In this document: positions 1-64,000 of the stretch, one piece after another
How the letters are laid out: the number at the start of each line of letters is the position of its first letter
How positions within the stretch are numbered: position 1 is the first letter of the stretch
Source of the DNA: Dyella sp. C11
Lineage (GTDB): Bacteria; Pseudomonadota; Gammaproteobacteria; Xanthomonadales; Rhodanobacteraceae
Direction of reading: 5' to 3'
Assembly (NCBI RefSeq): GCF_003121485.1
Contig: NZ_QAVX01000005.1
Coordinates: 104,184 to 168,183, forward strand
Length of the DNA: 64,000 nt
Made by a program: the position numbers and the translations under genes
The notes under the pieces: generated by a model
What the model was told of the DNA's origin: nothing
Seen by the model: the letters and a program-made list of their open reading frames with translations, nothing else
The model's database searches: none

Positions 1-1424
1 AGCAGCACCAGGGCAAGGCCGAGCGTCACGGCACGCAGGCCCTTGGCGATGTTGTCCTGGCCAAGGCTAGGACCGATCACGCGCTCTTCGACAATGTCGA
101 CAGCTGCCGCCAGCGAGCCGCCCTTGAGCAGCAGTGCCAGCTCGGAGGCTTCCTTCGGACTGCGCAGGCCGGTGGTCTGGAAGTTCTTGCCGAACACGCC
201 ATTGATGGTGGCGTAGTTGATCACCTCTTCGGTGACCTTGGGCGTGCGCACTTCCTTGCCGTCGACCACCTTGGTGTCGACCACGCGCTCCACATACACC
301 ACGCCCATCGGCTTGCCGACGTTGCCAGTGGTGAAGTCCAGCATCTTCTTGGCACCTGCCGCATTCAGCGTGACCGACACGGCGGGCGAACCGCTCTGCT
401 GGTCGAACGAGGACGAGGCATCCACCAGCTGGTCGCCGGTGACGATGATGTTCTTGCTGAGCAGGTACGGACGGCCGTCGCGATCCTTGTAGAGGCGCGC
501 ATCCGGCGGAATGATGCCCGAGCGGGCGGCATCCACGGCCTGCTGCGGCGTGCCGTAACCCGCACGGTATTCCAGCGTGGCCACGGCACCGATGAGCTTC
601 TTCGCTTCGGCCGTGTCCTGCACGCCAGCCAGCTCGACCACGATGCGGCTGTCGCCCTGCTGTTGGATGATCGGCTCGGACACGCCCAGCGCGTTGATGC
701 GGTTACGCAGCGTGCCCAGGTTCTGGCGAATCGTGTTGAGCGAAAGCTCGCGCAGCTTGTCCGGACGCACCACGGCGTTGAGCGGGAAGCGGTCGCCGGT
801 GGCGTTGCCGTCCGTCACGGTGAGGTCGGGATAGTCGGCAGAAATGGCGTTGGCGGCAGCGGTACGGTCCTCGGCGGACTTCAGCACCACGGACACGCCC
901 TGCCCGCGCTGCGCGTTGCGCACCACGGATTCGTAGCGGATGTTCTTTTCGCGCAACAGGCTGCGGATGTCATCCGCATAGCGCGTTTCCTGCTTGTCGA
1001 CCACGTCGTCCAGGTCGACCTGCATGAGGAAGTGCACGCCGCCCTGCAAGTCCAGGCCCAGCGGCATGGAGTGCGCGCCGATCGCGGTGAGCCAGTGCGG
1101 CACCGTCGACTTCAGGTTGAAAGCAACCGTGTAGTCGTCGCCCAGCGCGGCCTTGATCGCGTCAGAGGCGCTCTTCTGCAAGTCGGCGTTGGTGAAGCTC
1201 GCCAGCAGATGGTCACCATTGAGCTCGATGCCCGAACTGGCGACGTTCGCCTTCTTCAGCGCGTCGGCCACCTTCTGCTCAAGCGCCTGGTCGACCGTGC
1301 CGTTGCGGTTCGCCGTGATCTGCACGGCGGGTACCGGCAGGAACACGTTGGGCAACGCATAGACAATACCGAGCACCAATACGATGGCGACCAGCGCATA
1401 TTTCCAGCGTGGAAAATCACTCAT
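1..1424 (-). CDS. secD: Protein translocase subunit SecD (C-terminus outside window)
   Basis: Membrane component of the SecDF-YajC complex, which uses the proton gradient to help the Sec channel release exported proteins. The start at 1424 gives MSDFPRWKYALVAIVLVLG, an N-terminal membrane helix followed by a large periplasmic domain. Near the window edge the protein reads LLLKGGSLAAAVDIVEER and IGPSLGQDNI, the conserved SecD stretch just before the C-terminal membrane bundle. About 474 residues are visible of a family usual length near 615, so the gene is cut by the window edge and not broken. It lies downstream of yajC and tgt on the same strand, the usual tgt-yajC-secD-secF order. Confidence 0.94.
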   Translation of the reverse strand, partial: MSDFPRWKYALVAIVLVLGIVYALPNVFLPVPAVQITANRNGTVDQALEQKVADALKKANVASSGIELNGDHLLASFTNADLQKSASDAIKAALGDDYTVAFNLKSTVPHWLTAIGAHSMPLGLDLQGGVHFLMQVDLDDVVDKQETRYADDIRSLLREKNIRYESVVRNAQRGQGVSVVLKSAEDRTAAANAISADYPDLTVTDGNATGDRFPLNAVVRPDKLRELSLNTIRQNLGTLRNRINALGVSEPIIQQQGDSRIVVELAGVQDTAEAKKLIGAVATLEYRAGYGTPQQAVDAARSGIIPPDARLYKDRDGRPYLLSKNIIVTGDQLVDASSSFDQQSGSPAVSVTLNAAGAKKMLDFTTGNVGKPMGVVYVERVVDTKVVDGKEVRTPKVTEEVINYATINGVFGKNFQTTGLRSPKEASELALLLKGGSLAAAVDIVEERVIGPSLGQDNIAKGLRAVTLGLALVL

Positions 1425-1512
1425 GCCTTGAATCCGTCAAAAGCCGCGGCATGAGGCAGCCGCGGCGAGCAATGCATCGTGGTGACCGGGGCCCCTCAAC
1501 CCCGGCAAGTCG

Positions 1513-1848
1513 TCAGGACGACTTCAGCGTGCCCTTCGGCAGCACCTGCTGCACGGCACCCTTCTGCAGCTTGATCTTCACGTTCGGAGCGATCTCGACC
1601 GTGACGAAGCTCTCACCGATCTCGTCCACGCGACCGGCGATGCCGCCGTTGGTGACCACCTCGTCGCCCTTGGCGAGAGCGGAGATCATGGAACGATGTT
1701 CCTTCTGGCGCTTCATCTGCGGGCGGATCATGACGAAGAACATGACCACGATCAGCAGCACCGGCAGGGCCAGGCCAAAGAGCGGGTTGCCCTGTGCGCC
1801 GGCAGCCGGAGCGGCCTGGGCCATCACGAAAGACATCGGAAAAGTCAT
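1513..1848 (-). CDS. yajC: Preprotein translocase subunit YajC
   Basis: Small single-span membrane protein that associates with SecDF in the inner membrane. From the ATG at 1848 the protein is 111 residues. It has a hydrophobic helix at about residues 23-42 (LALPVLLIVVMFFVMIRPQ) followed by the family hallmark RPQMKRQKEH and the GDEVVTNGGIAGRV segment. A second ATG at 1836 (MSFVMAQAAP) is an equally good start. An upstream extension in frame to 1941 is arginine-rich and unlike the family, so it was not used. It sits 88 bp upstream of secD and is probably cotranscribed with tgt and secD. Confidence 0.93.
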   Translation of the reverse strand: MTFPMSFVMAQAAPAAGAQGNPLFGLALPVLLIVVMFFVMIRPQMKRQKEHRSMISALAKGDEVVTNGGIAGRVDEIGESFVTVEIAPNVKIKLQKGAVQQVLPKGTLKSS

Positions 1849-2084
1849 CAGCTTGTCTCGCAAGTTGCGGTATCGACAGGGTTTTCCGCCGAAACCTGAT
1901 AAAAGATCGTGGATTATGCCACGCGCCCCCGGGCCCTGCATGCGTCACAAGGCCAGCCCGACGCAGGTTCTGGCGTCAAAACGGTCGGATTCCAAGGGGG
2001 GGACCGGGATTGGGCGTGCCTGGTTCCCGGAACCGCTTCGTGCACCGTCATTCCAGCCGTGGCCGGACTGACGGGCCAAGACCG

Positions 2085-3320
<1,236 letters not shown>

Positions 3321-3577
3321 CTATCAGAGCCTTGCATTCTGGTTTGCCTCGGCCATCGCTTTTTGCCCTGGCTCTTGGCTCCGGCTCTCGCTCTTGGCTC
3401 TCCGGGCCCCCGTATGACAGCGGCGGGCGGGTGAAGGATCAGCCCGCAGGGTGGCTGGCAGGGATGCCAGCCAGTTTGTCGTCAGGGCAGGATGCCCTGT
3501 CGACAAACCCCGTAGCCCGCACGCGAACCTGGAGGCCGAAGGCCGGAAGGCGCGTCATCCGGGGTGCCTTTTCTTTT

Positions 3578-3633
3578 GGTTACTTTTCTTTGGGCAAGCA
3601 AAGAAAAGTGACCCGACGATCGGCAGATCGTCG
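3578..3633. repeat. Two adjacent perfect or near-perfect hairpins
   Basis: Arms 3578-3592 and 3599-3613 (GGTTACTTTTCTTTG against CAAAGAAAAGTGACC) pair over 15 bp with one wobble around a 6-nt loop. Directly abutting it, 3614-3621 and 3626-3633 (CGACGATC / GATCGTCG) pair perfectly over 8 bp. Such TTACTTTTCTTTG palindromes are common between genes in xanthomonads. A role as terminator or mRNA stabiliser is possible but there is no clear T-run. Confidence 0.75.
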
Positions 3634-3721
3634 GAAGCCCGCGGCAGGCGAGCCAGGTCGCCACAGCGCTTCAACTGAGCGACAGAGCAAGGGCAAAGTC
3701 ACTGGATCCCAGCCTTCGCTG

Positions 3722-3820
3722 GGATGACGGTGAGGGATAGGGGTGTCATCGCAAGGATGACGGTGAGGGATAGGAGCGTCCTCGCCAGGATGACCGTGAG
3801 AGATAGAAACGTTCCCGCGA
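3722..3820. repeat. 33-bp tandem repeat, three copies
   Basis: Three contiguous units start at 3722, 3755 and 3788, each beginning GGATGACSGTGAGRGATAG. The period is exactly 33 bp, so an open frame runs through it (repeating MTVRDR-like peptide), but nothing suggests translation. The first unit continues a repeat of the GGATCCCAGCC...GGGATGACGG type at about 3704-3729. Unit-to-unit differences are mostly in the last 12 bases. Confidence 0.85.
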
Positions 3821-3879
3821 GCACCCACCCCCCACCCCAACCCTCTCCCCGAAGGGGAGAGGGAGCTGCCTGCCAACCG

Positions 3880-4911
3880 TTACTTACCCTGCGGCAAGAT
3901 CAACATCGCATCGCCATTCGAGAAAAACCGATAGCGCTGCTCCACCGCATGCCGATACGACCCCAACATGAAATCCCGCCCCGCCAACGCCGACACCAAC
4001 ATCAGCAACGTCGATTGCGGCAAGTGAAAGTTCGTCAGCAAACCATCGACGCTGGTGAACTTGTAGCCGGGGAAGATGAAGATCTGCGTTTCACCGGCGA
4101 ACGGCTGCAGTTCGCCATCGCGCACGGCACTCTCCCGCGCCCGCACCACCGTGGTGCCCACAGCGAAGACACGACCACCGGCCGCGCGCGTGCGGCGAAT
4201 CTGCTCCACCAGGCTCGCGCCCACGTTGAGCCACTCGCGCTGCATCTGGTGGTCCTTGATGTCGTCGGCACGCACCGGCTGAAACGTACCCGCACCCACA
4301 TGCAGCGTGACGTAGCCGAACTGGATGCCGCGTTCGCGCAACAACGCCAGCGTGGCTTCGTCAAAATGCAGACCGGCCGTGGGCGCGGCAACGGCGCCAG
4401 GCTCGCGTGCAAACACCGTCTGGTAACGCTCCAGGTCGCTGGCGTCGGCGTGGCGCTCGATATACGGCGGCAGCGGCATTTCGCCCAGGCGCAGCAGCAA
4501 CCGTTCCAGCGGATCGGTCGACTCGAAGCGCAGCCGGAAGAACGGCCCTTCGCGCCCCAGCACCACGGCATGGCTGCCGTCGGCCAGTTCGATGCGACCA
4601 CCTTCCTTGGGCTTCTTGCTGACGCCCAACTGCACGATGGCTTCATGTGCACCGGTGACGCGCTCGATCAGGATTTCCACCTGACCGCCGGTGTCCTTGC
4701 GGCCATAGAGACGCGCCGGCAACACACGCGTGTCGTTGAACACCAGCAGGTCGCCTTCGCGAAGAAATTCCGGCAGGTCGCGGAACATGCGGTCCTGGCG
4801 CGTCTGCGCCTCCACATCGAGCACCAGCAGGCGGCTGGCCGAACGCTCGGCCAGCGGTGCCTGGGCGATCAGCTCGGGCGGGAGTTCGAAATCGAAATCG
4901 GTCTTCTTCAC
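3880..4911 (-). CDS. queA: S-adenosylmethionine:tRNA ribosyltransferase-isomerase
   Basis: Transfers and isomerises the ribosyl group of S-adenosylmethionine onto preQ1-modified tRNA to make epoxyqueuosine, acting after Tgt. The family starts MKKTDFDFELP; here the same residues begin with a GTG codon at 4911 (VKKTDFDFELPPELIAQ), giving 343 residues, close to the family norm. Conserved blocks include LVFNDTRVLPARL, PPYI, PTAGLHFDEA, LHVGAGTFQPV and NFHLPQSTLLMLVSALAG. An ATG far upstream would add a tryptophan- and arginine-rich segment foreign to the family and was rejected. The gene ends 667 bp before tgt. Confidence 0.96.
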   Translation of the reverse strand: MKKTDFDFELPPELIAQAPLAERSASRLLVLDVEAQTRQDRMFRDLPEFLREGDLLVFNDTRVLPARLYGRKDTGGQVEILIERVTGAHEAIVQLGVSKKPKEGGRIELADGSHAVVLGREGPFFRLRFESTDPLERLLLRLGEMPLPPYIERHADASDLERYQTVFAREPGAVAAPTAGLHFDEATLALLRERGIQFGYVTLHVGAGTFQPVRADDIKDHQMQREWLNVGASLVEQIRRTRAAGGRVFAVGTTVVRARESAVRDGELQPFAGETQIFIFPGYKFTSVDGLLTNFHLPQSTLLMLVSALAGRDFMLGSYRHAVEQRYRFFSNGDAMLILPQGK

Positions 4912-4966
4912 GGCGGGGATACTGGCGACGAATGGGCCATTATCCCCCAAAACCCTGCCCCGCCCT

Positions 4967-7417
4967 TCAGACCGCGGTTTTGCGGCGCCGACGGCGAACC
5001 AGCCAGATGGCCATCGCCACCACCACCAGCCCACATGCCGCCAGTGCATGCGGGAAGTAGCGCCGCGCGACATGCCGTACCTCAGCCACCTGTTGCGCGC
5101 GCTTCAACGCACGGGCCCGGTCGAAATCCGGCTCTTCGCAGTTGCTGCCGAAATCCTCCGCCCACGCCACGTAGGGCCCCTGCTTCACATAGCGCTGGTA
5201 GAGCGTGGTGGCACGGCGCATGCGCTCGGACGGCTGGCTGGGCGCCGCATCGCCGTAGAACTGATAGTGATCCTCGTAGTCGGGCGGCCCTTCCAGCATC
5301 CAGCCGGCGGCCTTGCACAGAACGGCCGCGAAGGCCTGCGAGCGCGGCGGCAGCAGATCGGCGGCCTGGTTTGCCTCGTCCGCCGCCACATAGCGATAGT
5401 GGAAACGGTAGTCCGGCTTCGCCACGCTGTCGGCGTATCGCTGGCGCTCGCCATCGGTCACGTAGGCCTGCTTGAGCGACTTCGGGGCCTGGCCGCTGCC
5501 ACCTTGAAAGCTGCCACCGTTGTCGCTGAAATCCGGGCCTTGTTCGTAGCCCAGGATTTCCATGCCGTCTTCGCGTGCGATGACGGATGCCGTGTAAAGC
5601 GCCTGCGCCTTGCTGATATCGGACCACGCATGCTTGCTGTCGCGTAGCGCGGTTGCATAAGCGGCGGCCTTGGTGCGCAGATTGGATGGCTGCGTCTTGC
5701 CACTGTCGTCCGTGGCGGCGACGCGCGGATCGTCATCCTTGGGAAAATAGGCCCGTGCTTCGTCGTAGCGCGCCGCGCGCATCAGGCGACGAGCAAGCAA
5801 CCAGCGCAGGTTGTCGGCCAGCGGAAGCTGGCCACGCCCATCGCCGTCTGCCTGTTTGTCTTGGGAGGGCGCCGGCGATGCAGGTGCGCGTGCATCCACA
5901 AAACTTTTCAGTTCGTCCACGGTGAGCACGCGTTCGGCCATGTACGACGCGTCATTGGCATAGCCGATGCCCATGCCAGCGTCCACGCCTTCATCGATGG
6001 CGTTGTAGTCGTTGCCATCACCGCCAACCGCCTGTGCAGCGTCGTAAAGATGCCCCATCGCCTCCACGTACTCGCCACGCGCCAGCGCGAGCACGCCTTG
6101 CTCGCCGGTAATGAGATGCGTGTTGGACGGCTCGACCACCGCGTGCGGATCGTCCACCTTCGGAAACGCCTTCACCGCAGCAGCGTAAGCCGCATTGGCA
6201 GCGGCGAGATCCCCCTTTTGCAGCGCGAGTTTGGCGCGCACCCATTCCGCCATGGGCCCCGACGATTTGTTGACCAGTCGAGCAGCAAGATCGTAATGGC
6301 CGACCTCGTAGGCCAGCGAAGCAAGACGATCCGCAGCTTGCACTTCGTCCACACCTCGCTTTTCGATGGCGTCGACCAGCGCAGGAAGGCGTGCATCGAT
6401 CTTGTTCCTGGGTGAGGCGCTCGTCGTGTCGTACGACGGGCCATCCATGCGTGCCAATGCATAAGCGACGAGCAAACGCTGCGAGCTGGCATTGTCGATC
6501 AAGGCACCCATGAGTGTCGGGTGGCGCATGGAGAAATCCGCTACTGCCGCCAGCGAGTTCACCGCACCATCGGAACCATGGCCGGCTTGTGCCGCGTAGA
6601 GCGTGATGGCGCGCTTGAAGTCATCCGCACTGATGCCTTCCGCACACTTGGCGTCAAAGCCCGGATTGCGCTCACCGGCCTCGTCTGCCGTGCCATTTCC
6701 GGAATCCTGTTCGGCAACGCCGTAAAGATCAGCCCACGTACACTGCTTGCCGTGACTGTACAGATAAAGGCGGGCTTCCTCGCCGAAGCTGTCCACGGCG
6801 AGCCCTTGTGTGTCGGATGCACCATCGACGGCACGCGTGCGTGCCAGCTGGAATGCCTTGGCCGCCGCTGCGCGTTCGCGCTGGAAGGCATCCGGATCCG
6901 ATGCATGTTCGTTGGCCTGTTGCGCGTGAATGCGCCCCAGCATGTAAGCCGCCCAGACGGAGCGCAGTGACGACTGCGCCGTCGGCAACGCCAGCACCTG
7001 TTCGAAACGCGTGGCCGCCTTGTCGGTATCGCCGCGGGTGTAGTCGACGGCTCCGGCCGTGTAGGCGCGCAAGTCTTCGGGAAGATCCTTGCCCTGGTCG
7101 TAAGCGGCATCGCCATGGTCCAGCGCGCGCAATGTCTTGATACGCGACAACTGCGAGGCGCTCACACCCAGCGACTTGGCTTCCGCATCGTCATCCTTGG
7201 CCCCATCGCCATAGCGCGGCGACTCCTGGCTCTGCAGCTTGTCCGTGGCGGGCAACAGGTGCATCGCCTCGAACGCGAAGCTGTTCTGCGGCACGTATTT
7301 CAGCGTCGCCGCGCGCTCGTCCAGCAACTGGTTGGGAAACATGGGGCCGCAAGCCCAGGCCACGGCGCCGGCAAGGCCGACGACCAACGCAGCGACGATT
7401 CCTTGGCGCTTCAACAT
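4967..7417 (-). CDS. Exported TPR-like protein with C-terminal membrane anchor, unknown function
   Basis: 816 residues. The N-terminus has a positively charged start and hydrophobic core (GIVAALVVGLAGAVAWACG); the cysteine at about 23 could be a lipoprotein site, although the preceding residues fit the lipobox poorly. Most of the protein is alanine-rich helical repeats resembling tetratricopeptide repeats (for example ARYDEARAYFPKD and GHYDLAARLVNKSS). A hydrophobic helix near residues 788-806 is followed by a run of arginines, which suggests a C-terminal inner-membrane anchor with a cytoplasmic tail. I do not recognise a named family. It lies 55 bp upstream of queA and 69 bp downstream of the DUF3142 lipoprotein gene. 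Confidence 0.8.
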   Translation of the reverse strand: MLKRQGIVAALVVGLAGAVAWACGPMFPNQLLDERAATLKYVPQNSFAFEAMHLLPATDKLQSQESPRYGDGAKDDDAEAKSLGVSASQLSRIKTLRALDHGDAAYDQGKDLPEDLRAYTAGAVDYTRGDTDKAATRFEQVLALPTAQSSLRSVWAAYMLGRIHAQQANEHASDPDAFQRERAAAAKAFQLARTRAVDGASDTQGLAVDSFGEEARLYLYSHGKQCTWADLYGVAEQDSGNGTADEAGERNPGFDAKCAEGISADDFKRAITLYAAQAGHGSDGAVNSLAAVADFSMRHPTLMGALIDNASSQRLLVAYALARMDGPSYDTTSASPRNKIDARLPALVDAIEKRGVDEVQAADRLASLAYEVGHYDLAARLVNKSSGPMAEWVRAKLALQKGDLAAANAAYAAAVKAFPKVDDPHAVVEPSNTHLITGEQGVLALARGEYVEAMGHLYDAAQAVGGDGNDYNAIDEGVDAGMGIGYANDASYMAERVLTVDELKSFVDARAPASPAPSQDKQADGDGRGQLPLADNLRWLLARRLMRAARYDEARAYFPKDDDPRVAATDDSGKTQPSNLRTKAAAYATALRDSKHAWSDISKAQALYTASVIAREDGMEILGYEQGPDFSDNGGSFQGGSGQAPKSLKQAYVTDGERQRYADSVAKPDYRFHYRYVAADEANQAADLLPPRSQAFAAVLCKAAGWMLEGPPDYEDHYQFYGDAAPSQPSERMRRATTLYQRYVKQGPYVAWAEDFGSNCEEPDFDRARALKRAQQVAEVRHVARRYFPHALAACGLVVVAMAIWLVRRRRRKTAV

Positions 7418-7486
7418 GGTTTCACCTGGAGTAAGGCGCTCCGCGCCCGATGCCTCAAGTATGGCGAAAATGCCGGGTGGCCGGCA

Positions 7487-8707
7487 TCAGGTTTCAACCC
7501 GCAACGACGGCGGTGCGGGGCAGCGAAGCCATCCCACCAACAGCGCCTGTCCCGCGCGCAGCGTGCCGGTGCGGGATCGCTGCAGATAAAGACCTGCCGT
7601 CCCCCGCTGCAATGTATATCCGTTGATGCCATCGGCCAGCACGCAAGACCCATCGACACGAACGAGCGACGGCAGGCTCAGGTCGGCATCGCCCTCGTTC
7701 ACCAGGCGCACGTCGTAGCGCCCGGCATCGCTGGCAGGCTCCGCCCGCGCGACCAGCGATGCCCGCAAGGCGATTCGCCCCAGCACTGCTTGCCAGCTTG
7801 CGGCGCTCCAGGCACGTGCATCGTCACTGGTGGGAAGGCGGAACCACACGATGCCAATCAAACCCGGCGGTACGTCGCTCTCCAGCGTCGAGACGAACTG
7901 CTGCATGGCGCGCGGATCGGCGAAGAGCTCGCTGGTGTCGTCGTCACGACTCAATGTGGGACGTTCGCTTTCGATGGCGGAAACACGCCCCTGCGTATCC
8001 CAGCTTACCCGCGTGCCGTAGGCAGGCAAGGCGACTCGCCATGGTTTGCGGGTGTGGTGCGCGAAGTCCTGCATCCATGCCCTCGCCTTGCCCGCGTCAA
8101 ACAGGCCCGCACGTGGCGATTGCACCGCATGCACCTGCAATACCGATTCGTCCGCTTGCGCGAGCAAGCCATCAAGGTCGGCACTTTCCAGCCAGGTGGG
8201 CAACGCCGTCAGCGAGAGACGTTCGCCGGCCTGCAACGACGGACGCAGAACCTGGAGAAAATGCGTGTACGCCGGCAGGCGTGCCGTGCCGGCATCGTGG
8301 TCCAGCTCGATGCCCGCGAAGGCGATTCCCTGTTGCCGCCACCGACCGAGCACCGTTTGCACGTCGGCAAGCAGCGCGGCTTCATTCCACTGGCGTAGCT
8401 GTCCCTCGATGCGCACGACCGCCACGACGGGCTTTCCGCTGTCCGCCAGCGCCCGCCAGTCGGGCGTGAATACACGCCACTGGCCCTGCACGTCCATTTC
8501 CGCTGCAAGCACGCGCCACGCACGCACCGACTGGCCTTCGCTCTGCACCGCCTGTACGAGTGCGGGCGTCCACTGGCGTTGCCACACATAGGCATCATTG
8601 GGCAGCGATGCGCCATGCGGTGCACACGCCGCCAGCACGCCACATGCAAGCAGCCACAGACCCATCCATCGGAATAGCGGGAGATGCACGCGTACGCCTG
8701 TCACCAT
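7487..8707 (-). CDS. DUF3142-type lipoprotein
   Basis: 406 residues with a signal peptide ending in a clear lipobox (CGVLAAC, cysteine near residue 28), so probably a lipid-anchored protein. The body reads WTPALVQAV, a segment ending in VVAVVRIEGQL, then GIAFAGIELDHDAGTARLPAY and LSLTALPTWLES. That arrangement of a TIM-barrel-like fold with a conserved ELDHD motif is typical of DUF3142 proteins, which resemble glycoside hydrolases but have no established substrate. An alternative start is the ATG at 8665. Family assignment is from recognised motifs only. Confidence 0.75.
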   Translation of the reverse strand: MVTGVRVHLPLFRWMGLWLLACGVLAACAPHGASLPNDAYVWQRQWTPALVQAVQSEGQSVRAWRVLAAEMDVQGQWRVFTPDWRALADSGKPVVAVVRIEGQLRQWNEAALLADVQTVLGRWRQQGIAFAGIELDHDAGTARLPAYTHFLQVLRPSLQAGERLSLTALPTWLESADLDGLLAQADESVLQVHAVQSPRAGLFDAGKARAWMQDFAHHTRKPWRVALPAYGTRVSWDTQGRVSAIESERPTLSRDDDTSELFADPRAMQQFVSTLESDVPPGLIGIVWFRLPTSDDARAWSAASWQAVLGRIALRASLVARAEPASDAGRYDVRLVNEGDADLSLPSLVRVDGSCVLADGINGYTLQRGTAGLYLQRSRTGTLRAGQALLVGWLRCPAPPSLRVET

Positions 8708-8739
8708 CGGGGATGCACTATTGCACCCGATTGCGTGTA

Positions 8740-9342
8740 CTACAGCCAGCCCTTCTGCCTTGCCAGGCGATAGGCTTCGATGCGATTGGCGGCGCCAAGC
8801 TTGCCGATGGCTTCGGAAAGGTAATTGCGCACGGTGCCGTGCGACAGGTTCAACTGGGTGGCGATGTCGTTGGCGGATTGACCTTCCCCCGCCAGGCGCA
8901 GCACCTGGCGTTCGCGGTCATTCAAAGGATCAGCTTCGGACCAGGCCTCCAGCGCAAGTTGCGGGTCGATGGCGCGACCGCCACGATGAACCATGCGCAG
9001 CGCTTCAGCCAGGTTTTCAGCGGGCGCATCCTTCAGCAGGTAACCGGAAACACCCGCATCCAGCGCACGACGCAGGAAACCCGAACGTGCAAACGTGGTG
9101 ACGATGATCACCTTGATCGGCATGTCGTGGCGTTGAATGCGCTGCGCCAGCTCAAGGCCCGTAAGCCCCGGCATTTCGATATCGGTGACCAGCACATCCG
9201 GCTTCAGGCGTTGCAGTTCGCGCCACGCGGCTTCGCCATCGGGCGCCGAACCCAGCACCTCGATATCGCTCTCGAGGTTGAGCAGCGCGGACAACGCGCC
9301 GCGCACCATGGCCTGGTCTTCGGCCAGCATTACACGAATCAT
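8740..9342 (-). CDS. NarL/DesR-family response regulator
   Basis: 200-residue two-component regulator. The receiver domain (about 1-120) carries the acidic pair ED at 8-9, the phosphoacceptor Asp54 in LVTDIEMPG, and the Thr/Lys switch residues (VTTFA, LLKDAP). The C-terminal LuxR-type helix-turn-helix (about 135-195) has LNDRERQVLRLAGEGQS and LSHGTVRNYLSEAIGKLGA. The start codon overlaps the stop of the upstream kinase gene (ATGA at 9339-9342), so the genes are translationally coupled. It probably regulates the ABC transporter at the head of the same operon, by analogy with DesKR/LiaRS-type systems. Confidence 0.93.
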   Translation of the reverse strand: MIRVMLAEDQAMVRGALSALLNLESDIEVLGSAPDGEAAWRELQRLKPDVLVTDIEMPGLTGLELAQRIQRHDMPIKVIIVTTFARSGFLRRALDAGVSGYLLKDAPAENLAEALRMVHRGGRAIDPQLALEAWSEADPLNDRERQVLRLAGEGQSANDIATQLNLSHGTVRNYLSEAIGKLGAANRIEAYRLARQKGWL

Positions 9343-10520
9343 GCAGCACTCCTGTCATCCAGCACGGCGGTCGGCGCATCACTGGCGACGTCCGCGGATT
9401 GTTCTTTGTGCCTTGGCACCCGCACGGTCAACAGCGTGCCGCGTCGCGGTGGCGAGTCGATCTTCAGGCTGCCGCCCAGCGCGTGAATGCGCTCGCGCAT
9501 GCCACTGACGCCGTTGCCATGCGCACTCAGGCCACCACAGCCGTCGTCGCGCACCCGCATTTCAAACTGGTCACCGCTCGTGGTGAATTCCACCCACGCG
9601 GACTGCGCCCGCGCGTGGCGATGAATGTTCGTCACCGCCTCCCGAAGCACCAGCGCAAGCGGCGCTTCGACCTGCGTCGACAGGCGCGTGTCATCGGGCA
9701 AGGCCCCGCTGAAATTGAGGCCCGATGCCTCCAGCATCAAACGGGCAGACACCAGCTCCGCCGCCAGGTCGCCACGACGCATGCCGGTGACGGCGGTACG
9801 CACTTCGGCGAGCGCGTGGCGCGCCACGCGCTCCACCTCCTCCATTTCGCGCTGCGCACGCTCGGGGTCCACGCGCGCGAGTTTGCGCGCCAGCTCGGAC
9901 TTCAGTGCCACCAGCGACAAGGTGTGGCCAAGCAGATCGTGCAGATCACGGCCAATGCGCTCGCGCTCGGCGAGGGTGGCCAGCCGGCGAACCTCGTCCT
10001 GTGACATGCGCAATGCTGCATCCCTGCGGTGGTTGTTCATGCGCAGGAAATGACCGAAGCCGGACGCGAGCGCCACAAACGCAATCAACAGCATGACCCA
10101 CGGCGACATGTGCAGCCGCCAGGCTTGAAAGGCCACGGGAACGGCCAGTATCGCCAGACCGGTCAGCCAACGGCGCAGCGATTGAAGGTACGCCATGCAC
10201 ATGCCGGCCGACACGATGAAGCCGATGGCCACGCCATTGAACGGCCACACCAGCATGCCGAGCAGGCCAATGCCCGCGGCATACCAGGGCAGGTAACGAT
10301 AGGGTCCGGCGTAGATCCTGTAGTGAAAGTACAGATAGATCGGCGCAGAAATGAGCGTCGGGAGAAGCCAACGCGTCCAGGTGGTTCGAGCATCGGTGAT
10401 GGGACCGATGAACAATGCGGCCACCCAAACAAGGTTGGCCATGGCCTCCCAGCGCAGGTAGCTTGGCGAGCCCAGCTTGCCCAACAGCGAGTCGGGATGA
10501 GGAGTGAACCAGGCTTTCAT
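9339..10520 (-). CDS. DesK-type sensor histidine kinase (second of a tandem pair)
   Basis: 393 residues from the ATG at 10520, which overlaps the stop codon of the preceding kinase gene by ATGA. The N-terminal half holds about five hydrophobic segments (residues 28-160). The HisKA_3 dimerisation domain follows, with the phosphoacceptor His194 in GRDLHDLLGHTLSL. The ATPase domain includes REAVTNIHRHARAQ and VRDDGCGG...GVSGMRERI. Its kinase core is closely similar to that of the upstream gene, so the pair looks like a tandem duplication whose sensor halves diverged. An in-frame extension upstream to 10907 lies inside the other kinase gene and was rejected. Confidence 0.93.
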   Translation of the reverse strand: MKAWFTPHPDSLLGKLGSPSYLRWEAMANLVWVAALFIGPITDARTTWTRWLLPTLISAPIYLYFHYRIYAGPYRYLPWYAAGIGLLGMLVWPFNGVAIGFIVSAGMCMAYLQSLRRWLTGLAILAVPVAFQAWRLHMSPWVMLLIAFVALASGFGHFLRMNNHRRDAALRMSQDEVRRLATLAERERIGRDLHDLLGHTLSLVALKSELARKLARVDPERAQREMEEVERVARHALAEVRTAVTGMRRGDLAAELVSARLMLEASGLNFSGALPDDTRLSTQVEAPLALVLREAVTNIHRHARAQSAWVEFTTSGDQFEMRVRDDGCGGLSAHGNGVSGMRERIHALGGSLKIDSPPRRGTLLTVRVPRHKEQSADVASDAPTAVLDDRSAA

Positions 10521-11767
10521 GTGGCTTGGCGCTCCTGTGAATGCCAGTCGGCGAGCGGCGCATCCGTGACATCGCCTTCCTGCAACGTCTCGCGCAGCTG
10601 CGGACGCGATCGCAGGGGCACGGTGATGCGCAACGACGTGCCGCCGCCCGAGGGTGATATCACTTCCACCTTGCCGCCGAGCGCGCGCACGCGTTCTTGC
10701 ATGCCGTTGAGCCCATTGCCGTGCGCGCCGATGCCGCCACGACCATCGTCCTCGATGCTGAGCATCAGGTTGTGACTCATCACGTGGGTGGTGACGCGCG
10801 CACGGCTGGCCCGCGCATGCCGGGCGATGTTGGTGACCGCTTCGCGCAGCACCAGCGCAAGTCCGCGTTCCACATCCACCGGCAGCGAGGGTGGCAGTTC
10901 GTTGCATTCGAACGACACCGCGGACGATTCGAGCATCAGCCGCGCGGACGCCAGTTCTGCAGCCAGATCGGTGGCACGGATACCCGACACGGCAATGCGC
11001 ACCTCGGACAGGGCATGACGCGCGACGCGCTCCGCCTCAGCCATTTCGCGCTTGGCGGCTTCGCTGTCGCGATCGAACAGCTTGCGTGACAACTCCAGCT
11101 TCAAGGTGATGAGCGATAGCGTGTGACCCAGCAGGTCATGCAGATCGCGGCCAATGCGCTCCCGCTCGGCGAGCGCGGCGAGGCGGCGCACTTCGTCATG
11201 GGAGAGCTGAAGCTCGGCTTCCTTCTCCTCGCTGAGTCGTTCCGCGTGCACCACCAGGCCAATGAAGATGGACGTGATGGGTATCCATATCCACGCCTGC
11301 CACGAGTAGTGCAGGAGCAGCACTTCGACCACCAACAGGGTATTGAGCACCACGAGCATGGCCATGTAGCGCCAAAGCTCCATGCGGCAACTGCGCAGCA
11401 TGATCGTGCCGTACACGAAGTAGGAAAGCGCGCTGGGATACCAGGGCAGCAGCACCAGCGCCAAGCCCACCAGGCCCAGCGCGTAGTAGCGCGAATGCCG
11501 GCGCGAGGCGGTGCAGCTCTTGGCGTAAAGCACCAGGAATATGGGATAGGACAGCAGCGTGAGCCACGCCCACTGCCAGGTGTACCTGTCGAAGATAGGG
11601 GTGATGAACACCCACACCGACCACAGCAGGTGAATGGCATCCACCCAGGGCGACTTGCCCTTGCGGATACCGATGGCCACCAGCGAGTCCGGCGCTGGCG
11701 TCAACCAGTCTTGCAGCCATTGACGCACCGTACCACCCTCCCCGTGATCCGCCTGCTCCTCGTGCAT
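10517..11767 (-). CDS. DesK-type sensor histidine kinase (first of a tandem pair)
   Basis: 416 residues. Five or six hydrophobic helices at about 42-172 form the membrane sensor region. The HisKA_3 domain has His210 in GRDLHDLLGHTLSLI, and the C-terminal ATPase domain has REAVTNIARHARAS and EDDGRGGIGAHGNGLNGM. The gene starts 6 bp after the permease gene ends and overlaps the second kinase by ATGA. Two kinases feeding one response regulator in a single operon is unusual: they may form heterodimers or respond to different cues. Substrate and signal are not visible; membrane-lipid state or a cell-envelope stress is a reasonable guess from the DesK family. Confidence 0.93.
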   Translation of the reverse strand: MHEEQADHGEGGTVRQWLQDWLTPAPDSLVAIGIRKGKSPWVDAIHLLWSVWVFITPIFDRYTWQWAWLTLLSYPIFLVLYAKSCTASRRHSRYYALGLVGLALVLLPWYPSALSYFVYGTIMLRSCRMELWRYMAMLVVLNTLLVVEVLLLHYSWQAWIWIPITSIFIGLVVHAERLSEEKEAELQLSHDEVRRLAALAERERIGRDLHDLLGHTLSLITLKLELSRKLFDRDSEAAKREMAEAERVARHALSEVRIAVSGIRATDLAAELASARLMLESSAVSFECNELPPSLPVDVERGLALVLREAVTNIARHARASRARVTTHVMSHNLMLSIEDDGRGGIGAHGNGLNGMQERVRALGGKVEVISPSGGGTSLRITVPLRSRPQLRETLQEGDVTDAPLADWHSQERQAT

Positions 11768-11773
11768 GCTACT

Positions 11774-12559
11774 TCAACCAAGGCGACGCAGGCGGCGTAC
11801 CGCCAGCAGGAAGAAGCCGGCGGTGTAGGCGAACAGCACCAGCAGGTGAGGCCACGCGTTCACGTGCTCCAGGCCGATGGCGCCAAGCGCGAGTTGCTGC
11901 AGGTGCGCGCTCGGCCAGATCGGCGCAATGCGCTGCAACACCGACGGCAAGGCCGACAGCGGAATCCACAGCCCCGAGAGGAACGACATGGGCAAGTAGA
12001 TGATATTGACCACGCCGGGCGCGCCCTGCCCTTTCACCAGCGTGCCGACCAGCATGCCGAGCGCGCAGAACGGCAAGACGCCAAGCATGCCCGTGACAAG
12101 CAGCGACAAGGCCTGCCTGATGCCCAAAGGCACGTGTGCCAGCGCGACGGCAAGGGCAAGCAACAACACGATGACCATGCCGGCTGCCAGCATCGCCATC
12201 ACCATCTTGCCCAGCAGGTACGCACCGGGCGGCATCGGCAACGCGCGCTTCAGTGTCAGCAGGCCGTTGTCGCGTTCCAGCGCCAGTGAAACGCCGAAGC
12301 CGAACAGGCCCGGACTCATCACGCCGAACACGCTATAGCTGGCCAGCAGGTAGCGGGCGGCGTTTCCGGGGGCGTTGTGGTTCATCACGATGCCAAACAA
12401 CAGATAGAACATCGTGGGAAACAAGGTGATCGGCAGCAGGAAGCCCGGCGCACGAAAATAGCGCAAGCATTCGCTGCGGGCTTCGGCGACATACGCACCG
12501 AACACACGGCGCGGTGTCATGCCTTGGTGGGAAATGATGTCGAGCGCGGTGACGGACAT
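11774..12559 (-). CDS. ABC transporter permease (ABC-2 type)
   Basis: 261 residues starting MSVTALDIISHQ at 12559, where the ATG overlaps the last base of the ATPase stop codon (TAATG). Six hydrophobic segments are visible, including LFPTMFYLLFGIVM, the MVMAMLAAGMVIVLLLALAVA segment, and LPMSFLSGLWIPLS. The last corresponds to the conserved region before the final helices of ABC-2 exporters. It pairs with the ATPase encoded directly upstream. No substrate can be read from the sequence; neighbouring DesK-type kinases point to a regulated export or envelope-protection function. Confidence 0.92.
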   Translation of the reverse strand: MSVTALDIISHQGMTPRRVFGAYVAEARSECLRYFRAPGFLLPITLFPTMFYLLFGIVMNHNAPGNAARYLLASYSVFGVMSPGLFGFGVSLALERDNGLLTLKRALPMPPGAYLLGKMVMAMLAAGMVIVLLLALAVALAHVPLGIRQALSLLVTGMLGVLPFCALGMLVGTLVKGQGAPGVVNIIYLPMSFLSGLWIPLSALPSVLQRIAPIWPSAHLQQLALGAIGLEHVNAWPHLLVLFAYTAGFFLLAVRRLRRLG

Positions 12560-13473
12560 TACGCAGCCTCCTTTGTCGTATCGGCATCGCGAGTCAGTTC
12601 GGTGAAGGCTTCCGCAAGGCCGGCGCGTCGTACTTCCAGTTCGCACAACGCGGGGTCGGCATCGAGCAGGCGACGCAATACGTTTTCAGGTGCGTCGCTA
12701 TGCAGGTGAAGATGTTGTCCATCACGTTCCGCATGGGACACGTGGGGCCACGTCGCCAACGAGGCGGCGTCGAGATCGCTGATGCAACGAATGCGCGTCA
12801 TCGCGACACGCGAGCGCAATGAATCCACGCTGCCTTCGCTGAGCACGCGCCCCTTGCCCAACACCACCACCCGTTGTGCCAACGCCTCGGCCTCTTCCAG
12901 ATAGTGCGTGGTGAGCACGATGGCGCAGCCTTCGCCAACCAGGCGCCGAATGGCCGTCCACAGTTTCTGTCGCGCTCCGATATCCATGCCCACGGTGGGC
13001 TCATCGAGGAACAACAACTCGGGACGTCCGCACAACGCCATGGCGAATTGCACGCGGCGTTGCTCGCCACCCGACAGTGCGGCGTAGCGTCGCGACAACA
13101 AGCCTGTGACGCCAGCGAGTTCCGCCGTTTCATCGAGCGTTCGCGGCGCGGGGTAATAGCTCATGGTGAGCCGTAACAGTTCTGATACAGCCAGCGTCTG
13201 CGGCAACGATGCCGTTTGCAGCATGACGCCGATACGACGTCGGGCACTGATGTCCTGAGGGTCCTTGCCGAACAGTTCCACCTTTCCCGCATCGGCGCGT
13301 GTCAACCCCAGCAGCAGGCTGATCGCGGTGCTTTTGCCTGCGCCGTTCGGGCCCAGCAAAGCCAATAATTCGCCGCGGTGCAGCATGAGATCCAGGCCAT
13401 CCAGCGCCGTTAAAGCGCCGTAATGTTTAACCGCGCCAGCCAGGCTGGCTACCACTGCAACAGGCTTTGTCAT
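12559..13473 (-). CDS. ABC transporter ATP-binding protein
   Basis: 304 residues with all ABC motifs: Walker A GPNGAGKST at 41-49, signature LSGGEQRRVQFA, Walker B LLFLDEPT and the switch histidine in LTTHYLEEAEAL. The C-terminal 80 residues match the extension found in DrrA/CcmA-like exporters paired with ABC-2 permeases. It is the first gene of a five-gene minus-strand operon (ATPase, permease, two kinases, response regulator) that continues to 8740 with overlaps or tiny gaps throughout. Confidence 0.95.
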   Translation of the reverse strand: MTKPVAVVASLAGAVKHYGALTALDGLDLMLHRGELLALLGPNGAGKSTAISLLLGLTRADAGKVELFGKDPQDISARRRIGVMLQTASLPQTLAVSELLRLTMSYYPAPRTLDETAELAGVTGLLSRRYAALSGGEQRRVQFAMALCGRPELLFLDEPTVGMDIGARQKLWTAIRRLVGEGCAIVLTTHYLEEAEALAQRVVVLGKGRVLSEGSVDSLRSRVAMTRIRCISDLDAASLATWPHVSHAERDGQHLHLHSDAPENVLRRLLDADPALCELEVRRAGLAEAFTELTRDADTTKEAA

Positions 13474-13759
13474 GGCTGCTCCTCCTTGCCTGCCATGCTA
13501 GGTGCCACAAGGGTGTGTCAGCAGTTGCCCCCGTCAGCCGGCGAAGGTGACAAGCGTCACCCGGGGTACCGGCCGCGACAACGCCGCGTTATGCTCGGAA
13601 AACCGTTGCAGCGCCACATCCGTGATGGATCGCACTGCGACATGGCCATAGAGCCAGGAAACGCTGATGGGTCGCGCGTTTCCACAACCATGCAAACGTA
13701 GACATGTCGATGTGCGTGCCATCGGGACGGCAGGCAAGTCGACCTTGAAGGAGGAACTC
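13474..13759. other. Divergent promoter region between the ABC operon and the aminotransferase
   Basis: 286 bp without a gene. It must hold the promoter of the leftward ABC/two-component operon and that of the rightward aminotransferase gene. A strong ribosome-binding site (AAGGAGG at 13748-13754) precedes the ATG at 13760. I could not pick convincing -35/-10 pairs by eye, and no obvious operator palindrome stands out. Confidence 0.6.
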
Positions 13760-15256
13760 ATGGGCGTGATTGATCAGCTGCGCGAATTGCGCGAATTCGG
13801 CGGCGCACCGCTGACCACCGGCCTGGATGACGCGGCCATCGAACGTTTTGCCGCCAGCCATCCGGCGTTGGCGCAAGCCATCACCGAAGCGGTGGCGCGT
13901 CATCGCGAACTGCGCGACGAACTGGGCGACTTCCTCAAGCTCGACGAAGCCCGGCAGCTCGTCGTGTCGCAGCAGGAAATCGTCAACTTCTACCCGACCG
14001 ACGGCATCAACACCTACCTGCCCGCCGCAGCGCGCGGCCCGTGGGTGGTCACCCTCAAGGGTGCGGTGATCCACGACAACGGCGGCTACGGCATGCTGGG
14101 CTTCGGCCACAACTACGCGTCGATCGATGCGGCGCTGGCGCGTCCCCAGGTGATGGCCAACGTCATGACCGCGAGCATTTCGCAGATGCGTTTTGCCAAG
14201 GCCATGGATCGCGAACTGGGACGCCACCGTGGCGGCAATCCTTATACGCGCTACCTGATGCTCAACTCCGGCTCCGAAGCGGTGGGCCTCGCCTGCCGCA
14301 TTGCCGACGTGAACGCCAAGCTGCAGACCGATGCCGGCGCGCGTTATGCGGGCCGCAGCATCAAGCGCGTTGCCGTGAAGGGCGCCTTCCACGGCCGTAC
14401 CGACAAACCGGCGCTTTATTCCGACTCCACGCGCAAGACCTACGTGCAGCACCTGGCCAGCTATCGCCAGGAAGACACCTTGCTCACCGTGCAGCCGTAC
14501 GACATTGCACAACTGGAAGCCGTGTTTGCCGACGCTGACAAGAACGGCTGGTTCATCGAAGCAATGTTCCTTGAGCCGGTCATGGGCGAAGGCGATCCGG
14601 GTCGGGCGGTGACGCCGGAGTTCTATGCCAAGGCGCGCGCGCTCACCGAAGCACACGGTTCGCTGCTGCTGGTCGACTCTATCCAGGCTGGCCTGCGTGC
14701 GCATGGCGTGTTGTCGGTCACCGACTACCCGGGCTTCGAGAAACTGGCTCCGCCGGATTTCGAAACGTTCTCCAAGGCACTCAACGCGGGCCAGTATCCG
14801 CTGTCCGTGCTGGCCGTGACGGAGCGCACCGCCGAGCTGTATCGCAAGGGCATCTACGGCAACACCATGACGGCGAATCCGCGTGCACTCGACGTGGCAT
14901 TGGCTACGCTCGATGCACTCACCGACGACGTGCGTTCCAACATCCGCGAACGCGGCAAGGAATTCGTCGACAAGCTCAACGTGCTGAAGACCGAACTGGG
15001 TGGCCTGATCACCAAGGTGCAGGGCACCGGCCTGCTGTTCTCGTGCGAGCTGTCGCCGGAGTTCAAGTGCTACGGCGCCGATTCCATCGAGGAATACATG
15101 CGCGAACGCGGTGTCGGCGTGATCCACGGCGGTACCAATTCGCTGCGCTTTACCCCGCACTTCCTGGTCACCAGCGACGAAGTGGACCTGGTGGTGTCGC
15201 ACGTTCGCCAGGCCTTGCTGCACGGCCCGCGCAAGCTCAAGGCCGAAGCGGCCTGA
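13760..15256 (+). CDS. Class III PLP-dependent aminotransferase
   Basis: 498 residues from the ATG at 13760, preceded by a perfect AAGGAGG site. Fold-type I class III features are visible: LMLNSGSEAVGLACRIAD (cofactor phosphate region), KGAFHGRTDKPAL, FLEPVMGEGD, LLLVDSIQAGLRAHG with the conserved Asp, and the candidate Schiff-base lysine in TFSKALNAGQYPLS. The lysine context differs from the usual KALGGGYP, so this is a divergent subgroup and the amino donor cannot be named. A longer frame starting at 13667 lacks a ribosome-binding site. It appears to be a single-gene unit followed by a hairpin at 15269-15300. Confidence 0.85.
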   Translation: MGVIDQLRELREFGGAPLTTGLDDAAIERFAASHPALAQAITEAVARHRELRDELGDFLKLDEARQLVVSQQEIVNFYPTDGINTYLPAAARGPWVVTLKGAVIHDNGGYGMLGFGHNYASIDAALARPQVMANVMTASISQMRFAKAMDRELGRHRGGNPYTRYLMLNSGSEAVGLACRIADVNAKLQTDAGARYAGRSIKRVAVKGAFHGRTDKPALYSDSTRKTYVQHLASYRQEDTLLTVQPYDIAQLEAVFADADKNGWFIEAMFLEPVMGEGDPGRAVTPEFYAKARALTEAHGSLLLVDSIQAGLRAHGVLSVTDYPGFEKLAPPDFETFSKALNAGQYPLSVLAVTERTAELYRKGIYGNTMTANPRALDVALATLDALTDDVRSNIRERGKEFVDKLNVLKTELGGLITKVQGTGLLFSCELSPEFKCYGADSIEEYMRERGVGVIHGGTNSLRFTPHFLVTSDEVDLVVSHVRQALLHGPRKLKAEAA

Positions 15257-15268
15257 CGCTTCAATTCG

Positions 15269-15300
15269 CCGGCATCGTTCGGAACCCCCGACGATGCCGG
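15269..15300 (+). terminator. Hairpin after the aminotransferase gene
   Basis: A perfect 10-bp stem (CCGGCATCGT at 15269-15278 with ACGATGCCGG at 15291-15300) follows the stop codon by 12 bp. There is no T-run after it, so it may stabilise the mRNA end and not terminate on its own. Confidence 0.45.
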
Positions 15301-15449
15301 TGATGGCGTTAGGCGATGTCCTCCGGCAACCCGGAAGTCTCCTTGCTGAATGGCTTGCACCGTAAAGCGGTCAGCCACTCCCCGACACCCTCCGACCGGG
15401 CATAAACTTGCGCCGCCGGCACTCGCCGGTCATCCAGGAGGGTACCCGC

Positions 15450-15794
15450 ATGACTTCGCGTCTGAGCCTGATGGTTGCCAGCGTTGCGCTGGCGTTTGCC
15501 GCCTCCACCGCCTTCGCAGCACCCCAGGACGCGGCCAGCAGTACGCCCGCCAAGAATTCACAACAGCAACGCATGACCGACTGCAACAAGCAGGCGACCG
15601 GCAAGACCGGTGACGACCGCAAGACCTTCATGAGCAGCTGCCTGAAGGGCGAAAGCGCCGCACCCGCCAAGATGACGCAGCAGGAAAAGATGAAATCCTG
15701 CAACGCCGATCCGCAGGCCAAGTCGCTCAAGGGCGATGCGCGCAAGCAATTCATGAGCACCTGCCTGAGCAGTTCGCCCAGCGCCGGTCACTGA
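15450..15794 (+). CDS. PsiF-repeat periplasmic protein
   Basis: 114 residues. A Sec signal peptide (SLMVASVALAFAASTAFAA) ends near residue 24. The mature part contains two PsiF-type repeats, MTDCNKQATGK..FMSSCLKG and MKSCNADPQAK..FMSTCLSS, each with a cysteine pair about 20-23 residues apart. E. coli PsiF is phosphate-starvation inducible, but its molecular role is unknown and I see no Pho-box claim to make here. A good ribosome-binding site (AGGAGGG, 15436-15442) supports the start. A terminator follows at 15818-15843. Confidence 0.88.
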   Translation: MTSRLSLMVASVALAFAASTAFAAPQDAASSTPAKNSQQQRMTDCNKQATGKTGDDRKTFMSSCLKGESAAPAKMTQQEKMKSCNADPQAKSLKGDARKQFMSTCLSSSPSAGH

Positions 15795-15817
15795 GTACAC
15801 GCACCCCTGTCTTGAAG

Positions 15818-15843
15818 GTGCCGGCATTGCCGGCACTTTTTTT
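15818..15843 (+). terminator. Intrinsic terminator of the PsiF-repeat gene
   Basis: Stem GTGCCGG (15818-15824) and CCGGCAC (15830-15836) with a CATTG loop, followed by seven T residues. This is a textbook rho-independent terminator 23 bp after the stop codon. Confidence 0.9.
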
Positions 15844-15872
15844 GTGCCCAAAAAATCGTGTACGTAGCTCCA

Positions 15873-15960
15873 TGTAGGAGCGCACTTGTGCGCGACCGCG
15901 GCCTGATCGTGCACCGAGGCGATGATGCAGGCCGCGGTCGCGCACAAGTGCGCTCCTACA
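15873..15960. repeat. Long palindromic repeat, family A copy 1
   Basis: Perfect 33-bp inverted repeat: 15873-15905 against 15928-15960, starting TGTAGGAGCGCACTTGTGCG on both strands, with a 22-nt centre. The same TGTAGGAGCGCACTTGTGCGCGACC arm occurs at 37209-37290 and 57688-57771, always between genes. It resembles the REP/BIME-type elements widespread in xanthomonads and pseudomonads. No associated REP transposase is in the window. Confidence 0.9.
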
Positions 15961-16033
15961 GAAAAGGGCGGAAAACTGCGCGGTGGACCGCACATCGGTC
16001 ACAATTGCCACATCATCCGGCAGGCAGTCCCCC

Positions 16034-16675
16034 ATGAAGATCGTCGAAGTCCACCATCCCCTGATCCAGCACAAGCTTGGCCTGATGCGACGCGCCGGCA
16101 TCAGCACGAAGGAGTTTCGCGAGCTTGCTTCCGAGGTCGCCTCGCTCCTGACCTACGAAGCCACCAAGGACCTGGAAACCGTCGAGCAACGCATCGAGGG
16201 CTGGGCCGGTCCGCTGACGGTGCATCAGATCAAGGGCAAGAAGGTCACCATCGTGCCGATCCTGCGTGCCGGCCTGGGCATGCTGCCGGGCGTGCTCGAC
16301 ATGATTCCGGCAGCCAAGGTGAGCGTGGTCGGCCTGCAACGCGATGAAGAAACGCTTAAGCCCATCGCGTACTACGAAAAGCTCACCGGCCGCATGGACG
16401 AACGCATCGCCATCATCGTGGACCCGATGCTGGCCACCGCCGGCACATTGGTTGCGACGGTGGACATGCTCAAGGCCGCGGGCTGCAAGCGCATCAAGGG
16501 ACTCTTTCTCGTGGCGGCACCGGAAGGCTTGCAGCGCATGGAAGTGGCGCATCCGGATGTGGAGATCTACACCGCGTCGATCGACGAGCGCCTCAATGAA
16601 CACGGCTACATCCTGCCCGGCCTGGGTGATGCCGGCGACAAGATCTTCGGCACCAAGCAACTGCCCGCCAACTAA
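16034..16675 (+). CDS. upp: Uracil phosphoribosyltransferase
   Basis: Pyrimidine salvage: makes UMP from uracil and PRPP in the cytoplasm. 213 residues from the ATG at 16034, starting [19 protein letters not shown] as in the family. Conserved features include [11 protein letters not shown], the PRPP-binding loop [15 protein letters not shown], and the uracil-binding C-terminus [16 protein letters not shown]. An upstream in-frame ATG (15983) would add residues foreign to the family. It is a single gene between repeat family A copy 1 and a terminator at 16700-16728. Confidence 0.97.
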
Positions 16676-16699
16676 GTCACCCGTTCCCGTGGTGCACCG

Positions 16700-16728
16700 A
16701 GCCCCGCCTCATCAGCGGGGCTTTTTTG
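16700..16728 (+). terminator. Intrinsic terminator of upp
   Basis: Stem AGCCCCGC (16700-16707) with GCGGGGCT (16715-16722) around a 7-nt loop, continuing into a run of T residues. Confidence 0.9.
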
Positions 16729-16863
16729 TTGTCGGCGGAATGAGAACGGCAGCACGAAAGTCACGGAGCCGACATCTTTCCGTGTCATCTTCTCCGCGCC
16801 GTTTCGCTCCGGCGAAACGAAACTAACAATATGAATTAAAAGACCTTTTTTTGATTTTTTGGC

Positions 16864-16890
16864 TAAAGTTGCCGAGCGGTGGGCCGACAG
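16864..16890 (+). promoter_or_regulatory. Sigma-28 (FliA)-type promoter of the chemotaxis receptor gene
   Basis: TAAAGTTG at 16864-16871 and GCCGACAG at 16883-16890 are separated by exactly 11 bp, fitting the flagellar sigma-28 consensus (TAAAGTTT, 11 bp, GCCGATAA) with three mismatches in total. The predicted transcript start near 16898 is about 24 bp before the receptor ATG. It suggests that this receptor is made with the late flagellar genes. Confidence 0.75.
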
Positions 16891-16921
16891 CTCTTGCAGT
16901 TCCCTCACCCCGGATCTCCCC

Positions 16922-18562
16922 ATGTTCAAACTCTCCAAGCAGATCTCCGGACTGACCTTGCGTCGCCGCCTGCTGCTGCGTCTGCTGGCCATCCTTACGC
17001 TGCTGGCCATCACCTGCGTGGCGGGCGTGGTGCAGCTGCGTCGCGCAGACACGCGCATCCAGGGCGTGGTCGAAGGTTCGCTGAGTCCGGTCGCGGACGT
17101 GGGCCGCGTGCAGAACGACTACAACAGCACGTTGCAGGTACTGGTCCACGCGGTGATGTCCCAGCTTCCCTCGGCCGTGGAAGATGCGCATACGCGCATC
17201 CACGCCGATCGCATCGATGCCGAGCGTCACTGGAAAGCACTGGAAAGCAGCGAGCTCGCGCGCGAGCAAACGCAGGCGCTCAAGCTCACCGTGACGCATC
17301 GGGCAGACGCCGACCGCACCATCGACGAGACGCTCACCCTGCTCGATGCCGGCCAGTTCGACATCGCCGGCCTCAAGCTGACCACCGAAGTACAGCCCGC
17401 CTACGAACCGCTGCAAAGTGATTTCGCCAACCTGTTCCAGGCCGCGCTGGCCAAGGGCAATCAGCAGGTGGACATGCAGCGCGCGGCGGATCGCGACGGC
17501 ATGATCCTGTTGCTCGTGCTGCTGGGCGTGGCACTGGCTGTCACCATCGTGATGGATGGCGCACTGATGCGTTCGCTGATGCAACGCCTTGCGCGCGCTA
17601 CCGACGTCGCGGAACGCATTGCGGCAGGCAGGCTCGGCGAGCCTGTGAACATTGGCGCCAACGACGAACTCGGCCAGTTGCTGCGTACGCTGGCATCGAT
17701 GGACGCCCAGCTGACCCGCGTGCTCGGCGAAGTACGCAGCGGTGCCATTTCCGTGGGCGAGCGCGCACGCCGCCTTGCCCAGGACAACGACGCGCTGAGC
17801 GAACGCACGCAGGCGCAGGCCGCCAGCCTCGAACAGACAGCCGCCTCCATGACGCAGATGGCGGATACCGCGACGCAAGGCGCCGGTCACGCCGATGGCG
17901 CGGCAGACGCCGCGCGTGACGCGCTGGCGCACGTTGAGCACGGCCGCGTGGTCGCGGGCGAGGCGATCGATTCCATCCTCGCCATCGAAAAAGCCAGCCG
18001 CGACATTGCCGAGATCGTGGACCTGGTCGACAGCATCGCCTTCCAGACCAACCTGCTTTCGCTCAACGCCGCCATCGAAGCGGCACAGGCCGGTGAAAAG
18101 GGCCGCGGCTTCGCCGTGGTGGCCAACGAAGTACGCCAGCTTGCACGCCGCTGCGTGGACGCGGGCAAGGACATCCGTCGCCTGGTCGAACGCAGTGGTG
18201 AAGCCGTCGATGCCGCACGCGAACGCGTGATGCGTTCCGGCGAAGCCTTGGACGGCATCGTGCTCAGCATGGGCAGCGTGTCCGAGCGCGTGTCGCATAT
18301 CTCGCACGCGTCGCGCGCACAGGTCGGCGGCATCCATCAGGTCAGCCGTGCCGTGATGGACATGGACGGCATGACCCAGGCCAACGCGGACCTGGTGGAA
18401 GACATCAACCACACCGGTCGCGCCCTCGCCAACGATGCGGACGCGCTGATGCACCAGGTCGCCTTCTTTCGCCTTCCCGGCCGGGAAGATTTCCACGAGT
18501 CGATGCATGACGCACGACCCTCACCCGCAGTGACGCTTCCTGTTCAGGCCGCTGCGGCCTGA
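16922..18562 (+). CDS. Methyl-accepting chemotaxis protein
   Basis: 546-residue inner-membrane chemoreceptor. The first membrane helix is at about 20-42, then a periplasmic helical region of about 150 residues (four-helix-bundle type by length), and a second helix at about 193-214 ([16 protein letters not shown]). A HAMP domain with [17 protein letters not shown] follows, then a signalling domain with the hairpin-tip motif [20 protein letters not shown] and [15 protein letters not shown] that binds CheA/CheW. The ligand cannot be inferred. A sigma-28-type promoter lies just upstream. Downstream, 57 bp after the stop, begins the structured repeat element copy 1. Confidence 0.95.
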
Positions 18563-18619
18563 CATCGACCCGGGCAATGCCAGCCAGTCTCGCCTACCAT
18601 TACACCCCTCACGCCATCC

Positions 18620-18886
18620 AGGGCGTGTTGGCACGTATCAAGTGGCCCGCGCCGGGAGCTGTTTGCCCGCAGGTCAAGGAAGAACGAGGGCGTGTATGTC
18701 GATACACAACCGAGTGATGACGCGGACCTGGGGGCAAACAGACCCGGCCCGAAGGGTTGACTCTCCCCGGCCGCTGGCGGGCAGCGTGCCGCTCGAACAG
18801 GCCACCGGCCTGCCCTTCGCCCCCCACTGCCCGCCAGCGCCCGGGGAGAGTCAACGTGGGCTACTTGATAAGTGCCAACACGCCCT
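18620..18886 (+). repeat. Structured inverted-repeat element, copy 1 (novel family)
   Basis: 267-nt element. Outer arms 18620-18650 and 18856-18886 pair over 28 of 31 positions, two of the three exceptions being G-U in RNA. Next inward, a stem pairs 18651-18675 with 18725-18748. It encloses a 49-nt core (18676-18724) with a GTGTAT/ATACAC mini-hairpin that is 44/49 identical to copy 2 at 56648-56913. Then comes a 29-bp internal hairpin (18756-18784 with 18827-18855, one mismatch) whose sequence is not shared with copy 2, capped by CAGGCC/GGCCTG. The last 24 nt of each outer arm are also copy-specific. The right arm runs into the EAL gene. It looks like a structured RNA or a non-autonomous mobile element with retron-like layout; no enzyme for it is visible. 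Confidence 0.85.
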
Positions 18887-20633
18887 AGAGCGCGCACTCG
18901 TTGCAGGAAGCCTCACGCCGGTCTTCCAGCCCATAGTGCGCATCGACACCATGGAAGTCGTCGCGCATGAGGGGTTGAGCCGTTGCGGCTTCATGCCCGG
19001 GAATATTTCCATTCTCGACCTGCTCGACCTTGCCCGCATGGAAGGCCGGCTCGCCGAGCTGGAACTGCACGCCGCACGCACCTTGTGCGGCGCGTTCGCT
19101 GCGCAGCAGGCGGAAGGCCGGCTGCTGGTCAACCTGAGCCCGCACGCGATTCTGCACGACTCCCTGCGGCCGGACGACGTGCTCGCCGCGCTTTCCGCCT
19201 GCGGACTCGACCCGGCACGCGTCACTATCGAGGTGACCGAACGCGATGTGGTCGAAAGCCCCGCGCGCCTCGCGCACGCGCTGGGTTATCTGCGAGCGCA
19301 TGGCGTGCGCATTGCGCTGGACGATTTCGGCAACGGCCATTCCAACTTCGAGATGTGGAACGAGATTCACCCCGACGTGGTGAAGATCGATCGCTACCTG
19401 GTGCATGGCGTCTCCCGCAGCGCAGGCAGGCTGGCCATCGTGCGCTCGCTCTGCCAGGTCGCCGAATCGCTGGGCACGGACCTGGTCGGCGAAGGCGTGG
19501 AAGATCCGGCCGACCTTCGCGTGCTGCGTGACCTGGGCATTCCCTATGCGCAGGGCTTCCTGATTGGCCGCCCTGCGGAGCAGACCGCACGCGAGGCCAG
19601 CACGGCATCACGTCAGTTGCTGCGCGCGCCTGCCGTGCCGGTACTTCCCCGCCCTCGCGGGCCGGTAACGCAGCGGCCCACCCAAGTGCGTCATTTGCTG
19701 ATCGAAGCGCCCTCCGTGCAGCCTCGCCAGACGAACGATGAAGTGATGGCCCTGTTCGTCGATCATCCGGAAATGCATGCGGTCGCGGTGGTCAAGGACG
19801 GCCACCCCATCGGCCTCATCAACCGGCGGCTGGTCAACGAACGCATGGCGCAGCCGTTCGCCCGCGAACTGCTCGCAAGAAAATCGTGCACGGCATTGAT
19901 GAATACCGCGCCGCTCATCTGCGACGAAAATCGCAGCCTGGAAAGTCTTGCCGACGTGTTGCGCGGCGAAGACCAGCGCTATCTTGCCGATGGTTTCATC
20001 ATCACGCGCCAAGGCCAGTACCTCGGGCTGGGCACCGGCGAGGCACTCGTGCGGCGCGTGAGCGAACTGCGCATCGAGGCTGCACGGCATGCCAATCCGC
20101 TGACCTTCCTGCCGGGCAACATTCCCACCACGGAACATCTGGAACGCCTGATCGACGGCAGCGAACCGTTTACCGTCGTGCACGTGGACCTGACGGACTT
20201 CAAGCCGTACAACGACCTCTACGGGTACTCGCGCGGCGACGAAATGATCCGCCTGCTTTCGGGCCTGCTCGGCGAGCATGTGGACCCCGCGCTCGACTTC
20301 GTCGGCCACATCGGCGGCGACGATTTCGTGTTGCTGTTCCAGAGCAACGACTGGGAAGCACGGTGTCAGCGCGTCATCGATGCGTTCAATGCGCGATCAC
20401 CGCAATTGTTCGACGCCGTGGACATCATTCACGGTGGGCTGCATGGCAAGGATCGCCGCGGCGAACCGCAATTCTTCCCCTGCACCACGGTGGTGATGGG
20501 CGCGGTGGAACTTTGCCCGCCCTTGCCACAGCGCGCGCAATCCATCGCCATGCTGGCCGCCCGCGCCAAGCGCCATGCCAAACGCGCGCACAGCGGCCTG
20601 CACGTCTTCCCAAGACTCGTGGCGCCGGCATGA
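18696..20633 (+). CDS. EAL-CBS-GGDEF cyclic-di-GMP signalling protein
   Basis: Predicted c-di-GMP protein with domains in reverse of the usual order: EAL (about 65-310 from this start), a CBS pair (about 340-460) and a C-terminal GGDEF-like domain (about 485-630). EAL residues look intact: HEGLSR in place of EALxR, NLSP, EVTERD, LDDFGNG, VKIDR, GEGVE and QGFLIGR, so phosphodiesterase activity is plausible. The GGDEF site reads GGDDF with HVDLTDFKPYND before it and may be weak or regulatory. The first 60 or so residues come from the repeat element at 18620-18886, so the start is uncertain: ATG 18696 has a GAGGG ribosome-binding site, while ATG 18717 and GTG 18642 are alternatives. No start codon exists in the native part ahead of the EAL domain. 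Confidence 0.8.
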   Translation: MSIHNRVMTRTWGQTDPARRVDSPRPLAGSVPLEQATGLPFAPHCPPAPGESQRGLLDKCQHALERALVAGSLTPVFQPIVRIDTMEVVAHEGLSRCGFMPGNISILDLLDLARMEGRLAELELHAARTLCGAFAAQQAEGRLLVNLSPHAILHDSLRPDDVLAALSACGLDPARVTIEVTERDVVESPARLAHALGYLRAHGVRIALDDFGNGHSNFEMWNEIHPDVVKIDRYLVHGVSRSAGRLAIVRSLCQVAESLGTDLVGEGVEDPADLRVLRDLGIPYAQGFLIGRPAEQTAREASTASRQLLRAPAVPVLPRPRGPVTQRPTQVRHLLIEAPSVQPRQTNDEVMALFVDHPEMHAVAVVKDGHPIGLINRRLVNERMAQPFARELLARKSCTALMNTAPLICDENRSLESLADVLRGEDQRYLADGFIITRQGQYLGLGTGEALVRRVSELRIEAARHANPLTFLPGNIPTTEHLERLIDGSEPFTVVHVDLTDFKPYNDLYGYSRGDEMIRLLSGLLGEHVDPALDFVGHIGGDDFVLLFQSNDWEARCQRVIDAFNARSPQLFDAVDIIHGGLHGKDRRGEPQFFPCTTVVMGAVELCPPLPQRAQSIAMLAARAKRHAKRAHSGLHVFPRLVAPA

Positions 20634-20636
20634 AAA

Positions 20637-20662
20637 AACCCCGGCCGTTGCCGACCGGGGTT
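20637..20662 (-). terminator. Intrinsic terminator between convergent genes
   Basis: Stem AACCCCGG (20637-20644) with CCGGGGTT (20655-20662). On the minus strand it ends in a run of T, so it terminates the prolyl iminopeptidase transcript; it may also serve the convergent EAL gene. Confidence 0.88.
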
Positions 20663-20682
20663 TCAGGCAGGACGTAAAGCGA

Positions 20683-21672
<990 letters not shown>

Positions 21673-21727
21673 TTAGGCTAACACGCACCCCTCGCACCCC
21701 GCCCGCCCCGTGCCATGGAAAGCATAC

Positions 21728-22753
21728 TCAGGGTGCTCCCACGGTGAGCACCCCAAAGCTCCCTGGCGCGGCCGTTGGGCGGCCACCCGATGCCGACGGC
21801 ACCAGCGTCGCCGCCGACAGGTATAGCCGGTGTCTGGCCGGATCGAGCGCCAGCGTACGCGCGCTTGGCTGGGTGGGGATGGTGGCGACCACGCGGTAGC
21901 GATCCGCATCGTCCTGGTGCACCGCGGTGATGTTGCCGCTTTCGCCATTGGAGCTGTACACCGTCGCCGTGGCTTCGTCGAACACGATGGCATCCGGCCC
22001 TTCCCCGATCACCACTTGCATCACGGCCTTGCCGGTATCGGCGTTGGTGACAGCCATCCGCTTGTTGTCGCAGACGGAGAACAGGCGGTGCAGCTTGCGA
22101 TCGATGGCCAACCCGGTGGGCGCCTCGCAGGTCGCCAGCGACCACGTCGCCATCACCGTGTTGGACGCGCTGTCGATCTTCACCAAGGCGGCGCGATCTT
22201 CCAGGTTCACGTAAAGATGACCCGCCTCGTCACTCACCGCGAACTCCGGCTTTCCAGGCAGTGGGACCGTGGCGGTCACCGTATTGCTTGCCGGATCGAT
22301 GACACTGAAAGACTGCCCTTTGCCGTTGAACGTGAACACGTGTTTCGACGCCGGGTCATAGACAATCGCATCCGGCTTCTCGCCCGTGCCGGCAATGGTG
22401 GTCACGACAGCCAGGGAATCGAGATCGAACACCGTCACCGATGCCGACGTGCCATTGCTTGCGTAGCCGCGATGTGCGGCCATATCCAGCGCCACGCCAT
22501 GCACACCCTTCATGCCGGGAATGGTGCCGATGCGCTTGTTCTGGTCGACGTCCACCACGTCGACACGATCGCCGCGTGTCACGAACAGGTGCCGCCGCTG
22601 CGCATCGAAGCTGAGGTAGTCCCAACCGCCTGCACCATCCAGCGACAGTCGCGAAAGCACACGGAACTGATCGGCCGGTGCCGCCGACGTTCCCGCGCTG
22701 GCGCAGGGAACAAACAACGCGCCCATCAGCGCGGCGCAAAGAAAACGTTGCAT
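21728..22753 (-). CDS. Exported YncE-like beta-propeller protein
   Basis: 341 residues. The signal peptide ends near residue 20 (LCAALMGALFVPCASAG). The mature protein is a chain of about seven blades, each with a D-x-D/N-T type turn such as VDVVDVDQNKRIGTIPG, VTVFDLDSLAVVTTI and FSVIDPASNTVTATVPL, as in YncE and YVTN-repeat proteins. These are periplasmic binding proteins of unclear ligand. It lies 88 bp upstream of pip on the same strand; the shared function, if any, is not evident. Confidence 0.87.
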   Translation of the reverse strand: MQRFLCAALMGALFVPCASAGTSAAPADQFRVLSRLSLDGAGGWDYLSFDAQRRHLFVTRGDRVDVVDVDQNKRIGTIPGMKGVHGVALDMAAHRGYASNGTSASVTVFDLDSLAVVTTIAGTGEKPDAIVYDPASKHVFTFNGKGQSFSVIDPASNTVTATVPLPGKPEFAVSDEAGHLYVNLEDRAALVKIDSASNTVMATWSLATCEAPTGLAIDRKLHRLFSVCDNKRMAVTNADTGKAVMQVVIGEGPDAIVFDEATATVYSSNGESGNITAVHQDDADRYRVVATIPTQPSARTLALDPARHRLYLSAATLVPSASGGRPTAAPGSFGVLTVGAP

Positions 22754-22849
22754 GGACGATCTGCCTGTCGGGAGTTCGCCGAAGCATGCTCCCGGGGACT
22801 TAGTACTGGCTTAGCGGCTTATCGGGCTTGCCTTTCACTGCACCCCAGG

Positions 22850-24232
22850 TCAAACGAACAGCTTGCCCGGATTGAGCAAACCGTTCGGATCGAACACCTG
22901 CTTCACGCCTCGCATCAGGGCGATTTCCGCCGCGCTGCGCGTGCTGCCCAGATAGGCGCGCTTCACCAGGCCAATGCCGTGTTCCGCAGAAATGCTGCCA
23001 CCATGGCGCTGCAACGTTCCGGCCAGCAACTTGGTCACGTGCTCGCACTGGCTGATGAAATCGTCGTCGGACAAGTCGTCCGGCCGAAGCACATTGATGT
23101 GCAAATTGCCGTCGCCAATGTGGCCGAACCACACCACGTCGAAATGCGGGTACTCGCTGGCCAGCAGCGCCTGGATCTCGTGCAGGAACACCGGCAACGC
23201 GCTGATGCGCAGCGAGATATCGTTCTTGTATGGCTTGTGCGGCGCAAGACTCTCGGTGATGCCTTCGCGAAGCCGCCACAACGCGGCAGCCTGCGCTTCG
23301 CTCTGCGCGATCACGCCATCGCTGATCCATCCGCGATCCATGCCCATTTCGAAGGCGGCAAGGGCGGCGTCCTGCGAACGTTCATCGGCATCGAATTCGG
23401 TGACGACGTAGAAGGGATGATCCCCCTCGATGGCACGTTGCGCGCCATGCGCCAGCACGTAGCGCAGCGCCACATCGGTGAAGAACTCGAATGCCTGCAA
23501 CGACAGGCGTGCACGAAACAGTGAGAACACTTCCATCAGCGCGTCCATGTTCGGCAGCGCCAGCAGCATCACTTGCGAGGGTGGCGGCGCATCGGTCAGG
23601 CGCAACGTAGCTTCCACCACGATGCCCAACGTACCTTCCGAACCGATCATCAATTGGCGAAGGTCATAGCCGCTCGAATTCTTGATCAGCCCGCGATTCA
23701 ACTGAAGCAATTCGCCATTGCCCGCGACCACGGTAAGCCCGGCGATCCATTCGCGCGTATTGCCATAGCGAATGACGCGAATGCCACCCGCGTTGGTGGC
23801 GATGTTGCCGCCGATGGAGCACGAACCACGCGCGGCAAAATCGACCGGATAGATAAGGCCGTGTTCTTTCGCCACCTCGTGCACGGCGTGCAGCGTCATG
23901 CCCGCTTGCACGGCAAGGGTGCGATCCACGCCATCGAAAGCGAGCACGCGATTCATGCGCTCAAGGCTGAGCACCAGCTCACCGTTGGCCGCCACCGCGC
24001 CGCCGGACAGCCCCGTGCGGCCGCCTGAGGGCACCACCGCAACGCCGTGCTCGTTGGCCCAACGCACGATGGCCTGCACTTCCTCGACCTCGGCGGGCAA
24101 CGCGATGGCCAGCGGCGCAGGCGTCCAGCGACGGGTCCAGTCACGACCGTAATGCTCCAGGTCGGCGGCATCGGTCAGCAGGCGGAGCTTGGGCAGCCGG
24201 GCGGAAAGCGCGGCCAGTGGAGCATCAGTCAT
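22850..24232 (-). CDS. FAD-linked oxidase, probable D-2-hydroxyglutarate dehydrogenase
   Basis: 460 residues from the ATG at 24232. The FAD-binding type 4 domain (about 35-215) has VVPSGGRTGLSGGAV, GMTLHAVHEVA, GSCSIGGNIATNAGGIRVIRYG and IGSEGTLGIV. The C-terminal oxidase domain has VWFGHIGDGNLHINV, EHGIGLVKR and a final DPNGLLNPGKLF. The divergent neighbour is serA. In pseudomonads and relatives this pairing is known: SerA makes D-2-hydroxyglutarate as a by-product and the dehydrogenase recycles it to 2-oxoglutarate, driving serine synthesis. A glycolate or D-lactate oxidase subunit is the main alternative, but no partner subunits are nearby. Confidence 0.88.
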   Translation of the reverse strand: MTDAPLAALSARLPKLRLLTDAADLEHYGRDWTRRWTPAPLAIALPAEVEEVQAIVRWANEHGVAVVPSGGRTGLSGGAVAANGELVLSLERMNRVLAFDGVDRTLAVQAGMTLHAVHEVAKEHGLIYPVDFAARGSCSIGGNIATNAGGIRVIRYGNTREWIAGLTVVAGNGELLQLNRGLIKNSSGYDLRQLMIGSEGTLGIVVEATLRLTDAPPPSQVMLLALPNMDALMEVFSLFRARLSLQAFEFFTDVALRYVLAHGAQRAIEGDHPFYVVTEFDADERSQDAALAAFEMGMDRGWISDGVIAQSEAQAAALWRLREGITESLAPHKPYKNDISLRISALPVFLHEIQALLASEYPHFDVVWFGHIGDGNLHINVLRPDDLSDDDFISQCEHVTKLLAGTLQRHGGSISAEHGIGLVKRAYLGSTRSAAEIALMRGVKQVFDPNGLLNPGKLFV

Positions 24233-24354
24233 GGTGCGTTCCCCGGGTGTTCCGCAAGCCTGCCAGCGCTGGACGGCATCGTCCAGTGTTGCGACGCCGC
24301 AAAAGCGCCCCAAGGTCTGGCATAGTGCGGATGTTCTCCATCGCGCAACGGCCC

Positions 24355-25587
24355 ATGAAGACCTCGTTCCCGAAACAAGACATCAAGGTGCTCCTGCTGG
24401 AAGGCGTCAGCCGCAGCGCCGTCGAAACCTTCCACCGCGCCGGCTACAGCCAGATCGAATATCACGAAAAAGCCTTGCCGGAAGCCGATTTGAAGGCCCG
24501 TATCGCCGAGGCGCATATCGTGGGCATCCGCTCGCGCACCCAGCTCACCGACGAGGTGCTTCAGCAGGCTAAACGGCTAATTGCCGTGGGCTGCTTCTGC
24601 ATCGGCACCAACCAGGTGGACCTGGGCAGCGCGCGCCGCGCGGGCGTTCCCGTGTTCAACGCGCCCTATTCCAACACGCGCAGCGTGGCGGAATTGGTTA
24701 TTGCTGAAACCATCATGCTGCTGCGCGGCATCCCGCAGAAAAACGCCCTTTGCCACCGCGGCGGCTGGACCAAGTCGGCGGCGGGCAGCTTCGAGACCCG
24801 CGACAAGGTGCTGGGCATCATCGGCTACGGCCACATCGGCACCCAGGTGGGCGTGCTGGCCGAGAGCCTTGGCATGCGCGTGATCTTCTACGACATCGAG
24901 CCCAAGCTCTCGCTGGGCAACGCCCGCCCCGCCGAAAGCCTGGACGACCTGCTCGAGCGCGCCGACGTGGTGACGCTGCATGTGCCCGAGACACCCTCGA
25001 CGCAGATGATGATCGGCTCCAGGGAGCTCTCGCGCATGCGCAAGGGCTCGCTGCTGATCAACGCCTCGCGCGGTACCGTGGTGGACATCGATGCTCTGGC
25101 CGAATCACTGCGTTCGGGGCATGTGGGTGGCGCGGCGGTGGACGTGTTTCCGGTGGAACCCAAGGGCAACGACGACGCCTTCGTGTCGCCGCTGATCGGC
25201 ATGGACAACGTGATCCTGACGCCGCACATCGGTGGCAGCACGCTGGAAGCGCAGGACAACATCGGCATCGAAGTGGCCGCCAAACTCGTGCGCTACAGCG
25301 ACAACGGCTCCACCCTGTCGTCGGTGAATTTCCCCGAAGTGTCGCTACCCGAACATCCGCGCAGCCGACGCCTGCTGCACATCCATCGCAACATGCCGGG
25401 CGTGCTGTCGCGCATCAACGAGCTGTTCTCCGCCGGCAACATCAACATCGACGCACAGTTCCTGCAAACCGACAGCGAAGTGGGTTATGTGGTGATCGAT
25501 GTGGCCGCTGACGAGAAGCAGTCGGACGCATTGAAAGATCAGCTGGCGGCCATTCCGGGCACGCTGCGCAGCCGCGTGCTGTATTGA
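24355..25587 (+). CDS. serA: D-3-phosphoglycerate dehydrogenase
   Basis: First step of serine synthesis (3-phosphoglycerate to phosphohydroxypyruvate, NAD-linked). 410 residues from the ATG at 24355, matching the E. coli form. Features are the substrate-binding SRTQLT and NAPYSNTRSVAELVI, the Rossmann motif GIIGYGHIGTQVG, the catalytic Arg in NASRGTVVD, Glu in FPVEP and His in TPHIGGST, and a C-terminal ACT domain (about 335-410, RNMPGVLSRINELFSAGNIN) expected to bind serine. An ATG at 24331 is an alternative start. It is divergent from the D-2-hydroxyglutarate dehydrogenase-like gene with a 122-bp shared promoter region. Confidence 0.96.
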   Translation: MKTSFPKQDIKVLLLEGVSRSAVETFHRAGYSQIEYHEKALPEADLKARIAEAHIVGIRSRTQLTDEVLQQAKRLIAVGCFCIGTNQVDLGSARRAGVPVFNAPYSNTRSVAELVIAETIMLLRGIPQKNALCHRGGWTKSAAGSFETRDKVLGIIGYGHIGTQVGVLAESLGMRVIFYDIEPKLSLGNARPAESLDDLLERADVVTLHVPETPSTQMMIGSRELSRMRKGSLLINASRGTVVDIDALAESLRSGHVGGAAVDVFPVEPKGNDDAFVSPLIGMDNVILTPHIGGSTLEAQDNIGIEVAAKLVRYSDNGSTLSSVNFPEVSLPEHPRSRRLLHIHRNMPGVLSRINELFSAGNINIDAQFLQTDSEVGYVVIDVAADEKQSDALKDQLAAIPGTLRSRVLY

Positions 25588-25827
25588 GGCAGTCGACCGC
25601 TGCAACGCGGCGGTCACACTTGGCGCGTTGCCTGCCTTGTCTGTGGATGTGAAAAGGACAAGCAAGGCCACGCGCTAATTTGCCGTGGTTCGCAACTATC
25701 AATGCGCCCGCCGCCTCACGGCGGTTGGCGTGTTGAAAAGCCGCGTGCCCGTGTGTCACCCTCGAAACGGGGACGTTCTGATCGGTATCGAGCTGACGTC
25801 TGGCGCAAGGATGCCGAGCCCCCATTG

Positions 25828-27561
25828 ATGAAAAACACCGACACATCGACCGCAAGGAGGCTACGCGTGTCATCTGCTCATCTTTCGCGCCTGTCACGGC
25901 GCATACCCGTTTGGTCTTTCTCCGGCACGCTCGCGCTTTGCGCGCTTGGCGCATTCGCTCAAGTCGGTGGCGCCCCACCCGTTTCGAATGCCGATGCGCA
26001 AGCATCAGGGTCTGCGCCCTCGCCGCAGGAAGTCACCGATATCTGCATGGCCAATTTCATGCCGGGCTTCGAGACATCGTTGCAGGGCGAGACGTATTCC
26101 ACGTGGTCGCTGGGCAGCAATCTCAACATTCCTGCCACCATCGACAACCTCAAGGCGTACGGCACCCAGGCGAAGAACATGCATCTGGCGGCCAGCGCCG
26201 TGCATGGCAACAAGGCCACGATCACGGTGGTGCTGGATGACCCCGGCGTGATCAATGACGGCGCGTTCTCCATCAACGGACCGGACCGGCGCGCCGTCTC
26301 CATGCGCATCGACATGGACACCTCGCTCAATGCTGCGTCCTTCTCCACGCGCCTCAACAAAGAGCAGGGCAACGTGAGCCAGGAGCGTCTGCGCCGGGTT
26401 GCCTGCACGCTGGTTTCCATCGTCGCCCATGGCGCGCCGTTGCCGGAAGAGAAAAAGGCGTCGACGTCGGGCATTCACCTGCGCAATCCCTTCAAGAGCC
26501 AGCAGAAGGAAGCGGCTGAGCGATTGGCGGCTGTCCAGGAAAAACAAAACCAGAACCTCGACATGATGCGTCATGCGCAGGCACTGCTCTATCAACGTGC
26601 GCAACAGGCCGGCAAGGCCATCGTGTTCATGCCGATGATGAATGTGGATGCCAAATACAGCGCGGCGTCTGTTGGCGAAACGATTTCAGGCGGCCCCAAG
26701 CATCAAGCCTTCCGGTTCGACCAGACGGCCACGCTGGTGTGGCACGCCAGCGGCGATCCCAACAACCTGCTGCAGGCGGGCAACCAATCCTCGCTGTATC
26801 AGACGGGCTTGTTCGGTTACATCCAGAAGGTTTACGCCAACAAGATCTTCTACGGCGTGTTTATCGTCGATCCCGGCAGCTACGACCTGATCGGCCTGAC
26901 CTACGATCTGGATCACAGCGGGTTACCCGCCTTGAGTTCCAAGCAGTGGACCGAAAAGCCTGCGCTCGGCATGGCGTCGCTCGCGCCCACAAGCAACGCC
27001 GAGTTCAGCACGCACCAGGCCTGGGCCGATGCGCAGTATCAGAATGTGCAGGTTTACGATGGCTCGAGCTGCACCATGGTGCAGAGTGGTGGCGGCGTGA
27101 CCGGCTGCGTTGCCTGGCAAGACCAGTACCACAACGAAACGCGCATGACGGACGCGGGCGGCTGGCGAACCGCCGTCGACAAGAACTATGCAGGCGGCTT
27201 GCAGATTGCACTGACGCTCACGCGCCCCTTTGCGCGCTTTGAGGCCAAGCCGGGCGAGGTGATCGTCACCGACGGCTTCTTCCCCTCCACCGACAGCATG
27301 GTCATCGACAACGACGCCTGCCATCAGGCCAAAGGCGATGTAGTGGCCTGCGGTATTCAGAAGCTGGCGCTGTACCGCATCACGGGCCGCAAGAGCGAAC
27401 TGCCGCTGGCGCCGGATTCGGCGTCCAAATCGCCCACGCTCGTGAACCTCATTTCCCGCGCGGAATACCGCCCGATGACGGTCAACGCCACCTCTCGCGC
27501 GGAAACGCCAGGCACCTATGAGGCGGGCTGGTCCACGCCCTACACGGCGACGGCGCACTGA
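25828..27561 (+). CDS. Exported protein of unknown function
   Basis: 577 residues from the ATG at 25828. The N-terminus is long and arginine-rich before a hydrophobic segment (SGTLALCALGAFAQ, cleavage near residue 44), giving an extended signal sequence. The mature protein has a helical, glutamine- and lysine-rich stretch (FKSQQKEAAERLAAVQEKQN). Then comes a larger domain rich in aromatic and glycine residues with several cysteines (SSCTMVQSGGGVTGC; DNDACHQAKGDVVACG) that could form disulphides. I do not recognise the family. It stands alone between serA and the ihfA/merR/tRNA-Pro block, with the shared hairpin at 27711-27740 as its likely end. Confidence 0.75.
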   Translation: MKNTDTSTARRLRVSSAHLSRLSRRIPVWSFSGTLALCALGAFAQVGGAPPVSNADAQASGSAPSPQEVTDICMANFMPGFETSLQGETYSTWSLGSNLNIPATIDNLKAYGTQAKNMHLAASAVHGNKATITVVLDDPGVINDGAFSINGPDRRAVSMRIDMDTSLNAASFSTRLNKEQGNVSQERLRRVACTLVSIVAHGAPLPEEKKASTSGIHLRNPFKSQQKEAAERLAAVQEKQNQNLDMMRHAQALLYQRAQQAGKAIVFMPMMNVDAKYSAASVGETISGGPKHQAFRFDQTATLVWHASGDPNNLLQAGNQSSLYQTGLFGYIQKVYANKIFYGVFIVDPGSYDLIGLTYDLDHSGLPALSSKQWTEKPALGMASLAPTSNAEFSTHQAWADAQYQNVQVYDGSSCTMVQSGGGVTGCVAWQDQYHNETRMTDAGGWRTAVDKNYAGGLQIALTLTRPFARFEAKPGEVIVTDGFFPSTDSMVIDNDACHQAKGDVVACGIQKLALYRITGRKSELPLAPDSASKSPTLVNLISRAEYRPMTVNATSRAETPGTYEAGWSTPYTATAH

Positions 27562-27710
27562 CGCTGCAGCGAACGCTGTGCGCTCACACAGGGGCTGGAT
27601 GGCATCCACCCGGCCCCTGCTCTTTTACCGCCGCCGATAGGCAGCTCACGGCCTCACCGCGCCCACCGTCATCGCACGATTCACGGAAGCCGTTTCCGGC
27701 GGCACAAAAC

Positions 27711-27740
27711 AAAAACGGCACCCAAGGGCGCCGTTTTCAC
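27711..27740. terminator. Bidirectional terminator
   Basis: The stem AACGGCACCC/GGGCGCCGTT (one mismatch) is flanked by A-rich sequence on the left and TTTT on the right. On the minus strand it lies just after tRNA-Pro and ends in TTTTTGTTTT; on the plus strand it could end the unknown exported-protein gene. Confidence 0.75.
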
Positions 27741-27754
27741 TTTAGTTGCCGAAT

Positions 27755-27831
27755 TGGTCGGGACGGCGGGATTCGAACCCACGACCCTCTGCCCCCCAGG
27801 CAGATGCGCTACCAGGCTGCGCTACGCCCCG
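27755..27831 (-). tRNA. tRNA-Pro (GGG anticodon)
   Basis: 77 nt including an encoded CCA end. Acceptor CGGGGCG pairs with the 3' side CGTCCCG with one wobble-type mismatch, the anticodon arm is CTGCCTGGGGGGCAG with GGG, and the T-loop is GGTTCGAATCC. It sits downstream of merR and ihfA on the same strand, a common gammaproteobacterial order. Confidence 0.97.
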
Positions 27832-27900
27832 ATGATCGGCAAGACGACAAGTCTACCAGCTAAGCCGGTAGTACCGGAAGTCGTTGATGAAGGTTGAAGC

Positions 27901-28257
27901 TCAGCGACGCAGCAGCGCCAGCACTTCTTCCAGTTCCATGCGCACCTGGCGCACGATCTGATGCGAAATGCTCGACTCCATGCGCGCCTGCGGGCCTTCC
28001 AGACGAGCGCGGGCGCCCGTGATGGTGAAGCCTTCGTCGTACAGCAGGCCACGAATCTGACGAATCATCAGCACGTCGTGACGCTGGTAGTAGCGGCGGT
28101 TGCCTCGACGCTTGACGGGGTTGAGTGCGGGAAATTCCTGTTCCCAGTACCGCAGAACGTGCGGCTTCACGCCACACAGTTCGCTGACCTCACCGATGGT
28201 GAAGTAGCGCTTGGCCGGAATGGCCGGAAGCTCGGTGTTATTCCCTTGGTCCAGCAT
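27901..28257 (-). CDS. MerR-family transcriptional regulator
   Basis: 118 residues. The N-terminal winged helix-turn-helix (about 16-85) reads [25 protein letters not shown] and [16 protein letters not shown], the MerR signature. The C-terminal helix ([20 protein letters not shown]) is short, with no metal-binding cysteine pair, so the effector is unknown. Its start overlaps the end of ihfA by 20 bp. A MerR gene directly after ihfA is conserved across many gammaproteobacteria, but its function is not established. Confidence 0.92.
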
Positions 28258-28537
28258 AGCCCTCGACTCGCACCTTGAGTTTCTGACCCGGTCGGAACGT
28301 CACCACCCGACGTGCGGAGATAGGAATCTCCTCGCCCGTCTTGGGATTACGACCCGGCCGCTGGTTTTTCTGACGCAGATCGAAGTTGCCGAAACCCGAC
28401 AGCTTCACCTGCTCGCCTTTTTCCAATGCTTCGCGGACCACCTCGAAATAGGCGTCCACGAATTCTTTTGCCTCACGCTTGTTGAGGCCTACCTCGAGAA
28501 AGAGGCGCTCGGCCATCTCTGCTTTGGTCAGCGCCAT
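28238..28537 (-). CDS. ihfA: Integration host factor subunit alpha
   Basis: 99 residues from the ATG at 28537 ([20 protein letters not shown]). This nucleoid protein bends DNA as a heterodimer with IhfB. The DNA-binding arm has [21 protein letters not shown] with the intercalating proline, followed by [16 protein letters not shown]. It follows pheT by one base between stop and start, the classical pheS-pheT-ihfA operon. An in-frame extension upstream lies inside pheT and was rejected. Confidence 0.97.
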
Positions 28538-28538
28538 C

Positions 28539-30950
28539 TTATCCTCGCAACTTCGCCTTGCATGCCATCTCCAACGCGGCGACTGCTTCACGAATGTTAC
28601 GGTCAGCGTCGTCGTCGGTAAGGGTGCGTGAAGCGTCCTGTAAAATCAAGCCCATAGCGAGACTCTTTCGGCCTACTTCGACCCCCTTCCCGCTATAACG
28701 ATCGAACAGTCGCAGCTCCTTGAGCTGGTTGCCCAGGGTCTGGCGAACGGTCTGCTCAATCTGTGACCAGGTCACGGCTTCCGGCACGTCGACCGCGATG
28801 TCACGGCGAACGGATGGGAAACGCGGCACCGGCTGCGCCTTCGGCAGGCGGCGGCCGAGTACCGGCTCCAGCTCCACTTCCAGCACATGGGCATCGGCAC
28901 CCAGATCCAGGGCTTTAGCGAGCTGCGGATGCAACGCACCCAGGAAGCCCACCGTCTTGCCGTCACGGGTGACGCGTGCGCCACGACCCGGATGCAGCCA
29001 GCCGGGAAGGCCATCCGCGTGGATGGCCCAACGCTCCGGCTCGCCGCCCCAGGCGATCAGGGCATCGAGATCGCCCTTCAGGTCGTGGAAGTCGAGCTGG
29101 CGGGAAGCCTCACCCCACTGCTCTGCGTGCGCGTTGCCACAGGCAACGATGGCGAGCGTGGGGGTTTCCGTCGGCGCATCCTTGCGAGCGGCAGCCTCCG
29201 CACTGATGCGGAAGGTGCGACCCAGCTCGAACAGGCGAACACGTTCCTGCTGGCGCGCGCGGTTGTGCGAGAGCGCCACGATCAGGCCCGGGACCAGCGA
29301 CGGACGCATCACCGCCAGGTCGGCCGACAGCGGGTTGGCCAAGGGCACCAGCTGCTCGGTCATACCCCAGCGCTGGAGCACATCGTTGCCGATGAAAGCC
29401 AGGTTCACCGCTTCGTAGTAGCCACGCGCGGCCAGTTGCTCACGCACCGCCAGCTCGTTGAGACGGCCCTCCGGCTCCACGGCCAGCGTCAGAGCACCCG
29501 CCGGCGTGCTGGTGGGAATGTTTTCGTAGCCATGGATGCGCGCGACCTCTTCGATCAGGTCTTCTTCGCGCTCGATGTCGAAGCGGCGGCTGGGCGCGGT
29601 GACCTTCCAGCCATCGGCCTGCGCTTCAACCTTCATGCCCAGCGCCGTGAAGATCCGCGCAACTTCGTCGTCGGCAACGGTCAGGCCAAGCACGCGCGCA
29701 AGTCGCGCGCGACGAAGCAGGATCGGTTCCGGCGAGCGCAGATGCTCCGGCAGCGTGACATCCACCAGCGGACCGGGAATGCCGCCTGCAATGTCGAGGA
29801 TCAGGCGCGTGGCGTATTCGACGGCGATCCCGGGCAGTTCCGGATCCACGCCGCGCTCGAAACGATGCCCGGCATCCGTGTGCATGCCCAGCTTGCGGCT
29901 GCGGCCAATGATGGCCGACGGAATCCAGTGCGCCGCTTCCAGGAACACGTTACGCGTGGTGTCGGTGACGCGCGTCTCGGCGCCGCCCATGATGCCGCCC
30001 AGTGCGACCGCACGAGCGCCCTTGCCGCCGACGCTGTCGGAAACCACGAGGAAGTCATCACCCAGTTCGACGGTACGGCCATCGAGCAGCGCGAGCTTCT
30101 CGTTGGCACGCGCGGGACGAACAACGATGTCGCCTTCCAGCTTGTCCTTGTCGAACGCATGCATCGGCTGGCCAAGTTCGAGCATCACGTATTGCGTGAC
30201 ATCGACCAGGAAGCTGATCGGACGCAGGCCGCTGCGGCGCAGGCGTTCGGCCATCCAGACCGGCGTGGACACGCTGGCGTCGACGTTGCCGATGACGCGA
30301 CCTGCAAAGCGCGGCACACGTTCACCCGCGTCGAGCACGACCTGCATGGTCGCGTCATTCTGCGCCGGCACCGGCTGGGCATCGAGCGGAATGACCTGGC
30401 CACCCAGTGCGGCGGCGACATCGAAAGCGATGCCGCGCACACTGAAGCAATCCGCGCGATTGGGCGTCAGCTTGATTTCGATACTGGCGTCCGGCAAACC
30501 CAGGTACGTCGCCAGCGGCGTGCCGACCTTCGCATCGGCGGGAAGCTCAAGCAGGCCCGAGGCATCCGGATCGATGCCCAGTTCCTTCGCCGAGCAAAGC
30601 ATGCCGAACGACTCGACGCCACGCAGCTTGGCAGCCTTGATCGCGATGCCGCCCGGCAACGTTGCGCCCACGGTCGCCAACGGCGCCACCAGGCCCGCAC
30701 GCGCGTTGGGCGCGCCGCAGACGATCTGCACGGTGCCGTTGCCCGTATCCACTTCGCACACCTGCAGGCGGTCGGCCTCGGGATGCTTCTGCGCGCTGAT
30801 GATGCGCGCGACGATCACGCCGTCGAGCGAGTCGCCCAGCGCGGTGACCTCTTCCACTTCCAGGCCAATCGCCGTCAGCGTCGCGGACAGTTCATCGCGC
30901 GATGCCTTGGTCGGCACATGATGGCGCAGCCAGTTCTCGGAGAATTTCAT
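28539..30950 (-). CDS. pheT: Phenylalanyl-tRNA synthetase beta subunit
   Basis: 803 residues, normal size. The protein starts [12 protein letters not shown]. It carries the N-terminal tRNA-binding fold (about 40-150, [24 protein letters not shown]), the B3/B4 editing domain (about 210-385, [19 protein letters not shown] region), the B5 domain and the catalytic-like core. It ends with the anticodon-binding FDX domain ([30 protein letters not shown]). It forms the (alpha-beta)2 enzyme with PheS, encoded 21 bp upstream. Confidence 0.98.
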
Positions 30951-30971
30951 GCGTGTGAGTTCCTGCTGCGT

Positions 30972-32246
<1,275 letters not shown>

Positions 32247-32606
32247 TCAAGCGGCCAGACTGGCCTTCGCCTTTTCAGCGATCGCGCCAAACGCCTTGAT
32301 GTCGTGCACGGCGATGTCCGCCAGCACCTTGCGGTCGACCGTGATGCCGGCCTTGGCCAGACCGTTGATCAGACGGCTGTAGGACAGGCCGAACTGGCGA
32401 GCCGCAGCGTTGATACGGACGATCCACAGGGCGCGGAACTGACGCTTGCGCTGCTTGCGGCCGATATAGGCGTACTGACCAGCCTTGATGACGGCCTGGT
32501 TAGCAACGCGGAAGACTTTGCGACGGGCGTTGTAGTAACCCTTCGCGCGGCCAATGATCTTCTTGTGACGACGACGGGCGGTAACGCCACGCTTTACACG
32601 AGCCAT
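32247..32606 (-). CDS. rplT: 50S ribosomal protein L20
   Basis: 119 residues, starting [18 protein letters not shown] and containing [20 protein letters not shown] and [17 protein letters not shown]. It binds 23S rRNA early in large-subunit assembly, and in E. coli it represses its own operon at the rpmI leader. It lies 16 bp downstream of rpmI. Confidence 0.98.
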
Positions 32607-32622
32607 GGTTTATCTCCTCGCC

Positions 32623-32820
32623 TTACAAGTACGGCAACATGCGTGCTACACCCTTGGTGTCGCATGCCTTGACGTGGTTGGTCGCGCGCAGGTTGCGCTT
32701 ACGCTTGGTCGACTTCTTGGTCAGGATGTGCGACTTGAAGGCGTGACCGGCCTTGAACTTGCCCGACGCGGTCTTGCGAAAACGCTTCGCAGCCGCCCGG
32801 TTGGTCTTGATCTTGGGCAT
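32623..32820 (-). CDS. rpmI: 50S ribosomal protein L35
   Basis: 65 residues from the ATG at 32820 ([20 protein letters not shown]), with the expected [12 protein letters not shown] basic segment. It is cotranscribed with rplT. It is separated from infC by about 500 bp holding a terminator and repeats, so it probably has its own promoter here. Confidence 0.98.
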
Positions 32821-33273
32821 TGGAATGCTCCCTGATGGGGCTGAACCCCGGTTTCTGACTGATCTGGCGGTGACCCGGGAAGGCCACTCTTTCCGTCCTG
32901 CCACGATCGGTTCACGACCCGTCCTGGTGGGTCGAACCGGCGATTATACGGACGATTCGGGGGATTTGCCAGCGGGGGAATGGGTTTACCGCAACCTGGC
33001 TCCCTCTCCCCTCCGGGCAGAGGGTTGGGGTGAGGGGCCAACCTGGCCTCGGTGGCCGGACCACCCTCATCGTCGTCCCGGCGCAGGCCGGGACCCAGAG
33101 CCACCGCGCCTGGTTTTCGCGATAACCAAGCCTTGCCTCAGCTGGATTCCGGCCTGCGCCGGAATGCCGGGCTGGAAACGCTTTCGCGAGCACCCGCCCC
33201 TCACCCTGCCCTCTCCCCGGAGGGGCGAGGGAAAAGCGCGCTTCGGCCGGGAAGCCTGAAGGCATCGATGCCC
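32821..33273. repeat. Repeat-filled spacer between infC terminator and rpmI
   Basis: No gene. It holds at least two copies of the CCCTCTCCCC-type palindrome (about 33000-33036 and 33202-33232). It also holds two GGCGCAGGCCGG / CCGGCCTGCGCC-type repeats (about 33078-33095 and 33151-33170) facing each other. The 150 bp nearest rpmI should contain the rpmI-rplT promoter and, by analogy with E. coli, the L20 control site, but I could not define either. Confidence 0.7.
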
Positions 33274-33310
33274 CCCAAAAAAAGAAAAAGCGGCCCGAAG
33301 GCCGCTTTTT
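33274..33310 (-). terminator. Intrinsic terminator after infC
   Basis: Stem AAAAAGCGGCC (33285-33295) and GGCCGCTTTTT (33300-33310) around a CGAA loop (TTCG on the minus strand), followed on the minus strand by TTTTTCTTTTTTT. It is unusually strong for a position inside the normally continuous infC-rpmI-rplT operon. Confidence 0.92.
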
Positions 33311-33326
33311 CAATCATTTCCGAAGC

Positions 33327-33851
33327 TTACTTCTTCTTCGGACCGATCATCATGACCATCTGACGGCCTTCCAGGCGGGGGAAGGACTCGACCACGCCGT
33401 TCTCGCCCACGTCTTCCTGGATCTTCTTGGCCAGGTTCTGGCCCAGGTCCTGGTGGGACATTTCGCGACCGCGGAAGCGGATGGTGACCTTGACCTTGTC
33501 GCCTTCCTCAAGGAAGCGAAGCATGTTGCGCAGCTTGATCTGGTAGTCGCCCACGTCCGTGACCGGACGGAACTTCACTTCCTTGATTTCAACCTGCTTC
33601 TGCTTCTTCTTGGCCGCCTGGGCCTTCTTCTGGGCTTCGAACTTGAACTTGCCGTAGTCCATGATGCGGCAGACCGGCGGGTCGCCGTTCGGCTGAATCT
33701 CGACCAGGTCCATACCCGCTTCTTGCGCCAAAGCCAGTGCTTCGTCGCGGGTAAGAATGCCCAGCTGTTCCGAATCTGCGCCAATCACGCGAACGCGCGG
33801 GACGCGGATCTCAAGGTTACGGCGGTTGCCCTTAGTGTCGGTGGTAGCGAT
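33327..33851 (-). CDS. infC: Translation initiation factor IF-3
   Basis: Binds the 30S subunit and checks start-codon selection. The family N-terminus ([20 protein letters not shown]) begins at an AUC codon at 33851. A GGAGG site lies 8 bp upstream and there is no in-frame AUG before it, so AUC is the best start, giving 174 residues. Rare infC starts (AUU in E. coli) are the basis of IF-3 autoregulation. The protein has the N-domain, a lysine-rich linker ([17 protein letters not shown]) and the C-domain ([12 protein letters not shown]). A GTG at 33788 would delete the conserved first 21 residues. Confidence 0.95.
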
Positions 33852-33897
33852 ACCACTATCCTCCAGAAGAGTTCTTGTTTAATGCCGGCCCGCGCGC

Positions 33898-35799
33898 TTA
33901 GCGGCGGGTCTCGGCTTCCAGGCGTTCGACGAATGCGGCCAGCGGCATGCTGCCCAGGTCTTCGCCAGAACGTGTACGCACAGAAACGGCCCCTGCTTCC
34001 TTCTCGCGATCTCCGACGACCAGCAGGTAGGGGACTTTCTGGAGCGTATGCTCGCGGATTTTATAGCCGACCTTTTCGTTGCGCAAATCGGCGTGTACGC
34101 GGAAACCTTTATCGACAAGGGTTTGCGCCACTTCGCGAACATAGTCGGCCTGAGCATCCGTAATACTGAACACGGCGGCCTGCAAAGGCGACAGCCACGT
34201 CGGCAACAGACCGGCGTGATGCTCGATCAGGATGCCGATGAAACGCTCCATCGAACCCACGATGGCACGATGCAGCATCACCGGGTGACGACGCTGTGAA
34301 TTCTCGTCCACGTACTCGGCACCCAGGCGCTCGGGCATCATGAAGTCCACCTGCATGGTGCCCACCTGCCAGGCGCGGCCGATGGAATCCTTCATGTGGT
34401 ACTCGATCTTGGGGCCGTAGAAGGCACCCTCGCCCGGCAGCTCTTCCCATTGCACGCCGGCCGCACCCAGTGCCGCACGCAGTGCGTCTTCGGCGCGATC
34501 CCACACTTCGTCGCTGCCGATGCGCTTGTCGGGACGCAGCGCGATCTTCAGCGCAATGTCTTCGAAGCCGAAATCACCGTAGACCTTCATGGCCTGCTGG
34601 TGGAAGGCCGTCACTTCGGATTCGATCTGCTCTTCCATGCAGAACACATGGCCGTCGTCCTGCGTGAAGGCACGCACGCGCATGATGCCGTGCAGCGCAC
34701 CCGAGGGTTCGTTGCGGTGGCACGCGCCGAACTCGCCGTAGCGCACCGGCAGATCGCGGTAGCTGTGCAGGGACGTGTTGAAGATCTGCACGTGGCCCGG
34801 GCAGTTCATCGGCTTCAGGGCATACGTGTGCTTCTCCGACTCGGTGAAGAACATGTTTTCCTGGTAGTTGTCCCAATGACCGGACTTCTTCCACAGCGAC
34901 ACGTCGAGCACCTGCGGGCAGCGCACTTCCTGGTAACCGCTCTGGCGGTACACGCGGCGCATGTACTGTTCCACCTGCTGCCAGATGGCCCAGCCCTTGG
35001 GGTGCCAGAACACCATGCCGGGGCCTTCTTCCTGCTGGTGGAACAGATCCAGCGCCTTGCCGATCTTGCGATGGTCGCGCTTCTCGGCTTCCTCCAGCTG
35101 GTGCAGGTAGGCCTTCAGATCCTTGTCGTTGAGCCACGACGTGCCGTAGATGCGCGTAAGCATCGCGTTGTTGGAGTCACCGCGCCAATACGCGCCGGCC
35201 ACCTTCATCAACTTGAACGCGCGCAACTTGCCCGTGTTGGGCACGTGCGGGCCGCGACACAGGTCGGTGAACTCGCCCTGCGAATAAAGCGAAAGATCTT
35301 CGTTCGCCGGAATGCTTTCGATGATCTCGGCCTTGTACGCCTCACCCATGCCACGGAAGAAGCTCACCGCCTCGTCGCGCGACTTCACGCTGCGCGTGAC
35401 GGGCAGCGCCTCCTTGACGATCTTTTCCATCTCCGCCTCGATCTTGACCAGATCGTCGGGCGTGAAGGGACGCTCGTAGGCGAAGTCGTAATAGAAACCG
35501 TTGTCGATGACGGGGCCGATGGTGACCTGCGCGCCGGGATACAGGCGCTGCACGGCCTGCGCGAGCAAGTGCGCCGTGGAGTGGCGCAGGATATCCAGCG
35601 CTTCCGGGCTCTTCTCGGTGACGATTTCAAGATTGGCGTTGTGCTCGATGGGGAAGCTGGCATCCACCAGTTTGCCGTCCACTTTGCCTGCCAGGGTGGC
35701 CTTGGCCAGACCGGCGCCAATGGAGGCAGCCACGTCCTGCACCGTCACCGGATGATCGAACGGTCGCTTGCTGCCGTCGGGTAGCGTGATTTCAATCAT
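33898..35799 (-). CDS. thrS: Threonyl-tRNA synthetase
   Basis: 633 residues from the ATG at 35799 ([17 protein letters not shown]). Domains in order: TGS (1-60), the editing domain with [17 protein letters not shown] and the [22 protein letters not shown] region (about 60-240), the class II core with zinc ligands in [11 protein letters not shown] and motif 2 [19 protein letters not shown], and the anticodon-binding domain (about 530-633). Upstream lies a full attenuator (35945-36019) with a Thr-containing leader peptide, so expression is probably controlled by charged tRNA-Thr. infC follows 46 bp downstream. Confidence 0.98.
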
Positions 35800-35944
35800 G
35801 TTTGCACCTGAATCGAGTCGCCTGCGCGGGCGCACTCATTGACGTTGAAGCGTTCCGAGAACCCCGGATCTGCCTGCCCGTCATTCCCGCGAAAGTGGGG
35901 GCGACGATGGAGACCGTGATGATTCGATACGCGGGAAAAACCCA

Positions 35945-35987
35945 TAAAAAAAGGCGCCACGCGCCCTTATGCAAAACAAGGCGTGGC
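35945..35987 (-). promoter_or_regulatory. thrS transcription attenuator (terminator and antiterminator arms)
   Basis: On the minus strand, the hairpin AAGG(G)CGC-GTG-GCGCCTT (35951-35968) is followed by seven T residues: an intrinsic terminator about 150 bp before thrS with no gene upstream of it on this strand. An earlier arm GCCACGC (35987-35981) can pair perfectly with GCGTGGC (35962-35956) inside the hairpin and so prevent it forming. A still earlier GCGTG (about 36029) can pair with the arm. These are the 1:2, 2:3 and 3:4 pairings of classical attenuation. Confidence 0.7.
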
Positions 35988-35992
35988 TTCGG

Positions 35993-36019
35993 TCAGCGTT
36001 GGAAGTGGGTAGTCGCCAT
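35993..36019 (-). CDS. Putative thrS leader peptide
   Basis: A nine-codon frame, ATG GCG ACT ACC CAC TTC CAA CGC TGA, encoding MATTHFQR. Two adjacent Thr codons sit about 20 nt before the antiterminator arm, the right distance for a ribosome stalled by lack of Thr-tRNA to cover the upstream arm and let the antiterminator form. The ribosome-binding site is weak (GAGCG about 8 bp upstream). A TTGACA hexamer at 36113-36108 may be the -35 box of the promoter. The peptide is inferred from position and codon content only. Confidence 0.6.
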   Translation of the reverse strand: MATTHFQR

Positions 36020-36182
36020 GTCACACGCTCGACCGGCGCAGTTCGCGCGGGCCACCTTGTCTCCGGGGTTTAGGGCAGCTGAAACGCTAGTTTAGCCCAA
36101 CACGTCATGTCAATTCAGCCACGACGGCCTGTCTCAGCCCGGGTGGCGATAGAATCTTCGGTTCTTTCAGGGAGATCTTTCG

Positions 36183-37196
36183 ATGCGCATCCTCGTCACC
36201 GGCACCGCCGGCTTCATTGGTTCAGCCTTGGCCGAGCGACTGCTGGCCCGCGGCGACGAGGTCTACGGCATCGACAATCACAACGACTACTACGACCCCT
36301 CGTTGAAGGAAGCCCGGCTGGCCCGCTTCGCCAGCCATCCCAAGTACACGCACCTGCGCGCCGACCTGGCGGACACGGACGCCGTCCGTCACGCCTTTGC
36401 CGATTTCCAGCCACAGCGCGTGGTGAACCTTGCCGCACAAGCCGGCGTGCGCTATTCGCTGAAGAACCCGCAGGCGTACGTGCAGAGCAACCTGGTCGGC
36501 TTCGTGAACATCCTGGAGGCGTGCCGTCACGGCAAGATCGAGCATCTCGTCTACGCATCCTCCAGCTCGGTGTACGGCGCCAATCGCAAGATGCCGTTCT
36601 CCATCGAGGACGCCGTGGATCACCCGGTAAGCCTGTACGCGGCCAGCAAAAAGGCCAACGAACTGATGGCACACACGTACAGCCATCTCTACGACCTGCC
36701 GACGACGGGCCTGCGCTTCTTCACCGTCTATGGCCCCTGGGGACGCCCCGACATGTCGCCCATGCTGTTCGCCGACCGCATCAGCCGCGGCGAACCCATC
36801 GACGTGTTCAATTACGGCAACCACAGCCGCGACTTCACCTTCGTCGACGACATTGTCGAAGGCGTGATCCGCACGCTGGACCACGTGGCACTGCCCGATG
36901 CCGGTTACGACGCGCTGCATCCGAACCCGGGCACGTCGAGCGCGCCCTACCGCGTGTACAACATCGGCAACGACCAGCCGGTGCAATTGCTGCGCTTCAT
37001 CGAGCTGATGGAACAGATCCTCGGTCGCACCGTCGAAAAGCGCCTGCTGCCCATGCAGCCGGGCGATGTACCGGATACATGGGCTGACGTGTCGGCGCTG
37101 CGTCGCGACGTGGGCTATTCGCCGAATACGTCGATCGAAGAAGGCGTGGCTCGCTTCGTGGCCTGGTACAAGGAATATGTGCAGCGGGGCGACTGA
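36183..37196 (+). CDS. NAD-dependent epimerase, probable UDP-glucuronate 4-epimerase
   Basis: 337-residue extended short-chain dehydrogenase. The Rossmann motif is GTAGFIGSALAERLLARGD; catalytic residues are the serine in YASSSSVYG and the YAASK motif (SLYAASKKANE). Substrate-binding FFTVYGPWGRPDM and RDFTFVDDIVEGV are typical of the CapI/LpsL group, which makes UDP-galacturonate from UDP-glucuronate for surface polysaccharides. UDP-glucose 4-epimerase is a less likely alternative. It is a single gene divergent from thrS. Confidence 0.88.
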   Translation: MRILVTGTAGFIGSALAERLLARGDEVYGIDNHNDYYDPSLKEARLARFASHPKYTHLRADLADTDAVRHAFADFQPQRVVNLAAQAGVRYSLKNPQAYVQSNLVGFVNILEACRHGKIEHLVYASSSSVYGANRKMPFSIEDAVDHPVSLYAASKKANELMAHTYSHLYDLPTTGLRFFTVYGPWGRPDMSPMLFADRISRGEPIDVFNYGNHSRDFTFVDDIVEGVIRTLDHVALPDAGYDALHPNPGTSSAPYRVYNIGNDQPVQLLRFIELMEQILGRTVEKRLLPMQPGDVPDTWADVSALRRDVGYSPNTSIEEGVARFVAWYKEYVQRGD

Positions 37197-37208
37197 TTAC
37201 GCACCCCC

Positions 37209-37290
37209 TGTAGGAGCGCACTTGTGCGCGACCGCCGTCGCCTCACCGAGAGTTTTTCGCGGTTTGGTCGCGCACAAGTGCGCTCCTACA
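37209..37290. repeat. Long palindromic repeat, family A copy 2
   Basis: Perfect 25-bp arms, 37209-37233 and 37266-37290 (TGTAGGAGCGCACTTGTGCG and on), around a 32-nt centre. It begins 13 bp after the epimerase stop and lies between convergent genes. It is the same family as 15873-15960 and 57688-57771. Confidence 0.9.
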
Positions 37291-37306
37291 ACGAGCACAA
37301 CTTTAA

Positions 37307-37756
37307 TCAGAACGGCTTGGCGATCACCAGGAATACGACGCCCAACAGCACCAGCACGGGCAGCTCATTCATGATGCGCAACGCCTTCGACGACGGCAGC
37401 GCGGCACCCTTCTCGGAACGCTTGAGCAAGCGCCCGGTCCAGATGAAATAGGCCAGCAGCAGCACGACCAGGGTCAGCTTGGCATCGATCCAGTGCAATG
37501 GACCCACCACATTCGGCAATGCCTGGGGGAACACGCGCCAGCCCTCCCAGAGCGCCAGCCCGAACAGGAAGGCGAGGCCAAACATGTTGTGCCCGAACCG
37601 GTACAGGCGACGCCCCATCAGGATCAGCCTTGCCTTCACCGCCGGCTCGTCACCCGCCTCCGCGATGTTCACCAGGATGCGCGGGAGGTAGAACACCGTT
37701 GCCATCCAAGCGATGACGAATACGACATGCAGACTCTTGACCCAGAGATACGTCAT
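37307..37756 (-). CDS. hemJ: Protoporphyrinogen IX oxidase HemJ-like membrane protein
   Basis: 149 residues with four hydrophobic helices. The first helix, LWVKSLHVVFVIAWMATVFY, carries the conserved histidine, and FGHNMFGLAFLFGLALW and HWIDAKLTLVVLLLAYF match the HemJ (UPF0093) family. HemJ oxidises protoporphyrinogen IX to protoporphyrin IX in heme synthesis in bacteria lacking HemG/HemY. It is often annotated as CopD-like. It is followed on the minus strand only by repeat A copy 2. Confidence 0.88.
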   Translation of the reverse strand: MTYLWVKSLHVVFVIAWMATVFYLPRILVNIAEAGDEPAVKARLILMGRRLYRFGHNMFGLAFLFGLALWEGWRVFPQALPNVVGPLHWIDAKLTLVVLLLAYFIWTGRLLKRSEKGAALPSSKALRIMNELPVLVLLGVVFLVIAKPF

Positions 37757-37781
37757 CGACCGGCTCCTTCAGCGCAAAAAG

Positions 37782-37810
37782 AAACGGCGTGACCAGAGGC
37801 CACGCCGTTT
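37782..37810 (-). terminator. Original terminator of tRNA-Val, now stranded behind the islet
   Basis: Stem AAACGGCGTG (37782-37791) with CACGCCGTTT (37801-37810); on the minus strand it runs into TTTCTTTTTG. It follows the displaced 3' tRNA-Val fragment by 7 bp, so before insertion it was the tRNA-Val terminator. Confidence 0.8.
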
Positions 37811-37817
37811 CATCGGT

Positions 37818-37866
37818 ATTGGTGGGCGGTACAAGGATCGAACTTGTGACCCCTACCATGTCAAGG
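37818..37866 (-). repeat. Displaced 3' end of tRNA-Val (attachment-site repeat)
   Basis: 49 bp identical to 40290-40338. It holds the T-arm, acceptor 3' half and CCA of tRNA-Val up to the anticodon stem, then diverges. It cannot form a tRNA by itself and marks the far boundary of the integrated islet. Confidence 0.93.
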
Positions 37867-38076
37867 CACGAAACCAAACTAGGCTTAGTCGAACTATGTT
37901 TAGGGACCAAGCCAATATAAGCCCATATAAGAATTCACACAATGAAGACACGCCATTGAAGCGTCAGGCGGGCGATTCGGTGAGAGACCAGTGCCGGTTG
38001 TCCGGACTGCTTTCACAAGCTTCTGATCGAATGTTCGACACCTACATCTAGGACTGCGCCCTTGAACAATCCGACA

Positions 38077-38340
38077 TCAGGGGTTGTCGTGCAGGATCCA
38101 TTGAAGGCGAACATTGAAATCATCGACGCATTGCTGGCAAACCCAATAGCGCTGATCCGCGGTGCGCCAACCCACGTGCAATTCATCTGGAAGGCCGAGT
38201 TTCGAGAACTTGGCCCAACAGAGTGCGCAATGGTCGTGATCATCTGCTGGATGCAGCGGCGTCCACTCGCTCCGTGTGAGCGCCGCACCAATCAGGTGGT
38301 CCGCTTGATCGGTCAGCCAGCCATTGTCCTTCTCGGCCAT
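38077..38340 (-). CDS. Small cysteine-rich protein of unknown function
   Basis: 87 residues with two Cys-x2-Cys-like sites, CALCWAKF (about 38-45) and WVCQQCVDDF (about 66-75), probably a zinc site. A clear AAGGATGAG ribosome-binding site precedes the ATG at 38340. I do not recognise a named family; small proteins of this look often sit beside toxin genes. A near-copy of its 5' end occurs at 38960-39012. It is the last gene of the islet. Confidence 0.7.
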   Translation of the reverse strand: MAEKDNGWLTDQADHLIGAALTRSEWTPLHPADDHDHCALCWAKFSKLGLPDELHVGWRTADQRYWVCQQCVDDFNVRLQWILHDNP

Positions 38341-38405
38341 GTCTCATCCTTTGAAATTCTTCCGCTCTGTGCGGAAAGCGCACCGGTAGCGACCCAGCCG
38401 ATACG

Positions 38406-38879
38406 TCAGGCTTTTCCGTGGGCCCAAATTTGGTAAGCACGGAGAAACTCATCTTGGTTGTCAGTCAGCTCGATCTCTTCGGGATTAAACTCAATCATTG
38501 CACTTATGAGGGTCGCAACAGCCGCCCTCTGTGCAAGATTGCAGTGCGTATAAAGCTTGTTTTCCAACCCACCGTTGTAGAGGTGAAATAGCAGTTGGAG
38601 ACCGTACCAGTCATACCCGTAAGGCGGTTCGGCAAATGCCAGTCGAGCGAGCGACGGCATGTAGAACGCCACCCCTTCGGCGCTCGAAAAACACATTGGC
38701 TCCCACCCAGGATTTCCAACATCCTGAAAAGTGAGCGTGTCACGGGTGCGATTCCTTAGCAGCTCATCGTGATCTGCGCACTCGGGGCAATGCGTGTAGT
38801 TCGTAAAATGATCCGGCTTGGATAAGAGGCCGAAAGCTTCATCCACAGCCGCAATTGCCTCAGCCTGCTTCACCATCAT
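38406..38879 (-). CDS. Unknown protein, possibly DUF6714-like
   Basis: 157 residues from the ATG at 38879, with AAGGA 5 bp upstream; a TTG three bases earlier is also possible. It contains HFTNYTHCPECADHDELL near the N-terminus and an acidic C-terminal part (MIEFNPEEIELTDNQDEFL). The HCPEC-x-DHDE pattern recalls DUF6714 proteins, which are uncharacterised and often found in variable loci; this is recollection and not a search result. No catalytic motif is evident. It is AT-richer than the chromosomal flanks. Confidence 0.65.
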   Translation of the reverse strand: MMVKQAEAIAAVDEAFGLLSKPDHFTNYTHCPECADHDELLRNRTRDTLTFQDVGNPGWEPMCFSSAEGVAFYMPSLARLAFAEPPYGYDWYGLQLLFHLYNGGLENKLYTHCNLAQRAAVATLISAMIEFNPEEIELTDNQDEFLRAYQIWAHGKA

Positions 38880-38959
38880 CAAATCCTTGGCAAGAATGGA
38901 GCTCTACCGAGCAACGTCCATTTAGAGACGGAAGCTAATGTCTGCATCCGCTGGCGATG

Positions 38960-39012
38960 CTATACGCAGCTGCTGTCCTTGCTGGCCATTTCTTCCTTTG
39001 AAATTTTTCCGC
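38960..39012 (-). pseudogene. Degenerate duplicate of the 5' end of the 38077-38340 gene
   Basis: On the minus strand, AGCGGAAAAATTTCAAAGGA followed by ATGGCCAGCAAGGACA closely matches the leader and first codons of the gene at 38340 (AGCGGAAGAATTTCAAAGGA, ATGGCCGAGAAGGACA). The frame here reads MASKDSSCV and stops at 38960. It looks like the surviving start of a lost paralogue. Confidence 0.65.
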
Positions 39013-39081
39013 TTGGGATCAAGCGGGTCCATATATAGAACCAAGAAAACGAACTGGTGATCCGATGAGCCAAGCGCCCAA

Positions 39082-39966
39082 CTAACGGAACGCCAACCGT
39101 TTAAGTGGTGTCTCGTACTGAGCTATTAACGTGTTAAGGGGATCGGCACCACGATAAAACATTGCTGAGTCCACTCCATTGTCGGCATTTAGCTTGGTCT
39201 CTCTACGGACGGTCGCAATAGCCCCTTTGCCGACTTGGCTTTTCCAGCCTGGAAATCCTATTTGGGCCAGAGTGACAAGGCGCTCCTTACGCTTACCGAC
39301 AAATGGGAACTCTCGATAGCTCTCGATACGGCACACATCAATGTAGTTCTTGTGCGGATTGGACAAACAGTGTCCAAACTCCCTGAGCCGGCGATCAAGT
39401 TCTTGATAAGTAATCGCGTAGTAGCGGCAATCACGCTCTCTCGAGTTTCGCCTCAAATAGTCAGCAATAAACAGGACGTCTGCGTCGTCCTCGCGCTTTG
39501 AAATGGCCTGCATACGACGATATTTCATGAGACTTCGTTCAGCTATCTCGACCATGAAATCTTCAAGCTCATTCTGCCCATTGGTCGGATATCGATTCAT
39601 CTTATGCAAGGCGTAGAGGTACGTGAGCAGGCCCGTCCGCTTATTCGCATCGTGGAACGGGTGGTCCGTCACGAGACCAAACACAAGCGTCGCTGCTTTC
39701 TCATATCGGTTTGTCCATTTGTCAGCCCCGCCAAATGCAACAAACTGTCGATAGACCGCAGAGTGCAAAAGGTTCATGTCTCGTGGGCCAATACCTCCGA
39801 GACCAGATTCTTGACCGTAGAAGTAATCCGCGATTAAAAAGTGCGCCCGCAAGACATCCAACAGACCAACGGTCGTATCCGTGTCGTACTGGTCGTCATT
39901 GCCTGCGACAACAACCCAGCGCTGATACTCAGCCGAAATCGGCTGATTCGAAAAGACGATCTCCAT
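39082..39966 (-). CDS. Fic/Doc-family protein
   Basis: 294 residues from the ATG at 39966, which has an AGGGGGA ribosome-binding site; an upstream ATG at 40005 lacks one. The active-site motif HPFHDANKRTG (near residues 101-111) matches Fic/Doc enzymes, which transfer AMP or phosphate groups onto proteins. It sits after a helical region containing DMNLLHSAVYRQFVAFGG. The C-terminal 120 residues are a long extension of unknown role, richer in basic residues. No Phd-type antitoxin gene and no obvious S/T-x3-E-G/N inhibitory motif is visible. It could be a toxin or anti-phage effector; substrate unknown. Confidence 0.85.
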   Translation of the reverse strand: MEIVFSNQPISAEYQRWVVVAGNDDQYDTDTTVGLLDVLRAHFLIADYFYGQESGLGGIGPRDMNLLHSAVYRQFVAFGGADKWTNRYEKAATLVFGLVTDHPFHDANKRTGLLTYLYALHKMNRYPTNGQNELEDFMVEIAERSLMKYRRMQAISKREDDADVLFIADYLRRNSRERDCRYYAITYQELDRRLREFGHCLSNPHKNYIDVCRIESYREFPFVGKRKERLVTLAQIGFPGWKSQVGKGAIATVRRETKLNADNGVDSAMFYRGADPLNTLIAQYETPLKRLAFR

Positions 39967-40016
39967 CCCTGTCCCCCTGATGAGCTCGTGGTGCTTTTGC
40001 AGCAACCGCTTAGAGC

Positions 40017-40049
40017 CTTCGCCACTACCTTATCAGGGTAGTGGCGAAG
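40017..40049. promoter_or_regulatory. 13-bp palindrome upstream of the Fic gene
   Basis: Perfect arms CTTCGCCACTACC (40017-40029) and GGTAGTGGCGAAG (40037-40049) centred about 67 bp before the Fic start codon. The position suits an operator for autoregulation or a leader hairpin. No -10/-35 pair could be assigned with confidence. Confidence 0.45.
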
Positions 40050-40148
40050 TGGTATCGAAATGGACAAGTCGGATAGATTTCGCCACGACGGACGTCGCGC
40101 ACCAAGCTTTCATTACGGAAGCAGGTATGGTTCTGAACGCACAAAGAA

Positions 40149-40176
40149 AAAGAGGAACCCTCTCGGATTCCTCTTT
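40149..40176. terminator. Hairpin inside the islet, near tRNA-Val
   Basis: Arms AAAGAGGAA (40149-40157) and TTCCTCTTT (40168-40176) with a 10-nt loop. On the minus strand it lies about 115 bp after tRNA-Val, where a replacement for the displaced native terminator would be needed; the T-run is poor. Confidence 0.4.
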
Positions 40177-40289
40177 GCTTCCCATTCGATCTTGGGATTT
40201 GAATCAAGCTAATCGGTTCTAGATACCAATTTTTTGAGCATTACCTTGAAAAATTCCAAAGACGCTCTCAACTACTTGATTCAACTATA

Positions 40290-40338
40290 ATTGGTGGGCG
40301 GTACAAGGATCGAACTTGTGACCCCTACCATGTCAAGG
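40290..40338 (-). repeat. Attachment-site repeat within intact tRNA-Val
   Basis: Identical to 37818-37866 over 49 bp. This copy restores the 3' half of tRNA-Val, so it is presumably the copy brought in by the element. Confidence 0.93.
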
Positions 40339-40366
40339 TAGTGCTCTACCGCTGAGCTAACCGCCC
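40292..40366 (-). tRNA. tRNA-Val (GAC anticodon)
   Basis: 75 nt with encoded CCA. Acceptor GGGCGGT pairs with ACCGCCC, the D-arm is GCTCAGCGGTAGAGC, the anticodon arm CTACCTTGACATGGTAG has GAC, and the T-arm is CAAGTTCGATCCTTG. Its 3' half is duplicated at 37818-37866, making this the insertion site of the islet. Confidence 0.97.
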
Positions 40367-40449
40367 GGAGCTCGCCCGGCATGCCGTGCGAGCCGCGCAG
40401 TATACGTGCTCTCACGGCTGCCGACAACCACCCCGCGAAACGTGGCGTC

Positions 40450-42474
40450 TCAGCCAGCCCGTTCGCGCAGCTTGTGGATCTGGTCGCGGAGGCGGGCGGC
40501 CTCTTCGAATTCCAGATTCTCGGCGTGCTTGTACATCTGCGCCTCGAGCTTCTTGATCATGGTCGAGGCCTGGTCGGCGCTCAGCGCAGCGTAATCGGCG
40601 CCCTTCTCCGCCACTGCAGCGGCACCCTGGCGCTCGCCGCGCCGGCCACGGCCGCGCGTGGGAGCCTCGCTGCGCGCACCTTCCATGATGTCGGCGATGC
40701 GGCGCACCACCGACTTCGGCGTGATGCCATGTTCTTCGTTGTAGGCCTGCTGTTTCTCACGGCGACGTGCGGTTTCATCCATCGCCGCCTGCATGGAGCG
40801 GGTAATGGAATCGGCGTACAGAATCGCCTTGCCACGCACATTGCGCGCGGCGCGACCAATGGTCTGGATCAGCGAGCCGGTCGATCGCAGGAAGCCCTCC
40901 TTGTCCGCGTCCAGGATCGCCACGAGCGACACCTCGGGCATGTCCAGGCCTTCGCGCAACAAGTTGATGCCCACCAGTACATCGAACTCGCCCAGGCGAA
41001 GGTCTCGGATAATCTCCACGCGCTCCACCGTTTCGATATCCGAGTGCAGGTAGCGCACCTTGACGCCGTGATCGCTCAGGTATTCGGTGAGGTTTTCCGC
41101 CATGCGCTTGGTGAGCGTGGTGACCAGCACGCGATCGCCCATCGCCACGCGCTTGTGCACTTCACCCAGCAGGTCGTCCACCTGGGTGCGCACGGGCCGC
41201 ACTTCCACTTCGGGATCGATCAGGCCTGTGGGACGCACCACCAGCTCGACAATCTGCTCGCCCGACTTCTGCAATTCGTAGTCGCGCGGCGTCGCCGAGA
41301 CGTAGATGGAGCGCGGTGCGCGCGCCTCCCATTCCTCGAAACGCAGGGGACGATTGTCCATCGCAGACGGCAGGCGAAAACCAAACTCCACCAGCGTCTC
41401 CTTGCGCGAGCGGTCGCCCTTGTACATGGCGCCCAGCTGCGGAATGGTGACGTGGGATTCGTCGACCACCAGCAGCGCATCGGCGGGCAGGTAATCGAAC
41501 AAGGTCGGTGGTGGTTCGCCCGCGCCACGCCGCGTGAGATGACGCGAGTAGTTCTCGATGCCCTGGCAGTAACCCACCTCCGCCATCATCTCGATGTCGA
41601 ACCGCGTGCGCTGGTCCAGACGCTGGGCTTCGACAAGCTTGTTGTCCTTGTAGAGTTGCTCCAGGCGCTCCTTCAGCTCGACCTTGATGGTCTCGATGGC
41701 ATTCAGGACGCTTTCGCGTGTACTGGCGTAGTGCGTTCGCGGATAGATCGTGTAACGCGGCACCTTGCGAATCGTTTCGCCCGTCAGCGGATCGAACAGC
41801 GCCATGTTTTCGATATCGCCGTCGAACAATTCGATGCGCAGCGCTTCGCTTTCCGATTCGGCCGGAAACACGTCGATGATTTCGCCGCGCACGCGGTACG
41901 TACCGCGGCGCAATTCCATTTCGTTCCGGGTGTACTGCAGCTCGGTCAGCTGCCGGATCAACTGGCGTTGATCGATGTGCTCGCCCTTGGCGAGGATCAA
42001 GCGCAGCGAGAGGTAATCTTCGGGGTCACCCAGGCCGTAGATGGCCGAGACGGTGGCAACGATCAAGGAGTCCTTGCGCGAAAGCAGCGCCTTCGTCGCT
42101 GCCAGGCGCATCTGCTCGATGTGGTCGTTGATCGAGGCATCCTTCTCGATGTACGTGTCGGACGCGGCCACATACGCTTCGGGCTGGTAGTAGTCGTAGT
42201 AGCTGACGAAGTACTCCACCGCGTTGTGCGGGAAGAACTCCTTGAACTCGCCATAGAGCTGCGCCGCCAGCGTCTTGTTGGGCGCCAGCACAATGGTCGG
42301 CCGCTGCACCTTTTCGATCACGTTGGCGATGGTGAAGGTCTTGCCCGAGCCGGTCACACCCAGCAGCGTCTGGGCAGCCAGGCCTGCCTCGAAGCCTTCA
42401 CTGAGGACGCGGATGGCCTCGGGCTGGTCGCCTGAGGGCTTGTAAGGGGAAACGAGTTCGAAGCGGTCAGTCAT
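40450..42474 (-). CDS. uvrB: Excinuclease ABC subunit B
   Basis: Damage-verification helicase of nucleotide excision repair. 674 residues starting [20 protein letters not shown]. Helicase motifs are visible: Walker [11 protein letters not shown], the beta-hairpin region [16 protein letters not shown]-type [22 protein letters not shown], and a C-terminal UVR domain ([22 protein letters not shown]) that contacts UvrC. A palindrome at 42518-42536 lies 44 bp upstream of the start. Confidence 0.98.
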
Positions 42475-42517
42475 GGATGCCTACATGCGGTCGCGTCAGG
42501 CCATTTTAAATCGCCAT

Positions 42518-42536
42518 GCTGACAGCCCCTGTCAGC
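42518..42536. promoter_or_regulatory. Palindrome upstream of uvrB
   Basis: Perfect 8-bp arms GCTGACAG / CTGTCAGC separated by CCC. It is close to uvrB and may be a regulatory site, but it does not match the E. coli LexA box (CTGT-N8-ACAG has the opposite order). Confidence 0.35.
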
Positions 42537-42625
42537 AGGCTACGACGTGGTTCACCGACGGATGCTTACTGGTGCGGTGCCACCCAAGGGCTAGGCTGGC
42601 ACTTTCCCTCGTGCAGGACGCATGA

Positions 42626-43183
42626 ATGACCATGCAGGAAGCCGTGAAACCCTTTACGCAACGGGGTTTCAGCCTGATCGAGCAGATTGCCGTGCTGCTG
42701 GTATTGGCCGTGCTTGTGAGCGCTGCCATCCCGGCACTGGGAGGCCTGGTCGCCCGCCATCGGCTGCTCACCGCGCAATACCAGCTCGTTGCGTCGTTGC
42801 AGCATGCGCGGGCGCTGGCGATCTCCAGTCGCCGACGCGTGCTGTTGTGCCCCTCCCCTGGCGGAACCCAATGCGTGGACGACGTGCACTGGGAACATGG
42901 CTGGGCCACGGGCTTCTACCAAGCCGGCCATGCCGATCAGCTCAGCGGCCCATCCGTCCTGGTGCATGGCGCGCACGCGCGGCTGACCATCGTGAGCAGC
43001 GCCGGCCGCAAAGTCGTGCGCTTCCAGCCCGACGGCACCGCGGGCGGCAGCACCACGACATTCACCCTGTGCCGAAGAGGCATCGCGGACGGCGCACTGG
43101 CAGTCACCGTGTCCAACGTCGGGCGAGTGGCCGGTGCCAAGCCCACTGAAGCGTACGTCGCGCAGTGCGCCACAGAACCCTGA
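42626..43183 (+). CDS. GspH/FimT-family pseudopilin
   Basis: 185 residues with a type IV prepilin leader: cleavage between G and F in TQRGFSLIEQIAVLLVLAVL, with the conserved glutamate at mature position 5. The hydrophobic helix is followed by a globular domain with two cysteine pairs (LLCPSPGGTQC, FTLCRRG..AQC). This fits minor pseudopilins such as FimT or GspH, which initiate type IV pili or bind DNA. It is isolated from other pilin genes here. The start could also be the second ATG, six bases downstream. Confidence 0.87.
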   Translation: MTMQEAVKPFTQRGFSLIEQIAVLLVLAVLVSAAIPALGGLVARHRLLTAQYQLVASLQHARALAISSRRRVLLCPSPGGTQCVDDVHWEHGWATGFYQAGHADQLSGPSVLVHGAHARLTIVSSAGRKVVRFQPDGTAGGSTTTFTLCRRGIADGALAVTVSNVGRVAGAKPTEAYVAQCATEP

Positions 43184-43190
43184 GCGTTCG

Positions 43191-43544
43191 CTACAGGCAG
43201 GCCTTGGCGGCTTCGCGATAGCCACGCAAGGCGATCACCTGAAACTGCTCATAAAGCGCCACGTCGGCACCCGTTGCGCCCTTGCTGTGAACCACCAGCA
43301 ACTCCTCGACATTCGTGGTGGTGTTGGCCACGACCACTTGCAACGATGTTGGCGTTTCCACCACGCGCGAATGCGGTGACAACGCAGACCAGCGCTGCTG
43401 TACGCAGGCCGCATAGACCGAATCGATCTTGTTCGTGCTGCCCTGGAACGTGGGCTTGTTGTGCGTGAGGCTGCGGCCCGTCGCACAGCCGGCAACGTCG
43501 ACGACACACAGGGCGACCAGCATGCCACTCAACAGGCGCCGCAT
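43191..43544 (-). CDS. Putative lipoprotein of unknown function
   Basis: 117 residues from the ATG at 43544 (MRRLLSGMLVALCVVDVAGC), with a lipobox ending at Cys20; a longer start at 43592 adds 16 residues. The mature part is about 100 residues with two further cysteines (AACVQQ and the penultimate residue) and a beta-rich centre (SLQVVVANTTTNVEELLVV). Not recognised as a named family. It converges with the pseudopilin gene, with only 7 bp between stops. Confidence 0.72.
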   Translation of the reverse strand: MRRLLSGMLVALCVVDVAGCATGRSLTHNKPTFQGSTNKIDSVYAACVQQRWSALSPHSRVVETPTSLQVVVANTTTNVEELLVVHSKGATGADVALYEQFQVIALRGYREAAKACL

Positions 43545-43708
43545 CAGCGCCAGGGCTTTCGCGCGGCCATTTATCGCTTTGTGCAAGCTCATGCGCTATT
43601 CACCGCCGAAAATGCCAAGGAAATCGCCCAACTGGCACCGCTCCATACTGGGATTCCCCCTGGAGCGCCGCTAGTCTAGGCCCACGCAGGGGAATTGGGG
43701 TAACGGGG

Positions 43709-44569
43709 ATGTTTCCTGGAGATTTGTATCAGTGGTGGCTTTATCTGTCCTCCACACTGACTGGGTTGATCAATATTGGCGTGTTGGTGGCATGCGTGAT
43801 GTTGTGGGTCCATCGCAAGGATCTCCAAACCGCCTGGCGCCGGATGACGCCACGCTCGCTTCGGTTCAACCTGCTGGCATTGACGTTCGACACCGTCCTG
43901 ATATTGCTTCCGCTGAGCTATCTGGTGGGAGTAATCGAGCACCAGCTGCTGCAACGAGGCTGGACCCTCTTCGGGGGCAAGTGGGCGATGGCGTTGCCAT
44001 CCATGGTGCTTTTAGCCCTGGCCATCTTCCTCGGCGACTTCGTCGCCTATTTCCGCCACCGTTTTGAGCATTCGCGCTGGCTGTGGCCGGCGCACGTGAT
44101 GCACCACAGCGACACGGACATGCACTGGCTGACGGTGTACCGCTTCCACCCGATCAACCGGCTTTCCACGGCCTTGATCGACTCCTGTGCGCTCGTCATG
44201 CTTGGCCTGCCGCTCTGGGCCATCGTCGCCACCAGTGCATTTCGGCACTACTACGGCATCCTTGTGCATATGGACCTACCCTGGACATTCGGTCCGCTGG
44301 GCAACGTTTTTGTGTCGCCCGCCATGCATCGCTGGCACCACGTGCGCGAGGGTGATGGCGTGGGCTCCAACTTCGCCTCGGTCTTCTCGGTGTTCGACCG
44401 TGTATTCGGCACGCTTTACATGCCCGGCCCATGCAATCAGCCCCTGGGCGTCACGGATGTAGACAACGACAGCTATTTCAAACAATTGGCATGGCCGTTC
44501 TATCGTGCCGCCAAGGCCCTCGAACCGGGCCCGCAGACCCCAGCCGTCGACCCAAACTCGACAAACTAG
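43709..44569 (+). CDS. Sterol desaturase/fatty acid hydroxylase family membrane protein
   Basis: 286-residue di-iron membrane enzyme. Four hydrophobic segments lie at about 15-37, 50-75, 95-112 and 155-175. The histidine clusters are FRHRFEH, HVMHHSDTDMHW and a C-terminal HRWHHVREGD, which together bind the iron pair. It may hydroxylate or desaturate a lipid, but the substrate cannot be told from sequence. Single gene, followed by the terminator of the convergent tRNA-Asn. Confidence 0.9.
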   Translation: MFPGDLYQWWLYLSSTLTGLINIGVLVACVMLWVHRKDLQTAWRRMTPRSLRFNLLALTFDTVLILLPLSYLVGVIEHQLLQRGWTLFGGKWAMALPSMVLLALAIFLGDFVAYFRHRFEHSRWLWPAHVMHHSDTDMHWLTVYRFHPINRLSTALIDSCALVMLGLPLWAIVATSAFRHYYGILVHMDLPWTFGPLGNVFVSPAMHRWHHVREGDGVGSNFASVFSVFDRVFGTLYMPGPCNQPLGVTDVDNDSYFKQLAWPFYRAAKALEPGPQTPAVDPNSTN

Positions 44570-44623
44570 CCGTGCGGCAGCCTTTATCACCCCCGATTGA
44601 GACGCGTCCATTCGTGGAGGCAT

Positions 44624-44652
44624 AAAAAAACCCCGCCAAAAGGCGGGGTTTT
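44624..44652 (-). terminator. Intrinsic terminator of tRNA-Asn
   Basis: Stem AACCCCGCC (44629-44637) with GGCGGGGTT (44642-44650); on the minus strand it ends in TTTTTTT. Confidence 0.92.
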
Positions 44653-44660
44653 CTCAAATA

Positions 44661-44737
44661 TGGCGCCCGAAGTTGGACTCGAACCAACGACCCCCTGATT
44701 AACAGTCAAGTGCTCTAACCGGCTGAGCTATTCGGGC
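44661..44737 (-). tRNA. tRNA-Asn (GTT anticodon)
   Basis: 77 nt with encoded CCA. Acceptor GCCCGAA pairs with TTCGGGC, the anticodon arm CTTGACTGTTAATCAGG has GTT, and the T-loop is GGTTCGAGTCC. A terminator follows at 44624-44652. Confidence 0.97.
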
Positions 44738-44804
44738 GGGGTGAGCTGGATAGTTTGAATATCCAGCTCGGTGCTGTCAAGACGTTTTCACGGTTTGATG
44801 ACGA

Positions 44805-46214
44805 TCAGGCGGCCTTGTCCGTGAGCACGCGATAGCAAGGCACGTAGGCCGTGCCGCCGGGAAGCTTCATGCGGTCCTGGGACACGAACGCCTTCAGCAG
44901 TTCGTCCAGCGACTGCATGATGTCGGCGTCACCGTCGATTTCGAAGGGACCGTTCTTTTCGATGGCCTTCAAGCCCTCTTCCTTCACGTTGCCGGCGACG
45001 ATGCCGGAGAACGCGCGACGCAGGTCGGCGGCGAGTTCGTGGCGCGGACGATCGCGATGGATCGCCAGCGCACGCATGGCCTCATGCGTCGGACGGAATG
45101 GCAGCTGGAACGCGTACGGAATGTTGAGCGCCCAGTTGAAGAAGAACGCGTCCTTGTTGTCCAGGCGATAGTTGCGCACCTTGTCGATGCCGCGAACCAT
45201 GGCGCGCGCCACGGCGGCCGGGTCGTCGACGATGATCTGGTAGTGCTGCGTCACGCTCTCGCCCAGCGTCAGGCGCAGGAAGCGGTCGATCTGTTCGAAG
45301 TAAGCGGCCGACTGCTTCGGACCCGTGAAGATCAGCGGGAACGGCACCCCGGCGTTTTCCGGATTCAGCAGGATGCCGAGCATGTAGAGGATTTCCTCGG
45401 CCGTGCCTACGCCGCCCGGGAACACGATGATGCCGTGGCCCATGCGCACGAAGGCTTCGAGGCGCTTCTCGATGTCCGGCATGATCACCAGGTGATTCAC
45501 GATCGGGTTCGGCGATTCGGCCGCGATGATGCCCGGCTCGGTAATGCCGATATAGCGATTGTTGCGGCGACGCTGCTTGGCGTGCGCAATCGTCGCGCCC
45601 TTCATCGGGCCCTTCATGGCGCCCGGGCCGCAACCCGTGCAGATGTCCATGCTGCGCAGGCCGAGCTGGTAGCCCACCTGCTTGGTGTACTCGTACTCGT
45701 CGCGCGAGATGGAATGACCACCCCAGCACACGACCAGGTTCGGGTCGATCTGCGCTTTCAGGATGCGCGCGTTGCGCAGGATCTCGAACACGGCATGGGT
45801 CAGGCCCACGCTGTCGTCCAGATCGAAATTGCCCTGCTCCATCTGCGTGGACACGTAGACGATGTCGCGCACCACGGCCACCAGCAGCTCGTTGATGCCG
45901 CGGATGATCTGGCCGTCCACGAACGCCTGCGCGGGTGCATGCGTCAGTTCGATCTTGATGCCGCGATCCTGCTGCAGCACCTGGATGTCGAAGTCGGGAA
46001 ACTGTTCGAGGATGGAGCGCGGATCGTCGCTCATGTTGCCCGAGGTAAGCACGGCCAGCGCGCAACGGCGCAGCAAGGCGTGCAGGCCCGAACCACTGGC
46101 ATCGCGCAGGCGCGCCACTTCGTTGCGGGACAGGATATCCAGGCCACCGGCGGGCGAAATGCGCGCGCTCACGGTGCCAGGGCGACCGGCCTTGCCGGCT
46201 TGCATGTCATTCAT
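44805..46214 (-). CDS. ppnN: Pyrimidine/purine nucleotide 5'-monophosphate nucleosidase
   Basis: Cleaves nucleoside monophosphates to base and ribose 5-phosphate; in E. coli PpnN (YgdH) is activated by (p)ppGpp. 469 residues, slightly longer than E. coli. The LOG-like active-site motif is VFPGGVGTAEEILY, preceded by DICTGCGPGAMKGPMKGA. The N- and C-terminal extensions (about 1-145 and 340-469) match PpnN rather than the short LOG cytokinin enzymes. Confidence 0.93.
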   Translation of the reverse strand: MNDMQAGKAGRPGTVSARISPAGGLDILSRNEVARLRDASGSGLHALLRRCALAVLTSGNMSDDPRSILEQFPDFDIQVLQQDRGIKIELTHAPAQAFVDGQIIRGINELLVAVVRDIVYVSTQMEQGNFDLDDSVGLTHAVFEILRNARILKAQIDPNLVVCWGGHSISRDEYEYTKQVGYQLGLRSMDICTGCGPGAMKGPMKGATIAHAKQRRRNNRYIGITEPGIIAAESPNPIVNHLVIMPDIEKRLEAFVRMGHGIIVFPGGVGTAEEILYMLGILLNPENAGVPFPLIFTGPKQSAAYFEQIDRFLRLTLGESVTQHYQIIVDDPAAVARAMVRGIDKVRNYRLDNKDAFFFNWALNIPYAFQLPFRPTHEAMRALAIHRDRPRHELAADLRRAFSGIVAGNVKEEGLKAIEKNGPFEIDGDADIMQSLDELLKAFVSQDRMKLPGGTAYVPCYRVLTDKAA

Positions 46215-46355
46215 TCAACCATTCTCCTCGCCGCGCCCTCGCGGCTCGTTCGTCCGTGCAAAACGCGGCGGACCGCGTAGCTTCCCGCGCCGGGCATGAC
46301 AGGGTCAAGCATCCAGGAGATGCCTGATTTCGACGGTTCACCAAGCCTGCCCCGC

Positions 46356-46480
46356 CGTCATTCCGGCGCAGGCCGGAATCCAGTGGCGAAAGCGATCAGC
46401 TGTCGCGAACGAACGCGGTCAGCCCTGGCGCGAAAGCCGGGCTACAGCGCGACTGGATTCCGGCCTGCGCCGGAATGACG
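46356..46480. repeat. Inverted pair of CGTCATTCCGGCGCAGGCC-type repeats
   Basis: 29-bp perfect arms, 46356-46384 and 46452-46480, facing each other around a 67-nt centre. Each arm itself contains the small hairpin CCGGC-GCAG-GCCGG. Related single or paired copies occur at about 33070-33175, 3704-3735 and 35880-35895 (degenerate). This is a common dispersed intergenic repeat type. Confidence 0.85.
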
Positions 46481-46522
46481 ACAGGGGATCGCGGGGCCTG
46501 AAACAAATCCTCGCATCCACAG

Positions 46523-46552
46523 AAAAGCCGGCGCCCTTTCAGGCGCCGGCTT
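46523..46552 (-). terminator. Terminator of the Oar-like receptor gene
   Basis: Stem GCCGGCGCC (46527-46535) with GGCGCCGGC (46542-46550); the minus strand continues TTTTC, a short T-run. Confidence 0.75.
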
Positions 46553-46578
46553 CACGTACTGCAACAGCAAGCTCTTGC

Positions 46579-49500
46579 TTAGAACGTGTAACGCAGGGTC
46601 AGCATGGCCGACCAGCGCGAGACAACGTTGGTCTTGATGTCGCGACCGGCGTCGTACACCACCTTGGTGCCCGGCTGGTAGTTGCCGTTGGCGTCCAGCG
46701 GCAGGCTGTAGATGTACTTGCCCGTCGCCTGGTCCACGCCGGCAAAGCTGGCGAGGTTGCGGGTGTACGGGAACGGCACGTACAGCTGCTGGCCCCAGTC
46801 GTTGTTCAGCAGGTTCATGAAGTTGTACACGTCCAGGCGGATCTCACCCTTGTTGCCCTTGAACAGGCCCGGGATTTCCTGGCTGAAGCTCATGTCGAGC
46901 TGGTTCGTCCAGGCCGCGCGGGTGCCGTTGCGGCTGGCGATTTCGCCCTGGTGATCCTTCAGGTAGCTGTCCTGCTTGATGAAGGCGTAGAACTGGTCGA
47001 TCGCCTTCTGCGAGGTACCGTTCTGGAACAGCACGTCGCCCTGACGCGGGATGTAGACCAGGTCGCGGCTGTAGCTGTCGCCGTTGGCATCGTTGGCGAA
47101 CACCCAGCTGTACGGCTGACCGGTCTGGCCGTTGTAGAACGCGCTGACGGTGGTGGCGTAGTTGCCAAAGAAGGCATGCGACCAGCTCAGCGACGCGGTG
47201 AGACGCTGCTTCACGGCGTAGTTGGCCGTGCTGGCGACGTCTTCGTTCGGGTTCACCCACGCGTTGTTGCTGAAGTTGGACGAGGCCTGGCTGGACGTGC
47301 CGGGGTTCACTTCCTTCGCATTGGCGAAGGTCACGCCCACGCTGGCTGCCCACTCATCGGCGAACGGCTTCTTCAGCGACAGCGTGAACGCGTCGGAATA
47401 GCCCTTGCCGGTGTTGGCCAGTTCCGTGGTGTTGACCGAGAACTTGCTGTTGGCGTTGGCGCGGTTGCTGTTGCCGGTGGCGGTGGGGCTGGCCGTCGGA
47501 ATCTTGTAGTACGTGTTGCGGCCATCCGGCAGCACGCCGGTCGGCGCACCGATGTTGAGGTTCTGATACCAGATCGCGTCGCGCACCTTGATGTGCTCGT
47601 ACTCGGCCGAGGCAATCAGGCCCATCCACGGTAGCTCGCGGTCGATCGCCAGGCTGGCCTTCCACACGGACGGCAGCTTGAAGTTCGGCGCCACGGTGTC
47701 CACGGCCATCTGCGTGTTGGACGGCGGCGGCACGTTCTGGTTGAACGGATCGGGGCTGAAGCCCGGGTAGGCCGTGCCCGGACCCACCGGCAGGTTGTTC
47801 GTGTTGCGGATCGAATAGGTGGCCACCGTCATACCGTTGTTCTGGTACGGGTTGGTCATCCACACGGTCGGCGGATTGGACTGGAACAGGCCCACGCCGC
47901 CACGCAGCTGCGTCTGCAGCTCGGTGTTGAAGGCGTAGTTGAACGACACGCGCGGTTCGACCATGGTCGCGCCGTCGATGGTCTGGTCGTTGCGGAAGCC
48001 GAAGGTCTTCTCGAACGTCGGGTTGTACACCGGCTTGTCGTCGGTGGCGTAGCGGTTCACGCGCACGCCGTACAGCAGCGACAGGCGGTCGGTGACCTGC
48101 CAGTTGTCCTGCAGGAAGAAGCTGTAGCGACGCAGCGTCCACTTGCCGGCCACGTCATCCAGCGAGTAACCCTTCGCCGGCTGGTAGAGGTCGAACTGGT
48201 TGTAGATGCCCTTCTCGAAGTTATCGATGCCCCAGAAGGTGTACGCGCCGAACTGTGTGCGGCCGAACAGGTTGTAGATCTGGTCCTGCTGGAAATCGAT
48301 ACCGCCCTTCAGCGTGTGGTCGCCCAGGTACAGGGTGGCCGCACTGAAGAGGCTCCAGGTCTTGGTGTGGATCTGGTTGTAGTCGCTGTACTGGTCTTCG
48401 CCAAGGTCGATGTACGGCGAGGAACCGTTGAGCTTGCCGTTGTTGTCCTTGCCCAGGTTCACGTAGACCTGTGGCTGCTGCCACGGCACGGAGCGCACCT
48501 GGGTGAAGTCCTTGTAACCGACCTTGGTTTCGGTCGAGAACATCTCGTTCCAGTCGTCGAAGAACTGCAGCGAGTAGTTCTTGGTGTCGCTGTTCTTGGT
48601 GTACCAGTAGCTGGTCAGGCCGATAGCGTTATTGCTATTGCCCTGGATCACCGGCTGCGTTTCCTTGGTCTGCTGGAACGCAAGGCTCGAACGATGGTTG
48701 TCGGTGATGTTCCAGTCCAGCTTCACCAGCGAGCGCTTGCTGTCCAGGTCGACGCCGCCGCCGCTGAAATCGCCCGGGTGCAGGCCCAGCTTGTTCGCGG
48801 CGTTGATCACGCGCTGCAGGTCGCTCGGGGAAATCTTGTTGCTGGTGGACGGGCCGGTCAGCGACGTGTCCAGGCCGTTGGCCGAGTCGTTGCCCAGGCC
48901 GAGGGTCTTCTGCTTTTCATAGCTTGCGAAGAAGAACAGCTTGTCCTTCACCAGCGGGCCGCCCAGCGTCATGCCGCCGGTCCAGTCACGGTCGTAGCCC
49001 TTGTAGCCGCGGTCGCCGCTGTTGATCCAGCCGGCATTGCCGACCATGTCGCTGGCATTGCGGTAGGCGTAGTACACCGAACCGTGGAACTGGTTGGTAC
49101 CGCTCTTGGTCACGGCGTTGATGTCCGCGCCCACGGTGTCCGACGTGGTGTCGAAGTTGGCGGTGGACAGGTTGTACTCGGCGATGGTGTCGACCGACAC
49201 CGGCGAGCCGAGGTACGGCATGCCGTTGGAGTTCAGGCCGAACGGATCGCCCACGCCCACGCCGTCCACGCTGATCTTGTTGTAACGGCTGTTCTGGCCC
49301 ATGGCGGACATGGAGCCATCGCCACGGTCGGTAATGGCGATGCGGGGGTCGAGGCGGGCCACGTCCTGGATGGAGCGGCTCGGCGACGGCAGCATCTTCA
49401 GGTCACGACCGGAAACGTTGGTGGCCAGGCCCTTGTTGTCGGAGTTGAACGTCTGCGCTGCCACCAGGCCGGTAACGGTCACCGCACCCAGGTTGGTCGC

Positions 49501-49848
49501 CGCCTGCTGGGCGCCCATCGTCAGGTTCACTGCCGTATCCGTGGCCAGCTGCAGGTACACGTTGTCCTGCTCGGACTCCTTGCCGTCCTTGGTCACCTTC
49601 ACGTCGAACGGACCACCCACGCGCAGGCCCTGCGCCGAGTAACGGCCGCTGGCGTCGGTGACGGTGGTCTTGGTGGTGCCCGACGGAGCGTGGACGATCT
49701 GCACGGTGGCGCCGGCAACCGGCTGACCGCTGGCATCCAGGATGCGGCCGCTGATCGAGGACGAGGTGTCCTGGGCAAAGGCCGGCGCCGTGGCGAGCAA
49801 GCCCGCGATGGCGAGCGGGAGCAATTTTGTGCGCAAAGAAAGGTTCAT
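46579..49848 (-). CDS. Oar-like TonB-dependent outer-membrane receptor
   Basis: 1,089 residues. The signal peptide ends at AFAQ (about 26). Residues 30-110 form a carboxypeptidase-regulatory-like domain (SISGRILDASGQPVAGATVQI, TDASGRYSAQGL). The plug follows at about 125-250 (SRSIQDVARLDPRI, GQNSRYNKISVDGVGVGDPFGL), then a large beta-barrel ending in an aromatic residue (MLTLRYTF). The arrangement matches OmpA-related (Oar) receptors abundant in Xanthomonadales. The ligand is unknown. A perfect TATAAT box lies at 50022-50017, leaving a long leader of about 160 nt. Confidence 0.93.
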   Translation of the reverse strand: MNLSLRTKLLPLAIAGLLATAPAFAQDTSSSISGRILDASGQPVAGATVQIVHAPSGTTKTTVTDASGRYSAQGLRVGGPFDVKVTKDGKESEQDNVYLQLATDTAVNLTMGAQQAATNLGAVTVTGLVAAQTFNSDNKGLATNVSGRDLKMLPSPSRSIQDVARLDPRIAITDRGDGSMSAMGQNSRYNKISVDGVGVGDPFGLNSNGMPYLGSPVSVDTIAEYNLSTANFDTTSDTVGADINAVTKSGTNQFHGSVYYAYRNASDMVGNAGWINSGDRGYKGYDRDWTGGMTLGGPLVKDKLFFFASYEKQKTLGLGNDSANGLDTSLTGPSTSNKISPSDLQRVINAANKLGLHPGDFSGGGVDLDSKRSLVKLDWNITDNHRSSLAFQQTKETQPVIQGNSNNAIGLTSYWYTKNSDTKNYSLQFFDDWNEMFSTETKVGYKDFTQVRSVPWQQPQVYVNLGKDNNGKLNGSSPYIDLGEDQYSDYNQIHTKTWSLFSAATLYLGDHTLKGGIDFQQDQIYNLFGRTQFGAYTFWGIDNFEKGIYNQFDLYQPAKGYSLDDVAGKWTLRRYSFFLQDNWQVTDRLSLLYGVRVNRYATDDKPVYNPTFEKTFGFRNDQTIDGATMVEPRVSFNYAFNTELQTQLRGGVGLFQSNPPTVWMTNPYQNNGMTVATYSIRNTNNLPVGPGTAYPGFSPDPFNQNVPPPSNTQMAVDTVAPNFKLPSVWKASLAIDRELPWMGLIASAEYEHIKVRDAIWYQNLNIGAPTGVLPDGRNTYYKIPTASPTATGNSNRANANSKFSVNTTELANTGKGYSDAFTLSLKKPFADEWAASVGVTFANAKEVNPGTSSQASSNFSNNAWVNPNEDVASTANYAVKQRLTASLSWSHAFFGNYATTVSAFYNGQTGQPYSWVFANDANGDSYSRDLVYIPRQGDVLFQNGTSQKAIDQFYAFIKQDSYLKDHQGEIASRNGTRAAWTNQLDMSFSQEIPGLFKGNKGEIRLDVYNFMNLLNNDWGQQLYVPFPYTRNLASFAGVDQATGKYIYSLPLDANGNYQPGTKVVYDAGRDIKTNVVSRWSAMLTLRYTF

Positions 49849-50016
49849 CGAGATTCAACCCCTAAGAGATTCGCAAGAAAGGCATGGGACCAGACCGAAG
49901 GAGTCCCATGCCCCTCCGCCACCGTCTTAAGTGACTGATTCCCTAAATATTTTCTGATGCACCCGAAATGCCTGGCGAGCACGCCGGCCGGGACTCATCA
50001 CGACGAATGTAGCGTC

Positions 50017-50045
50017 ATTATATGACAAATTCGTAACTTCTTGAC
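50017..50045 (-). promoter_or_regulatory. Candidate promoter of the Oar-like gene
   Basis: TATAAT (50022-50017 on the minus strand) with GTCAAG 17 bp upstream as a weak -35. It lies in an AT-rich patch about 170 bp before the start codon. Confidence 0.5.
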
Positions 50046-50121
50046 GAATTACTCACAATTCTTGCGCCTTGTTCTTGCGCCATTCGCAGGTACTTGCTTG
50101 CGATGGGTAAACAGCAGGCAC

Positions 50122-50151
50122 AAAAAAAACCGGCGCCTTGCGGCGCCGGTT
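50122..50151 (-). terminator. Terminator of the second TonB receptor gene
   Basis: Perfect stem AACCGGCGCC (50128-50137) with GGCGCCGGTT (50142-50151), running on the minus strand into eight T residues. Confidence 0.93.
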
Positions 50152-50178
50152 TCAGGGGTACAGCCAGGTGGTTTCGGC

Positions 50179-52626
50179 TTAGAAGAACGAGATGCCGAAG
50201 GTCACCATGTACGTGCGGTCTTCCAGCAGCGAGTAGTACGGAGCCGACGTGTACAGCGTGCTGCCGTTGTTGACGTCCTTGATCGTGTTGCCCGGGTTGC
50301 TGGCCAGGAACGCGCCGATGTTGTTGGCGTTGGTCAGGGCGCGCTTGTTGGTCAGGTTGAACACGTTGAGCTTGATGTACGGGTTGCGCAGCCAGGTGGC
50401 GAAGTCGTCGAACTTCCAGCCGGCATTCATGTTGAACACCGTGTAGCCGCCCACCTGTTCGGTGTTCGACCAGTCGCCCCAGATCGGACCGCGGTACTTG
50501 GCGTCCAGGGTGGCCCAGAACGGACCGTGGTCGTAGCCCAGGCGCACATAGCCCGAGTTCTTCGGCGTGTTGAGGAAGGTCTTGCCTTCGGTCGGGTAGG
50601 TGCCGTCGCCAAAGGTGTTGACGTTACCGTCGAGGATGGCCTTCTGGTACGAGTAGTTGCCGTACAGGGTCCAGTCTTCGGCGAACTTGTAGCTGCCTTC
50701 GGCGGTAAGGCCGCGCATGTGCATCTTCGGCAGGTTCAGGTACACCGTCTGGCCGGAGTTCACGTCGTAACCCGAGATCTGCTTGTTGATCAGGTGCGAC
50801 TCGTACGCGTCGACGTTGGCCGAGAAGTGGTCCGCATAGAAGCGCCAGCCCAGGTCAACCGTGGTGGCCTCTTCCGGCTTGGCCTGGTACGTACCGGCGG
50901 CAGCGTTGGCGAGGTTCTTCGGGTTGTCGGCCACGGCAACGTTCTGCAGCAGCGAGCCGTTGATCGGAGCGCGGTAGGTGCGGCCGGCGCCGATGTAGAA
51001 CTGGTTCTCGTCGTTGAGCTGGTACTTCACGCCAGCGGTCGGGCTGACCTTGTGATAGGTCGCCTCGGCCGTGCCGCCGAACTGGCTGGTCTTCGGGCTG
51101 GTGGTGTAGCTGCCCCAGTTCTCGTAGTCGTAACCAGCGCGGTCTTCCCACAGGTACGCTGCGCCGACCGTGATGGTCCACTGGTCGTTCGGGGTCCAGG
51201 TGTTGGTCGCGAAGAACTTCTTGATTTCGGAGTTGGTGTACTCACGGTACAGGCGCTGGATCACGCCGTTGGAGTACTTGATGTAGTTGGAGGTGCCCCA
51301 GAAATCGGACGGCTCACCGTCGACGGCCGGGTTGAACACTTCCTGCTGCTGCTGGCGAGCGCGCTCGTACCAGAAGCCGTACTCCAGGCTGTCGTCCATG
51401 CCGAAGTCCTGGTTCAACTTGGCGATGACACCCGGACGGTAGGTGAAGGTCTGGCTGACGTCGTAGGCCACCGCAGTGCCGCCGATCTTGCCGTCGCCAT
51501 TCAGATCCTGGTTCGCCACACCGATGGTGTTCTGGTAGACGGTGGATTCGGTGAACTTGTAGCCACCACCGCCGCCGCCGTTGCCGTACCAGAAGTACGG
51601 GACCACCGACAGGCGCAGGCTGTCAGCAAGCTTGAACTCGCCGTCCAGGCTGGCCAGCCAGCTGGTGAACGGGTTGGTGTGGAGCTTCCAGTAGTAGGTA
51701 TCGGTCGGGCTGTAAGCCTCGTCGTAGCTCTGGAAGTAGCCGCCCGAGCGCACCTGCGCCTTGGTCAGGCTGTCGTAGCTGTAGTTGCGCTCGCGGTTGT
51801 ACTGGAACGAACCGGAGATGTAGTTGTTGTCGTCGATCGTCCACAGCGCCTTGCCGTCGACCTTGGTGACGTTCAAGTTACCCGGGCCGCGCCAGAAGTC
51901 GGAGGTGTTGTTCGAGTAGGACACCCATGCGCGCACCGGACCCAGATCGCCAGTCTGCAGGCGGAAGAAGGTACGGCGGTAGTCGTGGTTGCCCAGGCTC
52001 TGGGCGAAGTCGACACCGGCGGTGTGCGACGGGTCGATGGTGACCCAGGAGATGGCGCCACCGGCGGCACCCGAGATCGGCGTGTCGACGTCCGGGTAGC
52101 CCTGCAGCACGGTGATGTCACCCATGTTTTCGGTGTCGCCGTACTCGGTCGAGTAGACCTTGTAGTTGCCCGAGTCGTTGATCGGCGCGCCGTTCACGGT
52201 GGTACCGATTTCGTCGCTGGTGAAGCCGCGAATCTGGTAGTTGCCGTTGGCCAGGCCGCTGACGTCGTCCGTCGAGGCGTTCACGCCCGGGATGGAGTCG
52301 ATCATCTGCACGAACGTGCCGCCCGGAGCCGCCTTCACGATGGCGTCGCGGCTGATGGTCGAAACCGCCTTCGGCGCCGTCTGCACCGACATCAGGCCAT
52401 CACCCAGCGACAGGCTCTGGGCCTGGACCGTCACGGTGTCCAGCTGCTGGGCACGCTTGGTGTCGTTGGAGGTGGTGGTGTTGGACGTGCTCGACGGACC
52501 CGAACGCTGGGCCGGTTCCTTGGTCTGCGGGTTGGTGGCCTGGCCCGAGGTGTCCTGGGCGGAGGCAACGCCGGCAGCCATGCAGAACACGACAGCGATG
52601 GCCATAGAGAGGTGGTTTCGTTTCAT
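50179..52626 (-). CDS. TonB-dependent receptor
   Basis: 815 residues from MKRNHLSMAIAVV (start 52626; an ATG nine bases upstream is possible). A signal peptide ends at ASAQ, then a low-complexity Thr/Ser/Asn segment, and a TonB box-like LDTVTVQAQ. The plug domain (about 80-200) has APKAVSTISRDAI, IPGVNASTDDVSG, NYQIRGFTSDEIGTTVNGAP and LQGYPDVDTPISGAAGG. The barrel ends MVTFGISFF, the expected terminal phenylalanine. The plug resembles ferric-siderophore receptors, but the substrate is not certain. Terminator at 50122-50151. Confidence 0.93.
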   Translation of the reverse strand: MKRNHLSMAIAVVFCMAAGVASAQDTSGQATNPQTKEPAQRSGPSSTSNTTTSNDTKRAQQLDTVTVQAQSLSLGDGLMSVQTAPKAVSTISRDAIVKAAPGGTFVQMIDSIPGVNASTDDVSGLANGNYQIRGFTSDEIGTTVNGAPINDSGNYKVYSTEYGDTENMGDITVLQGYPDVDTPISGAAGGAISWVTIDPSHTAGVDFAQSLGNHDYRRTFFRLQTGDLGPVRAWVSYSNNTSDFWRGPGNLNVTKVDGKALWTIDDNNYISGSFQYNRERNYSYDSLTKAQVRSGGYFQSYDEAYSPTDTYYWKLHTNPFTSWLASLDGEFKLADSLRLSVVPYFWYGNGGGGGGYKFTESTVYQNTIGVANQDLNGDGKIGGTAVAYDVSQTFTYRPGVIAKLNQDFGMDDSLEYGFWYERARQQQQEVFNPAVDGEPSDFWGTSNYIKYSNGVIQRLYREYTNSEIKKFFATNTWTPNDQWTITVGAAYLWEDRAGYDYENWGSYTTSPKTSQFGGTAEATYHKVSPTAGVKYQLNDENQFYIGAGRTYRAPINGSLLQNVAVADNPKNLANAAAGTYQAKPEEATTVDLGWRFYADHFSANVDAYESHLINKQISGYDVNSGQTVYLNLPKMHMRGLTAEGSYKFAEDWTLYGNYSYQKAILDGNVNTFGDGTYPTEGKTFLNTPKNSGYVRLGYDHGPFWATLDAKYRGPIWGDWSNTEQVGGYTVFNMNAGWKFDDFATWLRNPYIKLNVFNLTNKRALTNANNIGAFLASNPGNTIKDVNNGSTLYTSAPYYSLLEDRTYMVTFGISFF

Positions 52627-52816
52627 CATCGTCATTCCAGAATTGACAAAAATTGATGTCAGCTGGCGCCCAGAAGGTCGTCAGCGAACGGGAAAAGGAA
52701 AAAGCACGTCACCCGGCTGAAAGTTCTCGCGATATTCGAAAGTTATTTCGCAAGACGCTGCTTAAAAACGTAATTTCATGCCATTTAACGTAAATTTAAA
52801 CGTTTTCTCCGGGCGT

Positions 52817-52845
52817 AAAAAAGCCCGATCGGTAAAAGATCGGGC
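52817..52845 (-). terminator. Intrinsic terminator
   Basis: Perfect 8-bp stem GCCCGATC (52823-52830) with GATCGGGC (52838-52845), 7-nt loop; on the minus strand followed by TTTTTT. Confidence 0.9.
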
Positions 52846-52925
52846 GAAATTACGAAATCAGTTAACGCTGTTGGCCTGGACCTCGACAAAGCCCCTTGAG
52901 TCCGGACCAACCCTGTAAGGTTTAC
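52817..52925 (-). ncRNA. Candidate small RNA
   Basis: A 460-bp gene-free region separates the TonB receptor start from the acyltransferase stop. On the minus strand a TAAAAT box (52937-52932) precedes a stretch that folds into a stem (GTTGG at 52911-52907 with CCAAC; GGACTC with GAGGTCC). It ends in a perfect terminator (GATCGGGC/GCCCGATC, 52823-52845, then six T). The expected RNA is about 105-110 nt. Alternatively the terminator simply ends the acyltransferase transcript, although it is 255 bp past the stop. Confidence 0.4.
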
Positions 52926-53100
52926 ATAAGTATTTTACAAGAAATTTACCGTTGGATCACGCGTGCAACAAAAGCCAACGTATTTCCCTGCTGCGTGGTC
53001 AATAAGTAACCACTGAAACTAGCGTGAGATATGGAAACTTCCGTGAGGTGGCGCCCAGAGTTGCTCATGGACGCCACTCACCGCCTCACGCAAGCCGGTC

Positions 53101-54810
53101 TTACTTGCCGAGGTAGCGCGCCCGCTTGGCCGGCTTCAGCGTTGCCAGGTCCAACATGACCAGGCCATCCACACAACCCGAGAATCCCGGATCTTCGCCG
53201 AAGTCGAGGAACTGCACGCCTTCGGGTTCCACCAGATCCACATACTGGCGATACAGCACCGGCAGGCTCACACCCAACGCATCCAGGTGATGCTTGAGCT
53301 TGCCAAGACCCGCCGCCGGATCAAGCCCGGCCAGCGCATCGCGCACCAGATCGATCACGGCAGGCGACACGACGAAAGGCTGTCGTGCGGATGCAAGGCC
53401 CGGCGCGCCGAAGTAATGCTGATGTGCCGCTGCGATCCACTCACGCGCTTCGCGCGGCAGACTCACCGACATGCTTACCGGGCCGAACAGGTAACGCAGA
53501 TCGGGGTGGCGCTGCAGATACAGGCCAATGCCTTGCCACAGCTGATCCAGCGCGCGCGAACGCCAATAGGCCGGCGCAATGAAACTGCGGCCCAGTTCCA
53601 GCCCCTGCGAAAGACGCGATTCGAGTGCCGGCGAGTAATTGAACAGGCTGGAGGTGTACAGCGCGCTCATCCCGCGCTCGGCGATCAGTCGACCGCCGTG
53701 GCCGAAACGGTACGAACCCACGATGCGCAACGCCTTCGGGTCCCACAGCACCAGGTGTTCGTAATGCGGGTCGTAGGCATCCAGGTCGCGACGTGCGCCG
53801 GTGCCCTCGCCCACCTTGCGGAACGTGAGTTCGCGCAGACGGCCGATTTCACGCAACACGGGGCTGTCGGAAGTGCCCTTGAACAACAGGATTTGCTTGC
53901 CGTCATTGAGATCGGCGAGCTTCTCCGCATGGGCTTGCAGTTCCGCCACCACGCGTTCGGTCGGTTCCGGATGCGCCAGCGGTGCCTGCCCGCCGAAGAT
54001 CAGTCCGCGATGACGACCCACGCGATACACATGGCGACGCATGAGCTTGGCCGCGCGCTGGGTCGACTCGCCGCTGTGCTGTTCCAGCTCATCGGCGGAC
54101 ACCAACTGCCCCACGCTGAAGCCCACGCGGCGACTGGTCGGTGAAATGGCTTCGCGTGGAAGCATGGCCGTGCTCAACGGCTTGGCCAGCATCGACAGGC
54201 CATAGAACATGGCCGAGTTGCGCGCCGAAATATGCACCGGCAAGACCGGTACACGGCTGCGCTGCGCCAGGCGGGCAAAACCATCGGACCAGCGTCCATC
54301 GCTCACGCCCGACGGACGCACGCGCGACACCTCGCCGGCAGGGAACACGATCAGCGCTTCGCCGTTGTCCAGCGCGCGGTAGATATCGCGCATCTTCGAG
54401 GCGGCGCCCTTGCCGAACACATCCACCGGCAGCAGCAGCTTGTGCAGCGGCTCGATCGACATCAGCCAGTCGTTGGCCAGGATGCGGACATCGCTGCGCA
54501 CCGAGCCCACCATCTGCAGCAGGGTCAGCGCGTCGATCATGCCAAGCGGATGGTTGGCCACGATCAGCACGCCACCCTCGACCGGGATGTTCTCGCGCTC
54601 GCGGGGATTGACGTAGTAGCTGACACCGAGCACATCGAGCACGCGCTCGACGAAATCGAAGCCTTCGGCCGCACCAGCGGCTACCAAGGTACGGTTGAAA
54701 CCATCCTCATCGGCCAGTCGGCCCAGCATGCCGGCAACCGGCCGGCGGATCAGGGGATGTTGCGCCAACCATGGCAGACGTTCGGTGAGGGTCTGTTCAA
54801 CGCTGAGCAT
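53101..54810 (-). CDS. Two-domain acyltransferase, probable ornithine lipid synthase OlsF
   Basis: 569 residues. The N-terminal half (about 70-260) is a PlsC-type acyltransferase with VANHPLGMIDALT (HPxxxxD variant of HX4D) and FPAGEVSR. The C-terminal half (about 300-560) resembles OlsB/GNAT-like acyl-ACP transferases with LRELTFRKVGEGTG, DPYD-like DAYDPHYEHLVLWD and GSYRFG. This fusion is the OlsF layout known from Serratia and others, which makes phosphorus-free ornithine lipids. Substrate specificity is inferred from the architecture. Confidence 0.82.
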   Translation of the reverse strand: MLSVEQTLTERLPWLAQHPLIRRPVAGMLGRLADEDGFNRTLVAAGAAEGFDFVERVLDVLGVSYYVNPRERENIPVEGGVLIVANHPLGMIDALTLLQMVGSVRSDVRILANDWLMSIEPLHKLLLPVDVFGKGAASKMRDIYRALDNGEALIVFPAGEVSRVRPSGVSDGRWSDGFARLAQRSRVPVLPVHISARNSAMFYGLSMLAKPLSTAMLPREAISPTSRRVGFSVGQLVSADELEQHSGESTQRAAKLMRRHVYRVGRHRGLIFGGQAPLAHPEPTERVVAELQAHAEKLADLNDGKQILLFKGTSDSPVLREIGRLRELTFRKVGEGTGARRDLDAYDPHYEHLVLWDPKALRIVGSYRFGHGGRLIAERGMSALYTSSLFNYSPALESRLSQGLELGRSFIAPAYWRSRALDQLWQGIGLYLQRHPDLRYLFGPVSMSVSLPREAREWIAAAHQHYFGAPGLASARQPFVVSPAVIDLVRDALAGLDPAAGLGKLKHHLDALGVSLPVLYRQYVDLVEPEGVQFLDFGEDPGFSGCVDGLVMLDLATLKPAKRARYLGK

Positions 54811-54911
54811 GACCGCCTCCTGGGATTTACCCCAAATGCTGGTAGCGGATTATGACAGCAAGGTTATGCGGAGAGGACCGAAAGATCACGCCGCGTAAAA
54901 AGGTCGCTGTT

Positions 54912-55523
54912 TCAAACAACCAGATGCAAATAAGCCGCCACGCCGCCCATGAACATCTGCACCGACAGCGCGATAAGCAGCATGCCCATCACGCGCTCAA
55001 GCGCCGTGAGCACGCTCTCGCCGAGCCAGCGGAACAGATAGGTGGAGCACAGCAGGATTACCGAGGTGGCCAGCCATGCGCCTAGCAGGGCAATGGCCCA
55101 ATCGGCGGTGCGACCGGGCTGGGTATTGGTCAGCAGCAGCAAGGCGGCCATGGCGGAGGGGCCGGCCACGCCGGGGATGGCCATGGGCACGATGAAGGGC
55201 TCGCCCTCCCCCTGCTTGCCGAAGATGCCGCCGCCATCGGCCGGCGGAAACACCATGCGGATGCCGATAAGGAACAGCACGATGCCACCGGCAATGCTGA
55301 TGGATTCCTGCCGCAACTGCAGCAATTTCAGAATGTGCTGACCGCCAATCAGGAATCCGAGCAGGACACCCAGCGCAATCAGCAGCTCGCGAATCATCAC
55401 CTTACGGCGGCGCTTGGGTGCGACGTCTTTCAGCAGGCTCAGGAAGATGGGGATATTCCCCAGCGGGTCCATGATGAGGAACAGCAGGATCGCCGCCGAC
55501 AGCGTGGTCATCTGCATTTCCAT
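54912..55523 (-). CDS. MarC-family integral membrane protein
   Basis: 203 residues with six hydrophobic helices; the first, SAAILLFLIMDPLGNIPIFLS, has the MarC signature DPLGN-P. Later ones include SIAGGIVLFLIGIRMVF and a GVAGPSAMAALLLL segment with the conserved glycine-proline pattern. E. coli relatives (MarC, YhgN) have no proven transport substrate. It lies 25 bp upstream of the SDR gene's stop in the same direction and may be cotranscribed. Confidence 0.92.
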   Translation of the reverse strand: MEMQMTTLSAAILLFLIMDPLGNIPIFLSLLKDVAPKRRRKVMIRELLIALGVLLGFLIGGQHILKLLQLRQESISIAGGIVLFLIGIRMVFPPADGGGIFGKQGEGEPFIVPMAIPGVAGPSAMAALLLLTNTQPGRTADWAIALLGAWLATSVILLCSTYLFRWLGESVLTALERVMGMLLIALSVQMFMGGVAAYLHLVV

Positions 55524-55547
55524 GTCAGCAATGCTCCTGCGTCATGG

Positions 55548-56318
55548 TCATGCCGGTTCACGCAAATCGAGGGTCGCGCCGCGTGCACGCTTGCCCTGCT
55601 CGCCCAACAGATAGATGGCGGCCTCGGCCGTGGCATCCGGCAACGGCTGCAGCATGGTGTCTTCGCCAAAGTAGGCCGCACGACGCAAGGTGGTGCGCAT
55701 GGGCGCGGGCAGCAATGCATGCGAACGCAGCGACGACTGCTCGGTTTCCTCATGGAGGATGGCAACCAGTCGCTCCAGCGCAGCCTTCGAAACGCCATAC
55801 GCGCCCCAGTGCGCACGCTGCACCAGTTCGGGGTTATCCAGCACGAACACCACGGCGCTGTCCGACGCCCGTGACAGCAACGGCATGCACGCCTGCGTCA
55901 GCGCAAACGGCGCCGACACATTCACATGCATGGCGCGCAGCCAGTCGTCCGGCTTCTGCACGGAAAGCGGCGTGAGTTCCTTGAAGCTCGCGGCGGTGTG
56001 GACAATGCCGTCAAGGCGACCGAAATCGCGCTCGAGCCCATCGGCCAATGCCTCATAGTCGCCTGGCGTGGCCACTTCCATGTCGAGCGGATGGATCACC
56101 GGTTCCGGCAAACCCTCGCTCACCATCGCATCGTAAAGCTGTTCCAGCTGACGCTTGCGGCGACCGGTGATGACCACGGTGGCGCCAGCGCGAGAGGCAG
56201 CACGCGCCACCGCCGAACCCAGGCCGCCATACGCGCCGGTAACCAGCACGACACGATCAGCCAACGAGCCCGCCACAGGCGCCCAGCCTTCCGGCAAACG
56301 AACCAGGGGAAGCGCCAT
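55548..56318 (-). CDS. YciK-like short-chain dehydrogenase
   Basis: 256 residues. The cofactor loop is VLVTGAYGGLGSAVARAA and the catalytic YGVSKAALER contains the Tyr-x3-Lys pair. The N-terminal Rossmann fold is followed by a VHTAASFKELTPL segment typical of YciK. Oxidoreductase substrate unknown. Its start overlaps the stop of grxD, so the two genes are translationally coupled. Confidence 0.88.
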   Translation of the reverse strand: MALPLVRLPEGWAPVAGSLADRVVLVTGAYGGLGSAVARAASRAGATVVITGRRKRQLEQLYDAMVSEGLPEPVIHPLDMEVATPGDYEALADGLERDFGRLDGIVHTAASFKELTPLSVQKPDDWLRAMHVNVSAPFALTQACMPLLSRASDSAVVFVLDNPELVQRAHWGAYGVSKAALERLVAILHEETEQSSLRSHALLPAPMRTTLRRAAYFGEDTMLQPLPDATAEAAIYLLGEQGKRARGATLDLREPA

Positions 56319-56641
56319 CAGGAATCGGCTCCGGCCACGTCGGCCGCCATGCGCGCGAGCTCACCGGCGGCCTTCAGGTCTTCGATGATGTCGCAACCGC
56401 CGATCAGTTCACCCTGGATGAAAAGCTGAGGGAACGTCGGCCAGTTCGCGTAATGCGGCAATGCCGCACGCACTTCCGGATCGGCCAGCACATTGACGGC
56501 GTGGAACGTCGCGCCCGCCTCCGTCAGCGCCTGCGCGGCGCGGCTGGAAAAGCCGCACATGGGGAACTGCGGCGTGCCCTTCATGAAGAGCACGATGGCA
56601 TGTTCGGCCAACACAGCCTTGATTCGCTCGTTAACGTCCAT
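56318..56641 (-). CDS. grxD: Monothiol glutaredoxin (Grx4 type)
   Basis: 107 residues with the CGFS active site in TPQFPMCGFSSRAAQ (near residue 29), and the glutathione-binding WPTFPQLFIQGELIGGCDI. These proteins bind a [2Fe-2S] cluster with glutathione and take part in iron-sulphur trafficking. The structured repeat element copy 2 begins 7 bp upstream of the ATG, so the element or its right arm forms the mRNA leader of this gene. The divergent neighbour is sodB. Confidence 0.96.
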   Translation of the reverse strand: MDVNERIKAVLAEHAIVLFMKGTPQFPMCGFSSRAAQALTEAGATFHAVNVLADPEVRAALPHYANWPTFPQLFIQGELIGGCDIIEDLKAAGELARMAADVAGADS

Positions 56642-56647
56642 AACTAG

Positions 56648-56913
56648 GTGCCTGCTTCATATCTTTTCATGGCCCGCATTCGTCGTCTCAGGCCGCCTCA
56701 GAGAGAGCTGAGTCGTAGCGCCTGACTGGTGGTCAGGTCAAGGTTCAGCTCTCTCTGAGGCGGCCTGAGGCGGCGAACCCTATGGGCCGGGTCTATTTGC
56801 CCGCCAGCCTGCGTCATCACTCGGTCGTGTATCGACTTACACTCCCTCGTTCTTTCTTGGCTGGCGGGCAAACAGCTCCCGGCGCGGGCCATGAAAAGAT
56901 ATGAAGCAGGCAC
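56648..56913 (-). repeat. Structured inverted-repeat element, copy 2 (novel family)
   Basis: 266 nt, minus-strand orientation. Outer arms 56648-56677 and 56884-56913 pair perfectly over 30 bp. A stem pairs 56859-56883 with 56786-56809 and encloses the conserved 49-nt core, which matches copy 1 at 44 positions. A perfect 25-bp internal hairpin (56687-56711 with 56745-56769) is unrelated to the one in copy 1 and is capped by CCTGAC/GTCAGG. Only the GGCCCGC/GCGGGCC ends, the stem and the core are shared; the outermost 23 nt of each arm are unique to this copy. It sits between grxD and sodB, in the same orientation as grxD. Confidence 0.87.
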
Positions 56914-57032
56914 GAATCATTCATCGCTAGAATGCAGTTAGATCGATAGTGTATCAGTCGTGCACGGGTCGCCGGTCCTCGGCCATTCCAAGCCCGACCC
57001 CTTTTCCTCAGCCAACGCCCAGGAGCCACAAC

Positions 57033-57611
57033 ATGGCCTTCGAACTCCCCCCCTTGCCCTATGAACAGAATGCGCTGGAACCGCACATCTCGGCGGAGAC
57101 GCTTGAGTATCACTACGGCAAGCATCACCAGGCGTACGTGACCAACCTCAACAACCTCGTCAAGGGCACCGAGTTCGAAAACGCCTCGCTGGAAGACATC
57201 ATCAAGAAGTCGTCCGGTGGCGTGTTCAACAACGCTGCACAGGTCTGGAACCACACCTTCTACTGGCACTCGCTCAGCCCCAAGGGCGGCAACGAGCCGA
57301 GCGGCAAGCTGGCCGATGCCATCAACAAGGCATTCGGTTCGTTCGAGAAGTTCAAGGAAGAGTTCACCAAGTCGGCCGTGGGCAACTTCGGTTCGGGCTG
57401 GACCTGGCTGGTGCAGCGTCCGGATGGTTCGCTCGGCATCGTCAACACGTCCAATGCCGCCACGCCGATCACCGGCAGCGACAAGCCGCTGCTGACCTGC
57501 GACGTGTGGGAGCACGCGTACTACATCGATTACCGCAACGCCCGTCCGAAGTACATCGAGGCGTTCTGGAACCTGGCCAACTGGGAATTCGCGGCCAAGA
57601 ACCTGGCCTGA
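57033..57611 (+). CDS. sodB: Superoxide dismutase (Fe)
   Basis: Converts superoxide to hydrogen peroxide and oxygen in the cytoplasm. 192 residues from the ATG at 57033 ([20 protein letters not shown]) with ribosome-binding site AGGAG. Metal ligands are the His in [15 protein letters not shown], the His in NHTFYWHSL, and Asp and His in [24 protein letters not shown] and the GSGWTWLV segment fit the iron form. Divergent from grxD, with the structured element between them; terminator at 57635-57661. Confidence 0.96.
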
Positions 57612-57634
57612 TTCCTCGGGAATCCAGTCGTGAA

Positions 57635-57661
57635 AACGGGGCTCTTGGGCCCCGTTTTTTT
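57635..57661 (+). terminator. Intrinsic terminator of sodB
   Basis: Stem AACGGGGC (57635-57642) with GCCCCGTT (57649-57656) and a continuing T-run. Confidence 0.92.
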
Positions 57662-57687
57662 ATCAGCACACCAGGCCGGCAATTCAA

Positions 57688-57771
57688 TGTAGGAGCGCAC
57701 TTGTGCGCGACCGCCACGATTGACGAACCGGGACACTCAACCCTGCGGTCGCGCACTAGTGCGCTCCTACA
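57688..57771. repeat. Long palindromic repeat, family A copy 3
   Basis: 27-bp arms, 57688-57714 and 57745-57771, one mismatch (CTTG against CTAG), same TGTAGGAGCGCAC arm as the copies at 15873 and 37209. It lies between the convergent sodB and purK genes. Confidence 0.9.
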
Positions 57772-57786
57772 GGGGCTGCCGCTTGC

Positions 57787-58950
57787 TTATTTGTTTTCGC
57801 TCAGCTTGCCGACTGCCGGCTGCGCCTGCTGATCGCGACCCAGCGCGTGCGCAATACCGGAAAGGCGTTCGACCAACCGCTTCGCATCCGGCGCACACAC
57901 CGTGGCGTGACCCACCTTGCGACCCACGCGCGGCTGCTTGCCGTAGTCGTGCCAATGCGCATCAACGGCTTCCAGCACGGGCGCAGCATCGGGCAGTTCG
58001 CCGATCCAGTTGAACATGGCCGACAAGCCGCGCGCCGACGTATCACCCAGCGGCAAACCGAGCACCGCGCGCACATGGTTCTCGAACTGGCTGGTGAGTG
58101 CCCCCTCGATGGTCCAGTGACCGGAGTTGTGCAAGCGCGGCGCCATCTCGTTGCCGAGCAGCTCGCCGTTTTTCACGAACAGCTCCAACGCGAACACGCC
58201 GCCGTATTCCAGTTTTTCTGCCAGCGTGCGTGCCAGATCGGTGGCGCGCGCCTGCAGCGCCGCGATGTCCGACGCCGGAGCCAGGCTCAGCGAGAGCACG
58301 CCGTCGGTGTGCCAGTTCTGCGTAAGTGGCCAGGTGCGGAAATCGCCGTCGCGACCGCGCACGGCAATCACCGACAGCTCGCGATCGAACGGCACGAAGG
58401 CTTCCAGGATGAGCCCGTGTGCCTGCGCCTGCGGACCCAGGGCTGCCCACGCGGCGTCGGCGTCGGCCAACGTCTTGATGCGGAACTGGCCCTTGCCGTC
58501 GTAGCCAAGGCGACGCGTCTTGAGGATGGCCGGCGCACCGACTACCGCCAGCGCCTGATCCAGTTCTTCGCGGGTGTCGACCGTCTTGAACTCCGGCGTC
58601 AGCAAACCGCATTCGCGAAACAGCGTTTTCTCTGCCAGGCGATCCTGCGCCACGGCCAATGCGCGCGGCGCGGGAAATACGGCGACACGCTTGGCCAGCC
58701 AGTGCGCGGTCTCGGCCGGCACGTTTTCGAAATCGAAAGTGACCACGTCCACTTCGCGAGCGAAATGCTCAAGCGCGTCGTAGTCCGTCCAGTCAGCCAC
58801 TACCAGCGGAGCCACCTGTCCGGCGCAGGCGTCGGCGGCGCTGTCCACCACCAGCGTCTTTACACCCAGCGGCGCCGCGGCAAGCGCCAGCATGCGTGCA
58901 AGCTGGCCGCCACCGAGAATGCCGAGGACGGGTTGACGACGGGCGCTCAC
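57787..58950 (-). CDS. purK: N5-carboxyaminoimidazole ribonucleotide synthase
   Basis: ATP-grasp enzyme of purine synthesis that carboxylates aminoimidazole ribonucleotide using bicarbonate. 387 residues. Conserved parts are [29 protein letters not shown], the ATP-binding [30 protein letters not shown] and the metal-binding [23 protein letters not shown]. Its ATG overlaps the purE stop codon (58947-58950). Confidence 0.97.
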
Positions 58951-59450
58951 GAACGGGGGTCCGGGTTGTCCAGCACGGTTTGCGTCTGGCGGGAACGGTA
59001 GGCGTCCAGCGCGGCGGCGATGGCCGGATCATGCAGCGCCAGCACCGAGGCGGCGAGGATGCCGGCATTCACCGCACCCGCGCGACCGATAGCCAGCGTG
59101 CCGACCGGAATGCCAGCCGGCATCTGGGCAATGGAAAGCAGGGAATCCATGCCGTTGAGCGCCTTGGACTGCACCGGCACGCCAAACACCGGCAGACGGG
59201 TCTTGGCCGCCAGCATGCCCGGCAAATGTGCCGCACCGCCGGCGCCAGCCACGATGACCTGGATACCACGTCCCACCGCTTCTTCGGCGTACTGGAACAG
59301 CAGGTCCGGCGTGCGGTGCGCAGAGACCACGCGCACCTCGTGCGCCACGCCCAGTTCGGCCAGCACGCTGGAGGCATGCTCCATGGTTTCCCAGTCGGAA
59401 CGGGAGCCCATTACAACGCCCACGCGCGGCGGGAGGGTAGTCAATGTCAT
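58947..59450 (-). CDS. purE: N5-carboxyaminoimidazole ribonucleotide mutase
   Basis: Moves the carboxyl group made by PurK to give CAIR. 167 residues from the ATG at 59450; an ATG at 59462 is an alternative. It has [29 protein letters not shown] with the catalytic histidine, [15 protein letters not shown] and [18 protein letters not shown]. Class I PurE, as expected beside purK. Confidence 0.97.
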
Positions 59451-59514
59451 GACCCAAGCCATCCAAAAGGGTTATTGTACGGACTTTCCGCGTCTCGGCA
59501 CGATCCCGCTCCCC

Positions 59515-59787
59515 ATGGACAAACGCTTGCTCGACATCCTTTGCTGCCCGGTCAGCAAGGTCCCCGTCCGCCCGCTCCAGCGTCAGGAGCTTGATGCACT
59601 CAACAAGGCCATCGCGGCCGGCCAGGTCCAGACCGTATCGGGTGCTGCCGTCGGGTCGCCGCTGTCCGAAGGACTGATCACCACCGACCGGAAAGTCATC
59701 TACCGGGTCGAGGACGGCATCCCCGTGATGCTGCCCGAAGAAGGCATCGGCACCCTGCAATTCACCGACTTCCCTGCGGCAGCCTGA
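59515..59787 (+). CDS. Trm112 family protein
   Basis: 90 residues from MDKRLLDILCCPVSKVPVRP at 59515. The N-terminal CCPVSK and the C-terminal VIYRVEDGIPVMLPEEGI are the Trm112/YcaR hallmarks. The central insert (GAAVGSPLSEGLITTDRK) makes it longer than E. coli YcaR (60 residues). Eukaryotic Trm112 activates methyltransferases; the bacterial role is unclear. Divergent from purE. I see no supporting signal for longer in-frame starts upstream. Confidence 0.88.
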   Translation: MDKRLLDILCCPVSKVPVRPLQRQELDALNKAIAAGQVQTVSGAAVGSPLSEGLITTDRKVIYRVEDGIPVMLPEEGIGTLQFTDFPAAA

Positions 59788-59952
59788 CGACCGCCAGGGC
59801 GGCCAGCCCGCAAGAACCCGCGTCTTGTGAACGTGTCGACATATATCGATACGGTGAATGACAGCAGCCCCCGCCATCCCTTATTGTAGGCTGGCGTATT
59901 GTCGTTCGTAGGTTGCCCGCACGTCGGCATCACTTTCAGGGGGTGAAAGGCG

Positions 59953-62247
59953 ATGAAAGACGCCAGTGAACCATCCAACATTGTCAGCCTGAGCCAGCGC
60001 CTGGACCCCTCCAGCGAGCGCGGAGGCGCCCTCTTGAACACCGTCCGGGACATCGCTGGCAAGCGCCTGCAGATCTTGATCAACGGCATGTTCGAGCACG
60101 TGGACGATGCCCTGTTCGATCTGGCCGAAAAGGCCGAGAACAACGCTGCTCAGATGCACTACTTCGACGGCATGCGCGAAGTGCGCAAGCGCCGCCCGAT
60201 GGTGGAGCGCAGCTTCCTCGCGCAGATCTCGCGCGAGCTGACCGATTTCGCCTCCAGCTACCGCAACAACGCGGGCGCCACCAACGGTGTGTCGCTGCCC
60301 GCCGGATCGGTGGAGCTGTCGCTGGTCGCCGACAACGAACTGGAAGAATCGCTGGCCATCACCAGCATGATCGGCAAGAACGAAACGCGCCTTACGCGCG
60401 ACCTGTTCGCCGTGAACCAGCGCCTCTCCGTCATCTACGGCGGCATCAAGATCGACGACGGCACCAACCCGGTGGGTCCGGCCGCGCTGTCGCAGGCCTT
60501 CCGCCAGGCGATGCGCGAGCTCAGCGCCGAGATGCGTGTCAAGCTCATCATCTACAAGCTTTTTGACCGTTACGTACTGGCCTCGCTGGACGAGCTGTAC
60601 ACCGAGATCAACGCGGAACTGGTGCGCGCCGGCGTGTTGCCGCAGCTGCGCCATGAAATCCAGCGCGCGGGCGGCGCCCAGCGTCCGGCCCCCGCGGCCG
60701 GAGCAGCGGCTGGTGCGGAAGCCGTCGAACAGAGCGAGGGCAGCTTCCTCGCCGACGACGAAGCCGGCGCATCCAGCGAACTGATCCAGACCCTGCGCAC
60801 CCTGTTCAGCGCACGCCGCACCACGCCAGTCACCGCGGGCCAGCGCCTGCCGGCCGGCGCCGTGCAGCTGCCCAGCGCGAACGAGTTGCTCGGTGCGCTG
60901 AGCGTGCTGCAGAGCCAGGCCGCCATCAATCAACAGATGCCGGCGAATGCCGGCAACGCGATGGAGCTCGCGGGCGAAGTCCAGCAGCTCAAGGAACACC
61001 TGCTTGCCCAGATCGGCTCCCTGCGCGGTGAAAAGCCGAGCCAGGTGTCGACCATCGACGAGGACACCATCGATCTCGTCGGCATGCTGTTCGAGTTCAT
61101 CCTCGAAGACCGCAACCTGCCGACCGAGATGCAGGTATTGCTGGCTCGCCTGCAGATTCCGTATCTCAAGGCGGCCATCCTCGACCGCAAGCTGTTCGCA
61201 CACCGCCAGCATCCGGCACGCCGCCTGCTGGACAGCCTGGCCGATGCCGCCAAGGGCTGGTCGGCCGAGTCCGATCGCGACCATCGCCTGCACGACAAGA
61301 TCAAGTCCATCGTCGACCGCCTCCTGCAGGACTTCGACGATGACATGACCATCTTCGAACGCCTGTGCGCCGAGCTGCAGGAATTCCAGGACATCAGCCG
61401 CCGCCGTGCCGAACTGGCCGAACAGCGCGTGGCCGAATCCACCCGCGGTCGCGAGAAGCTCGAGCAGGCACGTCGCCGTGCCGCGCGCGAGATCCTCAGC
61501 CGTATAGAAGGCCATAACCTGCCGCCGCTGATCCACGGGATCCTGTCGCGTGCATGGGCCAACTATCTGGTGCTGACCATCCTGCGCCAGGGCGAGGAAT
61601 CCAGCGAGTTCCGCGACGCGCTGCGTTTTGCCAACGATTTCATCGACAGCACCAAGCCGGCCCGCACGCTCGACGAGCGCCGCGCGCTGCGCCAGATGCT
61701 GCCGGGCATCGAACGCGCGCTGCGTCGTGGCCTGGCCAATGTGGCGTTCCAGGAAAGCGACATCGATCGCCTGCTGGCCCAGCTGCATACGTATTACCGC
61801 CACCAGCTCGGCGAAGCCGTGCCGGAAGCCGAAGTGCAGGCGGTGGAAGAGTCCACCACCCTGCCGATTCCCGAGAGCATCCAGCCGATCGCCGAATCCG
61901 AGGCGGAGCTCGCCCGTTCCGAGCCGGAGCCGGAACCGGTGATGGATACGCCGGAGACGCGCCTGGTCGCCGAGCTCAAGCCCGGTACCTGGCTGGAGTT
62001 CGTCACGGCACCGGAAACCATCGAGCGCGCCAAGCTGTCCTGGATCAGCCCGATGAGCGGTCGCTACCTGTTCGTGAACCGTCGCGGCCTGAAGGTCGCC
62101 GACTATTCGCCGCACGAACTGGCCCAGGCACTCGCCACGGGCACGGCGCGCGTGCTTGAATCCACGGCCTTGTTCGACCGTGCGCTGGATGCCATCGTCG
62201 GTCGCCTCAGCCAACCGGCCACGTCCCAGGCACCGACCGAAGAATGA
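59953..62247 (+). CDS. DUF1631 domain protein
   Basis: 764-residue mostly helical cytoplasmic protein. It begins MKDASEPSNIVSLSQRLDP, with an early segment DALFDLAEKAENNAAQMHYFDGM and a middle ILRQGEESSEFRDAL, both typical of DUF1631 (thymidine phosphorylase-like annotation in old databases is unsupported). The last 100 residues (LKPGTWLEFV, LSWISPMSGRYLFVNRRGLK) form a small beta-rich domain of the kind seen in PilZ-like C-termini of this family. The stop overlaps the nadC start by ATGA. Confidence 0.88.
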   Translation: MKDASEPSNIVSLSQRLDPSSERGGALLNTVRDIAGKRLQILINGMFEHVDDALFDLAEKAENNAAQMHYFDGMREVRKRRPMVERSFLAQISRELTDFASSYRNNAGATNGVSLPAGSVELSLVADNELEESLAITSMIGKNETRLTRDLFAVNQRLSVIYGGIKIDDGTNPVGPAALSQAFRQAMRELSAEMRVKLIIYKLFDRYVLASLDELYTEINAELVRAGVLPQLRHEIQRAGGAQRPAPAAGAAAGAEAVEQSEGSFLADDEAGASSELIQTLRTLFSARRTTPVTAGQRLPAGAVQLPSANELLGALSVLQSQAAINQQMPANAGNAMELAGEVQQLKEHLLAQIGSLRGEKPSQVSTIDEDTIDLVGMLFEFILEDRNLPTEMQVLLARLQIPYLKAAILDRKLFAHRQHPARRLLDSLADAAKGWSAESDRDHRLHDKIKSIVDRLLQDFDDDMTIFERLCAELQEFQDISRRRAELAEQRVAESTRGREKLEQARRRAAREILSRIEGHNLPPLIHGILSRAWANYLVLTILRQGEESSEFRDALRFANDFIDSTKPARTLDERRALRQMLPGIERALRRGLANVAFQESDIDRLLAQLHTYYRHQLGEAVPEAEVQAVEESTTLPIPESIQPIAESEAELARSEPEPEPVMDTPETRLVAELKPGTWLEFVTAPETIERAKLSWISPMSGRYLFVNRRGLKVADYSPHELAQALATGTARVLESTALFDRALDAIVGRLSQPATSQAPTEE

Positions 62248-63098
62248 CTTCAGTACAACTCGTTTCCCCGGCGTCCGACCTCATCCAGGCGGACGTCGAG
62301 CGTGCCTTCGCCGAAGACATCGGCAGCGGCGACGCCACGGCAGACCTGATTCCCGCCAACGCCACGGCCAGCGCCACGCTGACCTGCCGCGAGGATGCGG
62401 TCATGGCAGGCATCGACTGGTTCAACGCCTGCTTCCGTCGCCTTGATCCGAAGGTGCAGATCGATTGGACCCCGCGTGACGGCGACCATGTCGCGGCTGG
62501 CTCGGTCATATGCCGATTGAGGGGCAACGCCCGCGCGTTGGTGAGCGCCGAACGCTCGGCACTGAATTTCCTGCAGCTGCTCTCCAGCACTGCCACCGCG
62601 ACGGCAGCCTACGTGGCCGCTGTCGCCGGCACCGGCGTGCGCGTGCTCGATACCCGCAAGACCGTGCCCGGCCTGCGCCTGGCGCAGAAATATGCGGTGC
62701 GTTGCGGTGGTGGTCACAACCATCGCGTCGGCCTGTACGACGCCGTCCTGGTCAAGGAAAACCACATCATTGCGGCCGGTGGCATCAAGGCCGCTGCGGA
62801 AGCGGCGCGCCGCCTGCATCCGTCCTTGCTGCTGGAAATCGAGGTGGAGAACCTCGATGAATTGCAGCAGGCGCTCGCAGCCGGCGCCGACCGCATCATG
62901 CTGGACAACTTCACCCTCCCCCTGATGCGCGAAGCCGTCGGCATCGCCAAAGGCCGGGCTGAGCTGGAAATTTCAGGCAACGTGGACCTGTCTACCATCG
63001 CCGGATATGCGCAGACGGGGGTGGATTTCATCTCGGTTGGCGCGCTGACCAAGCACGTGCGGGCGGTGGACCTGTCGCTTCGCCTGCAGCTCGACTGA
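62244..63098 (+). CDS. nadC: Nicotinate-nucleotide pyrophosphorylase (carboxylating)
   Basis: Makes nicotinate mononucleotide from quinolinate and PRPP in NAD synthesis. 284 residues. Motifs: AEDIGSGDATADLIP, LNFLQLLSSTATAT, DTRKTVPGLRLAQKYAVRCG, GGHNHRVGLYDAVLVKENHI, EIEVENLDELQQAL and ISVGALTKHVRAVDLSLRL. It is coupled to the DUF1631 gene through a 4-bp overlap. Confidence 0.97.
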   Translation: MTSVQLVSPASDLIQADVERAFAEDIGSGDATADLIPANATASATLTCREDAVMAGIDWFNACFRRLDPKVQIDWTPRDGDHVAAGSVICRLRGNARALVSAERSALNFLQLLSSTATATAAYVAAVAGTGVRVLDTRKTVPGLRLAQKYAVRCGGGHNHRVGLYDAVLVKENHIIAAGGIKAAAEAARRLHPSLLLEIEVENLDELQQALAAGADRIMLDNFTLPLMREAVGIAKGRAELEISGNVDLSTIAGYAQTGVDFISVGALTKHVRAVDLSLRLQLD

Positions 63099-63183
63099 GC
63101 ACAGGCAGGGCAACATCCCTTGAAGGCAGGACGTTCACGTCCTGCCTCTTGCAAGGCCGACGCAACGCCTACACTCTCGCGGC

Positions 63184-63591
63184 ATGAGCGAGATTTCCGA
63201 CCTGATTCTTCTTGTGGCGCTGCTGGCCATCATCGGCCTGTGGCTGCAGCTCAGCCGCGGCCGTGAGCAGGCAGCGCAGGAGGCCCGCGCGCAATGTCGC
63301 CAGCACGGCCTTCAACTGTTGGACGAAAGCGTGGGGCTTCGCGGCGTGCGGCTGCTGCGCCAACACGGGCGCCTGATGCTGGAACGCTGCTACACCTTCG
63401 AGGTGAGCATTGACGGCAACGACCGTGAACCCGGCAAGCTCTGGCTGATCGGCCGCACGCTGAGCGGCGTCAGCCTGCCGCCCATTCAGAGCCATCTTCC
63501 TGGCCTGCTCGCCGAACACGCGCCGCCGCCGGCCACGGACAACGTTGTGCCGTTGCGCCCCCGCCTGCGCAAGGACAACACGCTGCACTAG
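63184..63591 (+). CDS. DUF3301 membrane protein
   Basis: 135 residues: one N-terminal membrane helix (LILLVALLAIIGLWLQL), then REQAAQEARAQCRQHGLQLLDESVGLRGVRL and a beta-rich RCYTFEVSIDGNDREPGKLWLIG. This is the DUF3301 pattern. Function unknown. Downstream of nadC on the same strand with an 85-bp gap, a common neighbourhood in Xanthomonadales. Confidence 0.85.
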   Translation: MSEISDLILLVALLAIIGLWLQLSRGREQAAQEARAQCRQHGLQLLDESVGLRGVRLLRQHGRLMLERCYTFEVSIDGNDREPGKLWLIGRTLSGVSLPPIQSHLPGLLAEHAPPPATDNVVPLRPRLRKDNTLH

Positions 63592-63650
63592 CGAATATCG
63601 AAAGGTCATCGCACCGGCAGATGCCGGCACGATGGCGCGGGATACGCGAA

Positions 63651-64000
63651 TTACTTCACCACGCGCAGGAACGGCGCACTGCGCTTGGGCTTCTCGCCCG
63701 TCTGGTCACCTTCCGGCGATGGCGGCGTGTCGTCCGGATCGGGCGACGACGGCGGCGGCTGGTCACCACCTTCGTCAGCCGGGAACATCATGCCCTGGCC
63801 GTTTTCCTGGGCGTAAAGCGCCAGCACGGCCTGAACGGGAATATGGATGTTGTGGCTTACGCCGGAAAAACGCGCCTGGAAGCTGATCCAGTCGTTGCCG
63901 AGGTCGAGACTGGCGACCGCTCGCATGGCCAGGTTCAGTACCACCTGCCCGTTCTTGATCACCTGCGGAGGCACCCGCACACCCTCCCGCGTGGCATCAA
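63651..64000 (-). CDS. sspB: ClpXP protease specificity-enhancing factor (5' end outside window)
   Basis: Adaptor that brings ssrA-tagged proteins to ClpXP. Reading in from the window edge the frame gives DATREGVRVPPQVIKNGQ, then VLNLAMRAVASLDLGNDWISF, RFSGVSHNIHIPVQAVLALYA and NGQGMMF, the SspB core. The Pro/Asp-rich linker and the C-terminal APFLRVVK (ClpX-binding tail) complete it. About the first 25 residues are missing at the edge. An internal ATG/GTG near 63980 is not the true start. Confidence 0.94.
   Translation of the reverse strand, partial: DATREGVRVPPQVIKNGQVVLNLAMRAVASLDLGNDWISFQARFSGVSHNIHIPVQAVLALYAQENGQGMMFPADEGGDQPPPSSPDPDDTPPSPEGDQTGEKPKRSAPFLRVVK

Follow-up and report, generated by a model that had tools for sequence, protein, structure and literature searches.

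The window analyzed here (the whole stretch of 64,000 nucleotides from Dyella sp. C11) contains two copies of a structured element, both located where the initial annotation had placed them (Table 1). Copy 1 lies within the 5' coding end of a GGDEF/EAL gene, which was named by reading its translation. Copy 2 sits between the divergent genes sodB and grxD, with the grxD start a few bases downstream of it; both genes were named by reading the sequence. A 26-nt core pattern matches the window twice, with 0.00 matches expected (100 shuffles). The 44/49 identity of the 49-nt core between the copies was found again by eye, as were the compensatory stem changes, AGGTC/GACCT in copy 1 and CAGCC/GGCTG in copy 2. 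Of the GGCCCGC/GCGGGCC ends described for both copies, the right inner end of copy 1 reads GTGGGCT, an imperfect GCGGGCC. The inverted repeats of copy 1 comprise the outer arms (40 nt, 85%), the P3 hairpin (29 nt, 97%) and an inner stem (17 nt, 94%); those of copy 2 are the outer arms (30 nt, 100%), the P3 hairpin, which had been given as 25 bp and measures 33 nt at 94%, and an inner stem (17 nt, 94%).

End-to-end alignment of 25 full copies provided the consensus anatomy: outer arms of about 31-32 bp (P1), a hairpin P2, a mini hairpin CCC-nnn-GGG, and a hairpin P3 with a copy-specific stem. The inner part of P2 is conserved, and by eye its Watson-Crick pairs alternate with tandem G-A steps.

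Table 1. Features of the two element copies, in positions of the window.
Feature	Position	Strand	Basis or remark
Copy 1 of the element	18621..18885	+	ends GGGCGTG...CGCCC, CA/TA flanks; empty in 18/18 extracted loci
Copy 1 target duplication, left half, probable TA (now CA)	18619..18620		probable; relatives read ATGCTAGAG or ATGCTCGAG
Copy 1 target duplication, right half, probable TA	18886..18887		probable
Copy 1 P1 left arm, copy-specific	18620..18650	+	inverted repeat and alignment consensus
Copy 1 P1 right arm	18856..18886	+	inverted repeat and alignment consensus
Copy 1 P2 conserved hairpin	18651..18748	+	137.9 bits to model R1 (R1 includes copy 1)
Copy 1 P2 inner part	about 18675-18725	+	helix broken by tandem G-A steps, by eye
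Copy 1 mini hairpin CCC-nnn-GGG	18748..18756	+	variable loop, invariant stem in 25 aligned copies
Copy 1 P3 long hairpin, copy-specific stem	18756..18855	+	family-wide mismatch bias is that of the minus strand
Copy 2 of the element	56648..56913	-	17/18 other extracted loci empty, G316 filled
Copy 2 P1 left arm	56884..56913	-	inverted repeat
Copy 2 P1 right arm	56648..56677	-	inverted repeat
Copy 2 P2 hairpin	56786..56883	-	132.9 bits to model R1 (R1 includes copy 2)
Copy 2 P3 hairpin	56679..56777	-	inverted repeat

Comparison with other genomes shows that the element is a mobile insertion, moving as a unit. Copy 1 is absent from all 18 other extracted loci, copy 2 is present in one of 18 (genome G316), and the empty sites carry neither arm. 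The earlier description of a mobile element that is non-autonomous, has a structured and conserved core and shows genuine covariation is supported. The empty sites rule out, for both copies, the suggestion that insertion copies the flanking sequence as an inverted repeat, since both arms are missing from them. Among 120 sampled loci (the best among the matches listed), 96 share no flank with another sampled copy and 24 fall into flank groups common to sampled genomes. At the empty copy 1 sites an open frame starting ATGTCAGCC or similar crosses the site into an EAL-type protein (by eye), so copy 1 breaks the gene some 13 codons in. Read by eye, the frame of the original start hits TGA codons within copy 1, and another frame opens inside copy 1 at 18642 and continues to 20633. 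In this region (18562-18890) the start inside copy 1 may replace the lost start of the GGDEF/EAL gene.

The ends of the element were examined in full-length Dyella copies. From 124 Dyella loci, 4 that gave no arms and 10 outside 255-285 nt were set aside, which left 110 copies, all distinct in sequence; the 113 loci from other Dyella genomes were the best among the matches listed, so the sample favours good matches, and set-wide counts treat related copies as independent. TNA lies directly outside GAG...CTC on the left in 54/110 copies and on the right in 46/110, against 1-7 at seven shifted positions. The flanking triplets are equal in 21/110 copies (19 of them TNA), against 1-6 at shifted positions, and TNA is found on both sides in just 31/110. 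Equal TNA triplets were also read by eye in 9 of 17 two-ended palindromes that have ends of this kind.

The outermost bases of many Dyella copies, GAGCCTGTTCA, and their TNA duplication recur in IS5-family elements, 848-849 bp long, from the same family of bacteria. GAGCCTGTTCA is shared with IS copies in genomes G150 and G206 and with a truncated IS carrying these ends and a DDE_Tnp_1 domain in the Dyella genome G400 (locus L206); the transposases are predicted ones, and the likeness covers the outermost 11-12 bases alone. In G150, 13 of the 15 matches to the IS5-family frame lie within 848-849 bp elements with ends GAGCCTGTTCAAAGTCTC / GAACCTGTTCAAAGTCTT; TNA is present on both sides of all 13, with equal triplets in 10. 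The 12-base end AGAGCCTGTTCA occurs 47+48 times in G400 (reversed control 0+1). A search of 147 family genomes with the 143-aa frame of L206 returned relatives in 5, one frame of which holds a stop; three of these genomes (G198, G206 and G328) also carry the element, and G150 and G090 have a relative but no element at the model threshold. No relative of this frame was found in the source genome at E 1e-15, and no DDE_Tnp_1 match at E 0.1 in the one-contig genome G312, which has 21 ends. In the IS1031 subgroup of IS5, according to the part of PMC12016507 consulted, TNA is the preferred target and a 3-bp repeat is made; the 17-bp ends of its member ISLrh start with GAACCTGT.

Other copies differ at their ends. 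Those of family f9 (genome G093) end in YAGGGYCTGTTAACAC, with 39 end matches there and flanks that suggest a TA target (by eye). Copy 1 is closer to this type, its flanks being TA-type and not TNA-type. Exact AGAGCCTGTTCA is missing from the source genome; from this and from the flanks of copy 1, the copies of that genome appear old.

Because the ends and the TNA duplication are common to IS5-family elements, we class the element as a probable MITE, a non-autonomous DNA transposon about 266-270 bp long, with ends of the IS5 type. This length leaves no space for a transposase gene, and a transposase of the IS5/IS1031 type probably moves the element, or moved it, in trans. The initial annotation had counted the end of a described IS element among the findings that would speak against its reading; the ends turn out to be those of an IS5/IS1031-type element. 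IS5/IS1031 elements and the MITEs derived from them likewise have ends beginning GAGCCTGTT and a TNA duplication (in the portion of PMC12016507 consulted). The present element differs from IS5/IS1031 in that it lacks a transposase, shares only about 11-12 terminal bases, and has a structured hairpin pair as its interior; moreover, some of its copies have GGGYCTGTT ends with TA-like targets. MITEs are a known kind of element, and the internal inverted hairpin pair together with the concerted drift of the arms described below makes this one a distinct variant. To our knowledge no comparable internal inverted hairpin pair exists in the Correia and RUP elements. These are also short prokaryotic MITEs, but derive from IS630, another IS family (PMC2817692, consulted in part). 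At three further loci (L177, L185 and L187) we observed AGAGCCTGTTCA-ended palindromes with quite different interiors, some of them REP-like, as if the ends had acquired several kinds of hairpin.

The source genome (4.73 Mb, 46 contigs) contains 11 copies, plus one 20-base match at E 0.07, when the 118-nt 5' domain is used as the query. The exact 26-nt core pattern is present in 18 stretches of a species-level genome collection, namely 16 from Dyella, one from Luteimonas gilva and one from a Lysobacterales metagenome assembly. The initial annotation had proposed a covariance model; our model R1, built on the conserved domain from 27 sequences, finds matches (E up to 0.001) in 115 of the 398 genomes that were sampled from the order, spread over 39 of 98 genera. 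The distribution across these 398 genomes is patchy, and copy numbers are lower bounds because the scan scored up to 9 places per genome. Searches of plasmid and phage collections with locus L024 and of viral contigs with the core pattern gave no match. The earlier statement that no described family has this combination agrees with Rfam, whose thresholds were not reached near copy 1 or in five relatives; the matches there were just sub-threshold, microRNA-type ones. A keyword search of the PMC literature, a coverage that leaves ISfinder and most subscription journals outside, returned no description that we recognised as this element or mechanism. Searches of PMC with the letters of the end and core sequences returned only works unrelated by title, and the main texts of PMC2267715 and PMC3733652 do not mention Xanthomonas. 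As far as we could find in the literature covered, the family is unnamed.

Pairing within the element is maintained despite extensive sequence change. Across the 110 Dyella copies, 98.1% of paired cells in P1, 96.1% in P2 and 94.4% in P3 are complementary, compared with 27-45% in slid controls, which shift the 3' partner by 1-3 columns; part of this excess is to be expected, since the alignment that was scored also supplied the structure. Double-sided changes affect 29/31 pairs in P1, 19/33 in P2 and 35/42 in P3 (17-20, 4-10 and 22-27, respectively, in the slid controls). The arms had been described as unrelated between copies. This does not hold for G400, where ten full-length copies have nearly the same arms, with AGAGCCTGTTCACGATCTCC in 8 of them; the window copies look older, and their arms have drifted, both having changed together.

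Orthologous copies show such changes more directly. In nine close orthologous pairs, chosen by hand after the pair differences had been seen, 11 stem pairs changed on both sides, where 1.77 are expected and none of 5000 simulations with random placement of the same changes reaches 11; the counts are small and the copies not independent. Nine of the 11 changed from one Watson-Crick pair to another, five of these nine by transversions, and the other two are not Watson-Crick on both sides. The set consists of 8 of 19 orthologous pairs matched on both flanks and of the grxD pair (W2/L147), which contributes one counted double change; another, noticed by eye, lies outside the consensus pairs. Of the pairs left out, the three that L214, L250 and L273 form with one another have 61-72 differences and may be separate insertions; L216/L223, L216/L227, three with L237, L230/L327 and L233/L327 have 31-66; and in L217/L255 the L255 copy is internally deleted.

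Selection on RNA predicts an excess of G-U pairs and of transitions; neither is expected if one arm is copied onto the other. In P1, outside one fixed G-T (wobble) column, G-U and A-C mismatches are equal in number (39 each in the 110 copies). The lack of a G-U preference in P1, together with the five transversions, indicates with moderate confidence, and short of proof, that selection on RNA does not act alone and that hairpin-templated DNA correction renews part of the complementarity. The double changes could also come from selection plus fast second mutations. In P2, the single changes in the nine pairs (core included) are mostly G-U (11, versus 2 A-C), as selection predicts. Template switching is known to make and maintain hairpins, and in the part of PMC8794818 consulted it is described as producing compensatory changes by reverse-complement copying, not by two separate mutations. 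That work concerns RNA genes, whereas here the arms belong to a mobile DNA element and lie about 200 bp apart.

The mismatches also carry information about the strand on which each hairpin is constrained. In the 110 copies, P2 with the core contains 97 G-U and 24 A-C mismatches, and P3 with the apex 40 and 153. Counted by position, the G-U:A-C ratio is 15:3 in P2 (p 0.008), 7:29 in P3 (p 0.0003) and 9:11 in P1 (p 0.82). This bias assigns P2 to the plus strand and P3 to the minus strand. It fits two inverted hairpins, each presumably under constraint on a different strand, in the form of RNA or single-stranded DNA, and it supports selection on the structure of both. The initial reading of the covariation as selected pairing of RNA or single-stranded DNA holds in part: the mismatch bias favours it for P2 and P3, but P1 lacks a wobble preference, and five of the nine Watson-Crick double changes across the stems are transversions. 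P2 resembles the reverse complement of P3 in one locus of family f9 (L136, z 8.1, 38/52 identities) and one of family f8 (L066, z 6.6, 38/53 identities; 500 shuffles), scores that are somewhat raised because the boundaries were set on shared motifs; the homology is undetectable in the Dyella consensus (z 1.1). The ancestor was thus probably an inverted pair of homologous hairpins.

A stand-alone structured non-coding RNA family, with stems kept by selection and only incidental dispersal, would account for the strong covariation beyond the slid controls, for the plus-strand conservation of the core with its tandem G-A steps, for the wobble preference in P2, and for the divergence below third codon positions at orthologous loci (see below). 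The covariation beyond controls may, in turn, originate at the DNA level. We consider an RNA family improbable given the precise insertion, the transposon ends and the target duplication, the opposite strand bias of P3 and the lack of any bias in P1, and the 96 of 120 sampled loci that have no flank in common with another copy. A retron or other reverse-transcriptase system, with the arms as a1/a2, P2 as msr and P3 as msd, is far less probable still. Retrons have complementary ends, a conserved structured part and a variable long hairpin, in that order, and the element is similar in this respect. The comparison, made in the initial annotation, is unlikely to apply, given ends and a target duplication that are those of a DDE transposon, dispersed multi-copy insertions and the minus-strand bias of P3; in Rfam, no gathering score was reached near copy 1 or in five relatives.

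A REPIN/BIME-type element, moved by a RAYT acting on single-stranded hairpins, might be expected to have a pair of hairpins in inverted orientation that differ in strand bias, as found here (homology in families f8 and f9; bias in 110 Dyella copies), and GTGG/GTAG-like bases precede the hairpins in many copies (by eye). Duplication of TNA is a trait of DDE transposons, and as such counts against mobilisation by a RAYT. The Y1_Tnp domain is present in 11 of 20 Dyella genomes and missing from the element-bearing G392, G334, G085 and G316. None of the 15 Y1_Tnp loci in these 20 genomes has a AGAGCCTGTTCA end within one mismatch (mostly 1.5 kb flanks), and weak model matches alone, of 18.0 and 14.9 bits, were found at two of them. 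We found no RAYT link for the element, and regard this origin as slightly less probable than a non-coding RNA family. According to the part of PMC2817692 consulted, REP, REPIN and BIME sequences are likewise inverted hairpin pairs, intergenic and in many copies, and are known from Xanthomonas and Stenotrophomonas; REP units measure 20-40 bp, whereas the element is about 270 bp long with terminal inverted repeats and a target duplication. The window also contains three inverted pairs of ordinary GTAG-type REPs (TGTAGGAGCGCACTTGTGCGCGACC; 15873-15960, 37209-37290 and 57688-57771), which are unrelated to the element and resemble Xanthomonas REPs listed in the consulted part of PMC2817692. An inverted pair of CGTC-type REPs lies at 46350-46486, with similar sequences near 33071-33169 and 35879.

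In this probable MITE with IS5-type ends, P2 and P3 lie in opposite orientation, so that either strand would expose a single folded hairpin, P2 in the case of the plus strand and P3 in that of the minus strand, much like inverted REP pairs. The whole element folds back on itself, and template switching across the hairpins during replication probably copies one arm onto the other repeatedly. Arms and stems would then drift together, leaving every old copy with private, matched arms, and selection on the folded P2 and P3 hairpins would add to arm copying. Going further, we tentatively propose, as one possible model, a self-renewing complementarity, in which templated copying would homogenise the arms and produce RNA-like covariation without an RNA, while the two strand-specific hairpins would be selected and some insertions would serve host regulation. 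No other sequence evidence for a functional RNA is commonly rated as highly as covariation. In the present family strong covariation spans the arms of a transposon, which lie about 200 bp from each other; the double changes include transversions, and the outer stem shows no wobble preference. This additional element family, with matches in 115 of 398 sampled genomes of the order, offers a natural setting in which to ask how closely templating at the DNA level can imitate selection on RNA, and the strand-by-strand bias of G-U versus A-C may separate the two.

Retained copies appear to evolve slowly, which suggests that they are under constraint, as judged from sequence comparison. In eight close orthologous pairs the element diverges by 0.7-8.9% and flanking third codon positions by 9.9-29.5% (frames picked automatically by GC pattern, not annotated), so that the element is 3.2 to 13 times less diverged (e.g. 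7/272 vs 86/308; 24/269 vs 106/374). Two more diverged pairs give 13.9% for the element vs 26.7% at third codon positions, and 12.4% vs 30.5%. Within the element, in the nine pairs, the P3 stem changes most (30/432) and P2 least (8/396).

Some neighboring genes end at the element. Of 87 gene 3' ends facing it, 20 use the flanking triplet itself as the stop codon (11 TGA, 8 TAA, 1 TAG), and 15 more stop within 12 bases outside it. Where the target triplet is the stop codon, insertion and duplication preserve the stop. The 20 copies with this coincidence of target triplet and neighboring stop lie among L210-L329 (e.g. L266, L278 and L291). The MITE might therefore have been taken over by hosts as a regulatory UTR or gene-boundary element whose structure is kept by selection on expression; the low divergence in the eight close pairs, the facing 3' ends and the position of copy 2 directly before grxD are consistent with this. 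We regard such a takeover as possible but rather doubtful, and a little less probable than self-renewing complementarity: just 24 of 120 loci (the best among the matches listed) belong to shared flank groups, a TNA target in itself already explains insertion into TAA or TGA, and the genes were called by GC pattern alone.

Altered forms of the element also occur. Genomes G093 and G103 contain deleted forms of 60-163 bp with ends of the family f9 type, and dimers of 531-534 bp were found; those at L133 and L134 (G093) are arranged head to tail, with one shortened end common at the junction. Remnants of 28 bp at L132 and L142 (G093) read CAGGGCCTGTT-AACACC-AACAGGCCCTA and possibly come from hairpin loss. 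L070 and L081 (G156) have the same left flank and different right flanks, which may reflect an assembly error or an element-mediated rearrangement. Finally, 313-bp forms at L181-L184 (G392 and G334) carry an extra nested palindrome with the recurring motif CTCGCTCCTCA, located in P3 (L181-L183) or in P2 (L184).
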